DNA from: Elusimicrobiales bacterium
GTDB taxonomy: Bacteria; Elusimicrobiota; Elusimicrobia; Elusimicrobiales; UBA9959
Assembly (NCBI GenBank): GCA_028713125.1
Contig: JAQTOU010000002.1
Span: 268,583-332,582, forward strand
Length of the DNA stretch: 64,000 nt
Reading direction: 5' to 3'
Position numbers and translations under genes: made by a program. The notes under the pieces are model-generated. The model was not told the origin of the DNA. It did no database searches and worked only from the letters and a program-made list of their open reading frames with translations. This document shows, in pieces, positions 1-64,000 of the stretch. Every line of letters begins with the position of its first letter. Positions within the stretch are counted from its first letter, which is position 1.

Positions 1-461
1 GACAGGGCTTTGCGCCATTTGGGATGGCCGAGGCGCGCGCCCAGCGGTATGACAAGCTCCAGGGCCCCGGTAACGCCGAGCACTACGCTGACGCGGCTGC
101 GGTCGAAGTCCCTGCCGGGGCCGTAGCCCGCGTCCTCGAGGGCCATCTTGGCCGCGAGGAGGCCGAGGAGCTGGGCGCTGTCGGTGGCTTCAAGCGCATT
201 TGGCGCCAGGCCGAATTCGGAGGGGTCGAAATCAACGGGCAGGATGAAGCCGCCGCGGCGGGCGTAAGTGCGGTCGGGGCTTTTCGGGTTCTTGTCGAAA
301 TAATCCCCGGGCAGCCAGTGGGAGGAGGGCACGTCGGTAATAGCGTCCACGCCGTTCTTTATATTGGCCCAGTAGCGGCCGGCGTTTTCCGCTTTGGGAA
401 AAAGGCAGCCTATGCCTACGATGGCTATGGGGGACTGAACGGATTTATCTTTTGCGCTCAT
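1..461 (-). CDS. PfaA/type I PKS-like beta-ketoacyl synthase, N-terminal fragment (runs off left edge)
   Basis: The first 153 residues of a large gene are visible; the rest lies beyond position 1. The ATG at 461-459 follows an AAAGG Shine-Dalgarno that overlaps the stop of the upstream PfaD gene, leaving only 11 nt between them. After a short polar leader the protein reads IAIVGIGCLFPKAENAGRYW, the classic opening of a ketosynthase domain, then a GGFI..VDFDPSEF stretch and LEATDSAQLLGLLAAKMALE. ALEATD..QLL in place of the usual PKS EA..DPQQR is typical of PfaA-type polyunsaturated-fatty-acid synthases. The family condenses acyl and malonyl units on acyl carrier domains. The active-site Cys/His/His and all later domains are outside the window, so the product cannot be named. 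Coupling to PfaD supports a PUFA- or polyketide-like lipid synthase. Confidence 0.85.
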   Translation of the reverse strand, partial: MSAKDKSVQSPIAIVGIGCLFPKAENAGRYWANIKNGVDAITDVPSSHWLPGDYFDKNPKSPDRTYARRGGFILPVDFDPSEFGLAPNALEATDSAQLLGLLAAKMALEDAGYGPGRDFDRSRVSVVLGVTGALELVIPLGARLGHPKWRKAL

Positions 462-472
462 GGTTTTTACCT

Positions 473-2110
473 TTAGGCGAAGTATCGGGACAGCTGGTCC
501 CTTGTCTGCGGCTCCTGCCGCGCCAGCCGGGGATCTACGGCTATCCCCTGGCAGCGCAGCGCGTGCAGGCGGGTAAGGACCGCCGCACCGGCGAGTAAAT
601 TGTGGGCGACCGTGACCGCGTCGCGGGCCTCGGGCTTCTCGAGGAAGGAGCCTTTTGCCCATTCGTTGAAAGCTCCCATCGCGGGGCCGCACCAGACCTG
701 GTAATCAAGCTTGCGGCTTTCGTCCCCGGCCAGCGGCCAGCGGGAAGACTGGCCCAGGTACCAGCGGAACACCAGGGCCATTTTATATCTGGCTTCTTTA
801 TCAGCGCGCTCGGCTTTCGCAGGGTCCCTGCGCATGAAATACTCGCGCGTGCTCTGCCAGATCTCTCCGAGCGGGGCGCGGAAATAATCCCTCTCCAGCG
901 TGGCGCGTATGTCGGCGGGGAGCTCTTCAAAACTGTTATAGGCCCGGTAATAATCGTAAAGTTTGTTCGCTCTCATTGCGAACATCGTCCCGCGCTTCAG
1001 GACCTGGACCTTCACGCCCATCTCGAACATATCGGCGGCCGCGGCCATCGCGATGTCGGCCTGCTCCGCTTCGGCCAGGATCTTCTTGACCGCGGCGGTG
1101 GTTCCGGATTCCACGCAGGCCTGGTTCACCGAGCCGATGACCACATAGGCGGCGCCCATCATGAAAGCGGCGGCTGCCGCCTCCGGAGTGGCTATTCCGC
1201 CGCCGGCGCCGACACGCGGGGCCTGCGGATACAGGTAGCGCGCCTGCAGCCTGTCGCGCAGGGCTATCATGGTGGGGAGCAGGTTTATCAGGGGGCGATT
1301 GTCCGTATGCCCGCCTGAATCCCCTTCGGCGGTCACGTCTTCGGCGACCGGGATCCCGGAGGCCAGTTCGGCCTGTTCGGAGGTGAGCTCGCCGCGCGAT
1401 ACAAGCTCTTTTAAGAATTTATCCTCGGGCGGGGAGAAGAAGCGGGCGGCTACCTCGGTACGCGAAACTTTGCCTATCACGCGGTTGGGGGTTTCTATTG
1501 CCCCGGCGGAATTCCGGCGGATGCCGGCCGTCCGGAACCTGATCAGGGGGAGCGTAAGGTTGATGAAGGCGGAGGCTTCTATAAGGCGTACGCCGCGCCG
1601 CAGGTAGAGGTCGACCAGCGCGGTCTCGAGCGCGGACTCGGCCGGGCTGTGGATAAGGTTGAAGCCGCAGTTGAAGGCGGGACCGGACTGTACCCGGTCT
1701 ATGGCTTTTTCTACTTCCTCGAGGGGCTGGCCTGCGGCGCCGTAGAAGCCCAGCATGCCGGCCCGGCCCAGCGCTTCCGCAAGCTGCGTGGAACTGATGC
1801 CATTCGCCATGGAGCCGCCGACATAGGCGTATTTCAGGTTATGCGCCCTGAGAAAGCACGGATCGCCCAGGTTTTGCGGGCGGCAGGCCGGGATAACCGC
1901 CGTCGGGGAGGAAAGGCCGGGGGTTAAAGCCAGGTTCCCGGCGGCGCCGCCCAGGGAGAAAGGCGTAAAAATATCGCGCAGGGAGGCCAGCGCTTCCGCC
2001 GAATAAGGCAGAAAAGGCTGCGTTTCAGTTCCTGGCGCTGAGGCGGTCAAACGGTTCTCCGTACCCGGCTTGGTTTTTGTTATTTGGAATGGGAACAACT
2101 GACTGTCCAA
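473..2110 (-). CDS. pfaD: PfaD-family enoyl reductase of PUFA/polyketide synthase
   Basis: PfaD proteins are FMN-dependent, nitronate-monooxygenase-like TIM-barrel enoyl reductases acting in trans on PUFA and some polyketide synthases. The sequence has the hallmark AYVGGSMANGISS near residue 95, FNLIHSP near 150, GVRLIEASAFINLTLPLIRFR near 180, the flavin-phosphate region VGAGGGIATPEAAAAAFMMGA near 300, and the C-terminal block ending in a helical region, a full-length pattern of about 545 residues. It is followed at 11 nt by a ketosynthase gene, its expected partner. The start is uncertain: 2110 is a TTG lying within a TATAAT-like sequence, and the TTG at 2098 fits a leaderless transcript better; the first ATG lies about 100 residues in, after conserved sequence. 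Family assignment is firm, substrate unknown. Confidence 0.88.
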   Translation of the reverse strand: MDSQLFPFQITKTKPGTENRLTASAPGTETQPFLPYSAEALASLRDIFTPFSLGGAAGNLALTPGLSSPTAVIPACRPQNLGDPCFLRAHNLKYAYVGGSMANGISSTQLAEALGRAGMLGFYGAAGQPLEEVEKAIDRVQSGPAFNCGFNLIHSPAESALETALVDLYLRRGVRLIEASAFINLTLPLIRFRTAGIRRNSAGAIETPNRVIGKVSRTEVAARFFSPPEDKFLKELVSRGELTSEQAELASGIPVAEDVTAEGDSGGHTDNRPLINLLPTMIALRDRLQARYLYPQAPRVGAGGGIATPEAAAAAFMMGAAYVVIGSVNQACVESGTTAAVKKILAEAEQADIAMAAAADMFEMGVKVQVLKRGTMFAMRANKLYDYYRAYNSFEELPADIRATLERDYFRAPLGEIWQSTREYFMRRDPAKAERADKEARYKMALVFRWYLGQSSRWPLAGDESRKLDYQVWCGPAMGAFNEWAKGSFLEKPEARDAVTVAHNLLAGAAVLTRLHALRCQGIAVDPRLARQEPQTRDQLSRYFA

Positions 2111-2149
2111 TTATATATATTTCTATATAGGCCCGTCTATAAGAGGCGC

Positions 2150-2167
2150 GGACCGGGCAAGCGGTCC
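2150..2167. other. GC-rich hairpin in the pfaD/lipoprotein intergenic region
   Basis: GGACCG and CGGTCC enclose a 6-nt GGCAAG loop. More GC-rich palindromic sequence (GGCGCC, GGCGCGCC) follows up to about 2240. The 2111-2430 gap between the divergent genes also holds a possible short leader ORF and a strong terminator, listed separately; I recognise no known RNA family in it. Confidence 0.35.
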
Positions 2168-2281
2168 GGCGCGGAGACCGGGAAAGGCGCCGGGGCGCGC
2201 CGCAGGAGGCGCTCGGGAAATACGGCGCCGCACTCCCGGCGATATCCCGGAGCGCTATATTGAATAATTAGGAGGGCGCCC

Positions 2282-2353
2282 GTGCTGAAGTTTGCCGCGG
2301 GAGAGCTAAATATTATACCCTCTAGACACGGAGTTAAGGGGCGGGCCTTATAG
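2282..2353 (+). CDS. possible 23-residue leader peptide
   Basis: A GTG at 2282 is preceded by AGGAGGG at 2271-2277 with about 5-nt spacing and opens a 23-codon frame whose TAG (2351-2353) lies in the loop of the terminator at 2342-2369. An SD-equipped mini-ORF ending inside a terminator is the geometry of a transcription attenuator. The peptide has no run of one amino acid that would name a regulated pathway. A chance ORF is quite possible. Confidence 0.3.
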   Translation: MLKFAAGELNIIPSRHGVKGRAL

Positions 2354-2369
2354 ATGGGCCCGTTTTTTT
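2342..2369 (+). terminator. intrinsic terminator upstream of a lipoprotein gene
   Basis: CGGGCC (2342-2347) pairs with GGCCCG (2357-2362), loop of 9 nt, followed by seven T residues. No annotated plus-strand gene lies upstream, so it must end a short transcript started in the 2111-2340 region or attenuate the lipoprotein gene at 2431. Confidence 0.65.
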
Positions 2370-2430
2370 ATTTTAGTAAATACTACCGCGGGTGAAGCAA
2401 AGCCTGCGGAATTCAACAGGAGAAACAACA

Positions 2431-2628
2431 ATGAAAAAAACAGTAATGTTCGCGCTCCCCTTGGTGGCTTTGATAATGGCCGTGGCCTGCAAGAAGCAGG
2501 AAGCCGTAGAGACCCCCGCGCCCGCCGTGACCGAGCAGGTCGCCGGCACCGCCGCTGAAGCGGCTCCCGTCGCTGTGTCCGCCCCTGCCGCCGCCCCGGT
2601 AAAAGCCGTGGAAAAGAAAGGTAAATAA
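2431..2628 (+). CDS. small Ala/Pro-rich lipoprotein
   Basis: A 65-residue protein. ATG at 2431 is chosen over the upstream in-frame GTG at 2392 because AGGAGA (2418-2423) is correctly spaced for it and because it begins directly with a signal peptide (MKKTVMFALPLVALIMAVAC). The cysteine at residue 19 or 20 follows AVA, an acceptable though not ideal lipobox. The mature part is a low-complexity Ala/Pro/Val/Glu linker with a basic VEKKGK end. It is probably a periplasm-facing, membrane-anchored peptide; no function can be assigned. It stands alone between two terminators, and translation stops just before a strong hairpin. Confidence 0.75.
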   Translation: MKKTVMFALPLVALIMAVACKKQEAVETPAPAVTEQVAGTAAEAAPVAVSAPAAAPVKAVEKKGK

Positions 2629-2645
2629 TTGCCTTTTTTCAGAAG

Positions 2646-2683
2646 AACCGGCGTTCGCCAAAGGCGGGCGCCGGTTTTGTTTT
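2646..2683 (+). terminator. intrinsic terminator of the small lipoprotein gene
   Basis: A 14-bp stem (2646-2659 with 2663-2676, two G-T wobbles), AAA loop, then TTTTGTTTT. It begins 17 nt after the lipoprotein stop codon. Confidence 0.85.
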
Positions 2684-2742
2684 GCGAGGGAAAAATAATA
2701 GAATTGGACGGAACCGGGAGCAGGTTTTTATACGGCTGAAAT

Positions 2743-4239
2743 ATGAAAAAACTTTCCTTGATATCGCTGCTGGCCGCCCTTGCGGGCTGCGGAAATTATT
2801 TCTCGGTAAGGGTCCCTTACCAGGTCCCTGACATGCCGGGAGCCGCGGCCGCGGGGTCCGCTCTCTCGGCGCTTTATGTGACGGTAAAAACGGGACCCGC
2901 TCCGGAGGAGAACGCGCTGGGCGCCCTGGCGGCCGCCCTTGCTAACAAGTCCGGCCCTGATTTCAGGCCCGCGGAACTGGCCAGGCGCGCCGCCCGCGCC
3001 CTTACCCGCCCGGGCTCCAGTGTCTGCGCCTGGCGCGTTGACAAGTCCGGCGCCGCCGACGCTTTTATCCCGCTGATAAAGCCGGCCGGCCTCCTGGCCC
3101 TGACCGCAAACAGGCCCTCGGTCTCGTCGAAGAAAGAGGAGCGCGCGTCGGTGTACTACGATAAGAAAAAACAGAAGCAGACCGTGAAGAACAAGGTCTG
3201 GGTCTACTCGGCCTCGATGTACGCCGAGATAAAACTTTATTCCTGGCCCGGGGCGGAGCTGCTTGATTCCTGGTCCGATAATTTTTCATATTCCGAGGAC
3301 CGCCTGGACGATTCCAAGGACGCGGGCGACTGGTACGCCGACGCGGAGGGAAAACTTTTCGGCGCCGTCACCGCCAGGCTGGTGGCGCGCTACGCCGGCC
3401 GGCCCGTGGACCGCTTCAGGCCCGTGTTCAGGAAAAAAGGCGACAAGGAGTCCGAGGAGGCCGGCCGGCTGGCACAGCGCAACAGCTGGGAGAAGGCCGA
3501 GGAGATCTGGCTCAGGCGGGACGAGGCCGCGGGCGGCTGGCGGGATTCCCTGGGCCTGGCGGTAGCGGCCGAGCTGAAAAAGAATTACTCGGCGGCCGGG
3601 GCTTATTACCGCCGGGCGCAGGAGCGCTCCGCCGGAGACAAAGAGGCCGCGCCCGTCCGCTGGGGGGAGATCTACCGCGACCTGGAGCTCGTTTCCTCGA
3701 CGCGGGCGGCCGGCGGCTGCGACGGCGGCTGGTTCGGCGAAAGGACGGCGGTGTTGCCTTTCTCCGACGAGACCGCCAGCGTGGACGGCCCGCCGCTGGT
3801 GCGCCAACTGGTTTATGAGAGCCTGAAAGCGGGCGGCTATAACCTCGTGCCGCTGGAAGAGACCGACGAGATCCTGCGACGCCGCGGCTTCAGCGACGGC
3901 GGCCAGCTGGGCGCGGCCAAGCCGCAGGAGCTGGCGGCCTGGCTGGGCGCGCAGCGCCTGGTCTATTGCAATGTGACGGACTTCGGGGAGATCATGGCCG
4001 GCGTCTATAACCGGCGCATGGTAAAGGGCTCCGTAAGGGTCTGGGAGGCCGCCGGACCGGAAATTTCTTTTGAAGAAAGCGTCGTCAAGATCAAGACCCC
4101 GAAGTCTTTCGCCGGGGGGATGTTCAGCCAGCTCGCCAAGGGCCTGGTCGAGCGCATAAAGAACAAGCCGCTGGCTTTTGAAACGGGGCTTTTTTCACAG
4201 CAGGTTACCGAAAATCTGCCGAATTCCGTAAAACGCTAG
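2743..4239 (+). CDS. large lipoprotein with a GNA1162/DUF799-like C-terminal domain
   Basis: A 498-residue exported lipoprotein: MKKLSLISLLAALAGC is a short signal peptide with a good lipobox (LAGC, lipidated Cys about residue 16). The middle (about 60-250) is a mixed region ending in a charged helical stretch with TPR-like helices (NSWEKAEEIW, NYSAAGAYYRRAQE). From about residue 335, ERTAVLPFSDETASVDGP begins a domain resembling the GNA1162/DUF799 periplasmic lipoprotein fold, in which a short-named outer-membrane-linked protein helps other lipoproteins or assembles with them. That likeness is my reading and moderate. No SD is obvious before the ATG. It could be an accessory of the secretion and surface block downstream, but that is only suggested by position. 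Confidence 0.7.
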   Translation: MKKLSLISLLAALAGCGNYFSVRVPYQVPDMPGAAAAGSALSALYVTVKTGPAPEENALGALAAALANKSGPDFRPAELARRAARALTRPGSSVCAWRVDKSGAADAFIPLIKPAGLLALTANRPSVSSKKEERASVYYDKKKQKQTVKNKVWVYSASMYAEIKLYSWPGAELLDSWSDNFSYSEDRLDDSKDAGDWYADAEGKLFGAVTARLVARYAGRPVDRFRPVFRKKGDKESEEAGRLAQRNSWEKAEEIWLRRDEAAGGWRDSLGLAVAAELKKNYSAAGAYYRRAQERSAGDKEAAPVRWGEIYRDLELVSSTRAAGGCDGGWFGERTAVLPFSDETASVDGPPLVRQLVYESLKAGGYNLVPLEETDEILRRRGFSDGGQLGAAKPQELAAWLGAQRLVYCNVTDFGEIMAGVYNRRMVKGSVRVWEAAGPEISFEESVVKIKTPKSFAGGMFSQLAKGLVERIKNKPLAFETGLFSQQVTENLPNSVKR

Positions 4240-4290
4240 TCATATGTAGCATATGTATCAGTTAGTACACGTAACAAAAAGTACATACAT

Positions 4291-4319
4291 TTGCGTATAA
4301 CTGTGTTATATAATATAAC
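4291..4319 (+). promoter_or_regulatory. probable sigma70-type promoter for the surface-protein operon
   Basis: TTGCGT (4291-4296) and TATAAC (4314-4319) with 17-bp spacing, in an 80-bp stretch that is far more AT-rich than its surroundings. A directly repeated CATATGTA lies upstream at about 4241-4257. Confidence 0.5.
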
Positions 4320-4385
4320 AGCATGTTAGCGGGGAGCGTAGCGGCCCGGCCGTTGCCTTATTGTTTTCCGCTTTATTATAAGAAG

Positions 4386-5732
4386 ATGATACGCAAACTT
4401 ATCGCAGCTTTATTCATCTCCGTGCCGGCCCTGTCTCCGGCGCCGGGTTATTGCGCCTGGGAAAATCTGCGCTATTCCGACGCCCCGCTGGCCGTCGTCT
4501 ACGCCTCCACCGGCGCCTATGAAGTTTCCTATACGGTGGGAGAGAACTGCGCCAGTCCCGGCGAAATGCTCTCCGCCCCGTCCGGAGTCTGGTCGGGCTA
4601 TCTTTCCCTCGTTCCCGCCAATATGGTGAACCAGGGTCTCGCCGGCTTCGTTTCCACCTCCTCCGTCGCCCTGGACGGATCGCTCTGGGGCACCCCGCCG
4701 GATGAAAGCGTCAAGCTCCTTTTCGGGTCGGAGCTCTCCACGGCGCTCTCCAACCCCGGCGTGAATGTTACCCGGATGTACGACAATACGGGCAGCGTGC
4801 TCAACTCCACCTATACCTGGCCGGTGACGTTCAGCTATTCGGGCCGGCAGGTGCTTATAATCCCCGACCCGCTTCATCCATGGCCCAAGGGCAGCGTCTT
4901 CTCCATTTCTTATTCTTCGTCGATCGTAGATGTGACCGGCTCGCCCCTTTCGGAAGCTTCCACCGTTTATTTCTCCGTGCTGATGGATTACCAGACCGAT
5001 AATACCGCCGCGGCTTTTTCCGACCGCCGGGTGAAAGTGTCTATTCCGGCCAACGCATATTCGCAGGATTTCTTCCTGACGCTCTCTACCGATTCCGCCG
5101 TACCGGAGGTAACCGCTGCCAACGCCAAGCTGCCGTCCATGCCCGGTTCCCCGGAATTCGTCAATACCCTGAAGGTGAGCCCGTACGATTCCTCCGGCAA
5201 CCCGGTGCAGCCCAATTCTTCCTGTCTTGTCACCCTGCCCTATCCTGATGAGGACGGCAACGGGATAATCGACGGCTCCGTCTCCAGGCTTAAGGCCGCG
5301 AACCTCGCGGTCTGGCACCTGGACGAAGGGCGGGGTCTCTGGGTCAAACAGACCGGGGCTTCGCTCGACGCCTCCGCCAGGCAGCTGACGCAGCCTGTCT
5401 CCCATTTTTCCAGCTATGCGCTGCTGGCCCTGCCCGATATGGACCTGGGCCCGGTCTACGCCTACCCTGTGCCTTTCAGGCCGAACGCCGGCAACCCGGC
5501 AAGGTACGGCAGCTGGAGCGACCTGATAACATTTACCAATCTGCCGGTGCAGGGAAAGATACGGATCTACACGATAACCGGGGAGCTGGTGCGCGAGATG
5601 CTCGTAACGCCTCCGTCCATGAAGTGGGACCTTAAAAATTCTTCCGGCCAGACGGTAGGCAGCGGCGTTTACCTGTGGGAGGTCACGGCGGGAAAGAACC
5701 GCAAGACCGGCAAGCTGGTGGTCATAAAATAG
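4386..5732 (+). CDS. secreted protein with T9SS type A-like C-terminal sorting domain
   Basis: A 448-residue secreted protein. I use the ATG at 4386 rather than 4323 because it starts a clean signal peptide (MIRKLIAALFISVPALS, cleavage near GYCA) and has AGAAG just upstream. The body is rich in Ser, Thr, Tyr and aromatic beta-strand sequence with Ig-like segments. The last 85 residues read YAYPVPFRPN, then GKIRIYTITGELVREM, WDLKNSSGQTVGSGVYLWEV and a Lys-rich end TGKLVVIK. That is the pattern of type A T9SS sorting domains (also called FlgD-Ig-like). The next gene encodes a PorV-like protein, the known shuttle partner of such domains. Cargo role unknown. Confidence 0.75.
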   Translation: MIRKLIAALFISVPALSPAPGYCAWENLRYSDAPLAVVYASTGAYEVSYTVGENCASPGEMLSAPSGVWSGYLSLVPANMVNQGLAGFVSTSSVALDGSLWGTPPDESVKLLFGSELSTALSNPGVNVTRMYDNTGSVLNSTYTWPVTFSYSGRQVLIIPDPLHPWPKGSVFSISYSSSIVDVTGSPLSEASTVYFSVLMDYQTDNTAAAFSDRRVKVSIPANAYSQDFFLTLSTDSAVPEVTAANAKLPSMPGSPEFVNTLKVSPYDSSGNPVQPNSSCLVTLPYPDEDGNGIIDGSVSRLKAANLAVWHLDEGRGLWVKQTGASLDASARQLTQPVSHFSSYALLALPDMDLGPVYAYPVPFRPNAGNPARYGSWSDLITFTNLPVQGKIRIYTITGELVREMLVTPPSMKWDLKNSSGQTVGSGVYLWEVTAGKNRKTGKLVVIK

Positions 5733-5747
5733 GGCGCGGGTAAAGCG

Positions 5748-6902
5748 ATGAAGAACAGGATCATACATAAAATTTTAGCGGCCGCCTGCCTCGCGCAGCC
5801 GGCGCTCTTTCCCTCTTTATCTTCCGCCGCGGCCGGCAAGACTGGCGGGGAATTCCTCCGCATCGTGCAGAGCCCCCGGGCGGTGGCGATGGGCGAGTCC
5901 GGGGCCGGCGCCTATGGCGACCTGCTCGGGGCGCTTGCGCTTAACCCGGCCGCGCTGGCGCGCACCGGCTACAAAGAAGCCGCTTTCACTTACAACTCCT
6001 GGCTCGAAGGGATAACCTCCCAGCAGGCCGCTTACGCGCACCCGCTGCCCAACGGAAAAGGCGTCCTTGCCGGCTCTCTTTATATCCTGAGCGTTCCTTC
6101 CATAGACGGCTATAATAATGTCGGGGCTCCGGCCGGCAATATCGACGCAGGCGACATGGCTTTGGGGGTCAGCTACGCGGCGAGACTGGGCGGCCCCTGG
6201 GACGACAGGCGCTCCGGGCTCTTCGCCGGCGGCTCTCTTAAATACGCCAGGGAAAACCTGGGCCCGGTCTCGGCAGGCGCCGCGCTTATCGACGCCGGCG
6301 CCCTATGGATAAACAGGGTAAAGGGCGGGGTGCTGGGCCTCGGTCTCTCGGCGCAGTCGCTCGGCGGAGGCTTCAAATTCGATTCAGTTACGGACGCCGC
6401 CCCGGCTGTCTACCGGGCTGGGGTTTCCTATATAACCGTGATCTCCGGCGACCCTCTTACTTTTTCGCTGGACTGGAAAAAGCCCTGGGATACGGGCGCC
6501 TCTTTCTGCGCGGGGGCCGAATTCCAGGCATGGCGGACCCTGGCGCTGCGCGCGGGCTATATCTCCGGGGAGGACCTGGGCGGCGGCCTGAGGCTCGGCG
6601 GAGGGGTCGCCATAAAGATGATGCAGTTCGATTACGCTCTTTCCAGCTACGGCAAGTTCGGCGCTACCCACAGGTTCAGCCTGTCCTATAAATTCGACAA
6701 GCCGGTGGAGATCACCAAGTACGTGACCCGCGAGCAGGAGGAGGCCAGGCTGAAGACCGAGCGGGCTCGCGGCCTGATACGGGAAAGCCGGTATTACGAG
6801 GCCGTCCTGGAACTTAACGGGGCGCTTATCCTCGACCCCGGCAATAAAGAGGCGCTTGATCTTATGCGCAAGGCCCGGGGGCTGGTGGAGGTCTCTAAAT
6901 AA
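5748..6902 (+). CDS. PorV/PorQ-family outer-membrane protein with C-terminal TPR
   Basis: A 384-residue protein with a signal peptide (about 1-28) and the family opening GGEFLRIVQSPRAVAMGESG followed by LALNPAALA near residue 65, the signature of PorV/PorQ (UPF0164) beta-barrels. PorV binds sorting domains of T9SS substrates and carries them from SprA to the attachment complex. Alternating hydrophobic strands fill residues 70-320. An unusual addition is the tail from about 325 (VTREQEEARLKTERARGLIR...YYEAVLELNGALILDP), which reads as a TPR pair on the periplasmic side. The gene lies 15 nt after the CTD protein gene and its TAA overlaps the next ATG (TAATG), so the three are co-translated. Confidence 0.8.
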   Translation: MKNRIIHKILAAACLAQPALFPSLSSAAAGKTGGEFLRIVQSPRAVAMGESGAGAYGDLLGALALNPAALARTGYKEAAFTYNSWLEGITSQQAAYAHPLPNGKGVLAGSLYILSVPSIDGYNNVGAPAGNIDAGDMALGVSYAARLGGPWDDRRSGLFAGGSLKYARENLGPVSAGAALIDAGALWINRVKGGVLGLGLSAQSLGGGFKFDSVTDAAPAVYRAGVSYITVISGDPLTFSLDWKKPWDTGASFCAGAEFQAWRTLALRAGYISGEDLGGGLRLGGGVAIKMMQFDYALSSYGKFGATHRFSLSYKFDKPVEITKYVTREQEEARLKTERARGLIRESRYYEAVLELNGALILDPGNKEALDLMRKARGLVEVSK

Positions 6903-7753
6903 TGCCCCTGCTCCCGCTCGTGCTGCTGGGCGCGCTTCACCTGGCGGCCGCCCAGCCCGCGGGAAGCGGCCGGGAGGCCGGCGCGAAAGCGCCACAGGTT
7001 ATTTACGCGGCGGACGATACCAGGGCCGTTATACTGAAGCTCATGGACCGGGTGATCGCCGACCCTTCGGACGAGGCGGCGCGGAAGGAACTGCGCTTAG
7101 CCACGCTGCGGGCGGTGCAGAAGGAAACCCGGGCTTCCGACGCGGAACGGGCCTCGCTTATAGCCGGGGCGGGAGCGGACCGGGCTAAAATACTGGCGAT
7201 GCGCGCCGCTAAAAAAAGGCGGCTCGACGCTTGGAAAAGGGGTTTTGACAGGGCCTGCGCGCTCGCTTCGGGGGCCGATACCGTGAAAGAAGCCGTGGCC
7301 GCCTACGAGAGCCTGCTTGAAACTTTTCCGGTCTACTCCGACACCAGCGAATATATGCTTTCTTCCGGGATCAAGATCAAGAAGATCTTTTACAGTGTGA
7401 TAAAGAAGACGTACCCGTACCTGCTGGCCGGACGGGACACTATCGACGAGCGGACCCTGGCCGCGCTGCAGTTCTCCAGGGTCGCCGCGCTGCAGGAGTT
7501 CGGCGGGCATCCTGACACGACCGCCGCCGATAAAGAGCTGAAGAAGGCGGAGCGGTTCAGGCGGCTGGAGCGGGAGCTGGTCCTGAAGCATGAGAATATG
7601 AAGACGGCCATGGACCTCTACGAGATAAAGAACTATCCCGAGGCCATTAAATGTTTCGACAAGGCGCTGGATTTTGACAGGGACAATGAAGAAGCGCTGT
7701 TCTACCGGGCGCTGGCTATGAAAAAAGCGGGCTTGAAGGACGACGAGAGGTGA
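6902..7753 (+). CDS. periplasmic helical/TPR protein
   Basis: A 283-residue protein with an N-terminal signal peptide (MPLLPLVLLGALHLAAAQPA). The remainder is predicted mostly helical and charged, with a C-terminal TPR unit (MKTAMDLYEIKNYPEAIKCF, then a second helix DFDRDNEEALFYRALAMKKA). No catalytic motif is visible. Its ATG overlaps the PorV-like stop codon and it is followed at once by the giant fibre gene, so it is probably a periplasmic scaffold or assembly factor for the surface proteins encoded on either side. That role is inferred from position and TPR content only. Confidence 0.6.
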   Translation: MPLLPLVLLGALHLAAAQPAGSGREAGAKAPQVIYAADDTRAVILKLMDRVIADPSDEAARKELRLATLRAVQKETRASDAERASLIAGAGADRAKILAMRAAKKRRLDAWKRGFDRACALASGADTVKEAVAAYESLLETFPVYSDTSEYMLSSGIKIKKIFYSVIKKTYPYLLAGRDTIDERTLAALQFSRVAALQEFGGHPDTTAADKELKKAERFRRLERELVLKHENMKTAMDLYEIKNYPEAIKCFDKALDFDRDNEEALFYRALAMKKAGLKDDER

Positions 7754-7757
7754 GCTT

Positions 7758-10700
7758 GTGAAGATAAAACATGGAATTGCGGCCGCAGCCGCGCTTGCTT
7801 TCCTGCTTATAACAGGAGTTCAGACTTTCGCCGCTTCCCCCGGCCGCGTCAGCTACCAGGGCACGCTCAGGAAGAACGGGATACTTTTCAGCGGCACCGC
7901 CGTCATGGAGTTCCGCGTAACCAACGCCGACGGCTCCTCTATCTACTGGACTTCCGGCTCCACCGGCGTGGTGGTCTCGACCGGCCTGTTCCGCTACCCG
8001 CTCGGTACGCCCAATGAAGCGTCTTTCGACGCTATTTCCTGGAAAGAAATAACCCCTTACGTGCAGATGAGCCTGGACGGCGGCTGGCTGCCGAGGGAGC
8101 CCCTTTACACTTCGGTCTATTCTCTGCACGCGAAAACCTCGGAGTCCTCCACCGGGACTTTCACCATCAACGGCGGAGACCTGCGGCTCGTGGCCGCCTC
8201 CGGCGGCAAGGGCATCTACTTCCCCGACGGCACGTCCCAGTTCAGCGCCCCGGGCTGGGCGGTTACCGGCTCCTATACTTCTTTCGCCGGCGGGGCCGGA
8301 GTGGGGACCCTTACCCCGGCCACCAGGCTGGACGTAAAGGGCGCCGTAGCCGACCCTTACGTACAGTTCTGGCGCGACGAGAACGGGGTCATAAAGGCTA
8401 CCATGACCGCCGCGGGCGTGCTTTACGCCGACGGCTCGCAGCTGAGCAATCTTCCGGCCGGGGCCGACAATATGGGCAGCCATACCGCCACCCAGGCCCT
8501 GAACATGGCGGGCTGGCCGATAAACAACTCCGGCTCCATCATAGCCAACGGCCAGGTTACAGTTTACTCCAGCGCCACCGTGACTTCCTCTTCCGGGCTC
8601 GGCTCCGCGAAGCTCAAGCTCGCAAGCGGGGTAGAGGTATCGTCTTACTCCGCGGGCGGGGTGTTTATTTCTTCGAACGTGACCCTCGCGGCCGGGGGCA
8701 AATATTTCGGCAACGGCTCCATGCTTACCGGCGTGAACGACAGCCTGGGCAACCATATCGCCACCCAGACGCTGAACATGGCGGGCTTCCAGATACTGAA
8801 CGTTTCCACGGTAGTCGTGAACAGGTCTTTGTGGTTCAATAATAATGTCGAGATCTCCTCCTCCGCCGGCGTTTACAGCGGTGTGTATATTTCCACCAAT
8901 ATCAGCATCGCCGCCGGGGCCAAGTATTACGGCGACGGCTCGGGCCTGTCTGGTATAGTCGGAACCGATAATCTGGGCAACCACGTGATGACCCAGAACC
9001 TCGCTACCGGCGCGAATTGGATCTCCTCCGACGGTTCCCCCAACGGGATCAATATCGACGCTTTAGGAAATATCGGCGTTGGGCAGGCGGCCGGTTCCGC
9101 TTCCCTGGACCTGCGCGGTACAGGCGGAACCTATACGCAGATCTGGCGTAATAATGCCGGAGTAATAAAGGCTTCCATGACGGCTGCGGGCGCGTTCTAT
9201 GCCGACGGTTCCCAGCTGCGCAATCTGCCCGCCGGCGGAACCGCTACCCAGGCGCTGAACATGGCCGGCTATAACATAGTCAGCGTTTCCACTATTTCCC
9301 TGAGTTCCGTAACCAGCTCCGGAGTCGGGGTGGTGTTCAGCACCAATGTGCTTCTTATGAACGGGCGCCTTGGCGTTAACACGTCCCTGCCGCAGGAAAG
9401 CCTGGACGTGAACGGAAATATAATGAGTTCCAGCCTGTCCGGGCAGGGAAACCAGTGCGTTTACGCAGATAATTTGGGAAGGCTTTGGCCATCGGGTGTC
9501 GGGAATTGCGGCAGCGCTACAGGTAGTGATAATCTGGGGAACCGGATCATGCTCGGCAACCTTATAACCGGCAGCAACTGGATCTCTTTCGACGGGAGCA
9601 ATGGCGGTCTGTCGGTCAATATCAGCAGCAATGTCGGCATAGGCGTTCTCTCCGCGGCTACGCGGCTGGACGTGAAGGCGCGGAGCGGGGATACTTATGT
9701 CCAGATCTGGCGCAACTCCGCCGGTGTCGAGCAGGCTTCGATGTCGGCCACGGGCTTTATCTTTGCCGACGCCTCCAAGATGCGCAATTTGCCTACCGGT
9801 GGTGACAGCTTCGGAACGCATACCGCCACCCAGCCGGTAAACATGGCCGGCTTCCAGCTGCTGAACGTCTCTTCGGTAAATTTCAGCGCGAATGTCGAGA
9901 TCTCTTCCTCCACCGGTTTGAACCGCGGTATATACGTTTCCACCAATATCTACATAGTCGGCGTCGCATCCGCCACCAAGTATTACGGCGACGGCTCTTC
10001 CCTGACCGGGGTTATAAGCTCCCCGGACAATCTGGGCAACCATACGGCCACCCTGAACCTGACTATGTCCGGGAAGGACATCGTCAGCGTTTCCACGATT
10101 TCGCTCAGTTCCGTGACCAGCACAGGCATAGGTGTTGTCTTCAGCACTAATGTCCTGCTTATGAACGGGCGCCTGGGAGTTAATACGTCCCTGCCTCAGG
10201 AAAGCCTGGACGTTAACGGCAATTTCAGAAGCTCCAGTCTGTCCGGCTCGGGGAACCAGTGCGTTTACGCAGATAATACGGGAAAACTTATGAAGTCCGG
10301 AGTCGGGGATTGCGGCAGCGCCTCAGGCTCGGATAATCTGGGCAACCGGATCATGCTCGGCAATCTTATAACCGGAAGCAACTGGATCTCTTTCGACGGG
10401 AGCAATGGCGGTCTGTCGGTCAATGTAAGCAGCAATGTCGGCATAGGCGTTCCCTCCGCCGCGACGCGGCTGGACGTGCAGGCGCGGAGCGGGGATACTT
10501 ACGCGCAGATCTGGCGCAATTCGGGCGGTGTTATCCAGGCTTCGATGTCGGCCGCCGGGCTGATGTTCGCGGACGCGTCGCAGATGCGGAACCTGCCTTC
10601 CGGGGCGGATAATCTGGGCAACCATACGGCCACCACCAACCTGGGCATGGCCTCGTTCGATATTACGGGAGTGTCCACCATGACGGTCGGCTACCTGACC

Positions 10701-13700
10701 AGCTCCGGGCCGGGAGTCGTTTTCAGCACCAATTTGCTTCTGATGGACGGCAACCTGGGCGTGAACAACCGCGTGCCCCAGGAAAAACTGGACGTCACGG
10801 GGAAGATCCGCGCTTCAAGTCTCTCAGGTTCCGGCTTTAGATGCGTCCAGGCGAACGATTCCGGCGTGCTGGGGCTTTCAGCGGACGCCTGCGGCCTTGC
10901 CGGGGTGGGCGGGGACAATTTGGGCGATTATACTATGACGTTCAACCTGATGACCAACAACAATTGGCTTTCAGGCGACGGCGGGAACGAAGGCGTAAGG
11001 ATAGACGCCCTCGGCAATGTTTCTGTCGGCGGCCTTATGAGCGATGTCGCCGCCGCGCGGTTCGATATCGAAGGCGCCGCGGGCACTCCCATACAGGCCT
11101 GGCGCGACAATGGCGGCGTGGTGCGCGCCTCGATGAGCAGCGGCGGGGGCCTGACCGCGAGCAGCGCGACCGTCAACGGCCAGCTCACCGTTAATTCCAG
11201 CGCTACCGTGACCGCGGCCCTGGGCGTCGGCGCGGCCAAGCTGCGCCTTAAAGCCAACGTCGAGATCTCCTCCGAGACGTCCACCTCTCTGGGCGGCGGC
11301 GTGCGGATCTCTTCGAACGTATACATAGTGGGCTTCTCCTCGGCCGCGAAATATTATGGCGACGGCTCGTCGCTTACAGGTTTGACCGGGCTGAACGCTT
11401 CGAATATCAACTCAGGTACCCTGGCGGACGCGCGGCTTTCCGCTAATGTCCCTCTGCTCGATTCCGTCAATACTTTCTCAAGCAGCTTTACAGTAAGCAA
11501 TGCCGCCGGCGCGGCTCTTTCCAGGGTCAGTTTCAGCGGGGGGGCGGAGATCTCTTCCGCCGCGGCCGCGAACTACGGCGGCGTGCAGTTCTCCACCAAC
11601 GTCTATCTTCCCGCCGGCGCTAAATATTACGGCGACGGGTCGCAGCTGAGCGGCGTAAGCGGTTCAGACAACCTCGGAAATCATACCGCCACCGCCGCGC
11701 TGCAGATGGCCGGCAACCAGATACTGAACGTTTCCTCGGTCACCGTTTCCGGCGCGCTGGGCCTGGGCGCCGTCAGGATCGCGATGCTGCCCGGAGTGGA
11801 AATTTCCTCCGCCGCGGCCGCGAACTACGGCGGCGTGCAGTTCTCCACCAATGTCTACCTGCCGGCCGGGGCCAAGTATTACGGCGACGGATCGCAGCTG
11901 AGCGGCGTGAGCGGCTCCGATAATTTGGGCAACCATACCGCCACCGCCGTGCTGCAGATGGCGGGTTTCGAGATAAGCAATGCCGGGGCTATAACTTCCT
12001 CCAGCGTCACCGTTTCCGGCGCGCTGGGCCTGGGCGCGGTCAGGATCGCTATGCTGCCCGGCGTGGAGCTCTCTTCCGCCGCTGAAGCCAACTACGGCGG
12101 CGTGCAGTTCTCTACCAATGTCTACCTGCCCGCCGGCGCTAAATATTACGGCGACGGCTCCTCTCTTACCGGGACCGGCCAGAACGCCTCAAATATCTTC
12201 TCAGGCACGCTGGCGGACGCGCGGCTTTCCGCCAATGTCCCGCTGCTTAACGCCGCTAATATATTCACCTCTAAAGCGTCTTTTACCGCCCAGGACGGCT
12301 CTTTACCCGGGGTAGCCATCTCCTCCGGGTTGACCGTGCTTAACGGCGACGTCGGGATCGGGACCTTAAGTCCCCAGGCGAAGCTGGATGTTAACGGCGG
12401 GATCAGGATAGGCTCCACTGAAAATACTATCGCGGGTACGATAAGGTATAACGGCGCCTTTCAGGGCTTTAACGGCCTAAGTTGGGATACCTTGAGCGGT
12501 GGTTACACACTGGATGTTTCCACCATGTGGAGCAGCGCGGGCAACAATGTCTATCTCGCCTCGCTTTCTTCGAATGTGGCTATCGGTTCAACGGACGCCG
12601 GCACCGATAAACTGCGCGTCAGAGGCGCCACCAATGATTCGACAACTAACGCGGTCTTTATTGAAAATTCGGATGCGACGGGGATCTTCACCGCCCGCAA
12701 TGACGGGAAAGTAGGCCTTGGCCCGCAAGTTCCGGCGACCAGACTGGACGTACAGGCCGTCGGCGCGGATACTTATGTGCAGATCTGGCGCGACTCCGGC
12801 AGCGCTTATATAGCTTCAATGACGGCTACCGGCATCCTGTACGCCGACGGCTCAAAGCTGCGCAATTTGCCTCCAGGGAATACAGTGGATACTCTTTCAG
12901 CTACGCTTGGGGCCGGCAATGACGCCGGCGGACTTAACCTGGATAATGTCGGCGCTATAACGGCCGGCGGGCAGGTCACCACTTATTCAAGCGCCACCGT
13001 CGCCGGGGCGCTGGGTTTGGGAGCTGCCAGGCTCAGCCTCTCTCCTAATGTGGAGATCTCCTCAGAGACGACATCCGCGCTAGGCGCCGGCGTGAGGATC
13101 TCTTCCAATATTTATGTCGTAGGCTTCTCCTCGGCCGCTAAATATTACGGTAACGGCTCGGGGCTGACGAACCTCAACGGCGCAATGATGGGCCTGGGAA
13201 ACGTTACCAATGTGGCGCAGCTGCCGCTATCCTATCTTGATACCGATACCGCTCTGGCCGCGGATTCGGACCTGAAGGTCCCCTCCCAGAAGGCCATAAG
13301 ATATTATGTGGACAATGGCCTGAACAACTCGACCATTGTAAGGGAAGTCGATCTGACCGGCTCCGACTTCAGCGTGGCCGGCGGCGTGGTATCTTTGAAC
13401 TATACCGGCGCGCAGACCGCGGGTTCCGGCTTAAAAGGTTTCCTGTCAGGCGCCGATTGGGATAAATTCAACGCCAAGTTCGGTCCCAACAGCGACATTA
13501 ACCTTGCTAATACCTATAGCCTGGTCAATGTGTCCTCTATTACCGCCTATGGCGCTATAACTTCGTATTCCAGCGTGACCGTATTCGGCGCTTTGGATGT
13601 CGGCGCGAATAACTATTCTCAGATCTGGCGCGATTCCGGTAATGTGATCATGGCTTCGATGACCGCCGGCGGTATCCTTTATGCCGACGGCTCCCAGCTC

Positions 13701-14648
13701 AGGAACGTGGTGGGCGGCGGCGGTGGCGGCGGCAGCCTGTCAACGATACTTGCTTCCAATCCAAATGCGGGCAACGGGTCCATAGTTAATGTCAGCAGCA
13801 TGGCTATCGGCCAGGTCACCGCGGACGCGGCGCTGGACGTACATGCTTTGGGAGGCCAGAATATCGTCCAGACCTGGCGCGGTTTTGACGGCGTTTCTTT
13901 CGCGAAAATGACGCTGGAAACAGGGAAGGGGCAGTTCCACACCGACGATATCGTAGCGCGTACGGTGGAAGTCAGCTCGAACCTGGCGGTTGGAAATGCG
14001 TCCGCGGTCGACAATACGATGGTCGTCAGTATTTTATCGTCTTTTTCCGGATCAGCTATCGGTGATAATAACGTGGGCCTCAACTCCGCTGTTGGCGTAG
14101 ACCCTTCCGGTGATAAAACCGGGGCGGAGACATTGATAGGCGGTAATTTTGCCGCGGCGCTGGGAGCGCCCGGACTTCCGCACGGTGTTAGCTTTCCAAC
14201 GCTGGTGGGCGTGAGAGCCGGTACCCTCACCAATACGGGTGCGGCGAAAACGGTGTCTAACGGTTACGGCATATATGTGCAGAACGGGCACCTGGGCGGG
14301 ACGCTGAGCAATAGTTACGGAATAAACATAGCAAGGCCGAATATGGCCGCCACCGTCACCAATGTCTATGGTCTTTACATAGAAGATCATTCCTTGCTGT
14401 TCGGAAGCCCTCAAGGCAATAACATCTATTCGAAGGGCGCCAATACGTTCAACACATTTGAGGGGACGGTGGTGGTGGGCAAACTGCGTCTGCCTGCTAA
14501 AACCAAAGCTGAACTACTTGCGCTTACCCCTGTAGCAGAGGGCGAGGCATATTATTGCACTTCGGGTTGCCCGGCAAAAATGATCGTAGTCTCGACCGGG
14601 ACCGCGGCAGGGAATTTTGCCACAGCTATGGGAACTAATCAGTGGTAG
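7758..14648 (+). CDS. giant repetitive tail-fibre-like surface protein (2296 aa)
   Basis: A 2296-residue exported protein starting at GTG 7758, with GAGGTGA upstream that overlaps the previous stop. A signal peptide (about 1-26, cleavage near TFAAS) is followed by a head module (GRVSYQGTLRKNG... about 28-125) like that of fibre proteins in environmental bacteria. The rest is built from recurring units: NLGNHTATQ..NMAG, YYGDGS.LTG, VEISS...GV.ISTNVYI, ..ATRLDVKA..DTYVQIWR..GV..ASM and ADGSQLRNLP. These suggest a beta-rich, probably trimeric shaft. A run of seven Gly lies near residue 1990. I see no S74 peptidase/chaperone, no YadA anchor and no T9SS domain at the C-terminus, so the way it is anchored is unknown. 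It overlaps nothing but ends only 4 nt from the convergent methyltransferase stop. Confidence 0.75.
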   Translation: MKIKHGIAAAAALAFLLITGVQTFAASPGRVSYQGTLRKNGILFSGTAVMEFRVTNADGSSIYWTSGSTGVVVSTGLFRYPLGTPNEASFDAISWKEITPYVQMSLDGGWLPREPLYTSVYSLHAKTSESSTGTFTINGGDLRLVAASGGKGIYFPDGTSQFSAPGWAVTGSYTSFAGGAGVGTLTPATRLDVKGAVADPYVQFWRDENGVIKATMTAAGVLYADGSQLSNLPAGADNMGSHTATQALNMAGWPINNSGSIIANGQVTVYSSATVTSSSGLGSAKLKLASGVEVSSYSAGGVFISSNVTLAAGGKYFGNGSMLTGVNDSLGNHIATQTLNMAGFQILNVSTVVVNRSLWFNNNVEISSSAGVYSGVYISTNISIAAGAKYYGDGSGLSGIVGTDNLGNHVMTQNLATGANWISSDGSPNGINIDALGNIGVGQAAGSASLDLRGTGGTYTQIWRNNAGVIKASMTAAGAFYADGSQLRNLPAGGTATQALNMAGYNIVSVSTISLSSVTSSGVGVVFSTNVLLMNGRLGVNTSLPQESLDVNGNIMSSSLSGQGNQCVYADNLGRLWPSGVGNCGSATGSDNLGNRIMLGNLITGSNWISFDGSNGGLSVNISSNVGIGVLSAATRLDVKARSGDTYVQIWRNSAGVEQASMSATGFIFADASKMRNLPTGGDSFGTHTATQPVNMAGFQLLNVSSVNFSANVEISSSTGLNRGIYVSTNIYIVGVASATKYYGDGSSLTGVISSPDNLGNHTATLNLTMSGKDIVSVSTISLSSVTSTGIGVVFSTNVLLMNGRLGVNTSLPQESLDVNGNFRSSSLSGSGNQCVYADNTGKLMKSGVGDCGSASGSDNLGNRIMLGNLITGSNWISFDGSNGGLSVNVSSNVGIGVPSAATRLDVQARSGDTYAQIWRNSGGVIQASMSAAGLMFADASQMRNLPSGADNLGNHTATTNLGMASFDITGVSTMTVGYLTSSGPGVVFSTNLLLMDGNLGVNNRVPQEKLDVTGKIRASSLSGSGFRCVQANDSGVLGLSADACGLAGVGGDNLGDYTMTFNLMTNNNWLSGDGGNEGVRIDALGNVSVGGLMSDVAAARFDIEGAAGTPIQAWRDNGGVVRASMSSGGGLTASSATVNGQLTVNSSATVTAALGVGAAKLRLKANVEISSETSTSLGGGVRISSNVYIVGFSSAAKYYGDGSSLTGLTGLNASNINSGTLADARLSANVPLLDSVNTFSSSFTVSNAAGAALSRVSFSGGAEISSAAAANYGGVQFSTNVYLPAGAKYYGDGSQLSGVSGSDNLGNHTATAALQMAGNQILNVSSVTVSGALGLGAVRIAMLPGVEISSAAAANYGGVQFSTNVYLPAGAKYYGDGSQLSGVSGSDNLGNHTATAVLQMAGFEISNAGAITSSSVTVSGALGLGAVRIAMLPGVELSSAAEANYGGVQFSTNVYLPAGAKYYGDGSSLTGTGQNASNIFSGTLADARLSANVPLLNAANIFTSKASFTAQDGSLPGVAISSGLTVLNGDVGIGTLSPQAKLDVNGGIRIGSTENTIAGTIRYNGAFQGFNGLSWDTLSGGYTLDVSTMWSSAGNNVYLASLSSNVAIGSTDAGTDKLRVRGATNDSTTNAVFIENSDATGIFTARNDGKVGLGPQVPATRLDVQAVGADTYVQIWRDSGSAYIASMTATGILYADGSKLRNLPPGNTVDTLSATLGAGNDAGGLNLDNVGAITAGGQVTTYSSATVAGALGLGAARLSLSPNVEISSETTSALGAGVRISSNIYVVGFSSAAKYYGNGSGLTNLNGAMMGLGNVTNVAQLPLSYLDTDTALAADSDLKVPSQKAIRYYVDNGLNNSTIVREVDLTGSDFSVAGGVVSLNYTGAQTAGSGLKGFLSGADWDKFNAKFGPNSDINLANTYSLVNVSSITAYGAITSYSSVTVFGALDVGANNYSQIWRDSGNVIMASMTAGGILYADGSQLRNVVGGGGGGGSLSTILASNPNAGNGSIVNVSSMAIGQVTADAALDVHALGGQNIVQTWRGFDGVSFAKMTLETGKGQFHTDDIVARTVEVSSNLAVGNASAVDNTMVVSILSSFSGSAIGDNNVGLNSAVGVDPSGDKTGAETLIGGNFAAALGAPGLPHGVSFPTLVGVRAGTLTNTGAAKTVSNGYGIYVQNGHLGGTLSNSYGINIARPNMAATVTNVYGLYIEDHSLLFGSPQGNNIYSKGANTFNTFEGTVVVGKLRLPAKTKAELLALTPVAEGEAYYCTSGCPAKMIVVSTGTAAGNFATAMGTNQW
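9273..10660 (+). repeat. internal ~800-bp direct duplication in the fibre gene
   Basis: The block at 9273-9860 recurs about 804 bp downstream at 10077-10660. Segments such as LLMNGRLGVNTSLPQESLDV and NRIMLGNLITGSNWISFDGS are identical in protein. DNA differs mainly at third positions, so the duplication is old and its protein sequence is under constraint. A third, more diverged copy (LLMDGNLGVNN...) starts near 10680. Confidence 0.85.
11540..12175 (+). repeat. three tandem ~260-bp units in the fibre gene
   Basis: Units starting near 11546, 11798 and 12062 each encode EISSAA.ANYGGVQFSTNVYL, PAGAKYYGDGS and, in the first two, a GVSGSDNLGNHTATA segment. The DNA is nearly identical over more than 100 bp, closer than the older duplication upstream, so this expansion is younger and could vary in copy number. 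Confidence 0.85.
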
Positions 14649-14652
14649 CCGC

Positions 14653-15933
14653 CTACTCTCTTTCGAAGACCAGCAGGGTTTCCGCGTGGGGGGTATTGGG
14701 GTAGAAGTCGAAGCCGGCGGCGCGGATTATCTTGTACTTCTCCATGAAGAAAGCCGCGTCGCGGCCCTGCGTGATCGGGTTGCAGGATAAATAGATTATC
14801 CGCTGGGGCAATATTTCCATTATCTGCTTTATGACTTTCCCGTGCAGGCCCGCGCGGGGCGGGTCCAGCACCAAAATGTCCGTGCCGTCGAACAGCCCTT
14901 CTTCGGTCTTCTCCGAAAGCGAGCAGACCATCTCAAAATTATAGGCCTTGTTGGCGGAGGCGTTGAGCGCCGCGTACTTGGCCGAATTGGCCGAGGATTC
15001 CACGGCGTAAACCTTGTCCGCCAGGTCCCGGAGCGTCAGGCCTATCACGCCCACGCCCGAATACAGGTCCACGATCTTCCCGCACTTAAAGGAAGCGTCC
15101 CGGATCTCCCTCAGCGCTTCCGCGAAAAGGTCCATATTGTTCTGGAAGAAGCAGTCGAAGCCGTATGAGAACTTGGTCCCGAGCAGTTCTTCGGTGACGA
15201 AGTCATTGCCCCAGGAGTTCACTATCCCGTCCACCTGGCTCGTGGAACTTATCGGGTTCGAGTAAATTGCCAGGAAGCCGTCCAGGCCTTCTATATTCAT
15301 CTCGGGCAGGACGATGTCCTGGCGCTTCATGTACAGCGCGGCCACGCGCGAGCCCGGGTTCTTCGCTTCGCGGATGATCAGCGTCTTCAGGTCGGCCGTG
15401 GAAAGCTTGAGGTCGTTGAGTATTTTCAGGACCCTGAGAGCGCAGGCATTGGTTCCCGGGCTTATAAGGGCGCAGCCTTCCGGCAGGAGATATTTCTCGC
15501 GGTAGTTGCCGCGCTTGTGGAAGGCGAAAGAGAGCGCGCCCGGCTCGCCGGTGAAGCTGTATTCTATCTTGGTGCGGTAGCCGAAGGCTTCCTTGGCGGC
15601 GTAGAACTTGTCCAGGCGGATAGTTTCCTTGGTGGTCTGGTAAAGCAGGTCCTCGATAAGGCCTTTCTTGGTTTCGCACTGGAAAGCGTAGTCCATGACC
15701 TGCCAGGGAGAGCAGCTGAGGTAATGGTCCTCCCTGGGGGCCACGCGCTTCGGCGAGGGTTTTATGATCTCGATCAGCTCGGCTTCCGCGAAATTCTTTT
15801 TTTCGAAGGTGATGTTCACGCGTGCGGTCTCTTCCGGCAGCACGCCGTAGCAGAACACCACCTTGCCCTCGCTCCTGCCCAGGGCCTTGCCCTCGCCCAC
15901 TATTTTCTTGAATTCCAGCGTAATTTCGCGCAT
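14653..15933 (-). CDS. TrmA-family RNA uridine C5-methyltransferase (RlmD/RumA-like)
   Basis: Transfers a methyl group from SAM to C5 of a uridine in rRNA or tRNA. A TRAM-like beta domain (residues 1-55) is followed by a central domain and a Rossmann methyltransferase domain with DLYSGVGVIGL near 290 (SAM site), LDPPRAGLH near 355 and the catalytic YLSCNP with Cys384; the general base is in the C-terminal segment near HAETLL. The N-terminal region has CSPWQVMDY where 4Fe-4S members have a CGGC motif, so most cluster cysteines are missing. The target base cannot be told from sequence. AAGGA precedes the ATG with about 7-nt spacing. Its stop lies 4 nt from the convergent fibre gene, with no terminator between. 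Confidence 0.87.
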   Translation of the reverse strand: MREITLEFKKIVGEGKALGRSEGKVVFCYGVLPEETARVNITFEKKNFAEAELIEIIKPSPKRVAPREDHYLSCSPWQVMDYAFQCETKKGLIEDLLYQTTKETIRLDKFYAAKEAFGYRTKIEYSFTGEPGALSFAFHKRGNYREKYLLPEGCALISPGTNACALRVLKILNDLKLSTADLKTLIIREAKNPGSRVAALYMKRQDIVLPEMNIEGLDGFLAIYSNPISSTSQVDGIVNSWGNDFVTEELLGTKFSYGFDCFFQNNMDLFAEALREIRDASFKCGKIVDLYSGVGVIGLTLRDLADKVYAVESSANSAKYAALNASANKAYNFEMVCSLSEKTEEGLFDGTDILVLDPPRAGLHGKVIKQIMEILPQRIIYLSCNPITQGRDAAFFMEKYKIIRAAGFDFYPNTPHAETLLVFERE

Positions 15934-16050
15934 GTAAAGTCCTTATACAGTCAGTCGGTTGTTTTATATACTACAATTAATAACAGGGGTTGCCAAAGGC
16001 TCTGCCAGCGCCGCAACGGGCGTTATGCGCGGCAGGCCGCCAAAATTACG

Positions 16051-17229
16051 ATGGAGAAATTGCTAGAGGCCCTTAATAAATTCAACAGGGACAGCGTCTT
16101 TGCCGGGGCGCTCTCCGTCCTCGTGGCCGCCGCCCTTCTTTACAGCCTGGCGGCCTCGTGGAAAGTCTACAGGCACGAACCTTTCAGGGAGGCCGCTTCG
16201 CGCTCCCTGCTGGCCGTCCACTCCTCCTGGTTCTACGATTCCGGCATCGCCGAGCCTTTGCCCGTCTTCGCCCTGAAGCTGGCTATGGCGGCCGGCGCGG
16301 ACCCGGACGCCGCCGTAAGGGCGGAGGGGCTGGCCGTTTTCGCGGCCGTAGTGCTGCTGACGATCTTCGTGCTGCGCGCCCGCTTCGGCTGGCAATGCGC
16401 CCTTCTCGCGGCGCTTTTCCTGGCCGCGAACCCGCTTCTGTGCTTCTATGCCATGCAGGGCGGTTCCCACCTTTATTCGCTTTTTTTCCTTCTTCTTTTC
16501 TGGCATTACACCGCCGCCCCGGAGCCGTCGCGCCGGACGGCGCTGCTGGCCGGGCTTTACGGCGGGCTGGCCTGCCTGAGCCGGCTGGACGCGGCCTGGG
16601 CGCTTCTGCTGATCGCGGGCCTGTCCTGGGCCTCAAGGCGCTCCGCCGCCGGGCTTAAGTCCGCCGCGCTCACCCTGGGCCTTTCTTTGCTGCTCGTGCT
16701 TCCCTATGTCGTTTATCAGCGCGCCAAGTACGGCAATTTTCTCTACGCCCAGGAGCTCAGCCTGCGGCGCTGGGCGAATATCGATAAGTACGCTTACGGG
16801 TCCTGGGACGGCGCGCCGGTCGGCCCGCTCAGCGTCACCGCTTTCGTTTTCCGCGACGGGGCCGCCGGGGCCGCGCGCGGCGTTTTCGCCGGGCTGGGGC
16901 GCAGCCTGGCCTATGAGCTGCCTAAGGTTCTTTATTACAAGTGGGTCTCGGTCTTCCTTTTCCTCGGTATCTACGCGGCCTTTGTCCTGAAAAAGGACAG
17001 CCTGCTGATCTTCCTGGCGGCAGCCCTGCTGCCCGTGCTGCCTCTCGCGGATATAAAGCAGGTCCCGGCCAGCGGGGGAATAGAATTCAGGTATTATCTC
17101 TGCTCCCTGTGGGCGCTTTGCGCCCTGGTAGGGCTGGGCTTCCAGGAAACACTGGCCTGGTTCGAGGGCGGCCTGCAGAAATGGGCCGCGGAAAAAACGG
17201 CGGCTTCGGGCCGCGGCGGTAAAGAATAG
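16051..17229 (+). CDS. multi-pass membrane glycosyltransferase (PMT/ArnT-like, GT39/83 type)
   Basis: A 392-residue membrane protein. I use ATG 16051 because the frame upstream is antisense to the methyltransferase gene. It has about ten hydrophobic spans (for example VLVAAALLYSLAAS, GLAVFAAVVLLTIFVL, LLAALFLAANPLLCFYAMQG). LSRLDAAWALLLI and the loop after the first span with HEPF..AS are typical of polyprenyl-phosphate-sugar dependent transferases, but the acidic catalytic pair is not clear. Such enzymes move a sugar from a lipid carrier to a periplasmic acceptor. No SD precedes the start. The Cache gene follows 10 nt later, suggesting co-transcription, though no shared function is evident. 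Confidence 0.6.
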   Translation: MEKLLEALNKFNRDSVFAGALSVLVAAALLYSLAASWKVYRHEPFREAASRSLLAVHSSWFYDSGIAEPLPVFALKLAMAAGADPDAAVRAEGLAVFAAVVLLTIFVLRARFGWQCALLAALFLAANPLLCFYAMQGGSHLYSLFFLLLFWHYTAAPEPSRRTALLAGLYGGLACLSRLDAAWALLLIAGLSWASRRSAAGLKSAALTLGLSLLLVLPYVVYQRAKYGNFLYAQELSLRRWANIDKYAYGSWDGAPVGPLSVTAFVFRDGAAGAARGVFAGLGRSLAYELPKVLYYKWVSVFLFLGIYAAFVLKKDSLLIFLAAALLPVLPLADIKQVPASGGIEFRYYLCSLWALCALVGLGFQETLAWFEGGLQKWAAEKTAASGRGGKE

Positions 17230-17239
17230 GAACCTAAGG

Positions 17240-18181
17240 ATGGCACAAATGACCGAAAATAATAAATATAAATTCATCGCCGCGGTGATCGCGCTTTTCA
17301 TGGCGCCCTTCCTGATCCTGAGCAGCCACTTTATCTACGGCGAGAGCGAGCTGCAGAAGAAAGACACGCTGAGCTACCTCGAGCTGCGCACCAATACCGG
17401 CGCGGGGATAATTTCCGACGTGCTTAACCTGAATTACAGCCTTTACAGGCTGGCCGGGAGCAAGCCCGCGGCCGCGGCGATAAAGGAGGAGCTTGCCGCG
17501 AGGGTCAATTCGAACCCGTTCATCTATTCCGAGCTCGCCCTGCTCGGCCCGTCCGGCGCCGAGCTGGCCCGCTTTTCGGCCGATAAAAGCGTCAAGTCGC
17601 GCCTGGATTATTCCAAGAGCCAGGTGTTCGCCGAAGCGAAGCAGACTCTTTCTCCCGCGGGGGCCGTCGAGTACGGGGAGTACACGCCCCCGGCGCTGGT
17701 GCTTGCCGAACCGCTTATTAACAGCGGTTCCGTCCCGGCTTTTTACCTGGCGGGCAGGCTCAGCCTCGCCTATGTGGGGGAGGTGGTCCGCCTGATGGGC
17801 CGCAATTCCTATGGTAATTTCGGACTTGTGGATATGGGCGGGCAGGTGATAGCGGATTCGATGAGCATGTCCATAGTGAAGCCCGGGCTTAAAGCCCCGG
17901 CGGAGGTAGTAAAATTGCTTTCGCTGGCCGCCGCGCGGGACACTTCGAGTTTCGCGAGCGAGGTCTATTTCCGCGGCCGGGTGCTGCTGGTCTCCGTCTC
18001 CAATGTTGGCGGCTCGAAATGGTGGATCTACGAAATAATGGACGCCGCCGACCTGCCCGCGCGCAAGGCTTCCTCCTGGGCCTGGCGGGTGGTTCTCTCG
18101 GGGGTTTTCCTGATCCTGCTCTTCAGCGCCGTAACCTATAAACTGGCCCTGTACTGGCTCAAGCCGGAAAACAGGGTTTAA
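17240..18181 (+). CDS. Cache-domain membrane sensor without output domain
   Basis: A 313-residue protein with one N-terminal span (about 10-30) and one C-terminal span (about 280-303), enclosing a periplasmic domain of about 240 residues. YGNFGLVDMGGQVIADSMS resembles the ligand-binding half of dCache domains, with an upstream helix of the kind that carries the sensor stalk. The protein stops 13 residues after the second span; no HAMP, kinase, GGDEF or methyl-accepting module follows. It may act through a partner or be a remnant. The start may be the second ATG at 17249, which has AAGG at better spacing than ATG 17240. Confidence 0.6.
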   Translation: MAQMTENNKYKFIAAVIALFMAPFLILSSHFIYGESELQKKDTLSYLELRTNTGAGIISDVLNLNYSLYRLAGSKPAAAAIKEELAARVNSNPFIYSELALLGPSGAELARFSADKSVKSRLDYSKSQVFAEAKQTLSPAGAVEYGEYTPPALVLAEPLINSGSVPAFYLAGRLSLAYVGEVVRLMGRNSYGNFGLVDMGGQVIADSMSMSIVKPGLKAPAEVVKLLSLAAARDTSSFASEVYFRGRVLLVSVSNVGGSKWWIYEIMDAADLPARKASSWAWRVVLSGVFLILLFSAVTYKLALYWLKPENRV

Positions 18182-18246
18182 ACCGGGCTTGGGCCTTTCG
18201 GGTAAAAAGGAAGGGCCTTTCTGCCCTCGTTCCCCGGTTTCCCGCG

Positions 18247-18255
18247 TGGTATAAC
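18247..18255 (+). promoter_or_regulatory. extended -10 promoter directly before the exported amylase gene
   Basis: TGGTATAAC forms an extended -10 element ending 7 nt before ATG 18263. There is no Shine-Dalgarno, so transcription would begin at or next to the start codon (leaderless). Confidence 0.5.
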
Positions 18256-18262
18256 TTCTACG

Positions 18263-20245
18263 ATGGGGTTATACCGTCTTCTATTAAGCTCTATAAGCCT
18301 GCTGCTGCTGACGCTGCCGCCGGGCGTTCTTGCCTCCGGCCCGGAAGCTGAGCGCAGCGGCGCGTCCGCGCTGTTCGACGGGAATTCGCCGCTGCCGGCG
18401 CCCGAAGGGACGGCGGCGGGGAAAGAGCGCGACGCCAGCGCCGATTTTCTCAGGCAGATGAAGGAAGTCCTCTCCACGGGGGCCTGGGACGGGCCTTCCC
18501 CGAAAACGCGTCATTTTATCTTCAGGAATTCCGGCGAGGGCTGGACGGCGCAGGCGCAGAGCGTGGGGCTGGAGGGTTTCCTCTGGACCAAGAAAGAGCT
18601 TGAGGGAAAATACGGCGAGGCGGCCTTCTCCGGGCAGCTTAACGATTATTTCCTTTACCTGGACGGGCTGCTCAAGCCAGCCTCCTGGACGGGAGAATTG
18701 CGCGCCGCGCTTTCCGAGTTGAAAAATTCGCAGCTGCCCGACCGCGAGAAGAACGCCCGACTGAACGCCATCCTTGAAAATTACGTCTCCGGCCTGCAGG
18801 CTAATATGGAGAGATATGACGGCGCGGCCTGGGCGAAGAAAGCCCGCATCTACGAGCTTTTTCCGCGCGCCTATAACCTGGACGGCCGCCGTTCCGCCTC
18901 CGGTTTCAAGTCGCCGTCGGAGCCCTCTAAAACCCTTTTCTTCAGGGAATTCGGATCCTCTGATTTCGAAGTTATCAAGCGCATGGGGTTCGATACGGTG
19001 TGGCCCATGGGGATACTTCCGATAGGCGTGAGGGGCCAGACCGGGACCGGCGGCGGCTCGCCGTATTCTATCAGCGACCACGGAACCGTCAACCCGGACC
19101 TCGGCACCGAGAAGGATTTCAGCGATTTCGTGAAAAAGGCGCACCAGGCGGGCCTGAAAGTTATCGTGGATTTTGTCGTGAACCATACCTCGCTCGACTC
19201 CAGGCTGCTGGCGGAGAACCCGGACTACTTCGTCAGTTTCCGCTATGACGGGCCCTGCCCCAAAGACGGCTATTTCGAGAGTTACTGGAACGGAGGTAAA
19301 TATTGCGTGCACCACGGCGGCTTCGAGTACGGCAACGGGGTTTCCAGCTGGATAGATACCGCCCAGGTGAATTATTCCAATACGGCGCTGCGCGCCCGTA
19401 TGACGGACACCGTTAAAGGCTGGGTGACAAAGTTCGATGTGGACGGTTTCCGCGTCGACATGGCCTACCTGGCGCTGAACAACGTTTTCGCCCGCACCTG
19501 GCAGAAGAGCATGCCGCACGAAGAATTCTACCGCCAGCTCATCTGGACGGTAAAGGCGGCCAAGCCCTCCGCGGCCTTCATGGCCGAGGCTTACGCCTAC
19601 CAGGAGGATCTCGGCGCCTGCGGCTTCGATACAATTTACAGCAAGCAGGAGGACGCGAGGCCGGAGGGACAGACCGGCTGGTACAATTCCACCGAGGCCG
19701 GAAGCGCGGCCCAGATCCAGAGCGCGCTCAACAGGCAGGCTTTCCTCGCCTGGCAGACGGGCGGGGCGGGCTCCGTCATGTTCATCGGCAACCACGACGA
19801 ACCGGCCCCCGAGAAAATTTACGGCAAGCGCCTGCCCGCGGCTCTCGCTCTGACGCTGCTTTACCCGGGCTCCGTCATGATGTATTCCGGCGCGGAGATA
19901 GGTTACGACGCGGCCGTCCCCGCGGAGCATAAGCCGCTGCCTTTCAGCGTGCCCGCCGAGGTCGACTGGAACGGGGGGGACCCGGCCGTTAAAAACACCT
20001 ATAAGGAAGCCCTGGCCCTGGCGGCCCGCGTCCGCGCGGAACTTGGTGATTACGAGATCGAGCCGCTCTGGCCGGCCCCCGGGCAGGCCTGGGCCGGCTA
20101 TATACTTAAGTCCAAGGCCAAGCCCGGCATGCGGCGGGCCATTATAGGCAATATAACCTGGAACGGTACGGCGGCGGATGTTCCGCAGGCCGGGTTCAGC
20201 GGCCGCCTGGAGCCGGGAGAATACCGTCTTTTAGAGCTCCGCTGA
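18263..20245 (+). CDS. exported GH13 alpha-amylase-family enzyme
   Basis: A 660-residue glycoside hydrolase family 13 enzyme with a signal peptide (1-24, cleavage after VLAS). A helical N-terminal region of about 190 residues with no recognised fold precedes the (beta/alpha)8 domain. GH13 motifs are present: I VDFVVNHTS near 305, II GFRVDMAY with nucleophile Asp399, III FMAEAYAY with acid Glu442, and IV IGNHDEP with Asp512. The C-terminal beta domain ends GRLEPGEYRLLEL. It probably hydrolyses or rearranges alpha-glucans in the periplasm or outside the cell. The neighbouring gene is a second GH13 without signal peptide, suggesting use of glucan on both sides of the membrane. Exact bond specificity is not readable. 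Confidence 0.87.
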   Translation: MGLYRLLLSSISLLLLTLPPGVLASGPEAERSGASALFDGNSPLPAPEGTAAGKERDASADFLRQMKEVLSTGAWDGPSPKTRHFIFRNSGEGWTAQAQSVGLEGFLWTKKELEGKYGEAAFSGQLNDYFLYLDGLLKPASWTGELRAALSELKNSQLPDREKNARLNAILENYVSGLQANMERYDGAAWAKKARIYELFPRAYNLDGRRSASGFKSPSEPSKTLFFREFGSSDFEVIKRMGFDTVWPMGILPIGVRGQTGTGGGSPYSISDHGTVNPDLGTEKDFSDFVKKAHQAGLKVIVDFVVNHTSLDSRLLAENPDYFVSFRYDGPCPKDGYFESYWNGGKYCVHHGGFEYGNGVSSWIDTAQVNYSNTALRARMTDTVKGWVTKFDVDGFRVDMAYLALNNVFARTWQKSMPHEEFYRQLIWTVKAAKPSAAFMAEAYAYQEDLGACGFDTIYSKQEDARPEGQTGWYNSTEAGSAAQIQSALNRQAFLAWQTGGAGSVMFIGNHDEPAPEKIYGKRLPAALALTLLYPGSVMMYSGAEIGYDAAVPAEHKPLPFSVPAEVDWNGGDPAVKNTYKEALALAARVRAELGDYEIEPLWPAPGQAWAGYILKSKAKPGMRRAIIGNITWNGTAADVPQAGFSGRLEPGEYRLLELR

Positions 20246-20254
20246 TGCCGGATT

Positions 20255-20263
20255 TGCTATAAT
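20255..20263 (+). promoter_or_regulatory. extended -10 promoter for the second GH13 gene
   Basis: TGCTATAAT is a good extended -10 element 45 nt before ATG 20309, leaving a leader that contains the SD GGGAGGG. It shows the two amylase genes can be transcribed separately. Confidence 0.55.
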
Positions 20264-20308
20264 TATCCGGGGATTTCCGATTTTTAACCGTCAACGAAAG
20301 GGAGGGAT

Positions 20309-21805
20309 ATGCTGCGTTCAAACCCGCATTTGATAGAGATCAATACCAGGCTGTGGCTCAAGCAGCTGCGGGTCAAGTATTCCCTGCCCGAGATGAATCT
20401 TTCCGCGGTGCCCGACGATGAATGGCAGGAGCTTCGCCACCTCGGTTTCGACATAATCTGGCTGGTCGGCGTGTGGGAGCCCAGCCCCGAATCCGAGCGC
20501 ATAGCGCGCGAGGACAAGGCCCTGCTGGAGGACCTGAAAAATATCCCGCCCGGCTTCGGGCCTGAGGCCGTCGGGCCCTCTCCATATTCCGTCCACTGGT
20601 ACCGCCTTAACGAAGACCTCGGCTTCGAGTGGGAGCTGAAAGCCCTCAAGGAGAAGCTTAACTCCATGGGCATGAAGCTGATGGTCGACCTGGTCTCCAA
20701 CCATACCGCGAAGGACAACCCCTATATAAAAGAGTGCCCGGACTGTTTCATAAACGGTACGGAAGATGATTTCAAAGCGCACCCGGACTGGTTCTTCGAA
20801 ATGGCCGACGGGGAGAAAAAGCGCTATATAGCCTATGGGCGCGATCCCAATTTCCCTCCCTGGACGGACAGCGCCCAGCTCAACTATTTCAACCCGGCGA
20901 CCCGGGAACGGATGCTTTCCGTGCTCCTGCGGATCGCCGACATGGCCGACGGCGTGCGCTGCGACATGGTGATGCTGACGCTTAACGAGATCCACGATAC
21001 TACGTGGGGCCCTCTTCTCAGCCGCGGCGGCTACAAGCGCCCCCAGGACGAGTTCTGGGAGAGCGCTATCAAGGCGGTGACCGAAAAACACCCCGGTTTC
21101 ATCTTCCTGGCCGAAGTTTATTGGGGACTCGAGTGGCGCGTGCAGCAGATAGGCTTCGATTATACCTATGATAAGGGCACCTATGACCGTCTCCGCTTCC
21201 AGGGAGCGCAGGAGCTGCGCGGCCACCTGCGGGCCGAGAAGCTTTACCAGAAGCGCTCAGCGCGGTTCATAGACAACCACGACGAGCAGCCCTCGATCAG
21301 CGTTTTCGGCAGGCAGAAATCCCTGGCCGCCGCTGTCGTGGTCGCCACTATAAAGGGCCTGCGGTTCTACAATGACAACCAGGTGGACGGCATAAAGATG
21401 CGCATCCCGCTGCAGCTCAATGAACTTTATGAGCGGACTCCCGACCAGGAAGTGAAGAAGTTTTACGCCAAGCTGCTGAAGATCACCGACCACCCCGCTT
21501 TCCACGGGGGGGAGTGGGCGCTGATCGACGTGCGCCCCTGCGACCAGGAAAACACCACCAACGCCAATATGCTGGCCTGGTCCTGGGCCCAGCGCCGGAC
21601 CCTCAAGGTCATAGTGGTGAATTATTCAGCCGAGGTATCCTGCGGCGTGGTGAACGTCAATATCAAGAGCGAGGGCGAGACCACCGCCATCTTCGAGGAG
21701 CTCTCCGACCGCTTCTTCTCCTTTAAATCCTCCGAGCTGGCCGGCGGCCTCCGCCTCCAGCAGATGCCCCCCTACTCCGCCTACATCTTCGACGTAGAAT
21801 TCTAA
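20309..21805 (+). CDS. cytosolic GH13 alpha-amylase-family enzyme
   Basis: A 498-residue protein without a signal peptide, starting at an ATG with strong SD (GGGAGGG). GH13 motifs: MVDLVSNHTA near 125, GVRCDMVML with Asp219, FLAEVYW with Glu269, and IDNHDE with Asp325. The N-terminus (NPHLIEINTRLWLKQLRVKY) matches cytosolic GH13 enzymes that often act on glycogen-like or maltooligosaccharide substrates and sit next to glucan-metabolic genes. The C-terminal beta domain is short and ends AYIFDVEF. It may work with the exported enzyme upstream: import of oligosaccharides then internal breakdown. Hydrolase and transferase activities cannot be separated by eye. Confidence 0.85.
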   Translation: MLRSNPHLIEINTRLWLKQLRVKYSLPEMNLSAVPDDEWQELRHLGFDIIWLVGVWEPSPESERIAREDKALLEDLKNIPPGFGPEAVGPSPYSVHWYRLNEDLGFEWELKALKEKLNSMGMKLMVDLVSNHTAKDNPYIKECPDCFINGTEDDFKAHPDWFFEMADGEKKRYIAYGRDPNFPPWTDSAQLNYFNPATRERMLSVLLRIADMADGVRCDMVMLTLNEIHDTTWGPLLSRGGYKRPQDEFWESAIKAVTEKHPGFIFLAEVYWGLEWRVQQIGFDYTYDKGTYDRLRFQGAQELRGHLRAEKLYQKRSARFIDNHDEQPSISVFGRQKSLAAAVVVATIKGLRFYNDNQVDGIKMRIPLQLNELYERTPDQEVKKFYAKLLKITDHPAFHGGEWALIDVRPCDQENTTNANMLAWSWAQRRTLKVIVVNYSAEVSCGVVNVNIKSEGETTAIFEELSDRFFSFKSSELAGGLRLQQMPPYSAYIFDVEF

Positions 21806-21821
21806 AACTTAGCGTTAAGCG

Positions 21822-21853
21822 AAAGGCCGGCGGATATCCGCCGGCCTTTTCTT
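21822..21853 (+). terminator. terminator of the GH13 gene
   Basis: A perfect palindrome, 21822-21835 with 21836-21849 (AAAGGCCGGCGGAT and its complement), followed by T-rich TCTTT. It can act on both strands and separates the gene from the repeat element that follows. Confidence 0.8.
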
Positions 21854-21859
21854 TATAAC

Positions 21860-22191
21860 GGACCGCGAGATGCGAAGTCGGGGCGGCAAGGGTATGGGCC
21901 CGGCGGGCGCGCTATCGGCCACACCGTGGCCGCGCTCACCCCTCGGCCTCCGCTCTTACGTAAGCTCCGGCCTGCGGGAAGGCCCGCCGAACCCATACCC
22001 TTGCCACCCCTCCGCTCATGTTTCCAATCAGCACATCTTACGTTAGGCTGCGTAGCCTGGCGGAGACCGTGGGGGCAGGGTTAGCAAAACCTTCCGTAGG
22101 ACGAGGCTTGCGTAGCGCCGAGGACGGAGGAGGAGCGAGGCCACGATGTGGCCGAGCGCGTTTTGCGTTCCTGCCCCCACGGTAGGCCGCC
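21860..22191. repeat. composite inverted-repeat element, copy A
   Basis: Fills the 435-bp gap between convergent genes. Left end has GACCGCGAGATGC. Module 1: arms GGGGCGGCAAGGGTATGGG (21880-21898) and its near-perfect complement (21992-22010, one mismatch), with an inner 7-bp hairpin CGGCCAC-ACC-GTGGCCG (21916-21932). Module 2: arms ACCGTGGGGGCAGG (22066-22079) and perfect complement (22170-22183), with hairpin GGCCAC-GAT-GTGGCC (22139-22153). Right end GGTAGGCCGCCC. Short ORFs inside follow the palindromes and are not conserved in frame. Confidence 0.9.
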
Positions 22192-22241
22192 CAGCAGTCT
22201 GTATGCAATGCAGTGTTTACCAAGGAGCAGTGCGGTGTCGC

Positions 22242-22970
22242 TTACGGTTCGCGGGCGAGGGTGTAGGCGGCGACGGAGCGGGCGCCGGCTTTTTTTAGTT
22301 CGGAGGCGAGTTCGTCGAGGGTGGCGAGGGTGGTGGCTACGTCGTCGACGAGGAGGATGTTGCGGCCTTTCACGAGTTCGGGTTTGGCGACAGCGAAGGC
22401 GCCGGAGATGTTGGCTTTTCTTTTTTCTTTGGAGAGGGTGGTCTGGCTACGGGTGTTCCTGGTCCTGGTCGAGACGTCCTTCAGGTGGAAAAGATTGCAG
22501 TGGGCCGCGAGGGCGGCGGCCAGGAGCTCGGCCTGGTTGAAGCCGCGCTCCCTGCGCTTGGCCGGGTGCAGCGGTACCGCTACGGAAAAATTGTAGGGGG
22601 CAAGCTCGGGGAAACCGGTAAAGGCGTCGGCCATTTCGGCGGCCAGGAATACCGCCAGGTCTTCTCGCGCCCTGTATTTGAAAGTGTGGACCAGCGAGCG
22701 CAGCTGGGGGTTGAAGACGAAGGCCGAGCGGGCCAGGGCCAGCGAACGCGGGGCCCCGCCGCGGCAGTCGCGGCAGGCCCGGCCGCCGTCGTCCAGGGGC
22801 AGCCCGCAGACCTCGCAGCGAAGCTCCGGGAGCGGTTCAAGCAGTGCGGTGCAGCCTGGGCAGAGCGGCTTGGACTCCAGGTAATGCAGGTCCAGCCCGC
22901 AATGCGCGCAGGGCCGCGGCAGCAGCGCGTTCAAAAGCCACTTCCCGGCCTTAATAATTCCCGATTTCAT
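22242..22970 (-). CDS. comF: ComF-family phosphoribosyltransferase-like protein
   Basis: A 242-residue ComF protein, linked in competent bacteria to uptake or processing of transforming DNA; its biochemical role is still unclear. Two pairs of zinc knuckles open the protein (CAHC, CPGC then CEVC, CRDC; residues about 21-68), followed by a type I phosphoribosyltransferase fold with the PRPP loop ILLVDDVATTLATL near 210. VPLHPAKRRERGFNQAELLA near 130 is the ComF signature. Length is normal. AGTCGGGAATCC-type repeat sequence sits upstream and GGGGGAAGA gives a plausible SD. The gene ends beside repeat copy A and starts 38 nt after the SprA-like stop, so both may share a transcript. Confidence 0.9.
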   Translation of the reverse strand: MKSGIIKAGKWLLNALLPRPCAHCGLDLHYLESKPLCPGCTALLEPLPELRCEVCGLPLDDGGRACRDCRGGAPRSLALARSAFVFNPQLRSLVHTFKYRAREDLAVFLAAEMADAFTGFPELAPYNFSVAVPLHPAKRRERGFNQAELLAAALAAHCNLFHLKDVSTRTRNTRSQTTLSKEKRKANISGAFAVAKPELVKGRNILLVDDVATTLATLDELASELKKAGARSVAAYTLAREP

Positions 22971-23008
22971 TCTTCCCCCGACCCCCCGGATTCCCGACTC
23001 CCCCGAAT

Positions 23009-26000
23009 TTAGAACTGGAACGTCAGCGTGCTCCCGGCCTGGTAGGAAAGATATTCTTCCTGCTTCAGATACTTATGCCAGAAGCGCTGGAGCCCGGCGT
23101 TGAAAGTCAGGCGGAGGTTCTTCGCCGCTTCATAGTCCGCGCTTGAGTTGAGCGAGAACAGCCGGTTATTGTCCGCGATGGTAATTGGCGAGGACTTGAT
23201 CGCGTAGCTTAGCGTCGTCGTCCAGACTATCCGGTTGGTGAAAAGTATGGCCTTCTTCATGAAAGGGAGCTTCAGGCCTTTAGGCAGCTGGAAGTCGGAC
23301 TTTATCAGCATGCTGGGCGTTATCGTCCTGGTATTCGCCGTTATCACGCCCAGGGCGGCCTTGGTTTTGTCGGAGGCATAATCCATCTTCGGGGTGAAGC
23401 GGAATTTCTTGTAGTCGAAAGTTCCCTGCAGCGTGGCGTCGTCATGTCTGGTGACCTGGGTGAGCTGGTTCACGCGCAGGTCCTTCTTGTCGGTGAGGCG
23501 CAAATTGTAGCTGGCGGCGGTATCTATCTTGTTGAGGAGCTTGAAGCGCAGGTCGGTCCCGTAGGTCCCGGAGGTGTCGAGGGAAACCGCCTTTACCTCG
23601 TTGGTGTTGCGGGAATACTTCAGGTTGATGGTGGCGCTCTGCGCCCAGCGGCGGGCCCGCACCAGGGTTTCTAGCTGCGAGAGGGACAGTATCATGTCAG
23701 GGAAGGTGCGGTTGACGCTTTTTGAAATGGTCCCGGTCACTTCGGAGCGCTGCACCGAGTTGCTGAAATTATTGGTCAGCGAAAGAGTGTTGAGCGGCGC
23801 CGCCGAGCCCTTGAAGCTGTAGCCCTCGAAAGGCTGCCAGCGCTGCGTGGAACTTACCGTGTCGCGCAGCGTGACGGAATTGCGCAGCGCGAAGCGGCTG
23901 GCGGGTCTCATGGAGTCCCTCAGCCAGAGGCGTGACCTGGTATTGTATTCCTTCTCCACGTTGGTCCAGGAGTCGCCGTCCTGGATCTGGTAGTTGGAGG
24001 AAAGAACCATGGAGCGCAGCAGGCGGTTGCGGGGGATGAGGTCGTTCAGATTGAGGGTGAGGCTCACGCCGCCCTGCGCGGTGCGGTTCACGCTCTTGAT
24101 GCTGCCGGTATTGAAGACCGCCGAAGACTGCGCCACCGTGACGGTGGTGATATTCAGATTGTTGCTCTCCATGGTGGTGACGGAGTAGTTAGCCGACGGG
24201 TTCAGCCAGCGCGCTATCAGAAGGTTGGAGTTCAGGTCCACGGTCTGCTGCATGGACTTGTTATAGCGCTCCGATTTAAGCGGGTCTGAAAGCGGCGCGC
24301 GCTCCTCCCTGGCGGTCTGCAGCGAATAGCCCGGATTTAAGGAGGAACCGTTCCAGGGGATGAAGGAGAGCTTCGCGCCGTAGACGTCGGTGCGCTCCTT
24401 GGTTTCGAACAGGCCGCCCGTCGCCATCAGGCGGCCGGCGTCATAGTTGACCTTGCTGCTGCCCAGCGAATAATTAAGGTTGATCGAGCGCGGCAGCACC
24501 GGCAAGGCGCCCGGCACCGAATAGGCCAGGTTCGCGGCGTAAAGGTCCCTGTCGTCCCTGCGGCTGAGCAGGCTGTAGTCGGTTACGCCCTTTGAGTAGT
24601 TGAGGCCGAGCTTGGGCAGCGCCCCGATACTGAGGTTGCCGGAGGCCGTACCGTCGAATTTCTTCACGCGCCCCTGCTGCAGGGAATTTACCAGGTTGTT
24701 CGATCCGGTGACCAGCGTATTTGGCGTCACTGTCACCTGGCGGGCGGCCGTGATGTTCACCGGGAAGAAGGCCATCCGGGTGATATTGAGGTAGCCGGTC
24801 TGCTGCTCATTGTCCTGGTTGGCGATAGCGGTGACCGGTGTCTGGAAACTGCGGTCCACGTAGCGGTGCTTGCCGCCGAAGCTGAGCCAGCCGGGGATCT
24901 CGAAAGCGCCCTCCACTTTGCGGGCATTGCCTATGCGCATGAGCGGAGCGGCCACGTGCAACTCGTTGAAATAAACCACGCCTGTGTGGGAGTTCCCGTC
25001 CTTGGCCTCGATACCTACGATGAACTGCGGCACCTGCTGGAGGCTGGGGGTTCCGCGGGAGGAGATCTCCACTCCCAATGTGGACGGGACCCAGATATCC
25101 GGTATCTTGTCTCCGGATATATCCTCCTGTGCTACGGTGATAAGTTTCCAGCCGGTGAAGTTAAGCGGCACCGAGGCCTTGAAGTAGTTGTTGATGTCGC
25201 CGGCCTGGATAAAGAACGAGGCTCCTGTATTTATGCCGCTCTCGCTTTTTACGAGGAAGCGGACTTTCTCGTGCTGGGAAATATCTATTGCCGTAGTGAA
25301 CTTGCGGTAGACATAGACCGTGGAGGTTGAATCGATATTGGCGTAGTTCAGCGCCAGGGACTGCTCCGTGAGGGAGCTCGAATTGCTCTTCTGCTTCTGC
25401 TCGGAAGCGGAGCCATAGAGGTCGTTATAGACGGCGGTCGCGTCTCCTCCCGCCTCGTGGATGGGCGTATAGCCCGGGTTATCCAGGTTGTTGACCCCTA
25501 TGGCCTCAAGGGAACCCGTATTGGTGCTTGACTGTACGGTCCAGGTGTTGCCTACGGCGGAGATGCGGGCGATCTTGATCACCCCGGCGGCCGCCGACAG
25601 GGCGCCCTTGCGCAGCGTGATGCGCACCTGTTTTATGGCGTTCCATTTGTAGGTGTCGGTGGAAGTTATCGCCAGCGGCTTGTACAGCGTATGCCATTTG
25701 CCGTCTGTAAAGTCGATGCGGTTCTTCAGGGCGTTGGAGTCTCCGGTGTCTATGAACTTAGAGCCGTTCACGTAGCCGAAGCTGCCGCCGGTAAAGTCCT
25801 GCGCGTCGAGGCGGCCGTTCTTGTTGAGGTCTTCCGAATCCAGGCGGCCGTTGGCCGCGCCGTAGCGCTTTTCGCTGGAACCGACTTTGTAAAGCCAGCC
25901 GATATCCTCCGAGCTGGAAACCTGCTCGTCGCAATTGAGGTCCTCGCTTTTCGGGGAGTGGTTGAGCACCAGACCGGAAGCGCAGGAAAAACTCTGGCCG

Positions 26001-28348
26001 CCGCTATTGTCCGCGTCCTCGGTTATCTGGCCGAGGTGGATGTTGAACTCCGGGCCGTCGCTGGCGCCGGAGACCACCAGTTCCAGGACGTTCTTCTGGG
26101 AAAAATCCAGCCCGGTGGCGGAAAGCGGGTAGACTATGGACACCTCGGTGGAGATGTTGAAGTCGTACTTGAAGTCCAGCACCTGCTGCGAGCCTTCGGA
26201 GGAAGAGGCGGGGTTTATATCGCGGGCCTTCACGTTCTCATTGTACCAGTCCAGCGCCAGCGGGTCGGCCGGGCCCTCTTTCGGGTTGGCCGCTATAAAC
26301 CAGAAGTTCTTGTCCATCGACGGGGAATCTTCCTGCTTTACCCCTTCCATATTGTCTATCAGCGCGAAGTCGTTCAAGTTGGGGTTAAGGCGGCTCTGCG
26401 CGGCCTCGACGCCGAGGGTGGTCCTCAGGCCCAGCAGGTTCAGGCCCTTAAGCTGGGCGTCGCCTTCGTAGACCATCATGCTGTTCGTGAGGTCGGTGAT
26501 GTTCGGGACGGTGTTGGATTTTATCCCGCCCTGGTAGAGCAGCGTGGAGCCGACGGAGAAATGGTTCCCGAAGTCGTATGAGATCCGGCCGCCGACCAGG
26601 GACTGGTTGCCCACCCCGCCGAAGGGGGAGACCTCGTAGACGATCTCTATCTTTGAGTCCTGGCCCACCCGCTCCGGGTAATAGAAAGTTATGAAGCCGG
26701 AGTCGTAGTCTATGAAGTATTCCTCGTTGCGGCCCAGCTTCTTGCCGTCCACGCGCACCACCTCCGACTGCAGCACGATGCTGGGCTCCAGCAGGAAGGT
26801 CTTGAACCTGAAGGAATATTCCACGCGGATCACGCGCTTCGAGCTAGGCGCCGCGGAGTAGATCTGCGGGTCCTCTACCGAAGGGTCGGTTTCGGAAACG
26901 AAAGGGTTCACCAGTTTGAATATGCCCTGCTCGAAATCCACCTCTATAGTGTCGGGGTATTTCGGCATGGGCTTCGTGACGGTGGGCAGGACCTCGGTGC
27001 GGTTCAGGTCCTGCACTTTCAGCGTGAAACTCCCGCTGCCGTTGTCGCGCACGATATTGGACTGGCCGATGGAATAATACGTTTTCAGCTCGCGCTTATG
27101 AGAGACCTGGAGCGCGGCCAGGGCCGTGTCCGAGGAAAGGGCGATATCGCTGGGGGTTTTTATTATGGCCGGGAAGATCTCCCCGGCCAGGGCGTCGGCG
27201 GTTATGGAAGAAGTCGAGCCGTTCTGGGAAAGGAAAGTGCCGCCCGCGTTCTGGTAATCTATTATCACCACTTCCTGCGGGTTGAGCGTGCGGTTGAATG
27301 TGACCAGGCCCTTCGAGTAGTCCATCACGTAATCTATGCCGGGGCTCAGGAGCGTGAAGCGGCCGGTATAGGAGGAGGTCTGGACGGCCATGTCCTTGCC
27401 GGTCATGGCGAAAACGGTGACGCCGTCCACCTGGGCCAGGGTCTGCTGGTCTATGTAGACGCGCTCCGTGCCGGACTTTATGGGCAGGCGCGAAGTGTTG
27501 CCGAAGGAGACGTCGTAATATTTGCGGCGCAGGTAATTGGTGTCCAGGATGTCCACGCCCTGGGACTGCGTATTGCCGGTGAACTGCCTGGTCTTGGTCA
27601 GACCTTTGGTGCGGGAGCCCACGAAGGTCATCTTCAGGCGGTTGGTCTTTAGGTCCGCCCTGATGCCGAACAGCTGCTTGTTGTAGGAGACGAACTCGGT
27701 GGCCGGCAGCGAGAGGTCGATGTCGCCGAACGAGACGTTCTGGACCACCTCGTTGGGGTCGCCCTGGTAGACGACGGAGATGTCCTGCTTGTCCAGCTTC
27801 GTGTCGTCGTAGTCCACGTTGACCGTGATCTTCTGGCCGACCTTGCCCTGCATGCGGACCTGCATCTGCTGGGTGATCTCGAACAGGCTGAGGCTGCGCG
27901 CCCTGGTGGCGGTGGTCTGCTCGTTAAGGAATTTCTTGCCGCTGTAGCTGACGGCTATGACCTTGCGGCCGGTCACGGAGAGGCTGGTCCCGGATTCGCG
28001 GAACTCCACCTGCTGCTCGGGGGCGGCGGGCTCTTCCGAGTAGGTGGCGGTGGAAGGTAGGGGGGCCAGCTCCTCGCGGCGGAAGCGGCCCGTCTCCACG
28101 GCCTCGCGCGCGGAGTTCCAGGAGTCACCGCTGTAGGAAAAGGGCATGTCTTCCGTGATCCCGCCTTCCGTCCCGCTTTCGGCGGCGGTGGAAAGCTCCG
28201 CGTCCCCGAGGATCTTGCCCGGGTCCTTTCTTTCCAGCAGCAGGAAGCGGCCGCCCGAGGAAGAGGGCGGCGTGAAGTCCTGCGCGCGCAGCGGGGCCGC
28301 GCAGGCCAGGGCCGCGAGTAGAAGGATCGTTTTTGCTGTCGCTTTCAC
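23009..28348 (-). CDS. SprA/Sov-like outer-membrane translocon protein of type IX secretion
   Basis: A 1779-residue exported protein. I choose GTG 28348 over the upstream TTG (28399) because it starts a clear signal peptide (VKATAKTILLLAALACAAPL then RAQ). SprA/Sov is the giant beta-barrel through which T9SS substrates cross the outer membrane. SprA-like hallmarks are repeated units like SPGIDYVMDYSKGLVTFNRT near 350, FIDYDSGFITFYYPE near 545, and IDNMEGVKQED near 660. Long strand-rich sequence extends to a terminal aromatic QAGSTLTFQF, typical of outer-membrane barrels. It is shorter than Bacteroidota SprA (over 2,300). Near 800-855 are dockerin-like Ca-binding loops (DLNKNGRLDAQDF). PorV-like and sorting-domain proteins at 4.4-6.9 kb support the call. 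Confidence 0.8.
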   Translation of the reverse strand: MKATAKTILLLAALACAAPLRAQDFTPPSSSGGRFLLLERKDPGKILGDAELSTAAESGTEGGITEDMPFSYSGDSWNSAREAVETGRFRREELAPLPSTATYSEEPAAPEQQVEFRESGTSLSVTGRKVIAVSYSGKKFLNEQTTATRARSLSLFEITQQMQVRMQGKVGQKITVNVDYDDTKLDKQDISVVYQGDPNEVVQNVSFGDIDLSLPATEFVSYNKQLFGIRADLKTNRLKMTFVGSRTKGLTKTRQFTGNTQSQGVDILDTNYLRRKYYDVSFGNTSRLPIKSGTERVYIDQQTLAQVDGVTVFAMTGKDMAVQTSSYTGRFTLLSPGIDYVMDYSKGLVTFNRTLNPQEVVIIDYQNAGGTFLSQNGSTSSITADALAGEIFPAIIKTPSDIALSSDTALAALQVSHKRELKTYYSIGQSNIVRDNGSGSFTLKVQDLNRTEVLPTVTKPMPKYPDTIEVDFEQGIFKLVNPFVSETDPSVEDPQIYSAAPSSKRVIRVEYSFRFKTFLLEPSIVLQSEVVRVDGKKLGRNEEYFIDYDSGFITFYYPERVGQDSKIEIVYEVSPFGGVGNQSLVGGRISYDFGNHFSVGSTLLYQGGIKSNTVPNITDLTNSMMVYEGDAQLKGLNLLGLRTTLGVEAAQSRLNPNLNDFALIDNMEGVKQEDSPSMDKNFWFIAANPKEGPADPLALDWYNENVKARDINPASSSEGSQQVLDFKYDFNISTEVSIVYPLSATGLDFSQKNVLELVVSGASDGPEFNIHLGQITEDADNSGGQSFSCASGLVLNHSPKSEDLNCDEQVSSSEDIGWLYKVGSSEKRYGAANGRLDSEDLNKNGRLDAQDFTGGSFGYVNGSKFIDTGDSNALKNRIDFTDGKWHTLYKPLAITSTDTYKWNAIKQVRITLRKGALSAAAGVIKIARISAVGNTWTVQSSTNTGSLEAIGVNNLDNPGYTPIHEAGGDATAVYNDLYGSASEQKQKSNSSSLTEQSLALNYANIDSTSTVYVYRKFTTAIDISQHEKVRFLVKSESGINTGASFFIQAGDINNYFKASVPLNFTGWKLITVAQEDISGDKIPDIWVPSTLGVEISSRGTPSLQQVPQFIVGIEAKDGNSHTGVVYFNELHVAAPLMRIGNARKVEGAFEIPGWLSFGGKHRYVDRSFQTPVTAIANQDNEQQTGYLNITRMAFFPVNITAARQVTVTPNTLVTGSNNLVNSLQQGRVKKFDGTASGNLSIGALPKLGLNYSKGVTDYSLLSRRDDRDLYAANLAYSVPGALPVLPRSINLNYSLGSSKVNYDAGRLMATGGLFETKERTDVYGAKLSFIPWNGSSLNPGYSLQTAREERAPLSDPLKSERYNKSMQQTVDLNSNLLIARWLNPSANYSVTTMESNNLNITTVTVAQSSAVFNTGSIKSVNRTAQGGVSLTLNLNDLIPRNRLLRSMVLSSNYQIQDGDSWTNVEKEYNTRSRLWLRDSMRPASRFALRNSVTLRDTVSSTQRWQPFEGYSFKGSAAPLNTLSLTNNFSNSVQRSEVTGTISKSVNRTFPDMILSLSQLETLVRARRWAQSATINLKYSRNTNEVKAVSLDTSGTYGTDLRFKLLNKIDTAASYNLRLTDKKDLRVNQLTQVTRHDDATLQGTFDYKKFRFTPKMDYASDKTKAALGVITANTRTITPSMLIKSDFQLPKGLKLPFMKKAILFTNRIVWTTTLSYAIKSSPITIADNNRLFSLNSSADYEAAKNLRLTFNAGLQRFWHKYLKQEEYLSYQAGSTLTFQF

Positions 28349-28357
28349 GTGTATAGT

Positions 28358-28363
28358 AATATA
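28358..28363 (-). promoter_or_regulatory. -10 element for the SprA-like gene
   Basis: TATATT on the minus strand ends 9 nt before the GTG at 28348. No Shine-Dalgarno is seen, so transcription probably starts at or near the start codon. Confidence 0.4.
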
Positions 28364-28441
28364 AAGCCGTAAAGCCGGCCCGGTTTTCCGGGCAGGCAAA
28401 AACAGCGGCCGCCGTTAAAGATTTCCACGGCGCCGTCGATA

Positions 28442-28447
28442 TATAAT
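28442..28447 (+). promoter_or_regulatory. -10 element for lptF-lptG
   Basis: TATAAT ends 11 nt before ATG 28459 in an AT-rich run; there is no Shine-Dalgarno. The predicted leader is 0-6 nt. Divergent from the SprA-like promoter about 85 bp away. Confidence 0.5.
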
Positions 28448-28458
28448 AGAATAAATAA

Positions 28459-29574
28459 ATGCCCGTGCCTATAGCCCGTCTTTATATTTTAAGGGTGTTC
28501 GCCAAATTCCTTGGGCTTTCCCTTTTTGTCTTCATCTCGCTGCTGCTGATGCTCAACTTCGTGCAGGTGATAAACCAGGGCGTCCTCTCGGGCTTTTCTT
28601 TCTACTTCCTCGCCAAGAGCATGCTTTACCTGCTGCCGAACATCCTGGGCATGTCGCTGCCGCTCGCCTTCCTGCTGGCCATGCTGCTGAGCCTGGGGCA
28701 GATGTCGCAGGACGGGGAAATAATAGCGCTGCGCGCCGGCGGTTTCTCTTTCTATGAGATCTTTTCCTTCGTGTTCTACTCGGCGCTGCTGTCCTCGCTG
28801 CTCCTCCTGGCGGTGAATAACTGGCTGGGGCCCGTGGCTTTCCAGCGCTCCACCGACTACACGATCTCGATGCTCAACAGGGTCACGAAGATCGAACTGA
28901 AGCCTCGCACTTTTCAGAACATCTCGGACTGGGTGCTTTACGCCGCCGAGGTAAACTCGCTAGGCGGGGAGATGAAGGGCGTAAAACTGGTCAGGCGGAT
29001 AAACAAGGAGGATGAAAACCCGGCCTTCGTCAACAAGATAAACGCCGCCTCGGGCCGCTACAGGATGGTGAACGAAAGCGGCCTGGAGCTGGAGCTCATG
29101 AACGGCCAGCTCAGCCAGACTGACTGCAAGAACCCGGAGAAACTTCTTTACGGGAGGTTCGCTTCCTACAAGACCCTGCTGCCGTTCTTTTCGGCGAACG
29201 CCGCCGGGCGCAAGCTGAACCAGAGGGAGATCTCCACCCCGGGCCTGCTGGCAAAGCTGGAGGCGGGGATAAACGACCCGCAGATCGCGGCCAAATACCG
29301 CATCGAGATCGCTTCCCGCTTCGCGCTCGCGCTCGCGCCGCTGGTCTTTTTCCTGGTGGGCGCGCCGCTCGGCGTGGCGCTGGACAAGCGCGGCCGCTCC
29401 GCCGGTTTCGGGCTGAGCCTGCTTATTATTTTCTTTTACTACGGGCTTACAATAAGCGGCATGGTGCTTTCCCGCAAATACGAGGGGCTTTTTCCCTGGG
29501 CCATCTTCGCTCCCGCGCTGCTGACCGGCGGCGCCGGCCTCTGGCTGTGGAGGCAGAAGCTTTACGCGAAATAA
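28459..29574 (+). CDS. lptF: LptF/LptG-family lipopolysaccharide export permease (first of pair)
   Basis: A 371-residue inner-membrane permease of the YjgP/YjgQ family. With LptG and the LptB ATPase it extracts LPS from the inner membrane for transport to the outer membrane. Three N-terminal spans (about 10-32, 50-75, 95-118), a large periplasmic beta-jellyroll domain (about 125-265), and three C-terminal spans (about 270-365) give the family topology. YILRVFAKFLGLSLFVF and PLAFLLAMLLSLGQMSQDGE are family-typical. Being first of the pair I call it LptF, though the two are hard to tell apart. Its stop is 4 nt before the next gene. Its presence indicates lipid-A-type outer membrane. Confidence 0.88.
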   Translation: MPVPIARLYILRVFAKFLGLSLFVFISLLLMLNFVQVINQGVLSGFSFYFLAKSMLYLLPNILGMSLPLAFLLAMLLSLGQMSQDGEIIALRAGGFSFYEIFSFVFYSALLSSLLLLAVNNWLGPVAFQRSTDYTISMLNRVTKIELKPRTFQNISDWVLYAAEVNSLGGEMKGVKLVRRINKEDENPAFVNKINAASGRYRMVNESGLELELMNGQLSQTDCKNPEKLLYGRFASYKTLLPFFSANAAGRKLNQREISTPGLLAKLEAGINDPQIAAKYRIEIASRFALALAPLVFFLVGAPLGVALDKRGRSAGFGLSLLIIFFYYGLTISGMVLSRKYEGLFPWAIFAPALLTGGAGLWLWRQKLYAK

Positions 29575-29578
29575 TCCC

Positions 29579-30667
29579 ATGGGCAAAATATTTTACAGAT
29601 ATATCGCGCGCAGCTTCTGGGGCCCTTTCGGCTTCGGGCTGGGTGTTTTCTGTCTGCTCCTTATCTTCGGCAGCCTTTTCGACAAGCTCAATTTTTTCAT
29701 GAAGAGCGGCGCTGGCGCCGGGCTTTTCTTCAGGTATATCCTTTACCAGGCGCCCTATTTCATAGTCAAGATGACGCCGATGGCGACCTTGCTGGCCGTG
29801 CTGTTCACTTTAGGGGGCATGATGTCGAAGGGCGAATGGAAGGCCGGCCTTGCCGGCGGCTGGCGTCCTTTCGACATGCTCAAGCCGCTGCTGGCCTGTG
29901 CGCTGCTGGCGGGGCTGGGGCAGCTGGTCCTCCAGGAAACCGCCGCGCCGGACCTCTATATGCGCGCGGAATATCTTTTCGAGGGCAAGCTGCGCGGCCG
30001 CGACGACTGGCAGCGGCTGGTGAGGAAAGACGTGTCTTTTTCCGCCGGGGACGAGGTTTTCGTGACAGCCCACCTTTTCGACGGGCGCCACAAGACGATG
30101 GAGAGGGTGATCGCCAATATCTATAAGGACGGGCGCCTTTCGCTGGAGATAAACGCCGCCTCCGCCGGCTGGCGGCCGGACACGGGTCAGTGGACTTTCC
30201 TGGACGGGGTCACGATACAGTACGACGGCGACCAGAAGCCCTCCGTCAAGCGCTTCGAGAGCTACCAGTCGGCTATCTCGGTGCGGCCGGAAAACCTCGT
30301 GCTCGAGAAGCTCGTGCCGGACGGAGTTTCGACTTCCCAGGTGTTCGACCGCCTGCGCCGCCTGGAGGCGGTGGGCGCCCCGGCCTCGGCGGAGCGGACT
30401 CTGCTCTGGGTGAAGCTCGCCGCGCCGCTGGCCAACCCCGCTATGGCCCTGATCGGCGCCGCTATGGTCCTGCTCGCCCGGAAGAACAACCGCTATTTCA
30501 GTTTCGGGCTGGCCGTCGGTCTCGGCTTTTTCTTCTGGGCGGTCGTAATAATGGTGCAGGAGGCCGGCAACGCCGAGCTGCTGCCCCCTTACTTGGCCGG
30601 CCTGGGCCCGGCCGCGCTGTTCGCGCTGGTGTCTTTGTGGGGCTTGCGCCGCGCCAGGGCGATCTAG
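29579..30667 (+). CDS. lptG: LptF/LptG-family lipopolysaccharide export permease (second of pair)
   Basis: A 362-residue partner permease with the same topology: N-terminal spans, a periplasmic domain (about 130-260) and three C-terminal spans (about 285-358). FYRYIARSFWGPFGFG at the start and TPMATLLAVLFTLGGMMSKGEW near 65 are the family's coupling region where LptB docks. It begins 4 nt after lptF and ends at a hairpin shared with the convergent transketolase gene. LptG forms a heterodimer with LptF in which LPS enters a central cavity. lptB and lptC are not in the window. Confidence 0.88.
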   Translation: MGKIFYRYIARSFWGPFGFGLGVFCLLLIFGSLFDKLNFFMKSGAGAGLFFRYILYQAPYFIVKMTPMATLLAVLFTLGGMMSKGEWKAGLAGGWRPFDMLKPLLACALLAGLGQLVLQETAAPDLYMRAEYLFEGKLRGRDDWQRLVRKDVSFSAGDEVFVTAHLFDGRHKTMERVIANIYKDGRLSLEINAASAGWRPDTGQWTFLDGVTIQYDGDQKPSVKRFESYQSAISVRPENLVLEKLVPDGVSTSQVFDRLRRLEAVGAPASAERTLLWVKLAAPLANPAMALIGAAMVLLARKNNRYFSFGLAVGLGFFFWAVVIMVQEAGNAELLPPYLAGLGPAALFALVSLWGLRRARAI

Positions 30668-30688
30668 AGAACCTTTCCGAACAAATAA

Positions 30689-30722
30689 AAGTCCCCGCCG
30701 TATTTCATACTGGCGGGGACTT
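30689..30722. terminator. bidirectional terminator between lptG and tkt
   Basis: AAGTCCCCGCC (30689-30699) pairs with GGCGGGGACTT (30712-30722), with an inner GTAT/ATAC extension. The minus strand gives the better T-rich tail (TTTTATTT); the plus strand has TTCTATTT. Confidence 0.8.
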
Positions 30723-30743
30723 CTATTTGCGGCGACTGCCGCT

Positions 30744-32708
30744 TTATTTGACCATCTTCTTCGCCGCTTCGGCGACTTTCTCCGCCGTCAGGCCCAGCGC
30801 GGCGTATACCTGTCCTGCCGGGGCGGATTTCCCGAAGGTATCGATGCCTATCGCCTCCGAATCCGGCCCGGCCAGGTCGCTCCAGCCGACGGTGCGGCCG
30901 GCCTCGAGGCACAGTTTCGGCAGGCCGGGGATCATCACGGAATTGCGGTAGGCCTGGTCCTGCTCTCGGAAAAGCTCGAAGGAGGGTACGGAGATTATCC
31001 TGGCCGCGATGCCCTGTTTCTCTAGGATCGCCGCGGCTTCGAAAGCCAGGGAAACCTCGGAGCCGGAGGCTATCAGCTCCAGCGTAGGGACGGTCGAAGG
31101 GCCGCGCAGGAGGTAGGCTCCGCGCTTCACGCCTTCGGCTATTTTCTCGCGGTATTGGGTGTAAAGCGGCAGCTTTTGCCGCGTAAGCGCGAGGCAAGCC
31201 GGGCGCTTGGAACGCACCGCGGCCTCCCAGGCGTAAAGCGTTTCCCAGGCGTCGGCGGGGCGCAGGACCAGCAGGCCCGGGATCAGGCGCAGGCTCATCA
31301 GCTGCTCCACCGGCTGGTGGGTCGGGCCGTCCTCTCCCACGCCGATGCTGTCGTGGGTGAAGACGAAGATGGAAGGGGTCTGCATCAGCGCCGCCAGGCG
31401 TATGGAGGGGCGCATATAATCCGAGAAGATCAGGAAGGTGGCGCCGAAGGGTATGAGCCCGCCGTGCAGGGCGAGGCCGTTCACGATGGCGGCCATCCCG
31501 TGCTCGCGGATGCCGAAGTGCAGGGTGCGCTCAGGTTCTTTTGTGAAATCCGTCTTGTTGGACGGGCCCAGGTCAGCCGAGCCGCCGGTGAAACCGGGCA
31601 GCGCGTCCGCTATCAAATTGATCACCTTGCCCGAGGCCTCCCGCGTAGCCATCGGCTTGTCGAAGAAAGAATCCTCCGGTTTGAAAAGTCCCTCGGGTAT
31701 CTCGCGGCCCAGCATGGCCTTGGCCAGCTCGGCTTTTTCCGGCATGGCCGCGGTGTAGTTCTTCCACAGTTTCAGCCAGCGCTTCCGGTCCTTCTCGCCG
31801 GCCTCGGCCTGTTCGGAGAACCGCGCGCGCGCCTCTTCCGGCACGAAGAAAGGCTCCGTGGAGGGCCAGTTCAGCGCTTTCTTGGTGGCGAGGATCTCGG
31901 CGGGCTTGAGCGGTTCGCCGTGGACGCAGCTGCTGTCCTGCTTCGGGCTGCCGAAGCCGATATGGGTCTTTACGATTATCATCGACGGCTTTTCTGTTTC
32001 GCGCTTCGCTTTCTTTATGGCGGCGTCGATCTCGTCAAGGTTATTGCCGTCCTCCACTTCCAGCACCTGCCAGTCCTGGGACTGGAAGCGCTTTTTCATG
32101 TCCTCGTTGAATGACAGGCTGGTGGCGCCCTCTATCGTGATGCTGTTGGAGTCGAAAAGGCAGATCAGCTTGCCGAGCTTGAGATGACCGGCGAGCGAGG
32201 CCGCCTCGTAAGAGACGCCCTCCATCAGGTCCCCGTCTCCGCAGAGCACGTAGGTGAAGTGGTCGACGAGGGAGAACTCGGGGGTGTTCAGCTTTTTCGC
32301 CATCATCTGTTCGGCCCAGGCCATGCCCACGGCGTTGGCGAAGCCCTGTCCGAGCGGGCCGGTGGTGGTCTCCACGCCCTTGGTGTGGCCGTATTCGGGA
32401 TGGCCGGGCGTGAGGCTGTCCAGCTGGCGGAATTTCTTCAGGTCGTCCATCGTCAGGCCGTAGCCGTAAAGGTGGAGCATCGAGTAGAGCATGGCCGAAC
32501 CGTGCCCGGCGGAGAGCACGAAGCGGTCGCGGTCGAACCAGTCGGGGTCGGAGGGGACGAATTTGAGGTGGCCGGCCCAGATGGCGTAGGCCATCGGCGA
32601 CGCGCCGAGCGGCAGGCCCGGGTGGCCGGAATCGGCCTGGCCGACCATGTCTATGGAAAGCGTACGAAGGGTGTTAACGCACAGGGTATCGGTAGCGTCG
32701 AATTTCAT
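30744..32708 (-). CDS. tkt: transketolase
   Basis: A 654-residue transketolase, a thiamine-diphosphate enzyme of the non-oxidative pentose phosphate pathway that transfers two-carbon units between sugar phosphates. The N-terminal TPP domain shows [18 protein letters not shown] near 27, [14 protein letters not shown] near 117 and the [14 protein letters not shown] motif near 158 that binds TPP and metal. A central Pyr domain has [20 protein letters not shown] near 398 with the conserved Glu, and [18 protein letters not shown] near 455. The C-terminal domain follows, and the length is typical. The ATG overlaps the Nudix stop by 4 bp, so the two genes are coupled. Confidence 0.95.
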
Positions 32709-33274
32709 TTTTTCTCCAGTAATTTAATTTTCCACGCCTGCAAAGCTATTATCGTCTTGGCGTCCTTGATAACGCCTCTCTTCACAAATCCCAGGGCCTT
32801 TTCGAAGGGCATGATCTCGACGTTGACGAACTCGTCCTCATCGAGGTTCTGCTGTATGCCGCCGCGCAGCCCGGAAGCCGTATAAATATGAAGCACTTCG
32901 TTCGAAAAAGCGGTGGTGGGCCAGAAAGTAATAAGCGGCTTAATACTGGCGGCGGTATAGCCCGTTTCTTCCTTAAGCTCCGCCTTGACCCGCCCGAGCG
33001 GCTTATCCGAAACGGAGTTCAGTTTCCCCGCCGGAATTTCCAATGTAGCTTCCGCCACAGGATACCTGTACTGCCGCACAAGGACAACTCTACCGTCGTC
33101 CAGCACCGGCAGCACGGCCACGGCCCCGGGATGCGCCATGAAAGCCCGCGTCGCCATCTTCCCGTTCGGCAGCGTCACCGTATCCGCCCTGAAATCCACC
33201 ACCCCCGAATACAACACGCGCTTCTTATGAAAATTTTCCTTAAGCCCCGCATGCTTGTCTTTCTTTAATGCCAT
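32705..33274 (-). CDS. Nudix hydrolase, ADP-ribose pyrophosphatase-like
   Basis: A 189-residue NudF-like hydrolase that probably cleaves ADP-ribose or a related nucleoside diphosphate sugar to AMP and sugar phosphate. [20 protein letters not shown] begins the Nudix box and AELKEETGY ends it: the metal-binding EE pair is intact, but the first half is unusual, with one extra residue, the usual Glu after GKL replaced and Ala in place of the usual Arg. The C-terminal half follows the family ([17 protein letters not shown]). TATAAT at 33281-33286 ends 6 nt before the ATG and GGAGG directly touches the ATG with no spacing, so leaderless start is likely. Its stop overlaps tkt. Confidence 0.8.
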
Positions 33275-33280
33275 CCTCCA

Positions 33281-33286
33281 ATTATA
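33281..33286 (-). promoter_or_regulatory. -10 element directly before the Nudix gene
   Basis: TATAAT on the minus strand ends 6 nt before the ATG, so the expected transcription start falls on the start codon. GGAGG directly abuts the ATG, too close to work as a normal Shine-Dalgarno. Confidence 0.55.
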
Positions 33287-33374
33287 TAATTTCCGTAAAA
33301 CTTCCTCGGCTCAATAATTAATCAAGCGACAGCGTAAATCAGTTTCGACGGAAAGTTAATACTTCAAATTGCTT

Positions 33375-33736
33375 GGGCGGCCTACCGTGGGGACGGGAAC
33401 GCAAAACCGTAGTCCCCAAGGGTGGCAAGGGTATGGGCCCGTCGCTCACGGCGTCGCGCACACCGTGCGCGCCTCCTCTCTCGGCCTCCGCGCTTACGCA
33501 AGCGTCGGCCTCCGAGAGGTCGCTCCGAACCCATACCCTTGCCACCCTCGATGGTTCCACGATTTTGCTGGGAAGTAATGGAGGGGGAGACCGCGGGGGC
33601 AGGATAAGAAAAACCGTCGTTGAGCCTGCCGGTTGCATAGCCCGGCGGGCGAATACCGAGTGAGGCCACGGTGTGGCCGAACGTGTTTTTCGTTCCTGCC
33701 CCTGCGGTAGGCCCCCGACTTGGCATCTCGCGGTCC
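33375..33736. repeat. composite inverted-repeat element, copy B
   Basis: Lies in the 580-bp gap between the divergent Nudix and dnaE genes. Module 1: arms AGGGTGGCAAGGGTATGGG (33419-33437) and perfect complement (33530-33548), inner hairpin CGCGCAC-ACC-GTGCGCG (33455-33471). Module 2: arms ACCGCGGGGGCAGG (33590-33603) and 33695-33708 with one G-T pair, hairpin GGCCAC-GGT-GTGGCC (33664-33678). Unlike A and C it is flanked on the left by an inverted copy of the family's right end (33375-33407) and on the right by an inverted copy of the family's left end (33716-33736). The remaining sequence, 33737-33854, is AT-rich promoter DNA. Confidence 0.9.
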
Positions 33737-33797
33737 GTTTCCCCAATCAAAATATCCACTTGCCTCCTGCAAATTCCGTACTAGCCCTATTTATTTA

Positions 33798-33803
33798 TAT
33801 AAT
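33798..33803 (+). promoter_or_regulatory. possible -10 element upstream of dnaE
   Basis: TATAAT in an AT-rich stretch 51 nt before the dnaE ATG. The -35 match (TTCCGT, 18 bp upstream) is weak and there is no Shine-Dalgarno before the ATG. A second poor candidate (TACATA, 33844-33849) lies right at the start codon. Confidence 0.35.
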
Positions 33804-33854
33804 TAAGACCTACGGGTTTGTTCGACCACCGTTGATTTCTCTTTACATATATTA

Positions 33855-36800
33855 ATGCAACCAAGTTTCATTCATCTTCATAATCACTCCGAGTACTCGC
33901 TGCTTGACGGGATGCTGCGCATTACCGACGGGCACGGGAATCCCTCGGATTTCCTCAAGGGACTGGCCGCCCATCCCGGGAACGCCCTCGCCATCACCGA
34001 CCATGGCAATATGTACGGCGCCATGGAGTTCTATTTCATGGCCAAGAACCTCGGCCTAAAGTCCATCCTCGGCTGCGAATGCTATATCACCCGCGGCTCC
34101 AGGAAAGACAGGGACAAGAGCCAGGGCCGCCGCGAGAACGGGCATATGACCGTCCTCGCCAAGAACGCCGCCGGCTACCATAACCTCATCAAGATGGTCT
34201 CCGCCGCCTACCTCGAAGGCTTCTACCATGACCCCCGCATAGACGCCGAGCTCCTCGCCAAGCATTCCGAAGGCCTCGTCTGCCTCTCCGGCTGCCTCAA
34301 GTCCCACATAGCCAGGAATTGCGCCGAGGGCCATCTGGACGAAGCCGCCAAGATAGCCATGGAGTACCAGGATATCCTCGGTAAAGGCAATTTCTACCTC
34401 GAGCTCATGGACCACGGCATCCCCGAAGAGACCGCCGCCATGGCCGGCCTCATCGAGATCTCCAAGCGCACCGGCATCCCCATGGTGGCCACCAACGACT
34501 GCCACTATCAGAAAAAAGAGGACTGGGAAGCCCACGAAGCCCACGTCTGCATCTCCACCGGCAAAACGCTGGACGACCCCGACCGGATGAAGCAGACCCA
34601 GCACGAGCTTTACTACAAGTCCCCGGAAGAGATGATAAAGCTCTTCTCCCACACCCCCGAGGCCATAAAGAACACCCTGCACATCGCCTCCATGTGCGAC
34701 CTCAAGCTGGAGACCGACAAGCTCTACCTGCCCTCTTTCGACGTCCCGCCCGAGTTCAAGGCGAAGAACCCCGACGCCCCGGATTTTTATTACCTCAAAG
34801 AGCTTTGCGAAGCTGGCCTCAAGAAGAAAGTCCCCAATGCCGGGGAAGACTACCGCAAGCGCCTCGAGTTCGAGCTCGGCGTCATCAGGAGCATGGGCTT
34901 CTCCAGCTACTTCCTGATCGTCATGGATTTCATAAACCACGGGCGCAGCATCGGCGTGCCCGTCGGGCCCGGCCGCGGCTCGGGAGCCGGCGCGCTGGTG
35001 GCCTACACGCTGGACATCACCAGGGTGGACCCGCTGCCCAACGGCCTGCTCTTCGAGCGCTTCCTGAACCCCGGCCGCAAGAGCATGCCCGACCTCGACA
35101 TCGACTTCTCGGACGAAGGCCGCGAGAAGGTCGTCCAATACGTGCGGGAAAAGTACGGCTCGGCGCGCGTGGCCAATATCATCACCTACGGAACCATCAA
35201 GGCCAAGAGCGCCATCCGCGACGTTGGCCGCGTGATGAACATCCCTCTCACCGAGATCAACGCTATAGCCAAGCTGGTCCCCGCCGATCCAAAGGCCACG
35301 CTTTATAAAGCCCTCAACGAGGTCAACGAGCTGAAGGAGTACGGCCGCGACCCGAAGATCAAGAAGCTGTTCGACATAGCGCTGAAGGTGGAAGGCCTCA
35401 GGCGCCACACCGGGGTGCACGCGGCCGGCGTCGTGATCTCCAAGGAGGAGATCACCAATTACGTGCCGCTTTCCAACCGCAATACCAAGGAAATAGTCAC
35501 CACGCAGTACGACGGGAACATGCTGGGCAGCCTCGGCATGCTCAAGGTGGACTTCCTCGGCCTGCGCACCCTGTCCGTCATCGAGACCGCCTGCGAGTTC
35601 CTGCGCGCGGCCGGCAAAAAAGATTTCGACATCTATTCCATCCCGATGGACGACAAGAAGACCTTCGACCTGTTGTGCGAGGGCAAGACCACTGGCGTGT
35701 TCCAGCTGGAAAGCGACGGCATGAAGAAGCTGGTGAAGGGCCTCAAGCCCACCGTCTTCAGCGACATCGCCGCCCTCGTCGCCCTGTACCGCCCCGGCCC
35801 CATCAATAGCGGGATGCTCGAGACTTTCGTGGAGCGCAAGCACGGCCGCAAAAAGATCACCTACGACCACCCGCTGCTGGAGCCCATCCTGAAGGACACT
35901 TACGGCACGATGGTCTACCAGGAACAGGTGATGGAGATAGCAAAGAGCCTGGCGAAGTTCACCCCGAGCGAGGCCGACGATTTCCGCAAAGCGATGGGCA
36001 AGAAGAAGCTCGACGTGATGGAGAAGATGCGCTCCAAGTTCGTCGACCAGGCCAAGTCCAAGAGCGATATCCCCAACAAGCTTTCCACCAAGATCTTCGA
36101 CCAGATGGCGCAGTTCGCCGAGTACGGCTTCAATAAGTCGCATTCCGTCGCCTATGCCCTGGTCGCCTATCAGACCGCCTGGCTGAAGGCCAATTACCCG
36201 GTGGAGTTCATGGCCGCCCTGCTCACCAGCGAGATAGGCAAGAGCGCCGTCAACTCCGAGGAGAAGGAGAACAAGCTGGTCACTTACATAGGCGAAGCCC
36301 AGGACATGGAGATAGGCATCCTGGGCCCGAGCGTAAACCGTTCCCAGAAGAAGTTTTCGATAGAGGACCAGCAGGGCAAACCCGCCATCCGCTTCGCGCT
36401 GACCGCCGTAAAGAACGTCGGAGAAGGCGTGGTGGAGACCCTGGTGGCCGAGCGGGACAGGAACGGCCCGTTCCGCTCCTTCGAGGAATTCACCCTGCGC
36501 GCGGACTCCAAGCAGCTGAACAAGCGCGTGGTGGAATCGCTGGCCAAGGGCGGGGCCTACGACGGCTTCTATCCCGCCGAGAAGCCCGAGATCTCCCGCA
36601 CCAAGGCGATGGCCGCCGTGGAAGCCTTCTGCGGCGGCAAGATAGCCGACATCAACCAGGCCATGCTCTTCGGGGAGGAAAAGAAGGCCTCCGCGGTGAT
36701 GAGCGAGCACGCGCTCCTCAAGAACGAGCGCGAAGTACTCGGCTTTTATTTCTCCGGCCACCCGCTGAACAGTTACCGCCGCCACCTCGCCATGGTCTCC

Positions 36801-37367
36801 AGCGCTCAGGCCGATAAGGTGCTGGCCGGCGGTTTCGAGGAGGGAGCCATGGTCCGCCTCGCCGGGATAGTGGCCCAGTTCAAGAATATCCAGACCAAGA
36901 AGACCGGGGAGGCGATGGCCAAGTTCGAGGTGGAGGACCTGACGGGGAACGTCGGGATCTGCCTTTTCCCGAAGAAATACAAGATCTACGGCTCCCAGCT
37001 GGGGCCGAACAAGATAGTGGTGGTGCTGGGTAAGGTTCAGAAGTCGGATTTCGGCGAGCAGAACTACGAGCTGATCGCCGAAGAGGCTTACGGCCTCTTC
37101 GACGCCATGAATAAGTGGGCGCGCGGCCTGGTGCTGAACCTGCCCGAGGGCATACTTTTCGACGAAAAGCAGCTGCAGGAACTGAGAACAACGCTGGGTA
37201 AGAACCACGGCGAGTGCCCCGTGCATTTCCAGGTGAACGCCAAGGGGCGCGGAACCTTTATGATAGAGACGACGGAGAAAGTGCTGCTCAGCGACGCCCT
37301 CCTCCACGAAATAGAGCGGCTGCTGGGCGACAAGTCGTGGAAAGTGAAAGCGGGGTCTGAAATTTAG
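33855..37367 (+). CDS. dnaE: DNA polymerase III alpha subunit
   Basis: The replicative C-family polymerase, 1170 residues and complete. An N-terminal PHP domain (IHLHNHSEYSLLDGM, then AITDHGNMYGAMEFY near 47) is followed by the palm with PDLDIDF, giving catalytic Asp415 and Asp417, and the third Asp566 in MLKVDFLGLRTL. VGPGRGSGAGALVAY near 370, the fingers with GVHAAGVVIS near 520, and YGFNKSHSVAYALVAYQTAW near 755 (beta-clamp and fingers region) are as expected. An OB domain lies near 1000 (VRLAGIVAQFKNIQTKKTGE). It is DnaE1 type, with no PolC exonuclease insert. It stands alone downstream of repeat copy B. Confidence 0.96.
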   Translation: MQPSFIHLHNHSEYSLLDGMLRITDGHGNPSDFLKGLAAHPGNALAITDHGNMYGAMEFYFMAKNLGLKSILGCECYITRGSRKDRDKSQGRRENGHMTVLAKNAAGYHNLIKMVSAAYLEGFYHDPRIDAELLAKHSEGLVCLSGCLKSHIARNCAEGHLDEAAKIAMEYQDILGKGNFYLELMDHGIPEETAAMAGLIEISKRTGIPMVATNDCHYQKKEDWEAHEAHVCISTGKTLDDPDRMKQTQHELYYKSPEEMIKLFSHTPEAIKNTLHIASMCDLKLETDKLYLPSFDVPPEFKAKNPDAPDFYYLKELCEAGLKKKVPNAGEDYRKRLEFELGVIRSMGFSSYFLIVMDFINHGRSIGVPVGPGRGSGAGALVAYTLDITRVDPLPNGLLFERFLNPGRKSMPDLDIDFSDEGREKVVQYVREKYGSARVANIITYGTIKAKSAIRDVGRVMNIPLTEINAIAKLVPADPKATLYKALNEVNELKEYGRDPKIKKLFDIALKVEGLRRHTGVHAAGVVISKEEITNYVPLSNRNTKEIVTTQYDGNMLGSLGMLKVDFLGLRTLSVIETACEFLRAAGKKDFDIYSIPMDDKKTFDLLCEGKTTGVFQLESDGMKKLVKGLKPTVFSDIAALVALYRPGPINSGMLETFVERKHGRKKITYDHPLLEPILKDTYGTMVYQEQVMEIAKSLAKFTPSEADDFRKAMGKKKLDVMEKMRSKFVDQAKSKSDIPNKLSTKIFDQMAQFAEYGFNKSHSVAYALVAYQTAWLKANYPVEFMAALLTSEIGKSAVNSEEKENKLVTYIGEAQDMEIGILGPSVNRSQKKFSIEDQQGKPAIRFALTAVKNVGEGVVETLVAERDRNGPFRSFEEFTLRADSKQLNKRVVESLAKGGAYDGFYPAEKPEISRTKAMAAVEAFCGGKIADINQAMLFGEEKKASAVMSEHALLKNEREVLGFYFSGHPLNSYRRHLAMVSSAQADKVLAGGFEEGAMVRLAGIVAQFKNIQTKKTGEAMAKFEVEDLTGNVGICLFPKKYKIYGSQLGPNKIVVVLGKVQKSDFGEQNYELIAEEAYGLFDAMNKWARGLVLNLPEGILFDEKQLQELRTTLGKNHGECPVHFQVNAKGRGTFMIETTEKVLLSDALLHEIERLLGDKSWKVKAGSEI

Positions 37368-37394
37368 GTTAATGCAAAATACAAGGAAGGAAAG

Positions 37395-38144
37395 ATGAAA
37401 AAAATAAACTGCGTTCTGGCCCTGCTGCTGCTGGCGGCCATTCCCGCTGCGGCCGCCAAGGATAAAGACAAGGGCGAGTCGGTGGTCATCCCCGATGTGG
37501 AGATGATAGATATCCCGACCGCCGGGATACTCGACTATTACGGCTTTATGCTTAAGACCCGCTTCTATACCGGCGGCGGCGTGCTGGGCGGCCTGAACTT
37601 CGGGGTGCAGGAGCGGCTTAATATCGGCGCCTCCATGTCGGTGGACAAGCTGATCGGCTCTGAATCCGGCATAAAGATGCGCCGTCCGGAAATACAGGTG
37701 AAATTCCGCTTTTACGACGGAGGCTATTATATCCCCGCCGCCGCCGTCGGCTACGACGGGCAGGGCTATTACTATAACGCCGCGGACAAGAAATATCTCG
37801 AGAAGGGCAAGGGGCTCTACCTCGCGGGCTCGAAAGAGATCGGCTTGGCCGGCCTGGCGCTCCACGGCGGCCTGAACGTGCCCGATTTCGACAATAACTA
37901 CCTTTTCGGCTTCCTCGGCGTCAACTATACGCTGGAGGACAAGATCGCCTTCATGCTGGAATTCGACAGCCTCTTCCACAGCGACGACCCTTCCAGGTTC
38001 AACGCCGGGATCCGCCTTTACGTCACGCCGTATTTCCAGCTGGACATGGGCATGCGCGAGATAGGCCGCAACGGGAAGTTCGCCAACGGCTTCCAGCGCA
38101 AAGCCGAACGCATGGTGCAGATGCGTTATAACACAAGCTTCTAA
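37395..38144 (+). CDS. small outer-membrane beta-barrel-like protein
   Basis: A 249-residue exported protein with a good signal peptide (MKKINCVLALLLLAAIPAAA, cleavage near AAA-K) and a strong SD (GGAAGGAAAG). Residues 45-249 alternate polar and hydrophobic or aromatic positions (FMLKTRFYTGGGVLGGLNFG, ERLNIGASMSV, AFMLEFDSLF, FNAGIRLYVTP), as in an 8-12 strand outer-membrane barrel; the final RYNTSF ends on an aromatic, the usual BAM targeting signal. It resembles uncharacterised barrel proteins that carry a lipid or ion-related role, but I cannot name a family. It sits just upstream of the phosphofructokinase gene. Confidence 0.6.
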   Translation: MKKINCVLALLLLAAIPAAAAKDKDKGESVVIPDVEMIDIPTAGILDYYGFMLKTRFYTGGGVLGGLNFGVQERLNIGASMSVDKLIGSESGIKMRRPEIQVKFRFYDGGYYIPAAAVGYDGQGYYYNAADKKYLEKGKGLYLAGSKEIGLAGLALHGGLNVPDFDNNYLFGFLGVNYTLEDKIAFMLEFDSLFHSDDPSRFNAGIRLYVTPYFQLDMGMREIGRNGKFANGFQRKAERMVQMRYNTSF

Positions 38145-38186
38145 AGATCGAGAATCGAAGATAGAAAATCCAAAGAGGAGAAATTT

Positions 38187-39221
38187 ATGGCAAAAAAAAT
38201 AGGCATACTTACCGGCGGAGGGGATTGCCCCGGTCTTAATCCCGCGATACGCGGCTGCGTTTATGCGGCCGAGAAGCACGGCTACGAATGCGTCGGCCTT
38301 TCCGACGGCTGGAAGGGGCTCGTGGAGGGCAATACTACCCCGCTGAACCGGGATATCGTCGAGTATATAGTTATGAGAGGCGGCACGATGCTGGGTACTT
38401 CCCGCACTAACCCCGTCAAGATAGAGAACGGCATACAGAGATGTCTCGAGAATTTCAAGAAGCTGGACCTCCACGCCCTGGTAGCCATGGGCGGCGACGA
38501 CACTCTCGGCGTGGCCACCAAGCTGTACCGGGACCACAAGCTGAACGTCATAGGCGTGCCCAAGACCATGGACAATGACCTGAACAATACGGACTACACT
38601 TTCGGTTTCGATACTTCGGTCACGCGCGCCATGGAAGCCGCGCAGTCCCTGCTGGATACCGGGGCCAGCCATCACCGCGTCATGGTCCTTGAAGTCATGG
38701 GCCGCCACGCCGGGTGGGTGGCGCTCTACACGGCTATAGCCACGGCCGCGGATTTCGTCTGCATCCCCGAGCGGAAGATAGATACCGACGATATGATCAA
38801 GAAGATCAAGGCCGCCTATGCCAGGAAGCGCTTCGCCCTGGTGATCACCAGCGAGGCGGCCGAACTCCCCGCCGCCGGCGAGGATAATATAAAGCACCAG
38901 CTGGACCAGTTCGGCCACCGCATCCTGAAGGACCGCGGCATGGGCGAGCACATAGCCTCCTTTATAGAGAAGAACACCGGCATAGAGACGCGCACCTCCG
39001 TGATAGGACACATGCAGCGCGGAGGGTCCCCTACGCTTTTCGACAGGATGCTGGCCACCCGAGTGGGCATGAAGGCCGCCGACCTGGTGCACGCCGGGCA
39101 GTTCGGCATGATGAGCGCGCTGGTGGGGAACCAGATAGTGGGCGTGCCGCTCGAAAAAGCCACCGGGGAGCTGAAAGTGGTCAGCAAAGAGTGGTTCGAT
39201 GTGATGGAAGTATTATTTTAA
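38187..39221 (+). CDS. pfp: 6-phosphofructokinase, pyrophosphate-dependent type
   Basis: A 344-residue PFK that phosphorylates fructose 6-phosphate in glycolysis. GILTGGGDCPGLN at the N-terminus, MGGDDTLG with Asp104/Asp105 and VPKTMDNDL with Lys126 are visible. ATP enzymes have Gly at both key positions (GGDGS, PGTIDND); Asp at the first and Lys at the second are the known markers of pyrophosphate-dependent PFK. The remaining sites (HAGW near 170, GHMQRGGSPT near 275) are intact. PPi use would make the step reversible and save ATP. A strong SD (AGAGGAG) precedes the ATG. Confidence 0.88.
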   Translation: MAKKIGILTGGGDCPGLNPAIRGCVYAAEKHGYECVGLSDGWKGLVEGNTTPLNRDIVEYIVMRGGTMLGTSRTNPVKIENGIQRCLENFKKLDLHALVAMGGDDTLGVATKLYRDHKLNVIGVPKTMDNDLNNTDYTFGFDTSVTRAMEAAQSLLDTGASHHRVMVLEVMGRHAGWVALYTAIATAADFVCIPERKIDTDDMIKKIKAAYARKRFALVITSEAAELPAAGEDNIKHQLDQFGHRILKDRGMGEHIASFIEKNTGIETRTSVIGHMQRGGSPTLFDRMLATRVGMKAADLVHAGQFGMMSALVGNQIVGVPLEKATGELKVVSKEWFDVMEVLF

Positions 39222-39223
39222 GC

Positions 39224-39314
39224 GATCGAGAATCGAGAATCGAAAATCGGGGACCGGGGATCGCGGAATTCATATTCTGTGATTCCCGATACTCGATCCT
39301 TGATTCCCGATTTT
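39224..39314. repeat. short TCGAGAATCGA/TCGGGAATC repeat cluster
   Basis: The gap after pfp is made of short repeats (GATCGAGAATCGAGAATCG, then the inverse form GATTCCCGATACTCGATCC). The two halves pair imperfectly as an inverted repeat around 39270. A shorter version lies at 38147-38170 and a related GC-richer one at 22975-23008, all in gaps between genes. Confidence 0.6.
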
Positions 39315-39328
39315 GAATAGGAGCATTT

Positions 39329-39874
39329 ATGACCGAAAACACCCAAGCAGCGGCGCCGGCGCAGTTCCAGCGCAAGACGATAATGATCAAGAAGCGCCTG
39401 CAGTATCACTACATGGCGCTGATCCTGACCAGCGTGCTGCTGGCCTTCATCGTCTTCGGCCTCGAGGCCATCTGGACCGTCTCCAAAGTTGTCAACGAGA
39501 ACCCTTACCTGATGCCGCTGCTCGACATCATCAAGGAGATGGCCCCGCTGTTCGCCATAAAGATAGCCACGTACCTGGTGATAGTGGTCATCGTGTCCGC
39601 CGTCATTTCGCACCGCATGGCCGGGCCCATCTTCAAGTTCGAGAAGAGCTGCGGCACCGTCGCGGACGGCGACCTGACCCACAGGGTGTACCTGCGCAAG
39701 GGCGACCAGCTTACCGACCTGCAGGACAGCTTCAACGAAATGACCGGCGCGGTCAACGAAGTCGTGAAAGAATACGAGAAATTCCGCGCCGAGGCCGCGG
39801 CGGCCGGGCTGAAAGAAAAGGCCGAGGCCCTCTCTAAAAAAATTGCGGAGATAATGCCTAAATTCAAGCTATGA
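39329..39874 (+). CDS. two-span membrane protein with HAMP domain, no output module
   Basis: A 181-residue protein with AGGAG at proper distance from the ATG. Two spans (about 29-50 and 73-94) flank a short periplasmic loop and lead directly into a HAMP domain (about 95-147: HRMAGPIFKFEKS...DGDLTHRVYLRKGDQL..LQDSFNEM), the conserved P and the GD and FN.M positions being clear. A helical Glu/Lys/Ala tail (about 148-181) follows, but there is no kinase, cyclase or chemotaxis module. It could modulate a partner, perhaps by helix pairing. It opens the coupled gene run HAMP-tolC-patatin-TPR-dapF-dapA; ATGA overlap with tolC. Confidence 0.7.
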   Translation: MTENTQAAAPAQFQRKTIMIKKRLQYHYMALILTSVLLAFIVFGLEAIWTVSKVVNENPYLMPLLDIIKEMAPLFAIKIATYLVIVVIVSAVISHRMAGPIFKFEKSCGTVADGDLTHRVYLRKGDQLTDLQDSFNEMTGAVNEVVKEYEKFRAEAAAAGLKEKAEALSKKIAEIMPKFKL

Positions 39875-41145
39875 ACCTGATACTGGCGCTGGCGCTTCTC
39901 GCCGTGCCCGCCTCGGCCCAGAAAAACGCCGAAACTCTTACTATAGACGACGTCGTCGCCATAGCGGTAAAAAACAGCCCCGCCGCCCTCGCGGCGGAGC
40001 AGGACATCATTATAGCGAAGCAGCGCGTGCTGGAAGCGCGCTTCATGGCCCTGCCGCAGTTCACGCTTTCCGGTACCCTAAGCCGGGCCAGTCTCGAGTA
40101 TCCGGCCTTGCTCGGCGCCGAGCTCGGGGACCGGTACCTCGACACCCGGGTAGGCGATAATTTCTACTCCCTGCGCGTACAGGCCCTCCAGCCGCTCTAT
40201 ACCGGCGGAAAGAACACCAATACCCTTAAACTGGCCAAAACGGCCAACAACCAGGCCAAAGTGAATTATGAGGCCGTCAGGGCCGACGCGGCGCTTGCGG
40301 CGAAGAAAACTTTTTATACGCTTCTCTACCAGCGCCGCCTGAAAGAGGCTTCGGACGCCTGGCTCAAGCGCGCCGGCGAGCTCAGCTCCGGCCTGCGCAA
40401 GGACGCTTTCGAGGACCTGGAAGCGGCCATGCTCCTCTCCGCCCTTTCCGACCGCGCCCGGCAGGCCGACAGCGGGGTCGAGGCCGCTCTCATGGGCCTG
40501 CGCAAGGCGCTTAACCGCGAGCCCGGCTCCTGGATCGACGCGGACGGCAGGTTCGAACCGCTCCCGGTGCAGACCGACATCAGCCGCAGCCTGGTCACGG
40601 CCATGGAGGCGCGCTCCGAACTGAAGAGCGAGCTTTACAAGGCGCAGATGGACGAGATAGCGGTGAGCATGGCCATGGTGCGCCGTAATCCGACTATCTA
40701 CCTGGGCGCGAGCTACGACGTGAACGCCTACAAGTTCTCCTCGCTGACGGACGATTCCGAGAGGTCCAATAACTGGCTGGCTTCCCTCGCCATCCACTTT
40801 CCGCTCTCCTACGATATCTGGACCCAGGTGCGGCAGCGCAAGGCCCAGCAGCGCCAGGGCGAGCTGAAGCGCGCTGAACTCCAGGACAGCATCCGCTTCG
40901 AAATAATCTCGGCCCACAGGGAAGCGGTCTCCTGGCAGGCCGAAGCTGAAAAGCTGGCCGCCGAGACGGCAAGGATGCGGGACGGCTACGAGGCGGCCTC
41001 AGGGTCGGCCCGGCCCTCGATGGCGGCCCTGCGCGCGCTTTGCGCGCTCTGCGAACTGGAGAAGAAATCCCTGGACGCCGTTTACAACCAGCTGCTGGCC
41101 CGTATCAGGCTGGAATGGGCGCAGGGCAGGGACTTCGCGAAGTGA
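39871..41145 (+). CDS. TolC-family outer-membrane efflux protein
   Basis: A 424-residue protein with a signal peptide (MNLILALALLAVPASA). LTIDDVVAIAVKNSPAALAA is the typical first helix, and the sequence shows the internal duplication of the family, with a LRVQALQPLYTGGKNTNTLK motif near 108 (strand followed by helix) and a second near 300. TolC proteins form trimeric channels spanning outer membrane and periplasm and join inner-membrane pumps for drug, protein or lipid export. No adaptor or pump gene is adjacent, so the partner is unknown. Its ATG overlaps the HAMP gene stop and its stop overlaps the GTG of the patatin gene, so the run is translationally coupled. Confidence 0.85.
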   Translation: MNLILALALLAVPASAQKNAETLTIDDVVAIAVKNSPAALAAEQDIIIAKQRVLEARFMALPQFTLSGTLSRASLEYPALLGAELGDRYLDTRVGDNFYSLRVQALQPLYTGGKNTNTLKLAKTANNQAKVNYEAVRADAALAAKKTFYTLLYQRRLKEASDAWLKRAGELSSGLRKDAFEDLEAAMLLSALSDRARQADSGVEAALMGLRKALNREPGSWIDADGRFEPLPVQTDISRSLVTAMEARSELKSELYKAQMDEIAVSMAMVRRNPTIYLGASYDVNAYKFSSLTDDSERSNNWLASLAIHFPLSYDIWTQVRQRKAQQRQGELKRAELQDSIRFEIISAHREAVSWQAEAEKLAAETARMRDGYEAASGSARPSMAALRALCALCELEKKSLDAVYNQLLARIRLEWAQGRDFAK

Positions 41146-42167
41146 CCGCCGCCATGCGCTTACCGCTACAGATCATAATTCTGACGCTGACCCTCGCGCC
41201 CGCTTTGGCCGGCGCCCAGGGGTTCAGTCCCGTGAAAAACGGGACGGAACAATATAGTTCCTCCTCTATGCCGTTGTCGGGAAACGAAACTGACGACGAG
41301 ATATTGCGCGACGCAATGTGGACGCGCCTGGCCTCCTCAAAGCCGCCGGCCCGGCCCTCGGTGGGCCTCGCCCTTTCCGGCGGCGGCGCACGCGGCTTCG
41401 CGCATACAGGCGTGCTTGAAACGCTGGAATACGCGGGTTTCCCCGTGGATTACGTTTCCGGCACTTCGATGGGGGCGGTGATAGGCTCTCTTTACGCCTC
41501 CGGCTCCACGGTGGAGGATATCTGGAAATTCGGCCGGGCCGCCAGAGAGCTGAAGTTATCCAAGGATTTCAAGAGCATAAAGCTGCTGAGCCTGCTTATC
41601 ACCAACAGGCTGATAACCCCGACCTATATCAACCGGTTCCTAGAGGCGCGCTTCGGGGCCCTCACCTTTGAAAATCTTAAAATGCCCTTTTCCTGCTCCG
41701 CCATGGACCTGCGCACCGGTGAGAAAATAGTTTTTACGGACGGGCCGCTGGACATAGCCGTGCGGGCCAGCTCTAACCTCCCCGGTATCTTCGCCCCGGT
41801 GCAGTACCGCCACCGTTACCTGGTGGACGGCGGGGTGGTCGACTTTATCCCGATAGGAGCCGCCAGGCAGCTGGGCGCCGACTGGGTGCTCGCCAGCGTG
41901 ATAGGCAACGCTTCCAGCCGCTACCCCGAAAACGTCCTGATGTCCCTGCTGCAGGTCATAGACATACGCGGCTCGCTGCTGGCGCTTTCGGCGGAAAAAG
42001 AAGCAGGCTTCGTGATCAAATCCGAGGTAGGGGACATGACCGTTGCCGATTTCGACAGGTGCGAGGAGGCCGGCGAAGCGGGCCTGCAGGAGGCCAGCCG
42101 CCGGATCGACGCCGCGCGCGAGGCCCTTCTGATCTATTCCGCGCCGCGGCTGGCGGAGAAGCTATGA
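41142..42167 (+). CDS. patatin-like phospholipase
   Basis: Probably a lipid acyl hydrolase. The patatin fold is clear: GLALSGGGARGFAHTGVLE (oxyanion loop), the nucleophile elbow SGTSMGAVIGS with Ser109, and the LVDGGVVDFIP motif with Asp229, numbered from the GTG start. That GTG overlaps the tolC stop (GTGA), as other genes in this run do; ATG 41154 is an equally good start and begins a signal peptide (MRLPLQIIILTLTLAPALAG). Export plus the neighbouring TolC and TPR genes suggest action on phospholipid in the envelope, similar in type to RssA or the PlpD family; no beta-barrel domain follows the patatin part. Confidence 0.85.
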   Translation: MTAAMRLPLQIIILTLTLAPALAGAQGFSPVKNGTEQYSSSSMPLSGNETDDEILRDAMWTRLASSKPPARPSVGLALSGGGARGFAHTGVLETLEYAGFPVDYVSGTSMGAVIGSLYASGSTVEDIWKFGRAARELKLSKDFKSIKLLSLLITNRLITPTYINRFLEARFGALTFENLKMPFSCSAMDLRTGEKIVFTDGPLDIAVRASSNLPGIFAPVQYRHRYLVDGGVVDFIPIGAARQLGADWVLASVIGNASSRYPENVLMSLLQVIDIRGSLLALSAEKEAGFVIKSEVGDMTVADFDRCEEAGEAGLQEASRRIDAAREALLIYSAPRLAEKL

Positions 42168-43135
42168 GGCTGTTCCTCCCCCTGTTCCTCTTTTTAGCCG
42201 CTCCCGCGCAGGCTTTCCTTTTCGGCGGCGCCTCTGATAAAAAAGCCGGGGCCGGCCTGGAAAAAATGCGCGCCGCCTTCGAAGCCGGGGCCTGCTCTTC
42301 CGCCCTGGACCTCTCGACGACTTTCCTGAACGAAAAACCGCCGGCGGCTATGCGTGAGGAAGCCTACGGTTATATGGGGAGCTGCTACGAGTCCGCCGGC
42401 GCGACCGACAAGGCCATAAACCTGTATAAGCTGGCGCTGGGCCTCTACCCTGAAAACCTTTTTTTCGCGTCGAGGCTGGCGCTGATCTATAACCAGGCGG
42501 GTTTCCCCGAGAACGCCGTCCCGCTTTTCCTGAAAGTGCTTTCTATAAAGAGCGACGACACGAACGCGAACCTGGGCCTGGCCAGGGCCTACGCGGCGCT
42601 GGGTTTCCTCTCGCGCGCCAAGGATTTTTATTCCCGCGCCGTAATACTGCAGGACTTCCGCGACCAGGCCGCCCTGCGGGAATACGCGCTCTGCATGCTG
42701 CGCAAGCGCGATTGGCGCGAGGTCCTTTTTATAGCCGGCGCCGGCGCCAAAGCGGCGCCGCTCTCTTCTTTCTGGCCGCAGGTGGAGGCCCGGGTCAGGG
42801 CCGGGCAGGGGGATTATCATAAGGCGCTGCCGGCTATCGAGGGGGCCATACTCCTTGAGCCCTCAAGGCGGCTGAGGCTCGAGCGAGCCCTGTACCTCCT
42901 TATGGGCGGGCTGCCCCGCCGCGCAATAGAAGCCGCGGACGCCGAACTGGCCCTCGACGGCAAAGACGCCCTGGCTTCGGTGGTTAAAGGCATGGCGCTC
43001 TACTCCCTTGGGAAGAAAGCCGAGGCGCAGCCGTATTTCGCGGCCGCCCGGGGCGGCGGCCAGTTCACCGCTAAAATAGCGGGGTCCTTCCTGGACGGGA
43101 ACTTGAAAGCGGCGGAGGATGCGTGCAAAAAATAA
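42164..43135 (+). CDS. exported TPR-repeat protein
   Basis: A 323-residue protein with an N-terminal signal peptide (MRLFLPLFLFLAAPAQA). From about residue 45 onward, tandem helix pairs form TPR units: MREEAYGYMGSCYESAGATD, KAINLYKLALGLYPEN, NAVPLFLKVLSIKSDD, NLGLARAYAALGFLSRAKDF and further units up to about 310. Such proteins scaffold complexes in the periplasm or on the membrane. Its ATG overlaps the patatin stop (ATGA) and its 3' end overlaps dapF by 13 bp, so it belongs to the same translational unit. No partner is identifiable by sequence. Confidence 0.75.
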   Translation: MRLFLPLFLFLAAPAQAFLFGGASDKKAGAGLEKMRAAFEAGACSSALDLSTTFLNEKPPAAMREEAYGYMGSCYESAGATDKAINLYKLALGLYPENLFFASRLALIYNQAGFPENAVPLFLKVLSIKSDDTNANLGLARAYAALGFLSRAKDFYSRAVILQDFRDQAALREYALCMLRKRDWREVLFIAGAGAKAAPLSSFWPQVEARVRAGQGDYHKALPAIEGAILLEPSRRLRLERALYLLMGGLPRRAIEAADAELALDGKDALASVVKGMALYSLGKKAEAQPYFAAARGGGQFTAKIAGSFLDGNLKAAEDACKK

Positions 43136-43929
43136 TATTCTGGAAACTCTCCGGCGCCGGCAATGATTTCGTCCTTCTCACCGGCGCGCGTCGCGGCACG
43201 GCGGCCCTTAAAAGGCTGGCTTTGAGGTTGTGCGAGCAGAAGCGGGGCGTGGGCGCCGACGGGCTTCTTTATGTCAGGAAGGCCGGCGGGAACGCCGTCA
43301 GCGTGCGCTACTTCAACTCCGACGGCTCCGAAGCATTCTGCGGCAACGGCTCGCGCTGCTCGGCCTGGTGGGCGTACGGCAGCGGCCTTATGAAGCGGAA
43401 GGCGTTCCTGCTTCGGACCATAAGCGGGGACCTGCAGGCGGAGATCGTCTCCGATGAAAGCGTCAGGATGCGCATGCCCGACGTCCCGGAAGTTAAAAAA
43501 GCGTTCAAGGGCAAATACCCGGCGGGAATTAAACTGCTGCATTTCCTGAATACCGGGGTCCCTCACGCCGTCGTGCCTGTAAAGGACCTCGAGCGGACGG
43601 ACGTCGGCGGCCTGGGCAGGGCGCTCAGGTTCAATAAAGCTTTCGGGCCCGGGGGGGCCAACGTCGATTTTGTGAAGAAGCGCGGCGGCCTGGTGCTGGT
43701 CCGCACCTACGAGCGCGGCGTCGAGGGGGAAACGCTGGCCTGCGGCACCGGCATCACGGCGAGCGCCGTGGCGCTGGTTCACTCGGGGCAGGCCAGTTCC
43801 CCGGTAGATTTGCTCACCCGCGGTGGAGACAGGTTCCGCGTCTGGCTGAGGCCGGCGGGAAGCGGCGCTTCCGATATTTACATCCAGGGCCCGGCTAAGA
43901 TGGTTTTTAAAGGAGAAATAAAAATATGA
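43123..43929 (+). CDS. dapF: diaminopimelate epimerase
   Basis: A 268-residue epimerase interconverting LL- and meso-diaminopimelate for lysine and peptidoglycan. SGAGNDFVLL at the start, FNSDGSEAFCGNGSRC with catalytic Cys73, and ETLACGTGITAS with Cys207 provide the two-base thiol pair and substrate loops. The GTG start is supported by GGCGGAGGA 4 nt upstream, inside the 3' end of the TPR gene. The SEAF before CGNG differs from the usual AEMC but the core is intact. Its stop overlaps the dapA ATG (ATGA), so both lysine-pathway genes are coupled to an envelope-export gene run. Confidence 0.93.
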   Translation: MQKIIFWKLSGAGNDFVLLTGARRGTAALKRLALRLCEQKRGVGADGLLYVRKAGGNAVSVRYFNSDGSEAFCGNGSRCSAWWAYGSGLMKRKAFLLRTISGDLQAEIVSDESVRMRMPDVPEVKKAFKGKYPAGIKLLHFLNTGVPHAVVPVKDLERTDVGGLGRALRFNKAFGPGGANVDFVKKRGGLVLVRTYERGVEGETLACGTGITASAVALVHSGQASSPVDLLTRGGDRFRVWLRPAGSGASDIYIQGPAKMVFKGEIKI

Positions 43930-44798
43930 AAATTCAAGGCTGCTTTACCGCTATCGTCACCCCGTTCAAAAATGAGGCGGTGGATTTCGAGGCGCTGAAA
44001 AAAATAGTGCGCTTCCAGGCGGCGAACGGGATAAACGGCCTGGTGCCCTGCGGCTCCACCGGCGAGGCCGCGACGCTGACCCCGGAAGAATATCTGGAGG
44101 TCATCAAAACCGTGGTCAAGGCGGCCGGCGGGAAGGTGCCCGTAGTCCCCGGAGTCGGAACTAACTCGACGGCCAAGTCCGTCGAGATGGTGAAAAAGGT
44201 TTCGGCCCTCGGGGTCGACGGCCTGCTCGCTATAGTGCCTTACTACAATAAGCCCACCCAGGAGGGGATGACGGCGCATTTCTCGGCGCTGGCGAAAGCC
44301 ACCGCCCTGCCCGTCATCCTTTACAATATCCCCGGGCGTACCGGCGTGAACATGCTGCCGGCCACCGTCCTCGGCCTGCGTAAAAAATTCCCCAACATTG
44401 CCGGGATAAAAGAGGCCTCGGGCAGCCTGGACCAGGTGAGCGAGATAATAAACGGAGCCGACAAGGATTTCGCCGTGATGAGCGGCGACGATGCTCTCAC
44501 TTTGCCGATGATGTCGGTGGGCGCTAGGGGCGTTATTTCAGTCGTCTCCAACGCGGCTCCGGCCGAAATGGTCCGGATGTGCCGGCTTTTCATGAAGGCT
44601 GACCTGGCCGGGGCGTCGCGCCTCCATCACGAACTTTTCCCGCTGATCAAATCTCTTTTCACAGAGACGAATCCCATCCCGGTCAAGTTCGCCGTTTCCC
44701 TGCTCGGCCTCTGCCGGCCTGAACCGCGCCTGCCGCTCACCCCGCTGACGGAGAAAAACCGTAGAACGCTGAAAAAGATGATGCGCGGTTACCTCTGA
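43926..44798 (+). CDS. dapA: 4-hydroxy-tetrahydrodipicolinate synthase
   Basis: A 290-residue class I aldolase that condenses pyruvate and aspartate semialdehyde at the start of the lysine/diaminopimelate branch. CGSTGEAATLTPEEYLEVI near 42 (pyruvate site), ILYNIPGRTGVNM with Tyr near 134 and GIKEASG with the Schiff-base Lys162 are all present. Length and TIM-barrel layout are normal. It overlaps dapF by 4 bp upstream and its 3' end overlaps the convergent TMTC-like gene by 10 bp, so no terminator separates the two. Confidence 0.94.
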   Translation: MKIQGCFTAIVTPFKNEAVDFEALKKIVRFQAANGINGLVPCGSTGEAATLTPEEYLEVIKTVVKAAGGKVPVVPGVGTNSTAKSVEMVKKVSALGVDGLLAIVPYYNKPTQEGMTAHFSALAKATALPVILYNIPGRTGVNMLPATVLGLRKKFPNIAGIKEASGSLDQVSEIINGADKDFAVMSGDDALTLPMMSVGARGVISVVSNAAPAEMVRMCRLFMKADLAGASRLHHELFPLIKSLFTETNPIPVKFAVSLLGLCRPEPRLPLTPLTEKNRRTLKKMMRGYL

Positions 44799-46420
44799 GC
44801 TCCCACGGCCCCGGTCCGCGGGCGCGTCAGGGGCTTCGGCTCTTCCGCCGCTGAAAGATTCTTATATGCGGGGGCGTATCCCGGATCGGCCGCCGTAGCG
44901 ACAAGGAAGGCTTTTCTGGCTTCCGCCGCGCGGCCGAGCCTGACCAGGACCAGCCCGAGGTTGTTCCAGGCCGGGGCGTCGGAAGGCTTAATGGCCAGCG
45001 AGCGCCTCAGCATGCCTTCGGCCGCGGCGTACCGCCCGGTCATCCCGTAAAGAGTTCCAAGATTATAAAGCGCCTTCTGGCTGCCAGGGTCTTTCCGCAG
45101 GATGCCGGAAAGGAGCTCTTCCGCCTCCGCGGCGCGTCCAGCGGCCAGTTCGGCGCCGGCCAGGTTAAGGCGGGCTACTTCGCTTTCCGGATACTGTACG
45201 AGTACGTCGCGCCATAGCTCGCCGCTGGAATTCCAGACGGCGGACCTGCGCACGGAGGTTTTAAACAGAAGAAGGCAGGCCGCGAGCGCGCCCAGCGCCA
45301 GGAGCTTTTTCGTTCCCTGTCGCCAACGCCCGCCGGAGTGCGCGGCGGCGGCGGCTATCGCCAGGCCGGCCAGCGGCATATACAGGTATCTGTCGGCCGC
45401 CAGTGACGGTCCCACGGGGACCAGTATCAGGAAAGGCAGAAGGTTCAGCAGGAAAAAAAACAGGCCGGAAGCGGCCAGCCGGTTCTTTTTAACGGCGATC
45501 CAGAGAGCCGAGGCGAAGATAGCGGCCGGGGCAAGGTAAAGCGCGGTGCGGGTGCCGAGGAACACGGAAGTCTCCGCGTACGGATACAGCGCCGAAAGCT
45601 TGAGCGGCCAGCAGACTTTCAGTAGGTAGAAGGAGAAGAGCGGCAAAGGGTTTGCGGGGAGTATATGGCCGCTTTCGCCTTGGGCGGCGGCGGCAGCGGC
45701 GGCGAACAGGCCGGCCGCGGTTAAAAACGCGGCCTTTTCAATTATTGAGCGCTTGGTGAAGGTAGTCTTAAGGTGGGCGTCCAGGAGAAAGAAGGCGAGC
45801 GGCAGCGTGACGGCCGAAGCTTTAGAAAAGAGCGCGGCTAGGAAAAGGGCGGAGACGGCGGTCAGCGTGAAGCGGCCGGGTGCGCGCGAGTGGCGGAGGT
45901 AGGCCAGTATCGCGGCAAAATAGAAGAAGGAATAGAGCAGGTTCTTCCGTTCGGAGAGCCAGCAGACCGATTCCGCCTGGGCGGGGTGAACCGCCCACAA
46001 TAGCGCCGCCCAGAAAGCCGCGCTGGGCTCGCCGAGCAGACTGAACACGATTAAAAAAAGAAGCGTGGCGTTCAGGGAGTGAAGCAGGAGGTTGCCGTAA
46101 TGGTGGACGGCCGCGCTTTCTCCGAAGAGGGCGCTTTCCGAGGCGAGGCTCAGATCCGTGAGCGGGTGGTAGTTAGCCGCCCGGAAAGTAGTGAAGACCG
46201 TCTTCAGGCCGGCCGCCGAGAAGTTCCGCACAAGCGGGTTCTCGAAGGTATAAACCGGGTCGTCCCAGTTGACGTAGCCGGCTTTCAGGGCCGGATAATA
46301 AGCCGCGGCCGCCAAGAAAAAGAGCGACAGGAGGAAACCGGCCAGCTTCCGCGGCTTTTCCGCCGGCGGGGGAGTTGGCGGCGGAGTTTCCTCGGCAGGC
46401 CGGCCATGGCGCTGCATCAT
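44789..46420 (-). CDS. TMTC-like membrane glycosyltransferase with TPR tail
   Basis: A 543-residue protein. A Pro-rich cytosolic N-terminus (TPPPTPPPAEKP) leads to about ten membrane spans, with VNWDDPVYTFENPLVRN (DD motif), NYHPLTDLSL and ERKNLLYSFFYFAAI as in TMTC-type O-mannosyltransferase-like proteins, followed by about three TPR units (LNLAGAELAAGRAAEAEELL, LYNLGTLYGMTGRYAAAEGM, WNNLGLVLVRLGRAAEARKA) near 400-510. Bacterial homologues are thought to transfer sugars from a polyprenyl donor, with the TPR part binding acceptors. Its ATG overlaps the mtgA stop (ATGA). The last gene of the minus-strand glycan run. Confidence 0.72.
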   Translation of the reverse strand: MMQRHGRPAEETPPPTPPPAEKPRKLAGFLLSLFFLAAAAYYPALKAGYVNWDDPVYTFENPLVRNFSAAGLKTVFTTFRAANYHPLTDLSLASESALFGESAAVHHYGNLLLHSLNATLLFLIVFSLLGEPSAAFWAALLWAVHPAQAESVCWLSERKNLLYSFFYFAAILAYLRHSRAPGRFTLTAVSALFLAALFSKASAVTLPLAFFLLDAHLKTTFTKRSIIEKAAFLTAAGLFAAAAAAAQGESGHILPANPLPLFSFYLLKVCWPLKLSALYPYAETSVFLGTRTALYLAPAAIFASALWIAVKKNRLAASGLFFFLLNLLPFLILVPVGPSLAADRYLYMPLAGLAIAAAAAHSGGRWRQGTKKLLALGALAACLLLFKTSVRRSAVWNSSGELWRDVLVQYPESEVARLNLAGAELAAGRAAEAEELLSGILRKDPGSQKALYNLGTLYGMTGRYAAAEGMLRRSLAIKPSDAPAWNNLGLVLVRLGRAAEARKAFLVATAADPGYAPAYKNLSAAEEPKPLTRPRTGAVGAQR

Positions 46421-47256
46421 GGAGCCGCGGTTTCGGCAGGTGCCGGGACCGCTTCCGCGGCGGCGCCGCTGGAAGTCAGTACTTCCAGGGACTCGCTTAT
46501 TTCTTCTTCGTCAGCTTCCTCCGGCAGGTAGCCGGAGGCGCGCATCCTCGCCACGATGGCGCTTTTGCGCCCTTCCATGAACCGGGTCCCTTTGACCGGG
46601 CTGTAGCGCCGGGGGCTGGGCAGCGCCGCGGCCAGCGCCGCCGCTTCCTCAGGCGTAAGGTCCGCCGCGCTTTTGCCGAAATAGGCGCGGGCGGCGGCTT
46701 CCGCCCCGTAGATGCCGCGGCCCCATTCGGCCACGTTCAGGTAGATCTCGAAAATGCGGCGTTTCCCCAGCTCCTTCTCGAGCCGGCGCGCGATGAGCAT
46801 TTCCTTGATCTTGCGCAGCGGGTTCTTGGAGGGGGAAAGGTAGAGGTTGCGGGCCAGCTGCTGGGTGATGGTGCTGCCGCCCTTCGCAAAACGCATTTTC
46901 TTCCAGTCCGTCTCCAGGGCCTTCCGGGTGCTTTCCCAATCTACCCCTTTATGCTGGTAAAAACCGCCGTCTTCCGCCACCAGGACCGCATGTTTTAAAT
47001 TCGCCGAGATCCCGTCCCAGCCGGTCCAGATGATCGTCCGCCCCAGCTTCTTCCCCTGCGCGAGCGACTGCTTTTCCTTGATGCGCATGAAAGAGGTTTC
47101 AAGCGGGTTCTTTTTTTTAAGCTCCGATACATCAGGCAGCCAGAAGAGATAAGCGGTCCCCGCCAGCAGGAAGAAGCCGCAGAGCCCCGCCAGCAGTAGA
47201 AGCTCCCTGCCGTAGAAAGGGCGGAAGTTTTTCTTTCCGGAGCTGGATCTTGTCAT
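46417..47256 (-). CDS. mtgA: monofunctional peptidoglycan transglycosylase (GT51)
   Basis: Polymerises lipid II into glycan strands at the outer face of the inner membrane. One N-terminal anchor span (about 18-38) precedes a GT51 domain: AVLVAEDGGFYQHKGVDW with catalytic Glu95, GGSTITQQLARNLYL near 125, RKIKEMLIARRLEKEL near 147 and EIYLNVAEWGRGIYGAEAAA. There is no transpeptidase domain, as expected for MtgA, and the sequence ends in an acidic Ala/Pro tail. It lies 12 nt after the flavoprotein gene and overlaps the TMTC-like gene, so wall-glycan synthesis is co-transcribed with surface-glycan genes. Confidence 0.92.
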   Translation of the reverse strand: MTRSSSGKKNFRPFYGRELLLLAGLCGFFLLAGTAYLFWLPDVSELKKKNPLETSFMRIKEKQSLAQGKKLGRTIIWTGWDGISANLKHAVLVAEDGGFYQHKGVDWESTRKALETDWKKMRFAKGGSTITQQLARNLYLSPSKNPLRKIKEMLIARRLEKELGKRRIFEIYLNVAEWGRGIYGAEAAARAYFGKSAADLTPEEAAALAAALPSPRRYSPVKGTRFMEGRKSAIVARMRASGYLPEEADEEEISESLEVLTSSGAAAEAVPAPAETAAP

Positions 47257-47268
47257 GTGAGCGGCCGT

Positions 47269-48573
47269 CTAGCGCCGCTTGAGAATGGCGGCGGCGGCGC
47301 CGAGGCCTTCCTTCACGCTTTCTTCCATGAAGGAGTACTTCCAGGCGCCATAGCGCCCGATGGAAAAAGCTTTCTTCGCTTTCAGCCAGTCGAAGATCAC
47401 CGGCAGGGCTTCGGCGCGCTCCCGGTTGTAGATAATGTAGGCGCAGGGGATCTTAAGCCAGAGCTTTTCCACTATCTGCCCGGCGCTTTTGATGAGCCCG
47501 CAGGCCTTTAGCCCCTTTATGATGGATTCCTCCGCGGAGGCCAGGTCCAGCGCCGATCCCGGGGTGGCTATCTCGATATAAAAAGAGGCGCAGCCGCGCG
47601 GCGCGAGCTCTTTGGAAAAATTCGTGGCTATGCCGGCCCTGTAGAAAGGAAAATCGGCGCCCGGGAAATAGCCCCAGTGCATATCCGACTTCACGCCTTT
47701 TACGCCCAGGTTCAGAACGTAGACCGTATTGTTGCGCAGGCTGGCCGCGGCGAGCCTGACCGCGGCAGGGGCGTCTTCGGCGCGCGCTATAAGGTCTTTC
47801 AGGGGGGAAGTATTAATGAGGCGCTTAAAATGTATCGGGCCGAAATGCCGCACATTCGCGACCCCTTTCCTGAGGTTAAGACTTTCGACCTCGAGCCCCA
47901 GGCGCAGGCCGCCCAGGTTCATCGCCAGCGCATTCGGGAGCGCGCCGATGCCGCCGCGCTTCGGGTAGTTAAATACGGTATTGTAGCCCAGCCCTTCGGA
48001 CTTCTTCCCGTAAGCGCCCTTTATTACCTCCTCGGGGCTCGGCAGCGGCACGAAGGGCGCGCACCATTCCGTGGTCAGCCGCTCGAGCGGGTATTGCCAG
48101 AGCTTGGCATTGTAGGGCAGCATGAAATGGTTCGAGATGCCCTCGCCGAAAACCCGCCTGGTCCAGCGGGTGAAGACTTCAGGCCCGCTCACCGCTTCGG
48201 CTTTCCTTGCCGCGTAGGCGGCGAGGAAACCGCTTACGCACTCCGATTTGACCTTGGGCGGCAGGCCGGAGAGGTTCGCCTGGAACGGATAAGGCGTCCA
48301 GCTCTTATGCGCGTAAACCCGCGCGTCACGCTTTATCCGTACGCAATTTTTGCCCAGGGCGCCCAGGATCAATTTAGTGGTTTCGGGCCAGCGCAGGTGC
48401 AGCAGGTGGCCCGAGTAGTCGAAATGAAAAGCGCCTTTTTTAAGCGTGGCGGAAAGCCCGCCCGGGCGGCTTTCGCGTTCGGCGAGGAGGTAATCTTTTT
48501 TCCCTTCCAGGGCCTTGGCGGCCGAGAGCCCGGCCAGTCCCCCGCCGATTATAAGAACGTCCGTCTTAAGCAT
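47269..48573 (-). CDS. FAD-dependent oxidoreductase, UDP-galactopyranose mutase/amine oxidase-like
   Basis: A 434-residue flavoprotein; the frame extends upstream but ATG 48573 begins the Rossmann motif directly (MLKTDVLIIGGGLAGLSAAK) and lies 2 nt after the neighbour's stop. ERESRPGGLSAT completes the FAD-binding pattern, followed by a substrate domain with GYNTVFNYPKRGGIGALPNA and a C-terminal return to the FAD fold (RYGAWKYSFMEESVKEG). UDP-galactopyranose mutase, protoporphyrinogen oxidase and amine oxidases share this fold. In a glycan locus a role on a nucleotide sugar is most likely, for example ring contraction, but the mutase active-site residues cannot be confirmed by eye. Confidence 0.75.
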   Translation of the reverse strand: MLKTDVLIIGGGLAGLSAAKALEGKKDYLLAERESRPGGLSATLKKGAFHFDYSGHLLHLRWPETTKLILGALGKNCVRIKRDARVYAHKSWTPYPFQANLSGLPPKVKSECVSGFLAAYAARKAEAVSGPEVFTRWTRRVFGEGISNHFMLPYNAKLWQYPLERLTTEWCAPFVPLPSPEEVIKGAYGKKSEGLGYNTVFNYPKRGGIGALPNALAMNLGGLRLGLEVESLNLRKGVANVRHFGPIHFKRLINTSPLKDLIARAEDAPAAVRLAAASLRNNTVYVLNLGVKGVKSDMHWGYFPGADFPFYRAGIATNFSKELAPRGCASFYIEIATPGSALDLASAEESIIKGLKACGLIKSAGQIVEKLWLKIPCAYIIYNRERAEALPVIFDWLKAKKAFSIGRYGAWKYSFMEESVKEGLGAAAAILKRR

Positions 48574-48575
48574 GG

Positions 48576-49841
48576 CTATTTCTTTTTTACGATCTCTATC
48601 TCGGGAAGCGGGAAGATCAGGCCGATGCCTTTCTCCAGCACTTCCTTTTCCCTTTCGATGAATTCTTCCTTGAAATGCCAGGGCAGCACGAGGTAATAAT
48701 CGGGCGACATCGCCCTTGATTCGGCTTCGCTGATTATCGGGATATCCGTGCCCAGCGTATGCGCCCCGTACTTCTCGGGATTGCGCTCCGCGGCGTAATC
48801 TACGATATGGTTGTCGATCCCGCACCACTGCAGGATCGTGTTCCCCTTGGTGGAAGCCCCGTATATATGGATCTTCTTTCCTTCCTTCTTCAGCTTCCTG
48901 AGCAGCAGCTGGAGCTCGTCCCGGTGCAGGGCGATCCTTTCCTGGAAATTCTTGTAAGGCTTGTCGGTGTCCAGCTCGAGATCGAACTCCTCCTGGTGCA
49001 GGCGCTGGATATTCCGGGAGAACTCCTCGTTCTTGTACTTGAAGTTGTTCGCGTGCGTCGCGTAGCAGCGCAGGCTGCCGCCGTTGATGTCGTTCTGCGT
49101 CACGTTGAAGATCTTCAGCCCGCTCTGTTTAAGGATGTTCTCTATGACGGCGAGGCTGTAATATTCAAGGTGCTCGTGGCAGATAGTATCGTAGGAGTTC
49201 ATCTTGAGCATCGTCGGCATGTAGGACATTTCAAAGATCCAGATTCCGTCCGGGCCGAGGGCGCTCTTGATCCCTTTGGCGAAGGCGATCGGGTCCTCCA
49301 GGTCGTAGAACATCGCGATCGAGGTGATGATGTCGAATTTGTCCTGGCCGACGCGCGTGGCGAGCTCGGCGGAGGGGAAGATGTCGCGGATGACGGTAGC
49401 GGCGGCCCTGTCTATGCCCTGCGCCACGTCCGAAGGGTCCACTCCGAACTTTTTATAGCCGGCCGGATAGTAGTTGAAAAGGGTCCCGTCATTGCAGCCT
49501 ATATCCAGGACCATGGCCGCCGGCTTGCCCACGATGGCGGCCGCGGCCTCCGCGATGCCTTTCAGGTGGTTTTTCATCGTGCTGTTGGTCCCGGAGCGGT
49601 ACCAGTAGGTGGAGTAGAGGATCTCGGGGGGGACGGAGTGCTCCATCTGCAGCAGGCCGCAGGCCTTCTCGTCCCGCTTCGGGTCGCAGCGCACCAGGGA
49701 CATCGGGATCTTCCTCTGGGGGGGGAGGTCCTTGCCTGGCTTTACGAACAAGCCCTGCAGGTACTGTTCCCCCAGGTCTATCACGGGCGTCAGGGCGGCG
49801 GAGCCGCAGACCCTGCAGGTTTTTCTGTGAATCAGGTGCAT
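48576..49841 (-). CDS. SAM-dependent sugar C-methyltransferase (three-domain)
   Basis: A 421-residue protein with the three-part layout of NDP-sugar C-methyltransferases such as TylC3/NovU: an N-terminal zinc domain (CRVCGSAALTPVIDLGEQYL, then CDPKRDEKACGLLQ near 52-63), a central Rossmann domain (MVLDIGCNDGTLFNYYPAGY near 110, SAM site), and a C-terminal domain starting IHIYGASTKGNTILQWCGI near 320. The conserved EHLEYYSLAVIE near 225 carries the proposed catalytic His/Tyr. These enzymes branch deoxyamino or deoxy-ketosugars at C3. AGGAGA precedes the ATG. The neighbouring flavoprotein and aminotransferase genes fit synthesis of an unusual surface sugar. Confidence 0.85.
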   Translation of the reverse strand: MHLIHRKTCRVCGSAALTPVIDLGEQYLQGLFVKPGKDLPPQRKIPMSLVRCDPKRDEKACGLLQMEHSVPPEILYSTYWYRSGTNSTMKNHLKGIAEAAAAIVGKPAAMVLDIGCNDGTLFNYYPAGYKKFGVDPSDVAQGIDRAAATVIRDIFPSAELATRVGQDKFDIITSIAMFYDLEDPIAFAKGIKSALGPDGIWIFEMSYMPTMLKMNSYDTICHEHLEYYSLAVIENILKQSGLKIFNVTQNDINGGSLRCYATHANNFKYKNEEFSRNIQRLHQEEFDLELDTDKPYKNFQERIALHRDELQLLLRKLKKEGKKIHIYGASTKGNTILQWCGIDNHIVDYAAERNPEKYGAHTLGTDIPIISEAESRAMSPDYYLVLPWHFKEEFIEREKEVLEKGIGLIFPLPEIEIVKKK

Positions 49842-49936
49842 GACTGTTCTCCTATGCTTTGCCCGCCATCAAAAGAGAGGAAAAGCGTTCGTTCCCATAG
49901 TACTAATATATAGATTTTCCCGGGTTGAAAGCAAAC

Positions 49937-49950
49937 CCCTCCGCGGAGGG
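49937..49950. terminator. weak hairpin between two glycan genes
   Basis: CCCTC-CGCG-GAGGG; on the minus strand it is followed by GTTTGCTTTC after the GT9 gene. The T run is poor, so termination may be partial. Confidence 0.3.
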
Positions 49951-49956
49951 CGCGCG

Positions 49957-51039
49957 TCAGGCCTTCCCGGGCCCCAGGTGGGCCCGGACCGCTTTTTTTA
50001 ACATGTCTATATCGATAATGCCCATGCAGGCCGGCGCTTTGCACTTTATAGCCGGGGATGTGCTTTCGTAAGGGTACATATAGCACGGCGCGCAATCCAG
50101 CCCAAGGGTTATAGCCGTATTGTTTTTGCCGTAGGGGGCCGTCACGGCGGGGCTGGTAGGCCCCAGGACGGTAATGGTGGTCGAGCCCGCCGCGGCCGCG
50201 AGCGGGCCCAGGCCGCCGTCAGTGTTTATAAAGAGCCGGCAGCTTTTAAGCATCGTGGCTATCCTGTTAGTTTCCGCGCGGTCGACCGCGACCGGCCGGC
50301 TTTTTGCCAGCGCTATTATCCTGTCCGCCGCTTCCTTCTCGTCCGGCCCGGAGAAGACCAGCACCTTCGCTTTGTATTCTGCGGCCAGCCAGTCTATGAG
50401 GGCGGCAAAAACGTCGATGTTCCCCGGCGCCCAGTTTTTATACACCTGGGCTTTGCTTATGCTCGGGTGGACGCCTATCACCAGGTCGGCCCGCGCGTCT
50501 ATCCCTTTGTCCCTGAGAAAAGCCCGCGCGTAGTCCTCGTCGTGCGGCGCCAGCCAAAGCGACATGTCCGGCGCCGCCGGCGCCGGGTCGGGGCCGAGGC
50601 AGGAGAGCAGGTCCAGGTTCTTCTCCACCTGGTGCTTCCGCCGGTCGGAGTCGACCCGGCAATCCTGCAGGAATGGCATTGTGCGCCACCTCGCGAAACC
50701 GTAGTAATGGGTTATTCTTTTTTTCGCGCCGGCGAAAAAAGCGAACAGATTGTAGGCCAGCCGGTTGGAGGGGAAAGAAGTAATGCTAACGTCGAAGTTC
50801 TCCCGGCGGAGGGCCAGGACCGTTTTCAGGTGCCCGAACAGGCTGGCGGCGTCGGTCTTCTTGTAGTCTACCAGCACCGGCCTGATATAGGGGCAATTGG
50901 CGAAAAGCTCGACGCATTTCCTGTCGCGCACGACCAGGGTCATCGGGTCGCCGCCGTATTTTTCACGGAGGTGGCGGATCAGCGGTATCATGTATACCGT
51001 GTCGCCCAGTCCTTTGAGGGAAATTAAAAGTATCTTCAT
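49957..51039 (-). CDS. glycosyltransferase family 9 (heptosyltransferase-like)
   Basis: A 360-residue GT9 enzyme. MKILLISLKGLGDTVYMIPL is the family start, with a KGLGD motif where heptosyltransferases bind the acceptor, and the C-terminal half has VIGVHPSISKAQVYKNW near 185 and INTDGGLGPLAAAAGSTTI near 275 with FGPT-like GPTSPAVTAPYG, the donor site of the GT-B fold. The family adds heptose (or a related sugar) to LPS core. Being in a glycan locus with lipid-linked transferases fits. Four-nt gap to the preceding fusion gene (51044). Confidence 0.88.
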   Translation of the reverse strand: MKILLISLKGLGDTVYMIPLIRHLREKYGGDPMTLVVRDRKCVELFANCPYIRPVLVDYKKTDAASLFGHLKTVLALRRENFDVSITSFPSNRLAYNLFAFFAGAKKRITHYYGFARWRTMPFLQDCRVDSDRRKHQVEKNLDLLSCLGPDPAPAAPDMSLWLAPHDEDYARAFLRDKGIDARADLVIGVHPSISKAQVYKNWAPGNIDVFAALIDWLAAEYKAKVLVFSGPDEKEAADRIIALAKSRPVAVDRAETNRIATMLKSCRLFINTDGGLGPLAAAAGSTTITVLGPTSPAVTAPYGKNNTAITLGLDCAPCYMYPYESTSPAIKCKAPACMGIIDIDMLKKAVRAHLGPGKA

Positions 51040-51043
51040 TCGG

Positions 51044-52942
51044 TTAGGAGGCTTTTTTCCTGGCCACCAGGCAGATCTCGGTGTAGGCGCTCTTGAAAGG
51101 CGTGCTTTTTACCGGGGGGTCGAAAGAGACGTCGAAGATCTTCATTATCGCGCCCTGCACGCTGAAAGGGTCGAGCCCGATAAAGCCGGCTTCCTCGAAA
51201 CCATTGGCCGTGAAAACCCCGGCCAGGCCGCCGTAGGTATACGATTTCTCGAAGTCGTTGCCGGCGAACCAGAAAAGCAGGAGCTGGTAGAAGCGCCACA
51301 GGGAATACCTGGCCGGGACGAAAGTGACCAGCAGGCCGTCGTCCTTCAGGATCCTCCGCATCTCCGCGGCGAAAGCGCTTTCGTCGCCAAGATGCTCCAC
51401 CACGCCGGAGCTGTAGATCAGGTCGAACTTCTTGTCTTCGAAAGGGGTTTTCTCGCAATCCGCCACGAAAGCGTTCGGAAATTCTTTTTTCGCCAGCTCG
51501 ATGGCCACCGGGCTCCTGTCCAGGGCGTAGCATTCCGCGTCCGTCCTGGAATTTTTTATTTTTTTAAGGTTGATGGCCGAGCCGCAGCCTATTTCCAATA
51601 CCTTTTTCTTTTCGCTCTTGATACGGTCCAGGCAGCCGGCTAGGACTTTGTCCCTTTGCGAAGCGATCCAGGCTTCGGCTTTGGAGGTCTTGTGCCCCTC
51701 CCATTTCTGGTCCCAATCGGCGTTGGTCACTTCCCCTTGCGAGGGCCTCAGCTTTTCCAGGAGAGCGTTCAGCGTATAGGCGGCCATGAGGATGAGGAAA
51801 GGGTCGATCGGGACCCTGTACCGCATCACGACCACGAAGAACAGGTGGACAAGAGTATAGGACGCGAAGAGCGCCATCAGAAGCGAGGTCTTCTTAAACT
51901 GCTTTATGGAAAGGAGGAACCCGGCGAAAGCCAGCGGGATATAGAGCCCCGAGGTGGCCATCGCCGCGTATTTCTGCCAGGGATAGGCCATCATCGGGTA
52001 AAGCCGCCAGAAATGCTTGAACCGCAGCCAGCACAGCGAATAGAATTTGTCCGGGTTCGCGCTTATCCAGTCGAAGGCCTTTTTTTTGCAGATCTTGTCC
52101 CTTTCCGGCAGCGGCAGGGTTTTCAGCTCCAGCCAGTCCTTCGGGATGGCCGGTTCCGTCATCTTGTCGCTTTGCGGGGTGTCTAGCTCCCCCATCATTT
52201 CCGACCAGAAAGCCGTGTCGCACGAGGAGCCGTAGAGCTGGCACCAGGGCGTATTGACCGGCATTACATAGCTTTTATCGTAATGGAAATAATTCCTGAG
52301 GCTCCAGGGCATTATGGCCGCCAGCGTGCAGAGCCCGACCAGGAAGCCGGTCCTGAAGCTCTTCGTGTTCCACCAGAGCCAGGCGCAGGAGAGCAGGAAG
52401 AACGGCAGCGTGGTGGACTTGGTCAGCCCGGTAAAACCGAAAAGGACGCCCGTTATGACTATGTTTTTCCAGCCGGGTTCCTGGCTGGTCTTTACCGTGT
52501 AAAAGACGGAGGAGACTATCATGAACATGAGGAAAGTTTCGCTGATCACGTCGCCGGTGTAGGCGAGGAAATAAGGATAAAAACTCATCAGGGCGGCGGC
52601 TATCCTGCCGGTATTCTCGGAAAAAAGCCTTTTCCCGGTCTTGTAGACAAGCACGCAGGTGAAGGCCCCGAGCAGGGCTTGTGCCGCCCTGACCGCCAGG
52701 ATCGATTTGCCGAAGACGGAAAAGATAAAAGCGAGGAAAAAACCGAAGCCCGGCGGACGCCAGGACCCGCCGAAGCCGGCGCCCTGGGCTAGCCCCCAGC
52801 CGATATCTATCCAGCCGGCGGCGTCCGGGGAGAGCTTGTCGGCCGGAAGGGGCAGCGCATAGGCGAGCCTGATCAGAAGCGAGAAGCAGAAAACGGAGAC
52901 CAGGAAATTTTTTTCGCTTTTTATAAGTTCGCCGAGTTTCAT
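51044..52942 (-). CDS. fusion of a multi-pass glycosyltransferase and a SAM methyltransferase
   Basis: A 632-residue two-domain protein. The N-terminal 390 residues are a PMT/ArnT-type membrane glycosyltransferase: LPADKLSPDAAGWIDIGWGL in the first loop, GSWRPPGFGFFLAF and eight to ten hydrophobic spans, ending LEKLRPSQG. From about 400 a cytosolic-type class I methyltransferase follows (KVLEIGCGSAINLKKI near 447, then DLIYSSGVVEHL near 505, motif II). The junction is in one continuous frame with no internal SD that would allow separate translation. A fused enzyme could methylate a sugar or lipid carrier at the membrane before or after transfer. The active sites are on opposite sides of the membrane unless the topology differs, which is odd. 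Confidence 0.8.
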   Translation of the reverse strand: MKLGELIKSEKNFLVSVFCFSLLIRLAYALPLPADKLSPDAAGWIDIGWGLAQGAGFGGSWRPPGFGFFLAFIFSVFGKSILAVRAAQALLGAFTCVLVYKTGKRLFSENTGRIAAALMSFYPYFLAYTGDVISETFLMFMIVSSVFYTVKTSQEPGWKNIVITGVLFGFTGLTKSTTLPFFLLSCAWLWWNTKSFRTGFLVGLCTLAAIMPWSLRNYFHYDKSYVMPVNTPWCQLYGSSCDTAFWSEMMGELDTPQSDKMTEPAIPKDWLELKTLPLPERDKICKKKAFDWISANPDKFYSLCWLRFKHFWRLYPMMAYPWQKYAAMATSGLYIPLAFAGFLLSIKQFKKTSLLMALFASYTLVHLFFVVVMRYRVPIDPFLILMAAYTLNALLEKLRPSQGEVTNADWDQKWEGHKTSKAEAWIASQRDKVLAGCLDRIKSEKKKVLEIGCGSAINLKKIKNSRTDAECYALDRSPVAIELAKKEFPNAFVADCEKTPFEDKKFDLIYSSGVVEHLGDESAFAAEMRRILKDDGLLVTFVPARYSLWRFYQLLLFWFAGNDFEKSYTYGGLAGVFTANGFEEAGFIGLDPFSVQGAIMKIFDVSFDPPVKSTPFKSAYTEICLVARKKAS

Positions 52943-52998
52943 TGGTTTAAGTCCTGGCGCGCCGGGCGGCCGGGGCCGGGGAAAAATGATCCTGAATT

Positions 52999-53955
52999 TT
53001 ATTCGCGGTCTTTCTGCTGAAGCAGGAGCAGCCTTTCAAGCAGTTTCCTGTTGGTGTGGATAAGATTGGAAGTGATCCCCATCAGCAGCATGAAGAAACC
53101 GATTATAAGGAGGCCCACGCCGATGGTGAGGGACTGCACGTAGCCGGTGGCGATGTTCCGCTCCACCGTGAGGGTGATATAGTAATAAACGAACCTGCCG
53201 GTCAGGAACAGCCCCGGGAGGCAGAAGAAAGCGGCCAGCGAAATGAAGACTTTAAGCGGGGAATAGATATAGACCAGGGTCAGGATATCAAGGGTGGACT
53301 TCGCTATGTACTCAAGGCTATTGCCCATCAGCCGGGATTTCCTTATCGGCGGGTTCACCGTGATCGGGACATGCGCGAGGCGCACCTTGTGGCTGGAGAG
53401 GCGGACCAGGGTCTCCAGGGTATAGGTATAGTTGCTGGCTATCACGTCTATCCAGAGCGCGGCGCTGCGGCTGAAAGCCCTGAACCCCGAGGTGGCGTCC
53501 GGGACGGGTTGCGAGCAGATGAAAGAGATCACCCGGCTGCCGGCGCGCTGGGCCAGCTTTTTCGGGTATGAAAAATGTTCTATGTCGTCTATGTTACGGG
53601 CGCCGACCACGAATTCTGCCTGCTTCTCCAAAATAGGCTTTATAAGTTCAGGGATATACCGGCCGGGATACTGGTTGTCGGCGTCGGTATTGACTATGAT
53701 GTCGGCGCCCAGGCCGAGCGAGGCTTCTATCCCCGCCCTGAACCCGACGGCCAGGCCCTGGTGGTAGGGGAGCTGCACGACCTTGTTCACCCTGGGGTGC
53801 GCCCTGGCTACTTCGGCGGTCTTGTCCGCGCTGCCGTCGTCGATAACGACGATGCCGATCTCGGTGATGCCGGCGATCTTCTCGGGAATGTCGTTAATAG
53901 CCGCCGCGAGGAACTCTTCCTCGTTATAGCACGGAATTTGCACCACTAATTTCAT
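52999..53955 (-). CDS. family 2 glycosyltransferase with membrane tail (DPM1/GtrB-like)
   Basis: A 318-residue GT2 enzyme: VQIPCYNEEEFLAAAINDIP, IGIVVIDDGSADKTAEVA (nucleotide site) and IIVNTDADNQYPG (the DxD) at 85-100, then the acceptor region DATSGFRAFSRSAA. Two C-terminal spans (about 235-262 and 275-300) anchor it, the layout of enzymes that load a sugar onto polyprenyl phosphate. It could supply the donor for the PMT-type transferases encoded around it. A promoter (TATAAT at 54003-54008) and an SD (GGGAGG) preceded by a GGCGA/TCGCC hairpin lie just upstream. Confidence 0.88.
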   Translation of the reverse strand: MKLVVQIPCYNEEEFLAAAINDIPEKIAGITEIGIVVIDDGSADKTAEVARAHPRVNKVVQLPYHQGLAVGFRAGIEASLGLGADIIVNTDADNQYPGRYIPELIKPILEKQAEFVVGARNIDDIEHFSYPKKLAQRAGSRVISFICSQPVPDATSGFRAFSRSAALWIDVIASNYTYTLETLVRLSSHKVRLAHVPITVNPPIRKSRLMGNSLEYIAKSTLDILTLVYIYSPLKVFISLAAFFCLPGLFLTGRFVYYYITLTVERNIATGYVQSLTIGVGLLIIGFFMLLMGITSNLIHTNRKLLERLLLLQQKDRE

Positions 53956-54002
53956 TTTCCCCGTTCCTCCCGGCGAATATTTCTCGCCGTAAACTAACGG
54001 AT

Positions 54003-54008
54003 ATTATA
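54003..54008 (-). promoter_or_regulatory. promoter within the glycan locus, upstream of GT2
   Basis: TATAAT (read on the minus strand as TTGTATAAT) about 48 nt before the GT2 start. In the leader, GGCGA-gaaatat-TCGCC forms a hairpin directly before the SD GGGAGG, which might tune translation. It gives the downstream genes their own transcription start. Confidence 0.45.
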
Positions 54009-54026
54009 CAACATAAAAGCGCGCGG

Positions 54027-54047
54027 CCCGGCGGCGGTGCCGCCGGG
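54027..54047 (-). terminator. hairpin ending the asnB transcript
   Basis: A perfect 9-bp stem CCCGGCGGC/GCCGCCGGG with a three-base loop, just after the asnB stop; TTTTAT follows after 8 nt, so it is only a moderate terminator. Confidence 0.45.
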
Positions 54048-54050
54048 GAT

Positions 54051-55910
54051 TTATAGGTATTTATCCTGCCACAGGAACAGCGAGACCAGGCAGGTCAGCC
54101 TGCGGGTATTGTCCCGGCGCCCTTCGCAGTGTTCCTTCAGGAGTTTCTCCGCGAAGCCGTAATCGCAGAAGCCGGGGTTCTTCGCCCTCGCCGCGCTTAT
54201 TGCGCCCAGCGTGAAATCTTTAAGTTCATTTTTCAGCCACTCGCCGGTAGGCATGCTGAAGCCCTTCTTCGGCATTTTCAGTATCTCTTCCGGCAGGTAC
54301 TTCCTGAAAGCTTTGCGGATTATGTGCTTGGTGGTGAAGCCTTTCAACTTGAGGTGAAGCGGGACTTGCTCCGAGAGGTCCAGCATCTCATTGTCCAGGA
54401 AAGGCACCCGCGCTTCCTGCGAGTTGAACATGGTGACGAGATCGGTGGCGTGCAGGGAGCAATAAGGGAGGAAGACGTTCAGGTCCAGGTACTGCAGCCT
54501 GTCGAGAAGCCGGGCGTCGGCGACGTCAGGCAGGTGCTGCGCGAAAACCTCGAAAGGGTCCCCGTGTTTCACGCCGGGGAGCAAGAGCCCGATCTCTTCG
54601 GCGCTGAAGATCTCCTTGTATTTCAGGTGCGCGATCTCTGGTTTGAAGGCCGCGCCGCGGGTGAAGGACTTCAGCTTGAAATCCAGGCTCAGGCGGCTGG
54701 TGGATACGGGGAGGCGCTCGGCGGCCGCGCGCAGCGCCGCCTTGACCGGGCCGGGCAGGTACTGGTAGAAGCGGCCCACCTTGGCGGCCGAAAGCGTCGG
54801 GTAGCCCGCGAACAGCTCGTCCCCGCCGGCGCCGGTAAGCGCCACGGTTATATCCTTCCTGGACTGTGCCGAGACATGGCCCATGGCCAGGTAGGTCCAG
54901 TCCCCGTGCGGTTCCGCGAAGCGGTCCGCCGCCTCCGGGAGCTTCTTTACGATGTCGGCGGGCCCGAACAGGCAGTCGTGATGGTCGGTGCCGTATTTCC
55001 CGGCCACCAGGCGGGCCTCTTTCAGCTCATTATAGGTTCCGCCGTTCTCATAGCCTACCGTATAGGTCTTTGGCTTCACTCCGAGCTTCGACATCATGGC
55101 CACTATGGCCGTGGAATCGAGGCCGCTTGAAAGGAAGACGCCCAGCGGCACGTCGCTGACCAGCTGGCGCCTGACCGAATTCAGCAGGGCCGCCTCTATG
55201 CGCTCTTCGGCCTCCCGCTCCGTCATCTTTTCAGGCCGGAAGCGGTAATGCCAGTACTGGCGGACCTCGGCCTTCCCGCCCTTCACTTTTATGTAGTGGC
55301 CCTGCGGCAGGCGGCGGATCTGTTTGAAAATAGAGCGGGGGGAGGAAATGTAATAGAAAGAAAGATAGTTGGCCAGCGCCTGGTGGTCCAGCTCGCGCGA
55401 TACGCCTTTGAAGGCAAGCAGCGACTTTACTTCCGAGGCGAAACAGAGAGTTCCGCCGGTGTCGGAGTAGAAAAGTGGCTTCACGCCGGCGCGGTCGCGC
55501 GCTATGAAGAGCTCCTCTTTGCGGGCGTCCCAGACGGCCAGCGCGAACATCCCGTTCAGCCTGTCCAGGCATTTTTCGCCCAGCTCCTCGTAGAGATGGA
55601 CTATCACTTCGGTGTCGGAATTCGTCTTGAAGCTGTGGCGGCCCTGCAGCTCTTTGCGCAGCTCGCGGTAATTGTAGATCTCGCCGTTGAGGATCACGGC
55701 CAGGGAGCCGTCCTCATTGAAGACCGGCTGGTGCCCGCTTTCCAGGTCGATGATCTTGAGGCGGCGCATCCCCAGGCCGCAATGGCGGTCGACCAGCAGC
55801 CCCTCGTCCTCCGGGCCGCGGTGGAACATCTCGAAAAGCGGGCCCTTAAGCTCGGCTTCCCGCACCGGGGCTTTGGAGGCGTAATTGATCTTGCCGGTTA
55901 TTCCGCACAT
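54051..55910 (-). CDS. asnB: asparagine synthetase (glutamine-hydrolysing)
   Basis: A 619-residue AsnB. ATG 55910 is the true start because MCGITG exposes Cys2, the glutaminase nucleophile; the frame before it belongs to antisense sequence. Glutaminase domain: RGPEDEG, LNGEIYNYRELR, NSDTEVI. Synthetase domain: VFLSSGLDSTAIVAMM near 260 (ATP site, with SSG for the usual SGG), ALTGAGGDELFAGYP and RVPFLDN. Many AsnB homologues in glycan loci amidate sugar or peptide carboxyls rather than aspartate; that is possible here because flanking genes are glycosyltransferases and a methyltransferase. It overlaps the preceding gene by 13 bp. Confidence 0.9.
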   Translation of the reverse strand: MCGITGKINYASKAPVREAELKGPLFEMFHRGPEDEGLLVDRHCGLGMRRLKIIDLESGHQPVFNEDGSLAVILNGEIYNYRELRKELQGRHSFKTNSDTEVIVHLYEELGEKCLDRLNGMFALAVWDARKEELFIARDRAGVKPLFYSDTGGTLCFASEVKSLLAFKGVSRELDHQALANYLSFYYISSPRSIFKQIRRLPQGHYIKVKGGKAEVRQYWHYRFRPEKMTEREAEERIEAALLNSVRRQLVSDVPLGVFLSSGLDSTAIVAMMSKLGVKPKTYTVGYENGGTYNELKEARLVAGKYGTDHHDCLFGPADIVKKLPEAADRFAEPHGDWTYLAMGHVSAQSRKDITVALTGAGGDELFAGYPTLSAAKVGRFYQYLPGPVKAALRAAAERLPVSTSRLSLDFKLKSFTRGAAFKPEIAHLKYKEIFSAEEIGLLLPGVKHGDPFEVFAQHLPDVADARLLDRLQYLDLNVFLPYCSLHATDLVTMFNSQEARVPFLDNEMLDLSEQVPLHLKLKGFTTKHIIRKAFRKYLPEEILKMPKKGFSMPTGEWLKNELKDFTLGAISAARAKNPGFCDYGFAEKLLKEHCEGRRDNTRRLTCLVSLFLWQDKYL

Positions 55911-57706
55911 GGTTTTAAGAGCAGCAGTTCGTTCCCGTGGTAGTCGAAAAGTTCTGCCCGGCAGAGGGCGCCCGAAGCCTCGAGGGCTTTCGCTATGGAG
56001 GGCAGGTCCGTCCTCAGCCCGGCGAACCGGCTGTACGGCAGCAGCATGAAGTCGAAGGCGCCGTCGCGGAAAGCTTTCGCCGCCTTCTCCGCCGAAAATC
56101 CCGGCGGGAGGGTCCGGTCCCAGGTAAGCCTGCCGGCCAGGCCGGCTTTGGCCAGGTAGAAATGGCTGGGTTCCACTTCCATGGGGGCGTAGATCCTGAG
56201 GCCCGGCCTGTTCAGCGTCTTGAAATATTCTACGGCCTCCCAATAGGGAAAATTGTTCGAGTAATAGTTGAAGGCGGTCCTGCGCTGGTAGGGGTTCGCG
56301 GCGAAGACCGACTGGTAGACCAGGAGGGCCAGAAGGGACGCGAAAACCGACTTCGACGCGCGCGCCGGCAGCGCCTTTGCCAGGTCCGAAGCCGCCAACA
56401 GCAGGAGCAACACCAGGCCGATATAGAAAGGTTGCGCGTGGCGCACGAAACCCGCTGCCTGGGTGGCGCTGATCATGAAATAATATGTGCCGGAGAAATA
56501 GAGCAGCAGGGCCATTTCCAGGGTCCTGCGCCGGTAGACGGAGTAGGCGGCGGCGGCCGCCAGCAGCGCGGTGATAGGCGCGCCGCAGGTCATATAAACC
56601 ACCCTCATGTTCAGCGTCATTATCACCGGATCGGTCAGATATGAGTATTCCAGGGCCGTGTTCCGTATCCCGTAGGCCGCGCTGATAAGGATGAAAGGCA
56701 GCCCGGCCAGAAGCGGAACGGCCAGGGTCTTAAGCCCGTAAGCCCAGGCGTCGCGCCGCTGCGGATAAACGACCCATAAAGCCGCAAGCGCGGGAACTAA
56801 AGAGAGCACAAGGCCGAGGAGCAGCTGCTTGTAGAAGAAGCCCGCCGCGGCCCAGAAAGCGCATTTCAGGAAATGTTCCTTCTCTCCGGTCGCCGCAGCC
56901 TTCATGAAATGGAAAATGGAGGCCGCAAAAAAGAATACCGTTCCGGCTTCCAGCTCGGCGCTGGTGGCCAGATTGAAGAAGGTGGGGAAAAAGGCCGTCA
57001 GCAAGTAGACAAGGCGCGGCGGCGGGTCAGACTTCATTAATTTCAGGATGCGCAGCAGGTAAATGGCCGCAAGTACCATAAAAGAGAACTGCACGGCGCG
57101 CGGGGCCGCCTCGTTGACCCCCAGAAGCAGGTAGGCCGGCAGGTAGAGGAACTTCGAGAGGGGCGGGTAGCGCAGCACCGTCTCGAACCGGCCGATAGCG
57201 TCGGCCAGGCCGAAGCGCTGCGAGGCGAAGAAAAAAATATTGCCGGCGACCGCCAGCGCCGCCAGGGCGGTCGCCCGCCCCGGCAGTACCGCGCCCTTTT
57301 TATAGAGCCTGACGCCGGCGGCGGCCGCTATAGCGGCTAAGGGCAGGAAAAAAAACGGCAGCAGGCGTATGTCCAGCCCGAGGGCCGAGGTCATATGGCC
57401 GATGAGCCAGGCTGCCGGGCCGGCATGGGACTGGTCGTCGGAACCTGTGGGCAGTGGAGTAAGCCAGAAAGGAAGGGCTGCCGCCGCGGCCAGCAAGATC
57501 ACCGGCCAGAGCTCTTTCAGTTCCGGAAGCGAGGTTTCCAGCGAAGCTTCTCCCAGCGGGCTGTAGAGAACGGCGCCCGAGAGCAGGATAAAAATATTAA
57601 GCAGCGCCCATTGCGCGGGCCAGGGCAGCGGTAAATGCCAGACCGGGTAAAAAATATAGGAGGCGGCCGTCAGCAGGAAAAGCGCCCAGTTCAGCCGGAT
57701 CTTCAT
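55898..57706 (-). CDS. multi-pass membrane protein, probable glycosyltransferase
   Basis: A 602-residue membrane protein with 11-13 hydrophobic segments up to about residue 480, then a soluble C-terminal domain of about 110 residues (LRIYAPMEVEPSHFYLAKAG... LLLLKPC). LPTGSDDQSHAGPAAWLIGH near 90 carries an acidic pair in the first large loop, in the position of the catalytic Asp of GT-C transferases, and the general layout fits PMT/GT-C enzymes. I cannot assign a family. It overlaps the 5' end of asnB by 13 bp and the methyltransferase gene upstream by 4 bp, so all three are coupled. Confidence 0.6.
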   Translation of the reverse strand: MKIRLNWALFLLTAASYIFYPVWHLPLPWPAQWALLNIFILLSGAVLYSPLGEASLETSLPELKELWPVILLAAAAALPFWLTPLPTGSDDQSHAGPAAWLIGHMTSALGLDIRLLPFFFLPLAAIAAAAGVRLYKKGAVLPGRATALAALAVAGNIFFFASQRFGLADAIGRFETVLRYPPLSKFLYLPAYLLLGVNEAAPRAVQFSFMVLAAIYLLRILKLMKSDPPPRLVYLLTAFFPTFFNLATSAELEAGTVFFFAASIFHFMKAAATGEKEHFLKCAFWAAAGFFYKQLLLGLVLSLVPALAALWVVYPQRRDAWAYGLKTLAVPLLAGLPFILISAAYGIRNTALEYSYLTDPVIMTLNMRVVYMTCGAPITALLAAAAAYSVYRRRTLEMALLLYFSGTYYFMISATQAAGFVRHAQPFYIGLVLLLLLAASDLAKALPARASKSVFASLLALLVYQSVFAANPYQRRTAFNYYSNNFPYWEAVEYFKTLNRPGLRIYAPMEVEPSHFYLAKAGLAGRLTWDRTLPPGFSAEKAAKAFRDGAFDFMLLPYSRFAGLRTDLPSIAKALEASGALCRAELFDYHGNELLLLKPCAE

Positions 57707-58425
57707 TTTTTCGCCCTTATCAGCAGGGAGCCGGCTATCTCCCGCAACAGGGGAAGGCGCTCCAGCAGCGCGCCCAGCTTATCTACGGCAGGGGCGAGCG
57801 CGCCGGGCACCCGGGGGTGAAGGAAATCGAAGGGCGCCGTCTTTACACCGGAAAAACCGGCGTCCAGCAAGAGCCTCTTTATCTGCCAGCGGAAAAAAGC
57901 GGTTTCGTCGGGAGAGTCTCCCATGAGGGCCTTAAGGGCCGGGATGTTCTTCTGCAGCATTATCTGGGGATTCAGCATGTTGGGTTCGGTAAAAACAAAG
58001 CTGCCGCCCGGCTTGAGCACGCGCAGCATTTCGGGGAGGGCGGCCTTGAGGTTAAGGTGATGAAGGACGGAACTGCCGTATACGCAGTCAAAGGAATTGT
58101 CCGGAAATTCCAGCTTCTCCACGTTCATTACCAGGTATTTTACGTTGGGGGACCGGTTCTGGGCGCGGGCCCTTTCCACCAGTTCGGGGGAGAGTTCCAC
58201 CGCGGTGATCTCCGCTCCGCTGCGGGCTATTATGGCGGTGAAGATGCCGGTGCCGCAGCCGATCTCGAGAGCCTTTTTACCCGGTCCAAGCTCTCCGGCC
58301 GACCTGTACATCATCGCCCTGCGCTCCGAGCGGAGCCGCCCGGCCACTCCGGACCAGCCCCAGTAAAATTCGGCGTTTTCCGAAATTTTCCGGCCGTGGG
58401 ACAGTTCGTTCTCTATTCTTTCCAT
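57703..58425 (-). CDS. class I SAM-dependent methyltransferase
   Basis: A 240-residue Methyltransf_11/25-type enzyme: KKALEIGCGTGIFTAIIARS near 50 (SAM site), ITAVELSPELVERAR (motif II acidic residue), NSFDCVYGSSVLHHL (motif IV) and LKPGGSFVFTEPN. Probably methylates a sugar or lipid in the surface-glycan pathway; the substrate cannot be read from sequence. It is coupled to the membrane protein gene by a 4-bp overlap and preceded by a strong GC-rich hairpin rather than an SD. Confidence 0.8.
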   Translation of the reverse strand: MERIENELSHGRKISENAEFYWGWSGVAGRLRSERRAMMYRSAGELGPGKKALEIGCGTGIFTAIIARSGAEITAVELSPELVERARAQNRSPNVKYLVMNVEKLEFPDNSFDCVYGSSVLHHLNLKAALPEMLRVLKPGGSFVFTEPNMLNPQIMLQKNIPALKALMGDSPDETAFFRWQIKRLLLDAGFSGVKTAPFDFLHPRVPGALAPAVDKLGALLERLPLLREIAGSLLIRAKK

Positions 58426-58432
58426 TTATTGA

Positions 58433-58467
58433 GGGACCGCGCGCGGTTTCTGCTCCGCGCGCGGCCC
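58433..58467. other. strong GC-rich hairpin between glycan genes
   Basis: CCGCGCGCGG (58437-58446) pairs with CCGCGCGCGG (58455-58464), which is its own complement, plus GGG/CCC outside a one-base bulge. No T run follows on either strand, so it is more likely an mRNA stabiliser or translation-modulating structure than a terminator. Confidence 0.5.
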
Positions 58468-58488
58468 AGGGAACCCCCTGCCTTCAGG

Positions 58489-59625
58489 TTATTTGCCGAC
58501 GCTTACCGTGAGCGAGGCCTTCACGGCGTCGGTAACGGTTTTTATCTGCTCGTCCGTAAGTTCGGGGAACATCGGCAGCGAGAAGACGGTGTCCTGCACT
58601 GCTTCGCTGACGGGCAGGTCGCCCCGCTTCCCGCCCAGGTGCGAGTACGCTTCCTGCAGGTGCAGCGCTATCGGGTAGTAGATCTGGTTGGCGATGCCCA
58701 GCTCGGTCAGGTGCTTCTGCGCATTGTCGCGCTTGGCCTTGGTGTCGAAGCGGATGGTGTAGTAGTTGAAGGAATGCTTGCAGTTGGCCGGGACCACCGG
58801 GGTTACGCAGACGCCTTTCAGGGCCTCGGCGTACTTCGCGGCTACCGCGTTGCGCATCTCGGTCCACTTCTCCACGTGCTTCAGGCGCACGGACAGGACG
58901 GCCGCCTGCACGGTGTCGAGGCGGCTGTTGAAGCCTTCCATCTCGTGGTGATAGCGCACCTTGCTGCCATGGTTGCGCAGCTGCTTGAGGACTTCCAGGA
59001 CCTTGTCGTCGCTGGTGGTGACGGCCCCGCCGTCGCCGAAAGCGCCGAGGTTCTTGGCCGGGAAGAAGCTGTAGGTTCCGCAGTCCCCTATGGAGCCGAG
59101 GTATTTCCAGTCCTTGCCGCCCAACTTATACTGTCCGGTAAAGGCCTGCGCGGTATCTTCGATGAGCTTGAGGTTATGCTTTTTCGCCAGCGCCATGAAG
59201 GCGTCCATGTCGCAGGGCATACCGTAGAGGTGCACCGGGATGATGGCCTTCGTCTTTTTGGTGATCTTCTTCTCGACGGCTTTCGGGTCCAGGTTGTAGG
59301 TAACCGGGTCGATGTCCGCGAAGACCGGTACGGCGCCCGCCTGGCTGATGGTTTCGCTGGTGGCTATGAAGGTGAAGGGGGAGGTTATGATCTCGTCCCC
59401 GGGCTTTATGCCGCAGGCGATTATCGCCATCCGGATTGCGTCCGTGCCGTTGGCCACGCCTACGGAGTATTTAGTGCCGTTATGGGCGGCGAATTCTTTC
59501 TCAAATTTAGTTACTTCCTCTCCGAGGATAAAATTGGCCTTGTTGAAAACGGTTTTTACGGCCGCCTCTATCTCTTCTCTTATGGGGGGGTATCCTGCCA
59601 GCATGTCTACCATTGGTACTTTCAT
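58489..59625 (-). CDS. DegT/DnrJ/EryC1-family PLP sugar aminotransferase
   Basis: A 378-residue aminotransferase converting a keto-sugar nucleotide to an amino sugar. ATG 59625 is chosen because AAGGAGG is well spaced before it. MVDMLAGYPPIREEIEAAV at the start, GVANGTDAIRMAI (phosphate loop) near 60, IPVHLYGMPCDMDAFM, EDTAQAFTGQY, and SFFPAKNLGAFGDGGA with the PLP Lys191 are visible. The C-terminal active-site loop (FNYYTIRF.. ) is intact. This fold makes amino sugars such as viosamine, bacillosamine and perosamine; the neighbouring C-methyltransferase suggests a modified deoxyaminosugar. It is read from its own TATAAT promoter, opposite the GT2 gene. Confidence 0.9.
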   Translation of the reverse strand: MKVPMVDMLAGYPPIREEIEAAVKTVFNKANFILGEEVTKFEKEFAAHNGTKYSVGVANGTDAIRMAIIACGIKPGDEIITSPFTFIATSETISQAGAVPVFADIDPVTYNLDPKAVEKKITKKTKAIIPVHLYGMPCDMDAFMALAKKHNLKLIEDTAQAFTGQYKLGGKDWKYLGSIGDCGTYSFFPAKNLGAFGDGGAVTTSDDKVLEVLKQLRNHGSKVRYHHEMEGFNSRLDTVQAAVLSVRLKHVEKWTEMRNAVAAKYAEALKGVCVTPVVPANCKHSFNYYTIRFDTKAKRDNAQKHLTELGIANQIYYPIALHLQEAYSHLGGKRGDLPVSEAVQDTVFSLPMFPELTDEQIKTVTDAVKASLTVSVGK

Positions 59626-59653
59626 GATCGTCCTCCTTGGCTGTCTCATAATT

Positions 59654-59659
59654 ATTATA
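59654..59659 (-). promoter_or_regulatory. -10 element for the DegT gene
   Basis: TATAAT on the minus strand, 28 nt before ATG 59625, leaving a leader with AAGGAGG. It is divergent from the GT2 promoter. Confidence 0.5.
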
Positions 59660-59775
59660 TTAAAGAAAGCCGTGAAAGACCACTTGAGGAATGGCAATAG
59701 GAGGAAAGAAATTAAGCAAGGCCCTCTTCCAGGCTTCCCGCGGCGTCCCGTCGCTATCAATCCTTATTATCACTT

Positions 59776-59784
59776 TGTTATAAT
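59776..59784 (+). promoter_or_regulatory. extended -10 promoter for the plus arm of the glycan locus
   Basis: TGTTATAAT ends 9 nt before ATG 59794. There is no Shine-Dalgarno, so the transcript is probably leaderless or nearly so. Confidence 0.55.
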
Positions 59785-59793
59785 TAAAGCCGG

Positions 59794-60510
59794 ATGAAAA
59801 CCACTATCGTAATCCCGTCTTACAACGAGATGAAAACGCTGCCTGAAGTGCTGAAGGCCCTGGCCGGCGTCGCTCTCGAAAAAGAGGTCATAGTGGTGGA
59901 CGACGGCTCCCGCGACGGAACCCGGGAATGGGTGGAAAAAGCCATTTCCGCCGGGGAATTCCCCTATGAGCTGAAGCTCATAAAGCACGAGGAGAATACC
60001 GGCAAGGGGGGCGCGCTTATAACCGGTTTTAACGCCGCCGCCGGCGACATAGTCATAGTACAGGACGCCGACCTGGAATACGACCCTAACGACATCCGTT
60101 CGGTGGTCAGACCCATAGAGGAGGGGCGGGCCGACGCGGTGTTCGGCTCAAGGTTCCTCTCCGGCAAGTCCGAGACCTATAATATCCTCTATCTCTGGGG
60201 GAACCAGTTCCTCACTTTCCTCGTAAACCTCTTTTTCGGCTCTAAAATTACGGACTCCTATACCTGCTATAAGGCTTTTCGGGTTCCGCTCCTGAGAAAA
60301 ATGCGCCTCGTCTCCACCGGCTTCGAGATAGAGGCTGAAATGTCCTGTAAATCCTCTTTCCTGGGCCTCAGGTTCGAGGAAGTTCCCGTCGTCTACGCCT
60401 CGCGCTCCAGGCATGAGGGGAAGAAGATAAACTACACGGACGCCATCAAAGGCGTGCTTAAGATACTGACGCTGCGGCTTACCTTAAGGCGGGCGGATTT
60501 TAGCTTATGA
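59794..60510 (+). CDS. family 2 glycosyltransferase (DPM1-like)
   Basis: A 238-residue GT2 enzyme: TTIVIPSYNEMKTLPEVLKA, VIVVDDGSRDGTREWVEK and IVIVQDADLEYDPND (acidic triad for metal and donor) followed by FGSRFLSGKSE. It lacks the two membrane segments of the other GT2 in the locus and resembles dolichyl-phosphate-mannose synthase-type enzymes that charge polyprenyl phosphate. It starts a three-gene plus-strand run, the next gene overlapping by 4 bp. Donor sugar unknown. Confidence 0.88.
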   Translation: MKTTIVIPSYNEMKTLPEVLKALAGVALEKEVIVVDDGSRDGTREWVEKAISAGEFPYELKLIKHEENTGKGGALITGFNAAAGDIVIVQDADLEYDPNDIRSVVRPIEEGRADAVFGSRFLSGKSETYNILYLWGNQFLTFLVNLFFGSKITDSYTCYKAFRVPLLRKMRLVSTGFEIEAEMSCKSSFLGLRFEEVPVVYASRSRHEGKKINYTDAIKGVLKILTLRLTLRRADFSL

Positions 60511-61376
60511 AAGCTTTGATAATAGGCGCTTCGGGACAGGTCGGGGGAACCCTGGCTTCTCTCTGCGTGAGGCGCAAGATAGAGGTTTACCCCACTTCCC
60601 GCGTGGGACAGGGCTTCCTTTACCTGGACCTGGCCGATCCCGCAAGCGTCTCCGCCGCCTTTGAAAAGTCCCGGCCTGACCTGGTTCTGCTCTGCTCGGC
60701 GATGACTTACGTGGACGGCTGCGAGAGCGATCCTGCTTTGGCGCATAAGATAAACGCCGCCGGGCCCGCCCTTGTGGCCGACGAATGCCGCCGGGCCGGG
60801 GCCAGGCTGGTCTACTTCTCCACCGAGTACGTTTTTGACGGAAAGTCCGGGCCTTATTCCGAGGAAGACCCCGTAAATCCGGTGAGCGTCTACGGCCGCA
60901 CCAAGCTGGAGGGGGAGCGCGCCGCGCTGGCCCTGGAAAATTCGCTCGCGGTGCGCACCACCGTGGTTTACAGCCATAACCCGGCCTCCAAGAATTTTAT
61001 CATGCAGCTGATAAACAGCTACCGCTCCGGCGCAAAAATGCGAGTGCCTTCGGACCAGCTCTCCAATCCCACTTACGCCCCCGACCTGGCCGCGGCGACG
61101 CTCGCCCTTGTCGATAAGGGCGCTTCCGGGATCTATAACGTGGTCGGCCCTGACTGGCTGAACCGCTATGATTTCGCGCTTAAGGCCTGCGCGGCTTTCG
61201 GCTTCGACCCCGCCTTCCTGGAGCCCAAGCTTACTTCTGAGCTGGGCCAGGCGGCAGCGCGGCCGCTTATCGCCGGCCTTAAGACGGAAAAGCTGGCCCT
61301 CGAACTCGGCCGCGGCCTTCCCCCGGCGGAGGAAAGCCTGCGCAAAATAGCTTCGATCATAAAACAGTATGAATGA
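60507..61376 (+). CDS. NDP-sugar reductase, RmlD-like (short-chain dehydrogenase fold)
   Basis: A 289-residue extended SDR: ALIIGASGQVGGTLASL (Rossmann loop), STEYVFDGKSGPYSEEDPVN and SVYGRTKLEGE with the YxxxK catalytic pair near 135, ending with a C-terminal substrate domain. Homologues include dTDP-4-dehydrorhamnose reductase (RmlD), reducing the 4-keto sugar to dTDP-rhamnose; rmlA, rmlB and rmlC are not in the window, so the exact substrate is uncertain. The ATG overlaps the GT2 stop (ATGA). Its 3' end overlaps the WecA-like gene by 8 bp. Confidence 0.85.
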   Translation: MKALIIGASGQVGGTLASLCVRRKIEVYPTSRVGQGFLYLDLADPASVSAAFEKSRPDLVLLCSAMTYVDGCESDPALAHKINAAGPALVADECRRAGARLVYFSTEYVFDGKSGPYSEEDPVNPVSVYGRTKLEGERAALALENSLAVRTTVVYSHNPASKNFIMQLINSYRSGAKMRVPSDQLSNPTYAPDLAAATLALVDKGASGIYNVVGPDWLNRYDFALKACAAFGFDPAFLEPKLTSELGQAAARPLIAGLKTEKLALELGRGLPPAEESLRKIASIIKQYE

Positions 61377-62406
61377 CCTGCTCGAGAACTTCAGGCTCTA
61401 TTTCCTCGCTTTTCTTCTTCCGCTGCTTTTGTCGCTGGGCTTTACGCCGCTGTTGCGGCAGCTTGCGGTGAAGTTCGGCCACCTCGATAAGCCCACCAAT
61501 ATAAAGACGCACAAGGTCCCTACGCCGCTGCTGGGCGGGGCCGCCGTCTTCGCCGCTTTTACGGCTTCGCTGGTCTTCATGCGTTTTTACACTTCTTTCC
61601 CTACCGGCACGCTGCGCGACCTGCGGGTGCTCCTGCTGGGCGGGGCGGTGATGTTCGCGCTCGGCTTCGTGGACGATATGCGCAAGCCTCACGGCCTCGG
61701 CGTCAAGACCAAGTTCGCCGTGCAGTTCGCGGTCGCTATCTGCACCGCGTACTACGGTATCAGGATCCATTTCGTGCAGCCGGATTATCTCGGCTTCGCG
61801 CTGAGCGTGCTCTGGATAGTGGGGGTTTCGAACGCCTTCAATATCATAGACATCATGGACGGTCTTTCGGCCGGGCAGGCCGTGCTTGCGGCTTTCGGTT
61901 TCCTTCTCATAGCTTTCCCGTCGGAATCGATCTACGTCAACTTCGCCTCGGCGGCCCTGGCGGGCGGCGCGCTTGGCTTCCTCCCGTACAACATGTCCTA
62001 TAAGTACAAGATCTTCATGGGTGATTCCGGCAGCCTGCTCTGCGGCTACGTGCTTGCGGTGATCGCGATGGGCACTAAATACACGGAAGTGAACCCGCTG
62101 GGCGTCTACGCCCCGCTCATCATCCTCGCTGTGCCTATTTACGACACTCTTTTCGTCTCCGTGATGCGGCTCAGGCGCGGGCACTCCCCGTTCATCGGAA
62201 GCCAGGACCATTTCGCGCTCCGCCTTGAAAAGATCGGCTTCTCCCGCCGCAAAGTGGTCCGCCTGACCTCCCTGGTCACGTTCGGGCTCGCGGTCTTCGC
62301 CTGGATCATCACCCAGGTCCCGCTCGGCTGGGGCATCCTCATAGTGAGCGTGCTCGCAGTAGAATTCGTCCTGGTCAGCATGGCCATCGCAAAGATCAAA
62401 ATATAA
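61369..62406 (+). CDS. wecA: WecA/TagO-like undecaprenyl-phosphate sugar-1-phosphate transferase
   Basis: A 345-residue polytopic GT4 enzyme that starts lipid-linked glycan synthesis by moving a sugar-1-phosphate from a nucleotide sugar to undecaprenyl phosphate. HKVPTPLLGGAAVF near 42, GFVDDMRKP near 100 (DDxxD-type), NAFNIIDIMDGLSAGQAVL near 158, KIFMGDSGSLLCGYVLAV near 210 and GSQDHFALRLEK near 280 are all present, with about ten spans. HFAL differs a little from MraY, so the sugar is probably HexNAc as for WecA/TagO. Start overlaps the RmlD-like gene. Confidence 0.9.
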   Translation: MNDLLENFRLYFLAFLLPLLLSLGFTPLLRQLAVKFGHLDKPTNIKTHKVPTPLLGGAAVFAAFTASLVFMRFYTSFPTGTLRDLRVLLLGGAVMFALGFVDDMRKPHGLGVKTKFAVQFAVAICTAYYGIRIHFVQPDYLGFALSVLWIVGVSNAFNIIDIMDGLSAGQAVLAAFGFLLIAFPSESIYVNFASAALAGGALGFLPYNMSYKYKIFMGDSGSLLCGYVLAVIAMGTKYTEVNPLGVYAPLIILAVPIYDTLFVSVMRLRRGHSPFIGSQDHFALRLEKIGFSRRKVVRLTSLVTFGLAVFAWIITQVPLGWGILIVSVLAVEFVLVSMAIAKIKI

Positions 62407-62427
62407 TATTAACTGCGGAAGAGAAGA

Positions 62428-62784
62428 GCCGCGAGATGCCCAGTCGGGGCGGCAAGGGTATGGGCCCTTCGCTCACGGGCTCGGAGCATTGTCGCTTCGC
62501 TCCACACGCACACCGTGCTCGGCCCTCCTCTCTCGGCCTCCGCGCTTACGCAAGCGTCGGCCTCCGAGAGGTCGCTCAGAACCCATACCCTTGCCGCCCC
62601 TCCGCTCACTTTATCAGACGCGCATTTTGCATTAAACCGAATAATCTGGCGGAGACCGTACGGGCCGGGTTAGCAAAAACCCGTCGGAAGGCGAGGCTTG
62701 CGTAGCGCCGAGCCTGAGACCGGCAGGCGCGCGCACGGTGTGCGCGACGCCGGTTTTGCGTTCCGGCCCGTACGGTAGGCCGCC
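62428..62784. repeat. composite inverted-repeat element, copy C
   Basis: Fills the 391-bp gap between convergent wecA and OsmC genes. Module 1: arms GGGGCGGCAAGGGTATGGG (62446-62464) and perfect complement (62582-62600). The loop hairpin is longer here (GAGCA...TGCTC with a GCAC-ACC-GTGC core). Module 2: arms ACCGTACGGGCCGG (62655-62668) and perfect complement (62763-62776), hairpin CGCGCAC-GGT-GTGCGCG (62730-62746). Left end GCCGCGAGATGCC, right end GGTAGGCCGCC, the same outer ends as copy A. Against A, three positions of the module 2 arm are changed and all three are compensated on the other arm. Confidence 0.9.
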
Positions 62785-62797
62785 ACGCAAGCTGGTA

Positions 62798-63190
62798 TTA
62801 TTCTGCCGTTATCTCGAACTTGGGCGGGTTGTCCATGGTGCGCTTTACGAGGCACTGTTCGGCGGCTTTTATTACGGCGTCTTTGTACTTGGGGGGGAAG
62901 TCTTTCGGGAGGGTTATTTTCATGGCCGTCTTGGCCAGGAGGTGGGTGGCGGGGTCCTGTTCGAAGGAGACGGTTATTTTGAAGCCCTCGGCGCTCAGGC
63001 CGCGGGACTGGATGAAGCCAAGCGCGAAGATGCCGGCGCAGGTGCCTAAAGAGGCCAGGAAAAGGTCGAAGGGGGTGGGGGCCGAGGCTTCGCCGCCGCC
63101 GCCGGCGGGCTGGTCCGTCTTTATTTCGAAACCGTGCCACAGCGCTGTTACTTTCTTGCCGCCCGGGAACACTATTTCCATGTCGCTCAT
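62798..63190 (-). CDS. OsmC/Ohr-family peroxiredoxin-like protein
   Basis: A 130-residue OsmC-family protein, which typically reduces organic or fatty-acid peroxides with a Cys pair. LFLASLGTCAGIFALGF near 43-60 and AEQCLVKRTMDNP near 108-120 supply the two conserved cysteines. A Gly/Pro loop (GGGGEASAP) precedes the first helix. Length fits the short YhfA-like OsmC group. AAGGAG lies 6 nt before the ATG. It follows the terminator of the HD-GYP gene, so it is separately expressed, and the gene ends beside repeat copy C. OsmC or Ohr status cannot be settled by eye. Confidence 0.85.
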   Translation of the reverse strand: MSDMEIVFPGGKKVTALWHGFEIKTDQPAGGGGEASAPTPFDLFLASLGTCAGIFALGFIQSRGLSAEGFKITVSFEQDPATHLLAKTAMKITLPKDFPPKYKDAVIKAAEQCLVKRTMDNPPKFEITAE

Positions 63191-63236
63191 ATGGTCTCCT
63201 TATAATAAACCGCTTAAAACCTCTTAAATCTTGGAT

Positions 63237-63266
63237 GCAAAAAGAGCCTGAAAGTTTCAGGCTCTT
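63237..63266 (-). terminator. terminator of the HD-GYP gene
   Basis: AAGAGCCTGAAA (63242-63253) pairs with TTTCAGGCTCTT (63255-63266); on the minus strand TTTTTG follows. It ends the partial HD-GYP gene before osmC. Confidence 0.8.
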
Positions 63267-63287
63267 ATAATTGCCGGCAGCGATAGC

Positions 63288-64000
63288 CTAAAAACTGTGC
63301 CGGTGAAGCTCTTTGGTGATGCCGGGGATTATCGTGCTCTTCCCGTCGCCCAGGGCGTGCATCTTGAGGATCTCGCCGTAAACCTTCTCGAAAGCGTCCA
63401 CTACGGCCGGGTCGAAAGCTTTGCCCTTTTCCCCGTTTATATATTCCCGGGCCTTCTCCGGGTCCCATTTGGGCTTGTAGACGCGCTGCGAGCACAGGGC
63501 GTCGAAAACGTCCGCCACCGAGACGATGCGCGCGTAGATCGAGATCTGCTCGCCCTTAAGGCGGGAGGGGTAGCCGGTTCCGTCGAATTTCTCGTGGTGC
63601 GAGCTGGCCACCTTGCAGGCTATCTGCAGCAGGGAGCTCTCCGCATTGCACAGGATCTTGGCGCCGTAGATGGTGTGCTTTTTTATTTCCTCGAATTCTT
63701 CAGCCGTCAGCTTGCCCGGCTTCAGCAGGATAGCGTCGGCGATGCCGACCTTCCCGATATCGTGCAGCGGGCTCGCGTAGCGGATATTGTGCACCTCGCG
63801 CTCCGGCAGGCCGAGGCCGTGCGCTATCAGCGCCGAGTACTCGCTGATATGGCGCAGGTGGATGGCCGTGTCCTGCTGGTCGCGGTATTCGGCCGTGACG
63901 GCCAGGCGGTAAATGGTCTCGAGCTGCGAGTTCGAGAGGCTTTCATAAAGCTGGGCGTTCTCTATGCCCGAGGCCGCCAGCGAGCTGATAAGCTGCAGCA
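63288..64000 (-). CDS. GAF/HD-GYP-domain signalling protein, C-terminal part (runs off right edge)
   Basis: The last 237 residues are visible; the reading frame continues past 64000. The start (reading in from the edge) has GAF-end helices (SSLAASGIENAQLYESL), then a linker. The HD-GYP domain begins near residue 45 (TIYRLAVTAEYRDQQDTAIH) and contains SPLHDIGKVGIADAILLKPG (metal ligands) and SSHHEKFDGTGYPSRLKGE. The family hydrolyses cyclic di-GMP, controlling motility, biofilm or virulence. The usual final SDRIYK-type block is represented by KPKWDPEKAREYI. A GTG at 63794 would be an internal start and is not used because homology extends upstream of it. Confidence 0.88.
   Translation of the reverse strand, partial: LQLISSLAASGIENAQLYESLSNSQLETIYRLAVTAEYRDQQDTAIHLRHISEYSALIAHGLGLPEREVHNIRYASPLHDIGKVGIADAILLKPGKLTAEEFEEIKKHTIYGAKILCNAESSLLQIACKVASSHHEKFDGTGYPSRLKGEQISIYARIVSVADVFDALCSQRVYKPKWDPEKAREYINGEKGKAFDPAVVDAFEKVYGEILKMHALGDGKSTIIPGITKELHRHSF

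Follow-up and report, generated by a model that had tools for sequence, protein, structure and literature searches.

A 2296-residue phage-tail-fibre-like protein of an Elusimicrobiales bacterium, encoded beside PorV-family and T9SS-type genes, with a probable constant N-terminal base and an exchangeable C-terminal tip

Introduction

In the excerpts of the literature consulted here, the T9SS is described as a system of the Bacteroidetes or of the Fibrobacteres-Bacteroidetes-Chlorobi group (PMC4793230, PMC11205867). According to an excerpt of PMC10994853, in Bacteroidota it is the CTD that targets a substrate to this system, and substrates of type A exit SprA bound to PorV. Those of type B remain attached to a carrier of their own, SprB with SprF and PG1035 with PorP (PMC9143113, also as an excerpt). 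The open-licence literature searched, much of it available in part, yielded no description of a T9SS, of PorV or of fibres such as the one reported here in Elusimicrobiota.

In this study, we analysed a 64,000-nt stretch of DNA from an Elusimicrobiales bacterium (hereafter, the window) that carries a gene for a very long fibre protein next to genes of secretion type. The parts involved, namely phage-type shaft and tips, PorV, SprA and CTD, are of known kinds.

Results

The fibre gene is one uninterrupted ORF with a GTG start and the sequence GAGGTGA immediately 5′ of it (Table 1), in a genome of 3.48 Mb on 39 contigs. The initial annotation had proposed a long fibre with a shaft of mixed repeat types and without an S74 chaperone, a YadA anchor or a sorting domain, and this description holds. 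The single open frame has a signal-peptide-like start, three motif classes were counted in the shaft by regular expression (12 DGS-type, 4 G(I/V)G...TRLDV and 8 DNLG(N/D) motifs), and the protein has no Pfam or NCBIfam family over cut-off and no PDB sequence match at E<=1. The Pfam search gave no Peptidase_S74 domain, Pfam and NCBIfam gave no C-terminal YadA anchor at E<=1, and the models for T9SS type A/B CTDs (TIGR04183, PF18962 and CHU_C) gave no match at E<=1. A C-terminal anchor of a known type, which had been named as the finding that would speak against the description, was rejected, as no profile matched. PHROGs returned weak matches to repeat stretches from families of unknown function (best E 1.8e-4). 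The shaft repeats are a protein-level feature, since Tandem Repeats Finder gives no DNA-level array in the gene. The shaft sequence diverges among relatives and both protein ends stay similar. The AlphaFold2 model of the last 225 residues is poor (mean pLDDT 38.3), and for this model and that of the N-terminal domain (N-domain) no fold match at E<=0.001 and no credible one was found in the PDB.

On the same strand, the order of genes is GNA1162-like lipoprotein, T9SS-CTD protein, PorV-family protein, TPR protein and fibre, with the spacing that follows from the coordinates in Table 1. The fibre is the last gene of this predicted operon because the next gene lies on the other strand. The PorV-like and TPR neighbours noted earlier are confirmed by their profile scores (Table 1) and, for the PorV-family protein, by a phmmer match to Flavobacterium johnsoniae PorV (6h3i_F, E 6.6e-4); a possible TPR tail of this protein gave no Pfam match. 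We presume that the PorV/PorQ-family protein is the carrier or anchor of the fibre and that the TPR protein is a periplasmic partner. Homologues of the GNA1162-like gene occupy the same place in L064 and L065 (58-59% identity), and the CTD gene has orthologues, and the TPR gene homologues, in the same operon of relatives. Scans for promoters and terminators gave about as many hits as in shuffles or slightly more. Elsewhere in the window, two adjacent alpha-amylase-family genes lie at 18263-20245 and 20309-21805 (+).

Table 1. Features of the fibre locus, with positions in the 64,000-nt window
Feature	Position	Strand	Basis
GNA1162-like lipoprotein gene, head of the cassette	2743..4239	+	Pfam PF05643, 28.4 bits (cut-off 25.9)
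Secreted 469-aa protein with T9SS type A sorting domain (about 5523-5723)	4323..5732	+	TIGR04183, 26.9 bits (cut-off 23)
PorV/PorQ-family outer-membrane protein	5748..6902	+	NF033709, 116.3 bits (cut-off 90)
TPR protein	6902..7753	+	TPR_11, 29.7 bits (cut-off 26.8)
Fibre protein, 2296 aa	7758..14648	+	Single ORF
Signal peptide, residues 1-25	7758..7832	+	Judged by eye
N-terminal base domain, residues 26-139	7833..8174	+	Profile A2; AlphaFold2 model
Mixed-repeat shaft, ~1,900 residues	8175..13970	+	Motif positions; divergence between relatives whose ends stay alike
Pre-tip region, residues 2072-2242, common to four C-module relatives	13971..14483	+	Alignment A4 (5 sequences)
C-terminal tip module, 54 aa	14484..14645	+	Alignment A1 (15 sequences)
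tRNA-U5-methyltransferase-like gene, next after the fibre	14653-15933	other strand	
SprA/Sov-like T9SS outer-membrane translocon, 1796 aa	23009..28399	-	TIGR04189; homologue profile vs PDB

Of the two ends of the fibre, the N-domain is conserved more widely. With profile A2, this region of ~114 residues was found in 164 of the 340 Elusimicrobiota genomes and in 69 of 100 genera, and nine copies occur in the fibre's own genome in ORFs of very different lengths. AlphaFold2 predicts a beta-rich domain with moderate confidence (mean pLDDT 65.8), whose best PDB matches have an rmsd above 6 A and a TM score below 0.46. At the sequence level, the best matches are at E 0.38 in the PDB and E 0.039 in Pfam, and one plasmid record was returned at E 10. 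The phage-fibre-like head suggested at the outset was not borne out at this end: in a pattern-limited search of viral contigs, none of 30 pattern matches was a relative of the N-domain. The phage-like parts of the fibre are the style of its shaft and, weakly, its C-terminal tip.

Relatives with the same base carry different C-terminal ends. L206 and L207 have N-domains 76 and 78% identical to that of the fibre and homologous CTD, PorV and TPR genes, and in place of the C-terminal module they have an FGE-sulfatase-like domain (22.3 bits, just under the cut-off of 23.3, and 28.7 bits, respectively); L220 also has an FGE-sulfatase match (30.0 bits). Among other N-domain proteins, S74 is the C-terminal domain of L222 (62.4 bits), which has PorV adjoining; a phage Collar domain is present in L219 (75.9 bits) and a Gp10_C domain in L231 (30.3 bits), and L215 matches C1q under cut-off. 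Domains of the S74, collar and C1q types are known to trimerise. L210, L225 and four paralogues from the fibre's own genome gave no family. Of the eight other N-domain proteins in that genome, the C-end could be read in seven, and the remaining one is truncated by the end of its contig; the CxxC module is absent from all seven, L202 having a variant without it. Two paralogous fibres of the genome, L009 (408-10160, 3250 aa) and L010 (7542-11168, 1208 aa), have other C-ends and no Pfam domain. This pattern suggests that the C-terminus is probably a distal, exchangeable tip and the N-terminus the proximal, constant base and anchor end. Because L206 and L207 combine N-domains so close to that of the fibre with another C-terminal domain, it is the N-terminus that should be examined for anchoring.

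The C-terminus had been described as having no visible anchor. This stands in so far as no recognised anchor is present, but the end is not featureless, as its last 54 residues form a conserved module (C-module). With the last 70 residues as query, 25 of the family's 59 genomes matched at E<=0.1, and in alignment A1 (15 copies) ten columns are invariant, including two cysteines and STGT. The cysteine pair is CxxC in relatives and CxxxC in this fibre. The C-module profile matched 34 of the 340 Elusimicrobiota genomes, 22 of them at E<=1e-14, and the module also occurs in nine metagenome-assembled genomes titled Elusimicrobia, Elusimicrobiales or Elusimicrobium. Weaker matches without the CxxC read ...LTPADAGDLYYNTTTNAVCVSTGT.... 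Across 29 rows, 0 to 17 residues remain between the match and the end of the ORF. In the fibre's own genome the profile matched a single protein among the 19 of 26 candidates that were scored. Whether homologues share the C-terminus, a check proposed in the initial annotation, thus has a divided answer: it is common to a subset and exchanged in others. A role of the C-module as a universal secretion signal was rejected, as the module is exchanged in the orthologues L206 and L207. Searches of other collections with the module gave four phage records (best E 3), nine chance matches in the PDB (best E 0.19) and eight PHROGs families (best E 0.034), each hit by a single one of the 15 copies.

A phage tip that the module resembles is the C-terminal end of Prochlorococcus phage P-SSM2 gp034, MLPPKVTTTERSNLAGLAAGAIIYNTTTNKLQVYNGSSWQNLH, which matches 72 phage records; in 10 phage loci examined, no more than 22 residues separate it from the end of the ORF, with one exception (L160). 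In hhalign comparisons, the C-module aligned with Elusimicrobiota variants lacking the CxxC at a probability of 98.7, the eight variant tips having been chosen beforehand for matching the C-module profile. These variants aligned with the phage tips at 61.9. Compared directly with the phage tips, the C-module reached a probability of 0.13 and a score under that of the best shuffle; taken jointly with the variants it reached 16.8, with a score of 20.4 against a maximum of 10.8 in 50 column shuffles. A distant resemblance of the tip to phage fibre tips is therefore only suggestive. In the comparison with T4-like cyanophage tail fibres, the shaft motif scored 4.9 bits (maximum of 4.4 in 200 shuffles), and 401 shaft residues gave no tblastn match to phages at E<=0.001. 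On one IMG/VR viral contig (L120, about 7533-8135), a 200-aa protein ends in a partial C-module.

The genes next to the fibre had been put forward as its possible route of export, and they appear to be the best candidates, since the association recurs in many genera. In the fibre's own genome, a PorV-family or CTD match lies within 6 kb of all nine N-domain genes (P 3.8e-9, at a chance of 0.116 per gene), within 3 kb of eight (chance 0.065) and within 1.5 kb of seven (chance 0.037). In other genera, we compared 29 N-domain regions of 4.2-13 kb, hand-picked from the N-domain matches listed, one per genus and with most places near contig ends passed over, with 20 control regions of 12.3 kb (12 from other genomes, 8 from the fibre's own). 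PorV and/or CTD genes were present in 20 of the 29 (PorV in 16, CTD in 18); the controls had a CTD in one region and PorV in none. The nine regions without either are L226-L231, whose N-domain proteins are short (272-315 aa), L232 (444 aa), and L211 and L212, which are cut by a contig end just upstream. The usual orders are CTD-PorV-fibre, CTD-PorV-TPR-fibre and CTD-fibre without PorV; in L205, L208, L209, L213 and L214 the CTD gene adjoins the fibre and PorV is absent. Many of the CTD partners are short (173-191 aa); in an alignment of 12, the N-terminal region is conserved and the tail resembles type A. Short secreted type A-like CTD proteins of fibre cassettes were seen in L199, L203-L205, L208, L209, L213, L214, L223-L225 and L234.

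Divergence of PorV and of the N-domain is correlated, both within the fibre's own genome (7 pairs, r 0.73, 195 of 5000 permutations as high) and over all 26 pairs (r 0.77, 0 of 5000 permutations), a value from which species relatedness is not removed. This comparison was made without L204, whose N-domain was not found by local search, and L205, which has no PorV. The genome has 28 PorV-family loci (32 PorV rows merged), 19 of them over cut-off. A PorV match lies within 1 kb of 18 of its 23 CTD matches, as if each cargo had its own carrier; for the 15 CTD matches over cut-off the number is 11. The eight weak CTD matches are not specific, because TIGR04183 gives matches below cut-off in 13 of 14 control genomes. 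Open frames of 14446 aa (L056, G000:C35 about 268907-269161) and 6824 aa (L047, G000:C15 about 674507-674740) were observed at CTD matches.

A SprA-like gene lies 8.4 kb from the fibre gene. It matches TIGR04189 with 119.7 bits (E 7e-35) in three collinear stretches, under the 200-bit cut-off. Queried alone it gave no PDB match, nor did Pfam return a SprA family; with a profile built from ten Elusimicrobiota homologues, the sole PDB matches were the F. johnsoniae SprA entries 6h3i and 6h3j (E about 1e-37). SprA-like matches, none over cut-off, were found in 291 of the 340 Elusimicrobiota genomes and in 0 of 14 control genomes. For the best 19 N-domain matches (E<=2.4e-46), SprA is on the same contig in 13, with 15-21 kb between the matches, and on different contigs of draft genomes in the remaining six. 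SprA matches are absent from at least 9 of the 164 genomes with the N-domain, including G254, whose fibre has PorV and CTD neighbours. Co-occurrence of SprA and the N-domain by itself says little, because many genomes with SprA are without the N-domain. Judged by homology, a predicted SprA/Sov translocon and a PorV carrier are both present in the fibre's genome. In that genome, the GldM profile, whose control is weak, gave no match at E<=1, and Peptidase_C25 (the PorU sortase, PF01364), which was silent in all 14 controls, gave none at E<=0.1.

Discussion

We read the fibre as the shaft subunit of a surface appendage that resembles a phage tail fibre and is probably an adhesin. Its export would follow a SprA/PorV (T9SS-like) route, its N-terminal base would hold it in place, and we give this reading a probability of roughly 0.57. 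What was computed directly is a constant base domain, a variable shaft, an exchanged tip, recurring CTD/PorV neighbours and a SprA homologue. The protein would enter the periplasm by its predicted signal peptide and would then pass the SprA-like translocon of the outer membrane together with one or two products of its own operon, the PorV-family carrier and perhaps the CTD protein. We infer this route because the gene association recurs and because of the homology of the components. On the surface, the N-terminal base domain may keep the fibre in place by binding the PorV-family barrel or the CTD partner. The shaft would be a beta-structured fibre, probably a trimer because relatives carry phage-type tips (S74, collar), and the small exchangeable tip may make contact or close the trimer. 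Since the fibre is without a CTD, either the CTD partner would bring it or the N-domain would bind the carrier itself. The latter leads to a bolder proposal, which we consider less likely than not, that the N-domain is a new N-terminal class of carrier-binding and anchoring domain. Elusimicrobiota would then run a T9SS-like pathway in which every cargo cassette has a PorV-type carrier to itself, and would mount phage-tail-fibre-like appendages with exchangeable tips on dedicated PorV barrels. The polarity would be opposite to that of the known C-terminal CTD substrates.

What argues against SprA/PorV export is that the fibre has no recognisable CTD, that the SprA-like gene scores under its model's cut-off and that no motor or sortase was found, in searches whose controls were weak or silent. 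The fibre might leave the cell by another route, with the PorV and CTD genes being co-regulated neighbours that carry the CTD protein itself. A CTD protein is a sufficient T9SS substrate on its own, stand-alone N-domain proteins exist, and some fibres are without PorV beside them. We nevertheless regard such a route as unlikely, given that the PorV/CTD association holds at 9 of 9 places in the own genome and in 20 of 29 regions from 29 genera against 1 of 20 controls, and that PorV and the N-domain diverge in a correlated way. The position of the C-module strictly at the C-terminus and its ten invariant columns would also fit a new sorting or anchoring signal, as T9SS signals are C-terminal, so that the fibre would be a C-terminally targeted substrate. 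This seems quite improbable when orthologues in the same operon end in an FGE-sulfatase-like domain, when one protein of the own genome carries the module (19 of 26 candidates scored) and the seven readable C-ends of N-domain paralogues are without it, and when a similar motif ends phage tail fibres.

A further reading is that the protein does not belong to the cell surface and is the tail fibre of a resident or domesticated prophage. Its shaft motifs and tip are of phage style, P-SSM2 gp034 ends in a similar tip and one viral contig encodes a 200-aa protein whose end is a partial C-module. Against this stand the signal peptide (judged by eye), the viral contigs in which no N-domain relative was found by the pattern-limited search, and the annotated neighbours, which are not phage genes and have similar counterparts in many genera; we consider a prophage origin of this kind very improbable.

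The preferred reading of SprA/PorV export and an N-terminal base offers a concrete answer to the question of the route by which the fibre may reach the surface and of what may keep it there. A T9SS-like pathway outside the groups named above can be put to the test in Elusimicrobiota, where 291 of 340 genomes have a SprA homologue and one genome has 28 PorV-family loci. If the fibre really is a T9SS-like cargo, its export without a CTD of its own and its N-terminal anchoring would be a new mode of protein display, and bacteria would have, in phage-type tips swapped on a constant base of their own, an equivalent of the host-range modules of phages. As far as the open-licence literature searched, partly as excerpts, extends, the combination of an N-terminally based, tip-exchanging fibre with a PorV/CTD cassette of Elusimicrobiota is not described.

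Among known systems, P-SSM2 gp034, a T4-like cyanophage tail fibre, resembles the fibre in having VGIGTTVPTEALDV and YYGDGKELLNLP in the shaft and, suggestively, in its C-terminal TTTER...GAIIYNTTTN tip. The fibre differs in that a signal peptide or a base domain of its kind was not seen in T4-like cyanophage tail fibres, the similarity is weak and the CxxC tip has no direct match to the phage tips. Bacterial fibres with an S74 chaperone are linked to it through L222, which has the same N-domain and a PorV neighbour and ends in S74, a domain that the fibre itself does not have. With the Flavobacterium T9SS, as presented in the excerpt of PMC10994853, the genome has in common SprA and PorV homologues and type A CTD proteins. 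It differs in its phylum, in having 28 PorV-family loci, with one within 1 kb of most CTD genes, and in that no GldM or PorU was found, with controls that were weak or silent. The likeness to type B substrates with PorP-like carriers, in the excerpt of PMC9143113, is that of a large surface protein kept by its own outer-membrane carrier, a binding that in our case is proposed by inference. Here, the barrel belongs to the PorV/PorQ family, the fibre is without a CTD and the conserved end is the N-terminal one.
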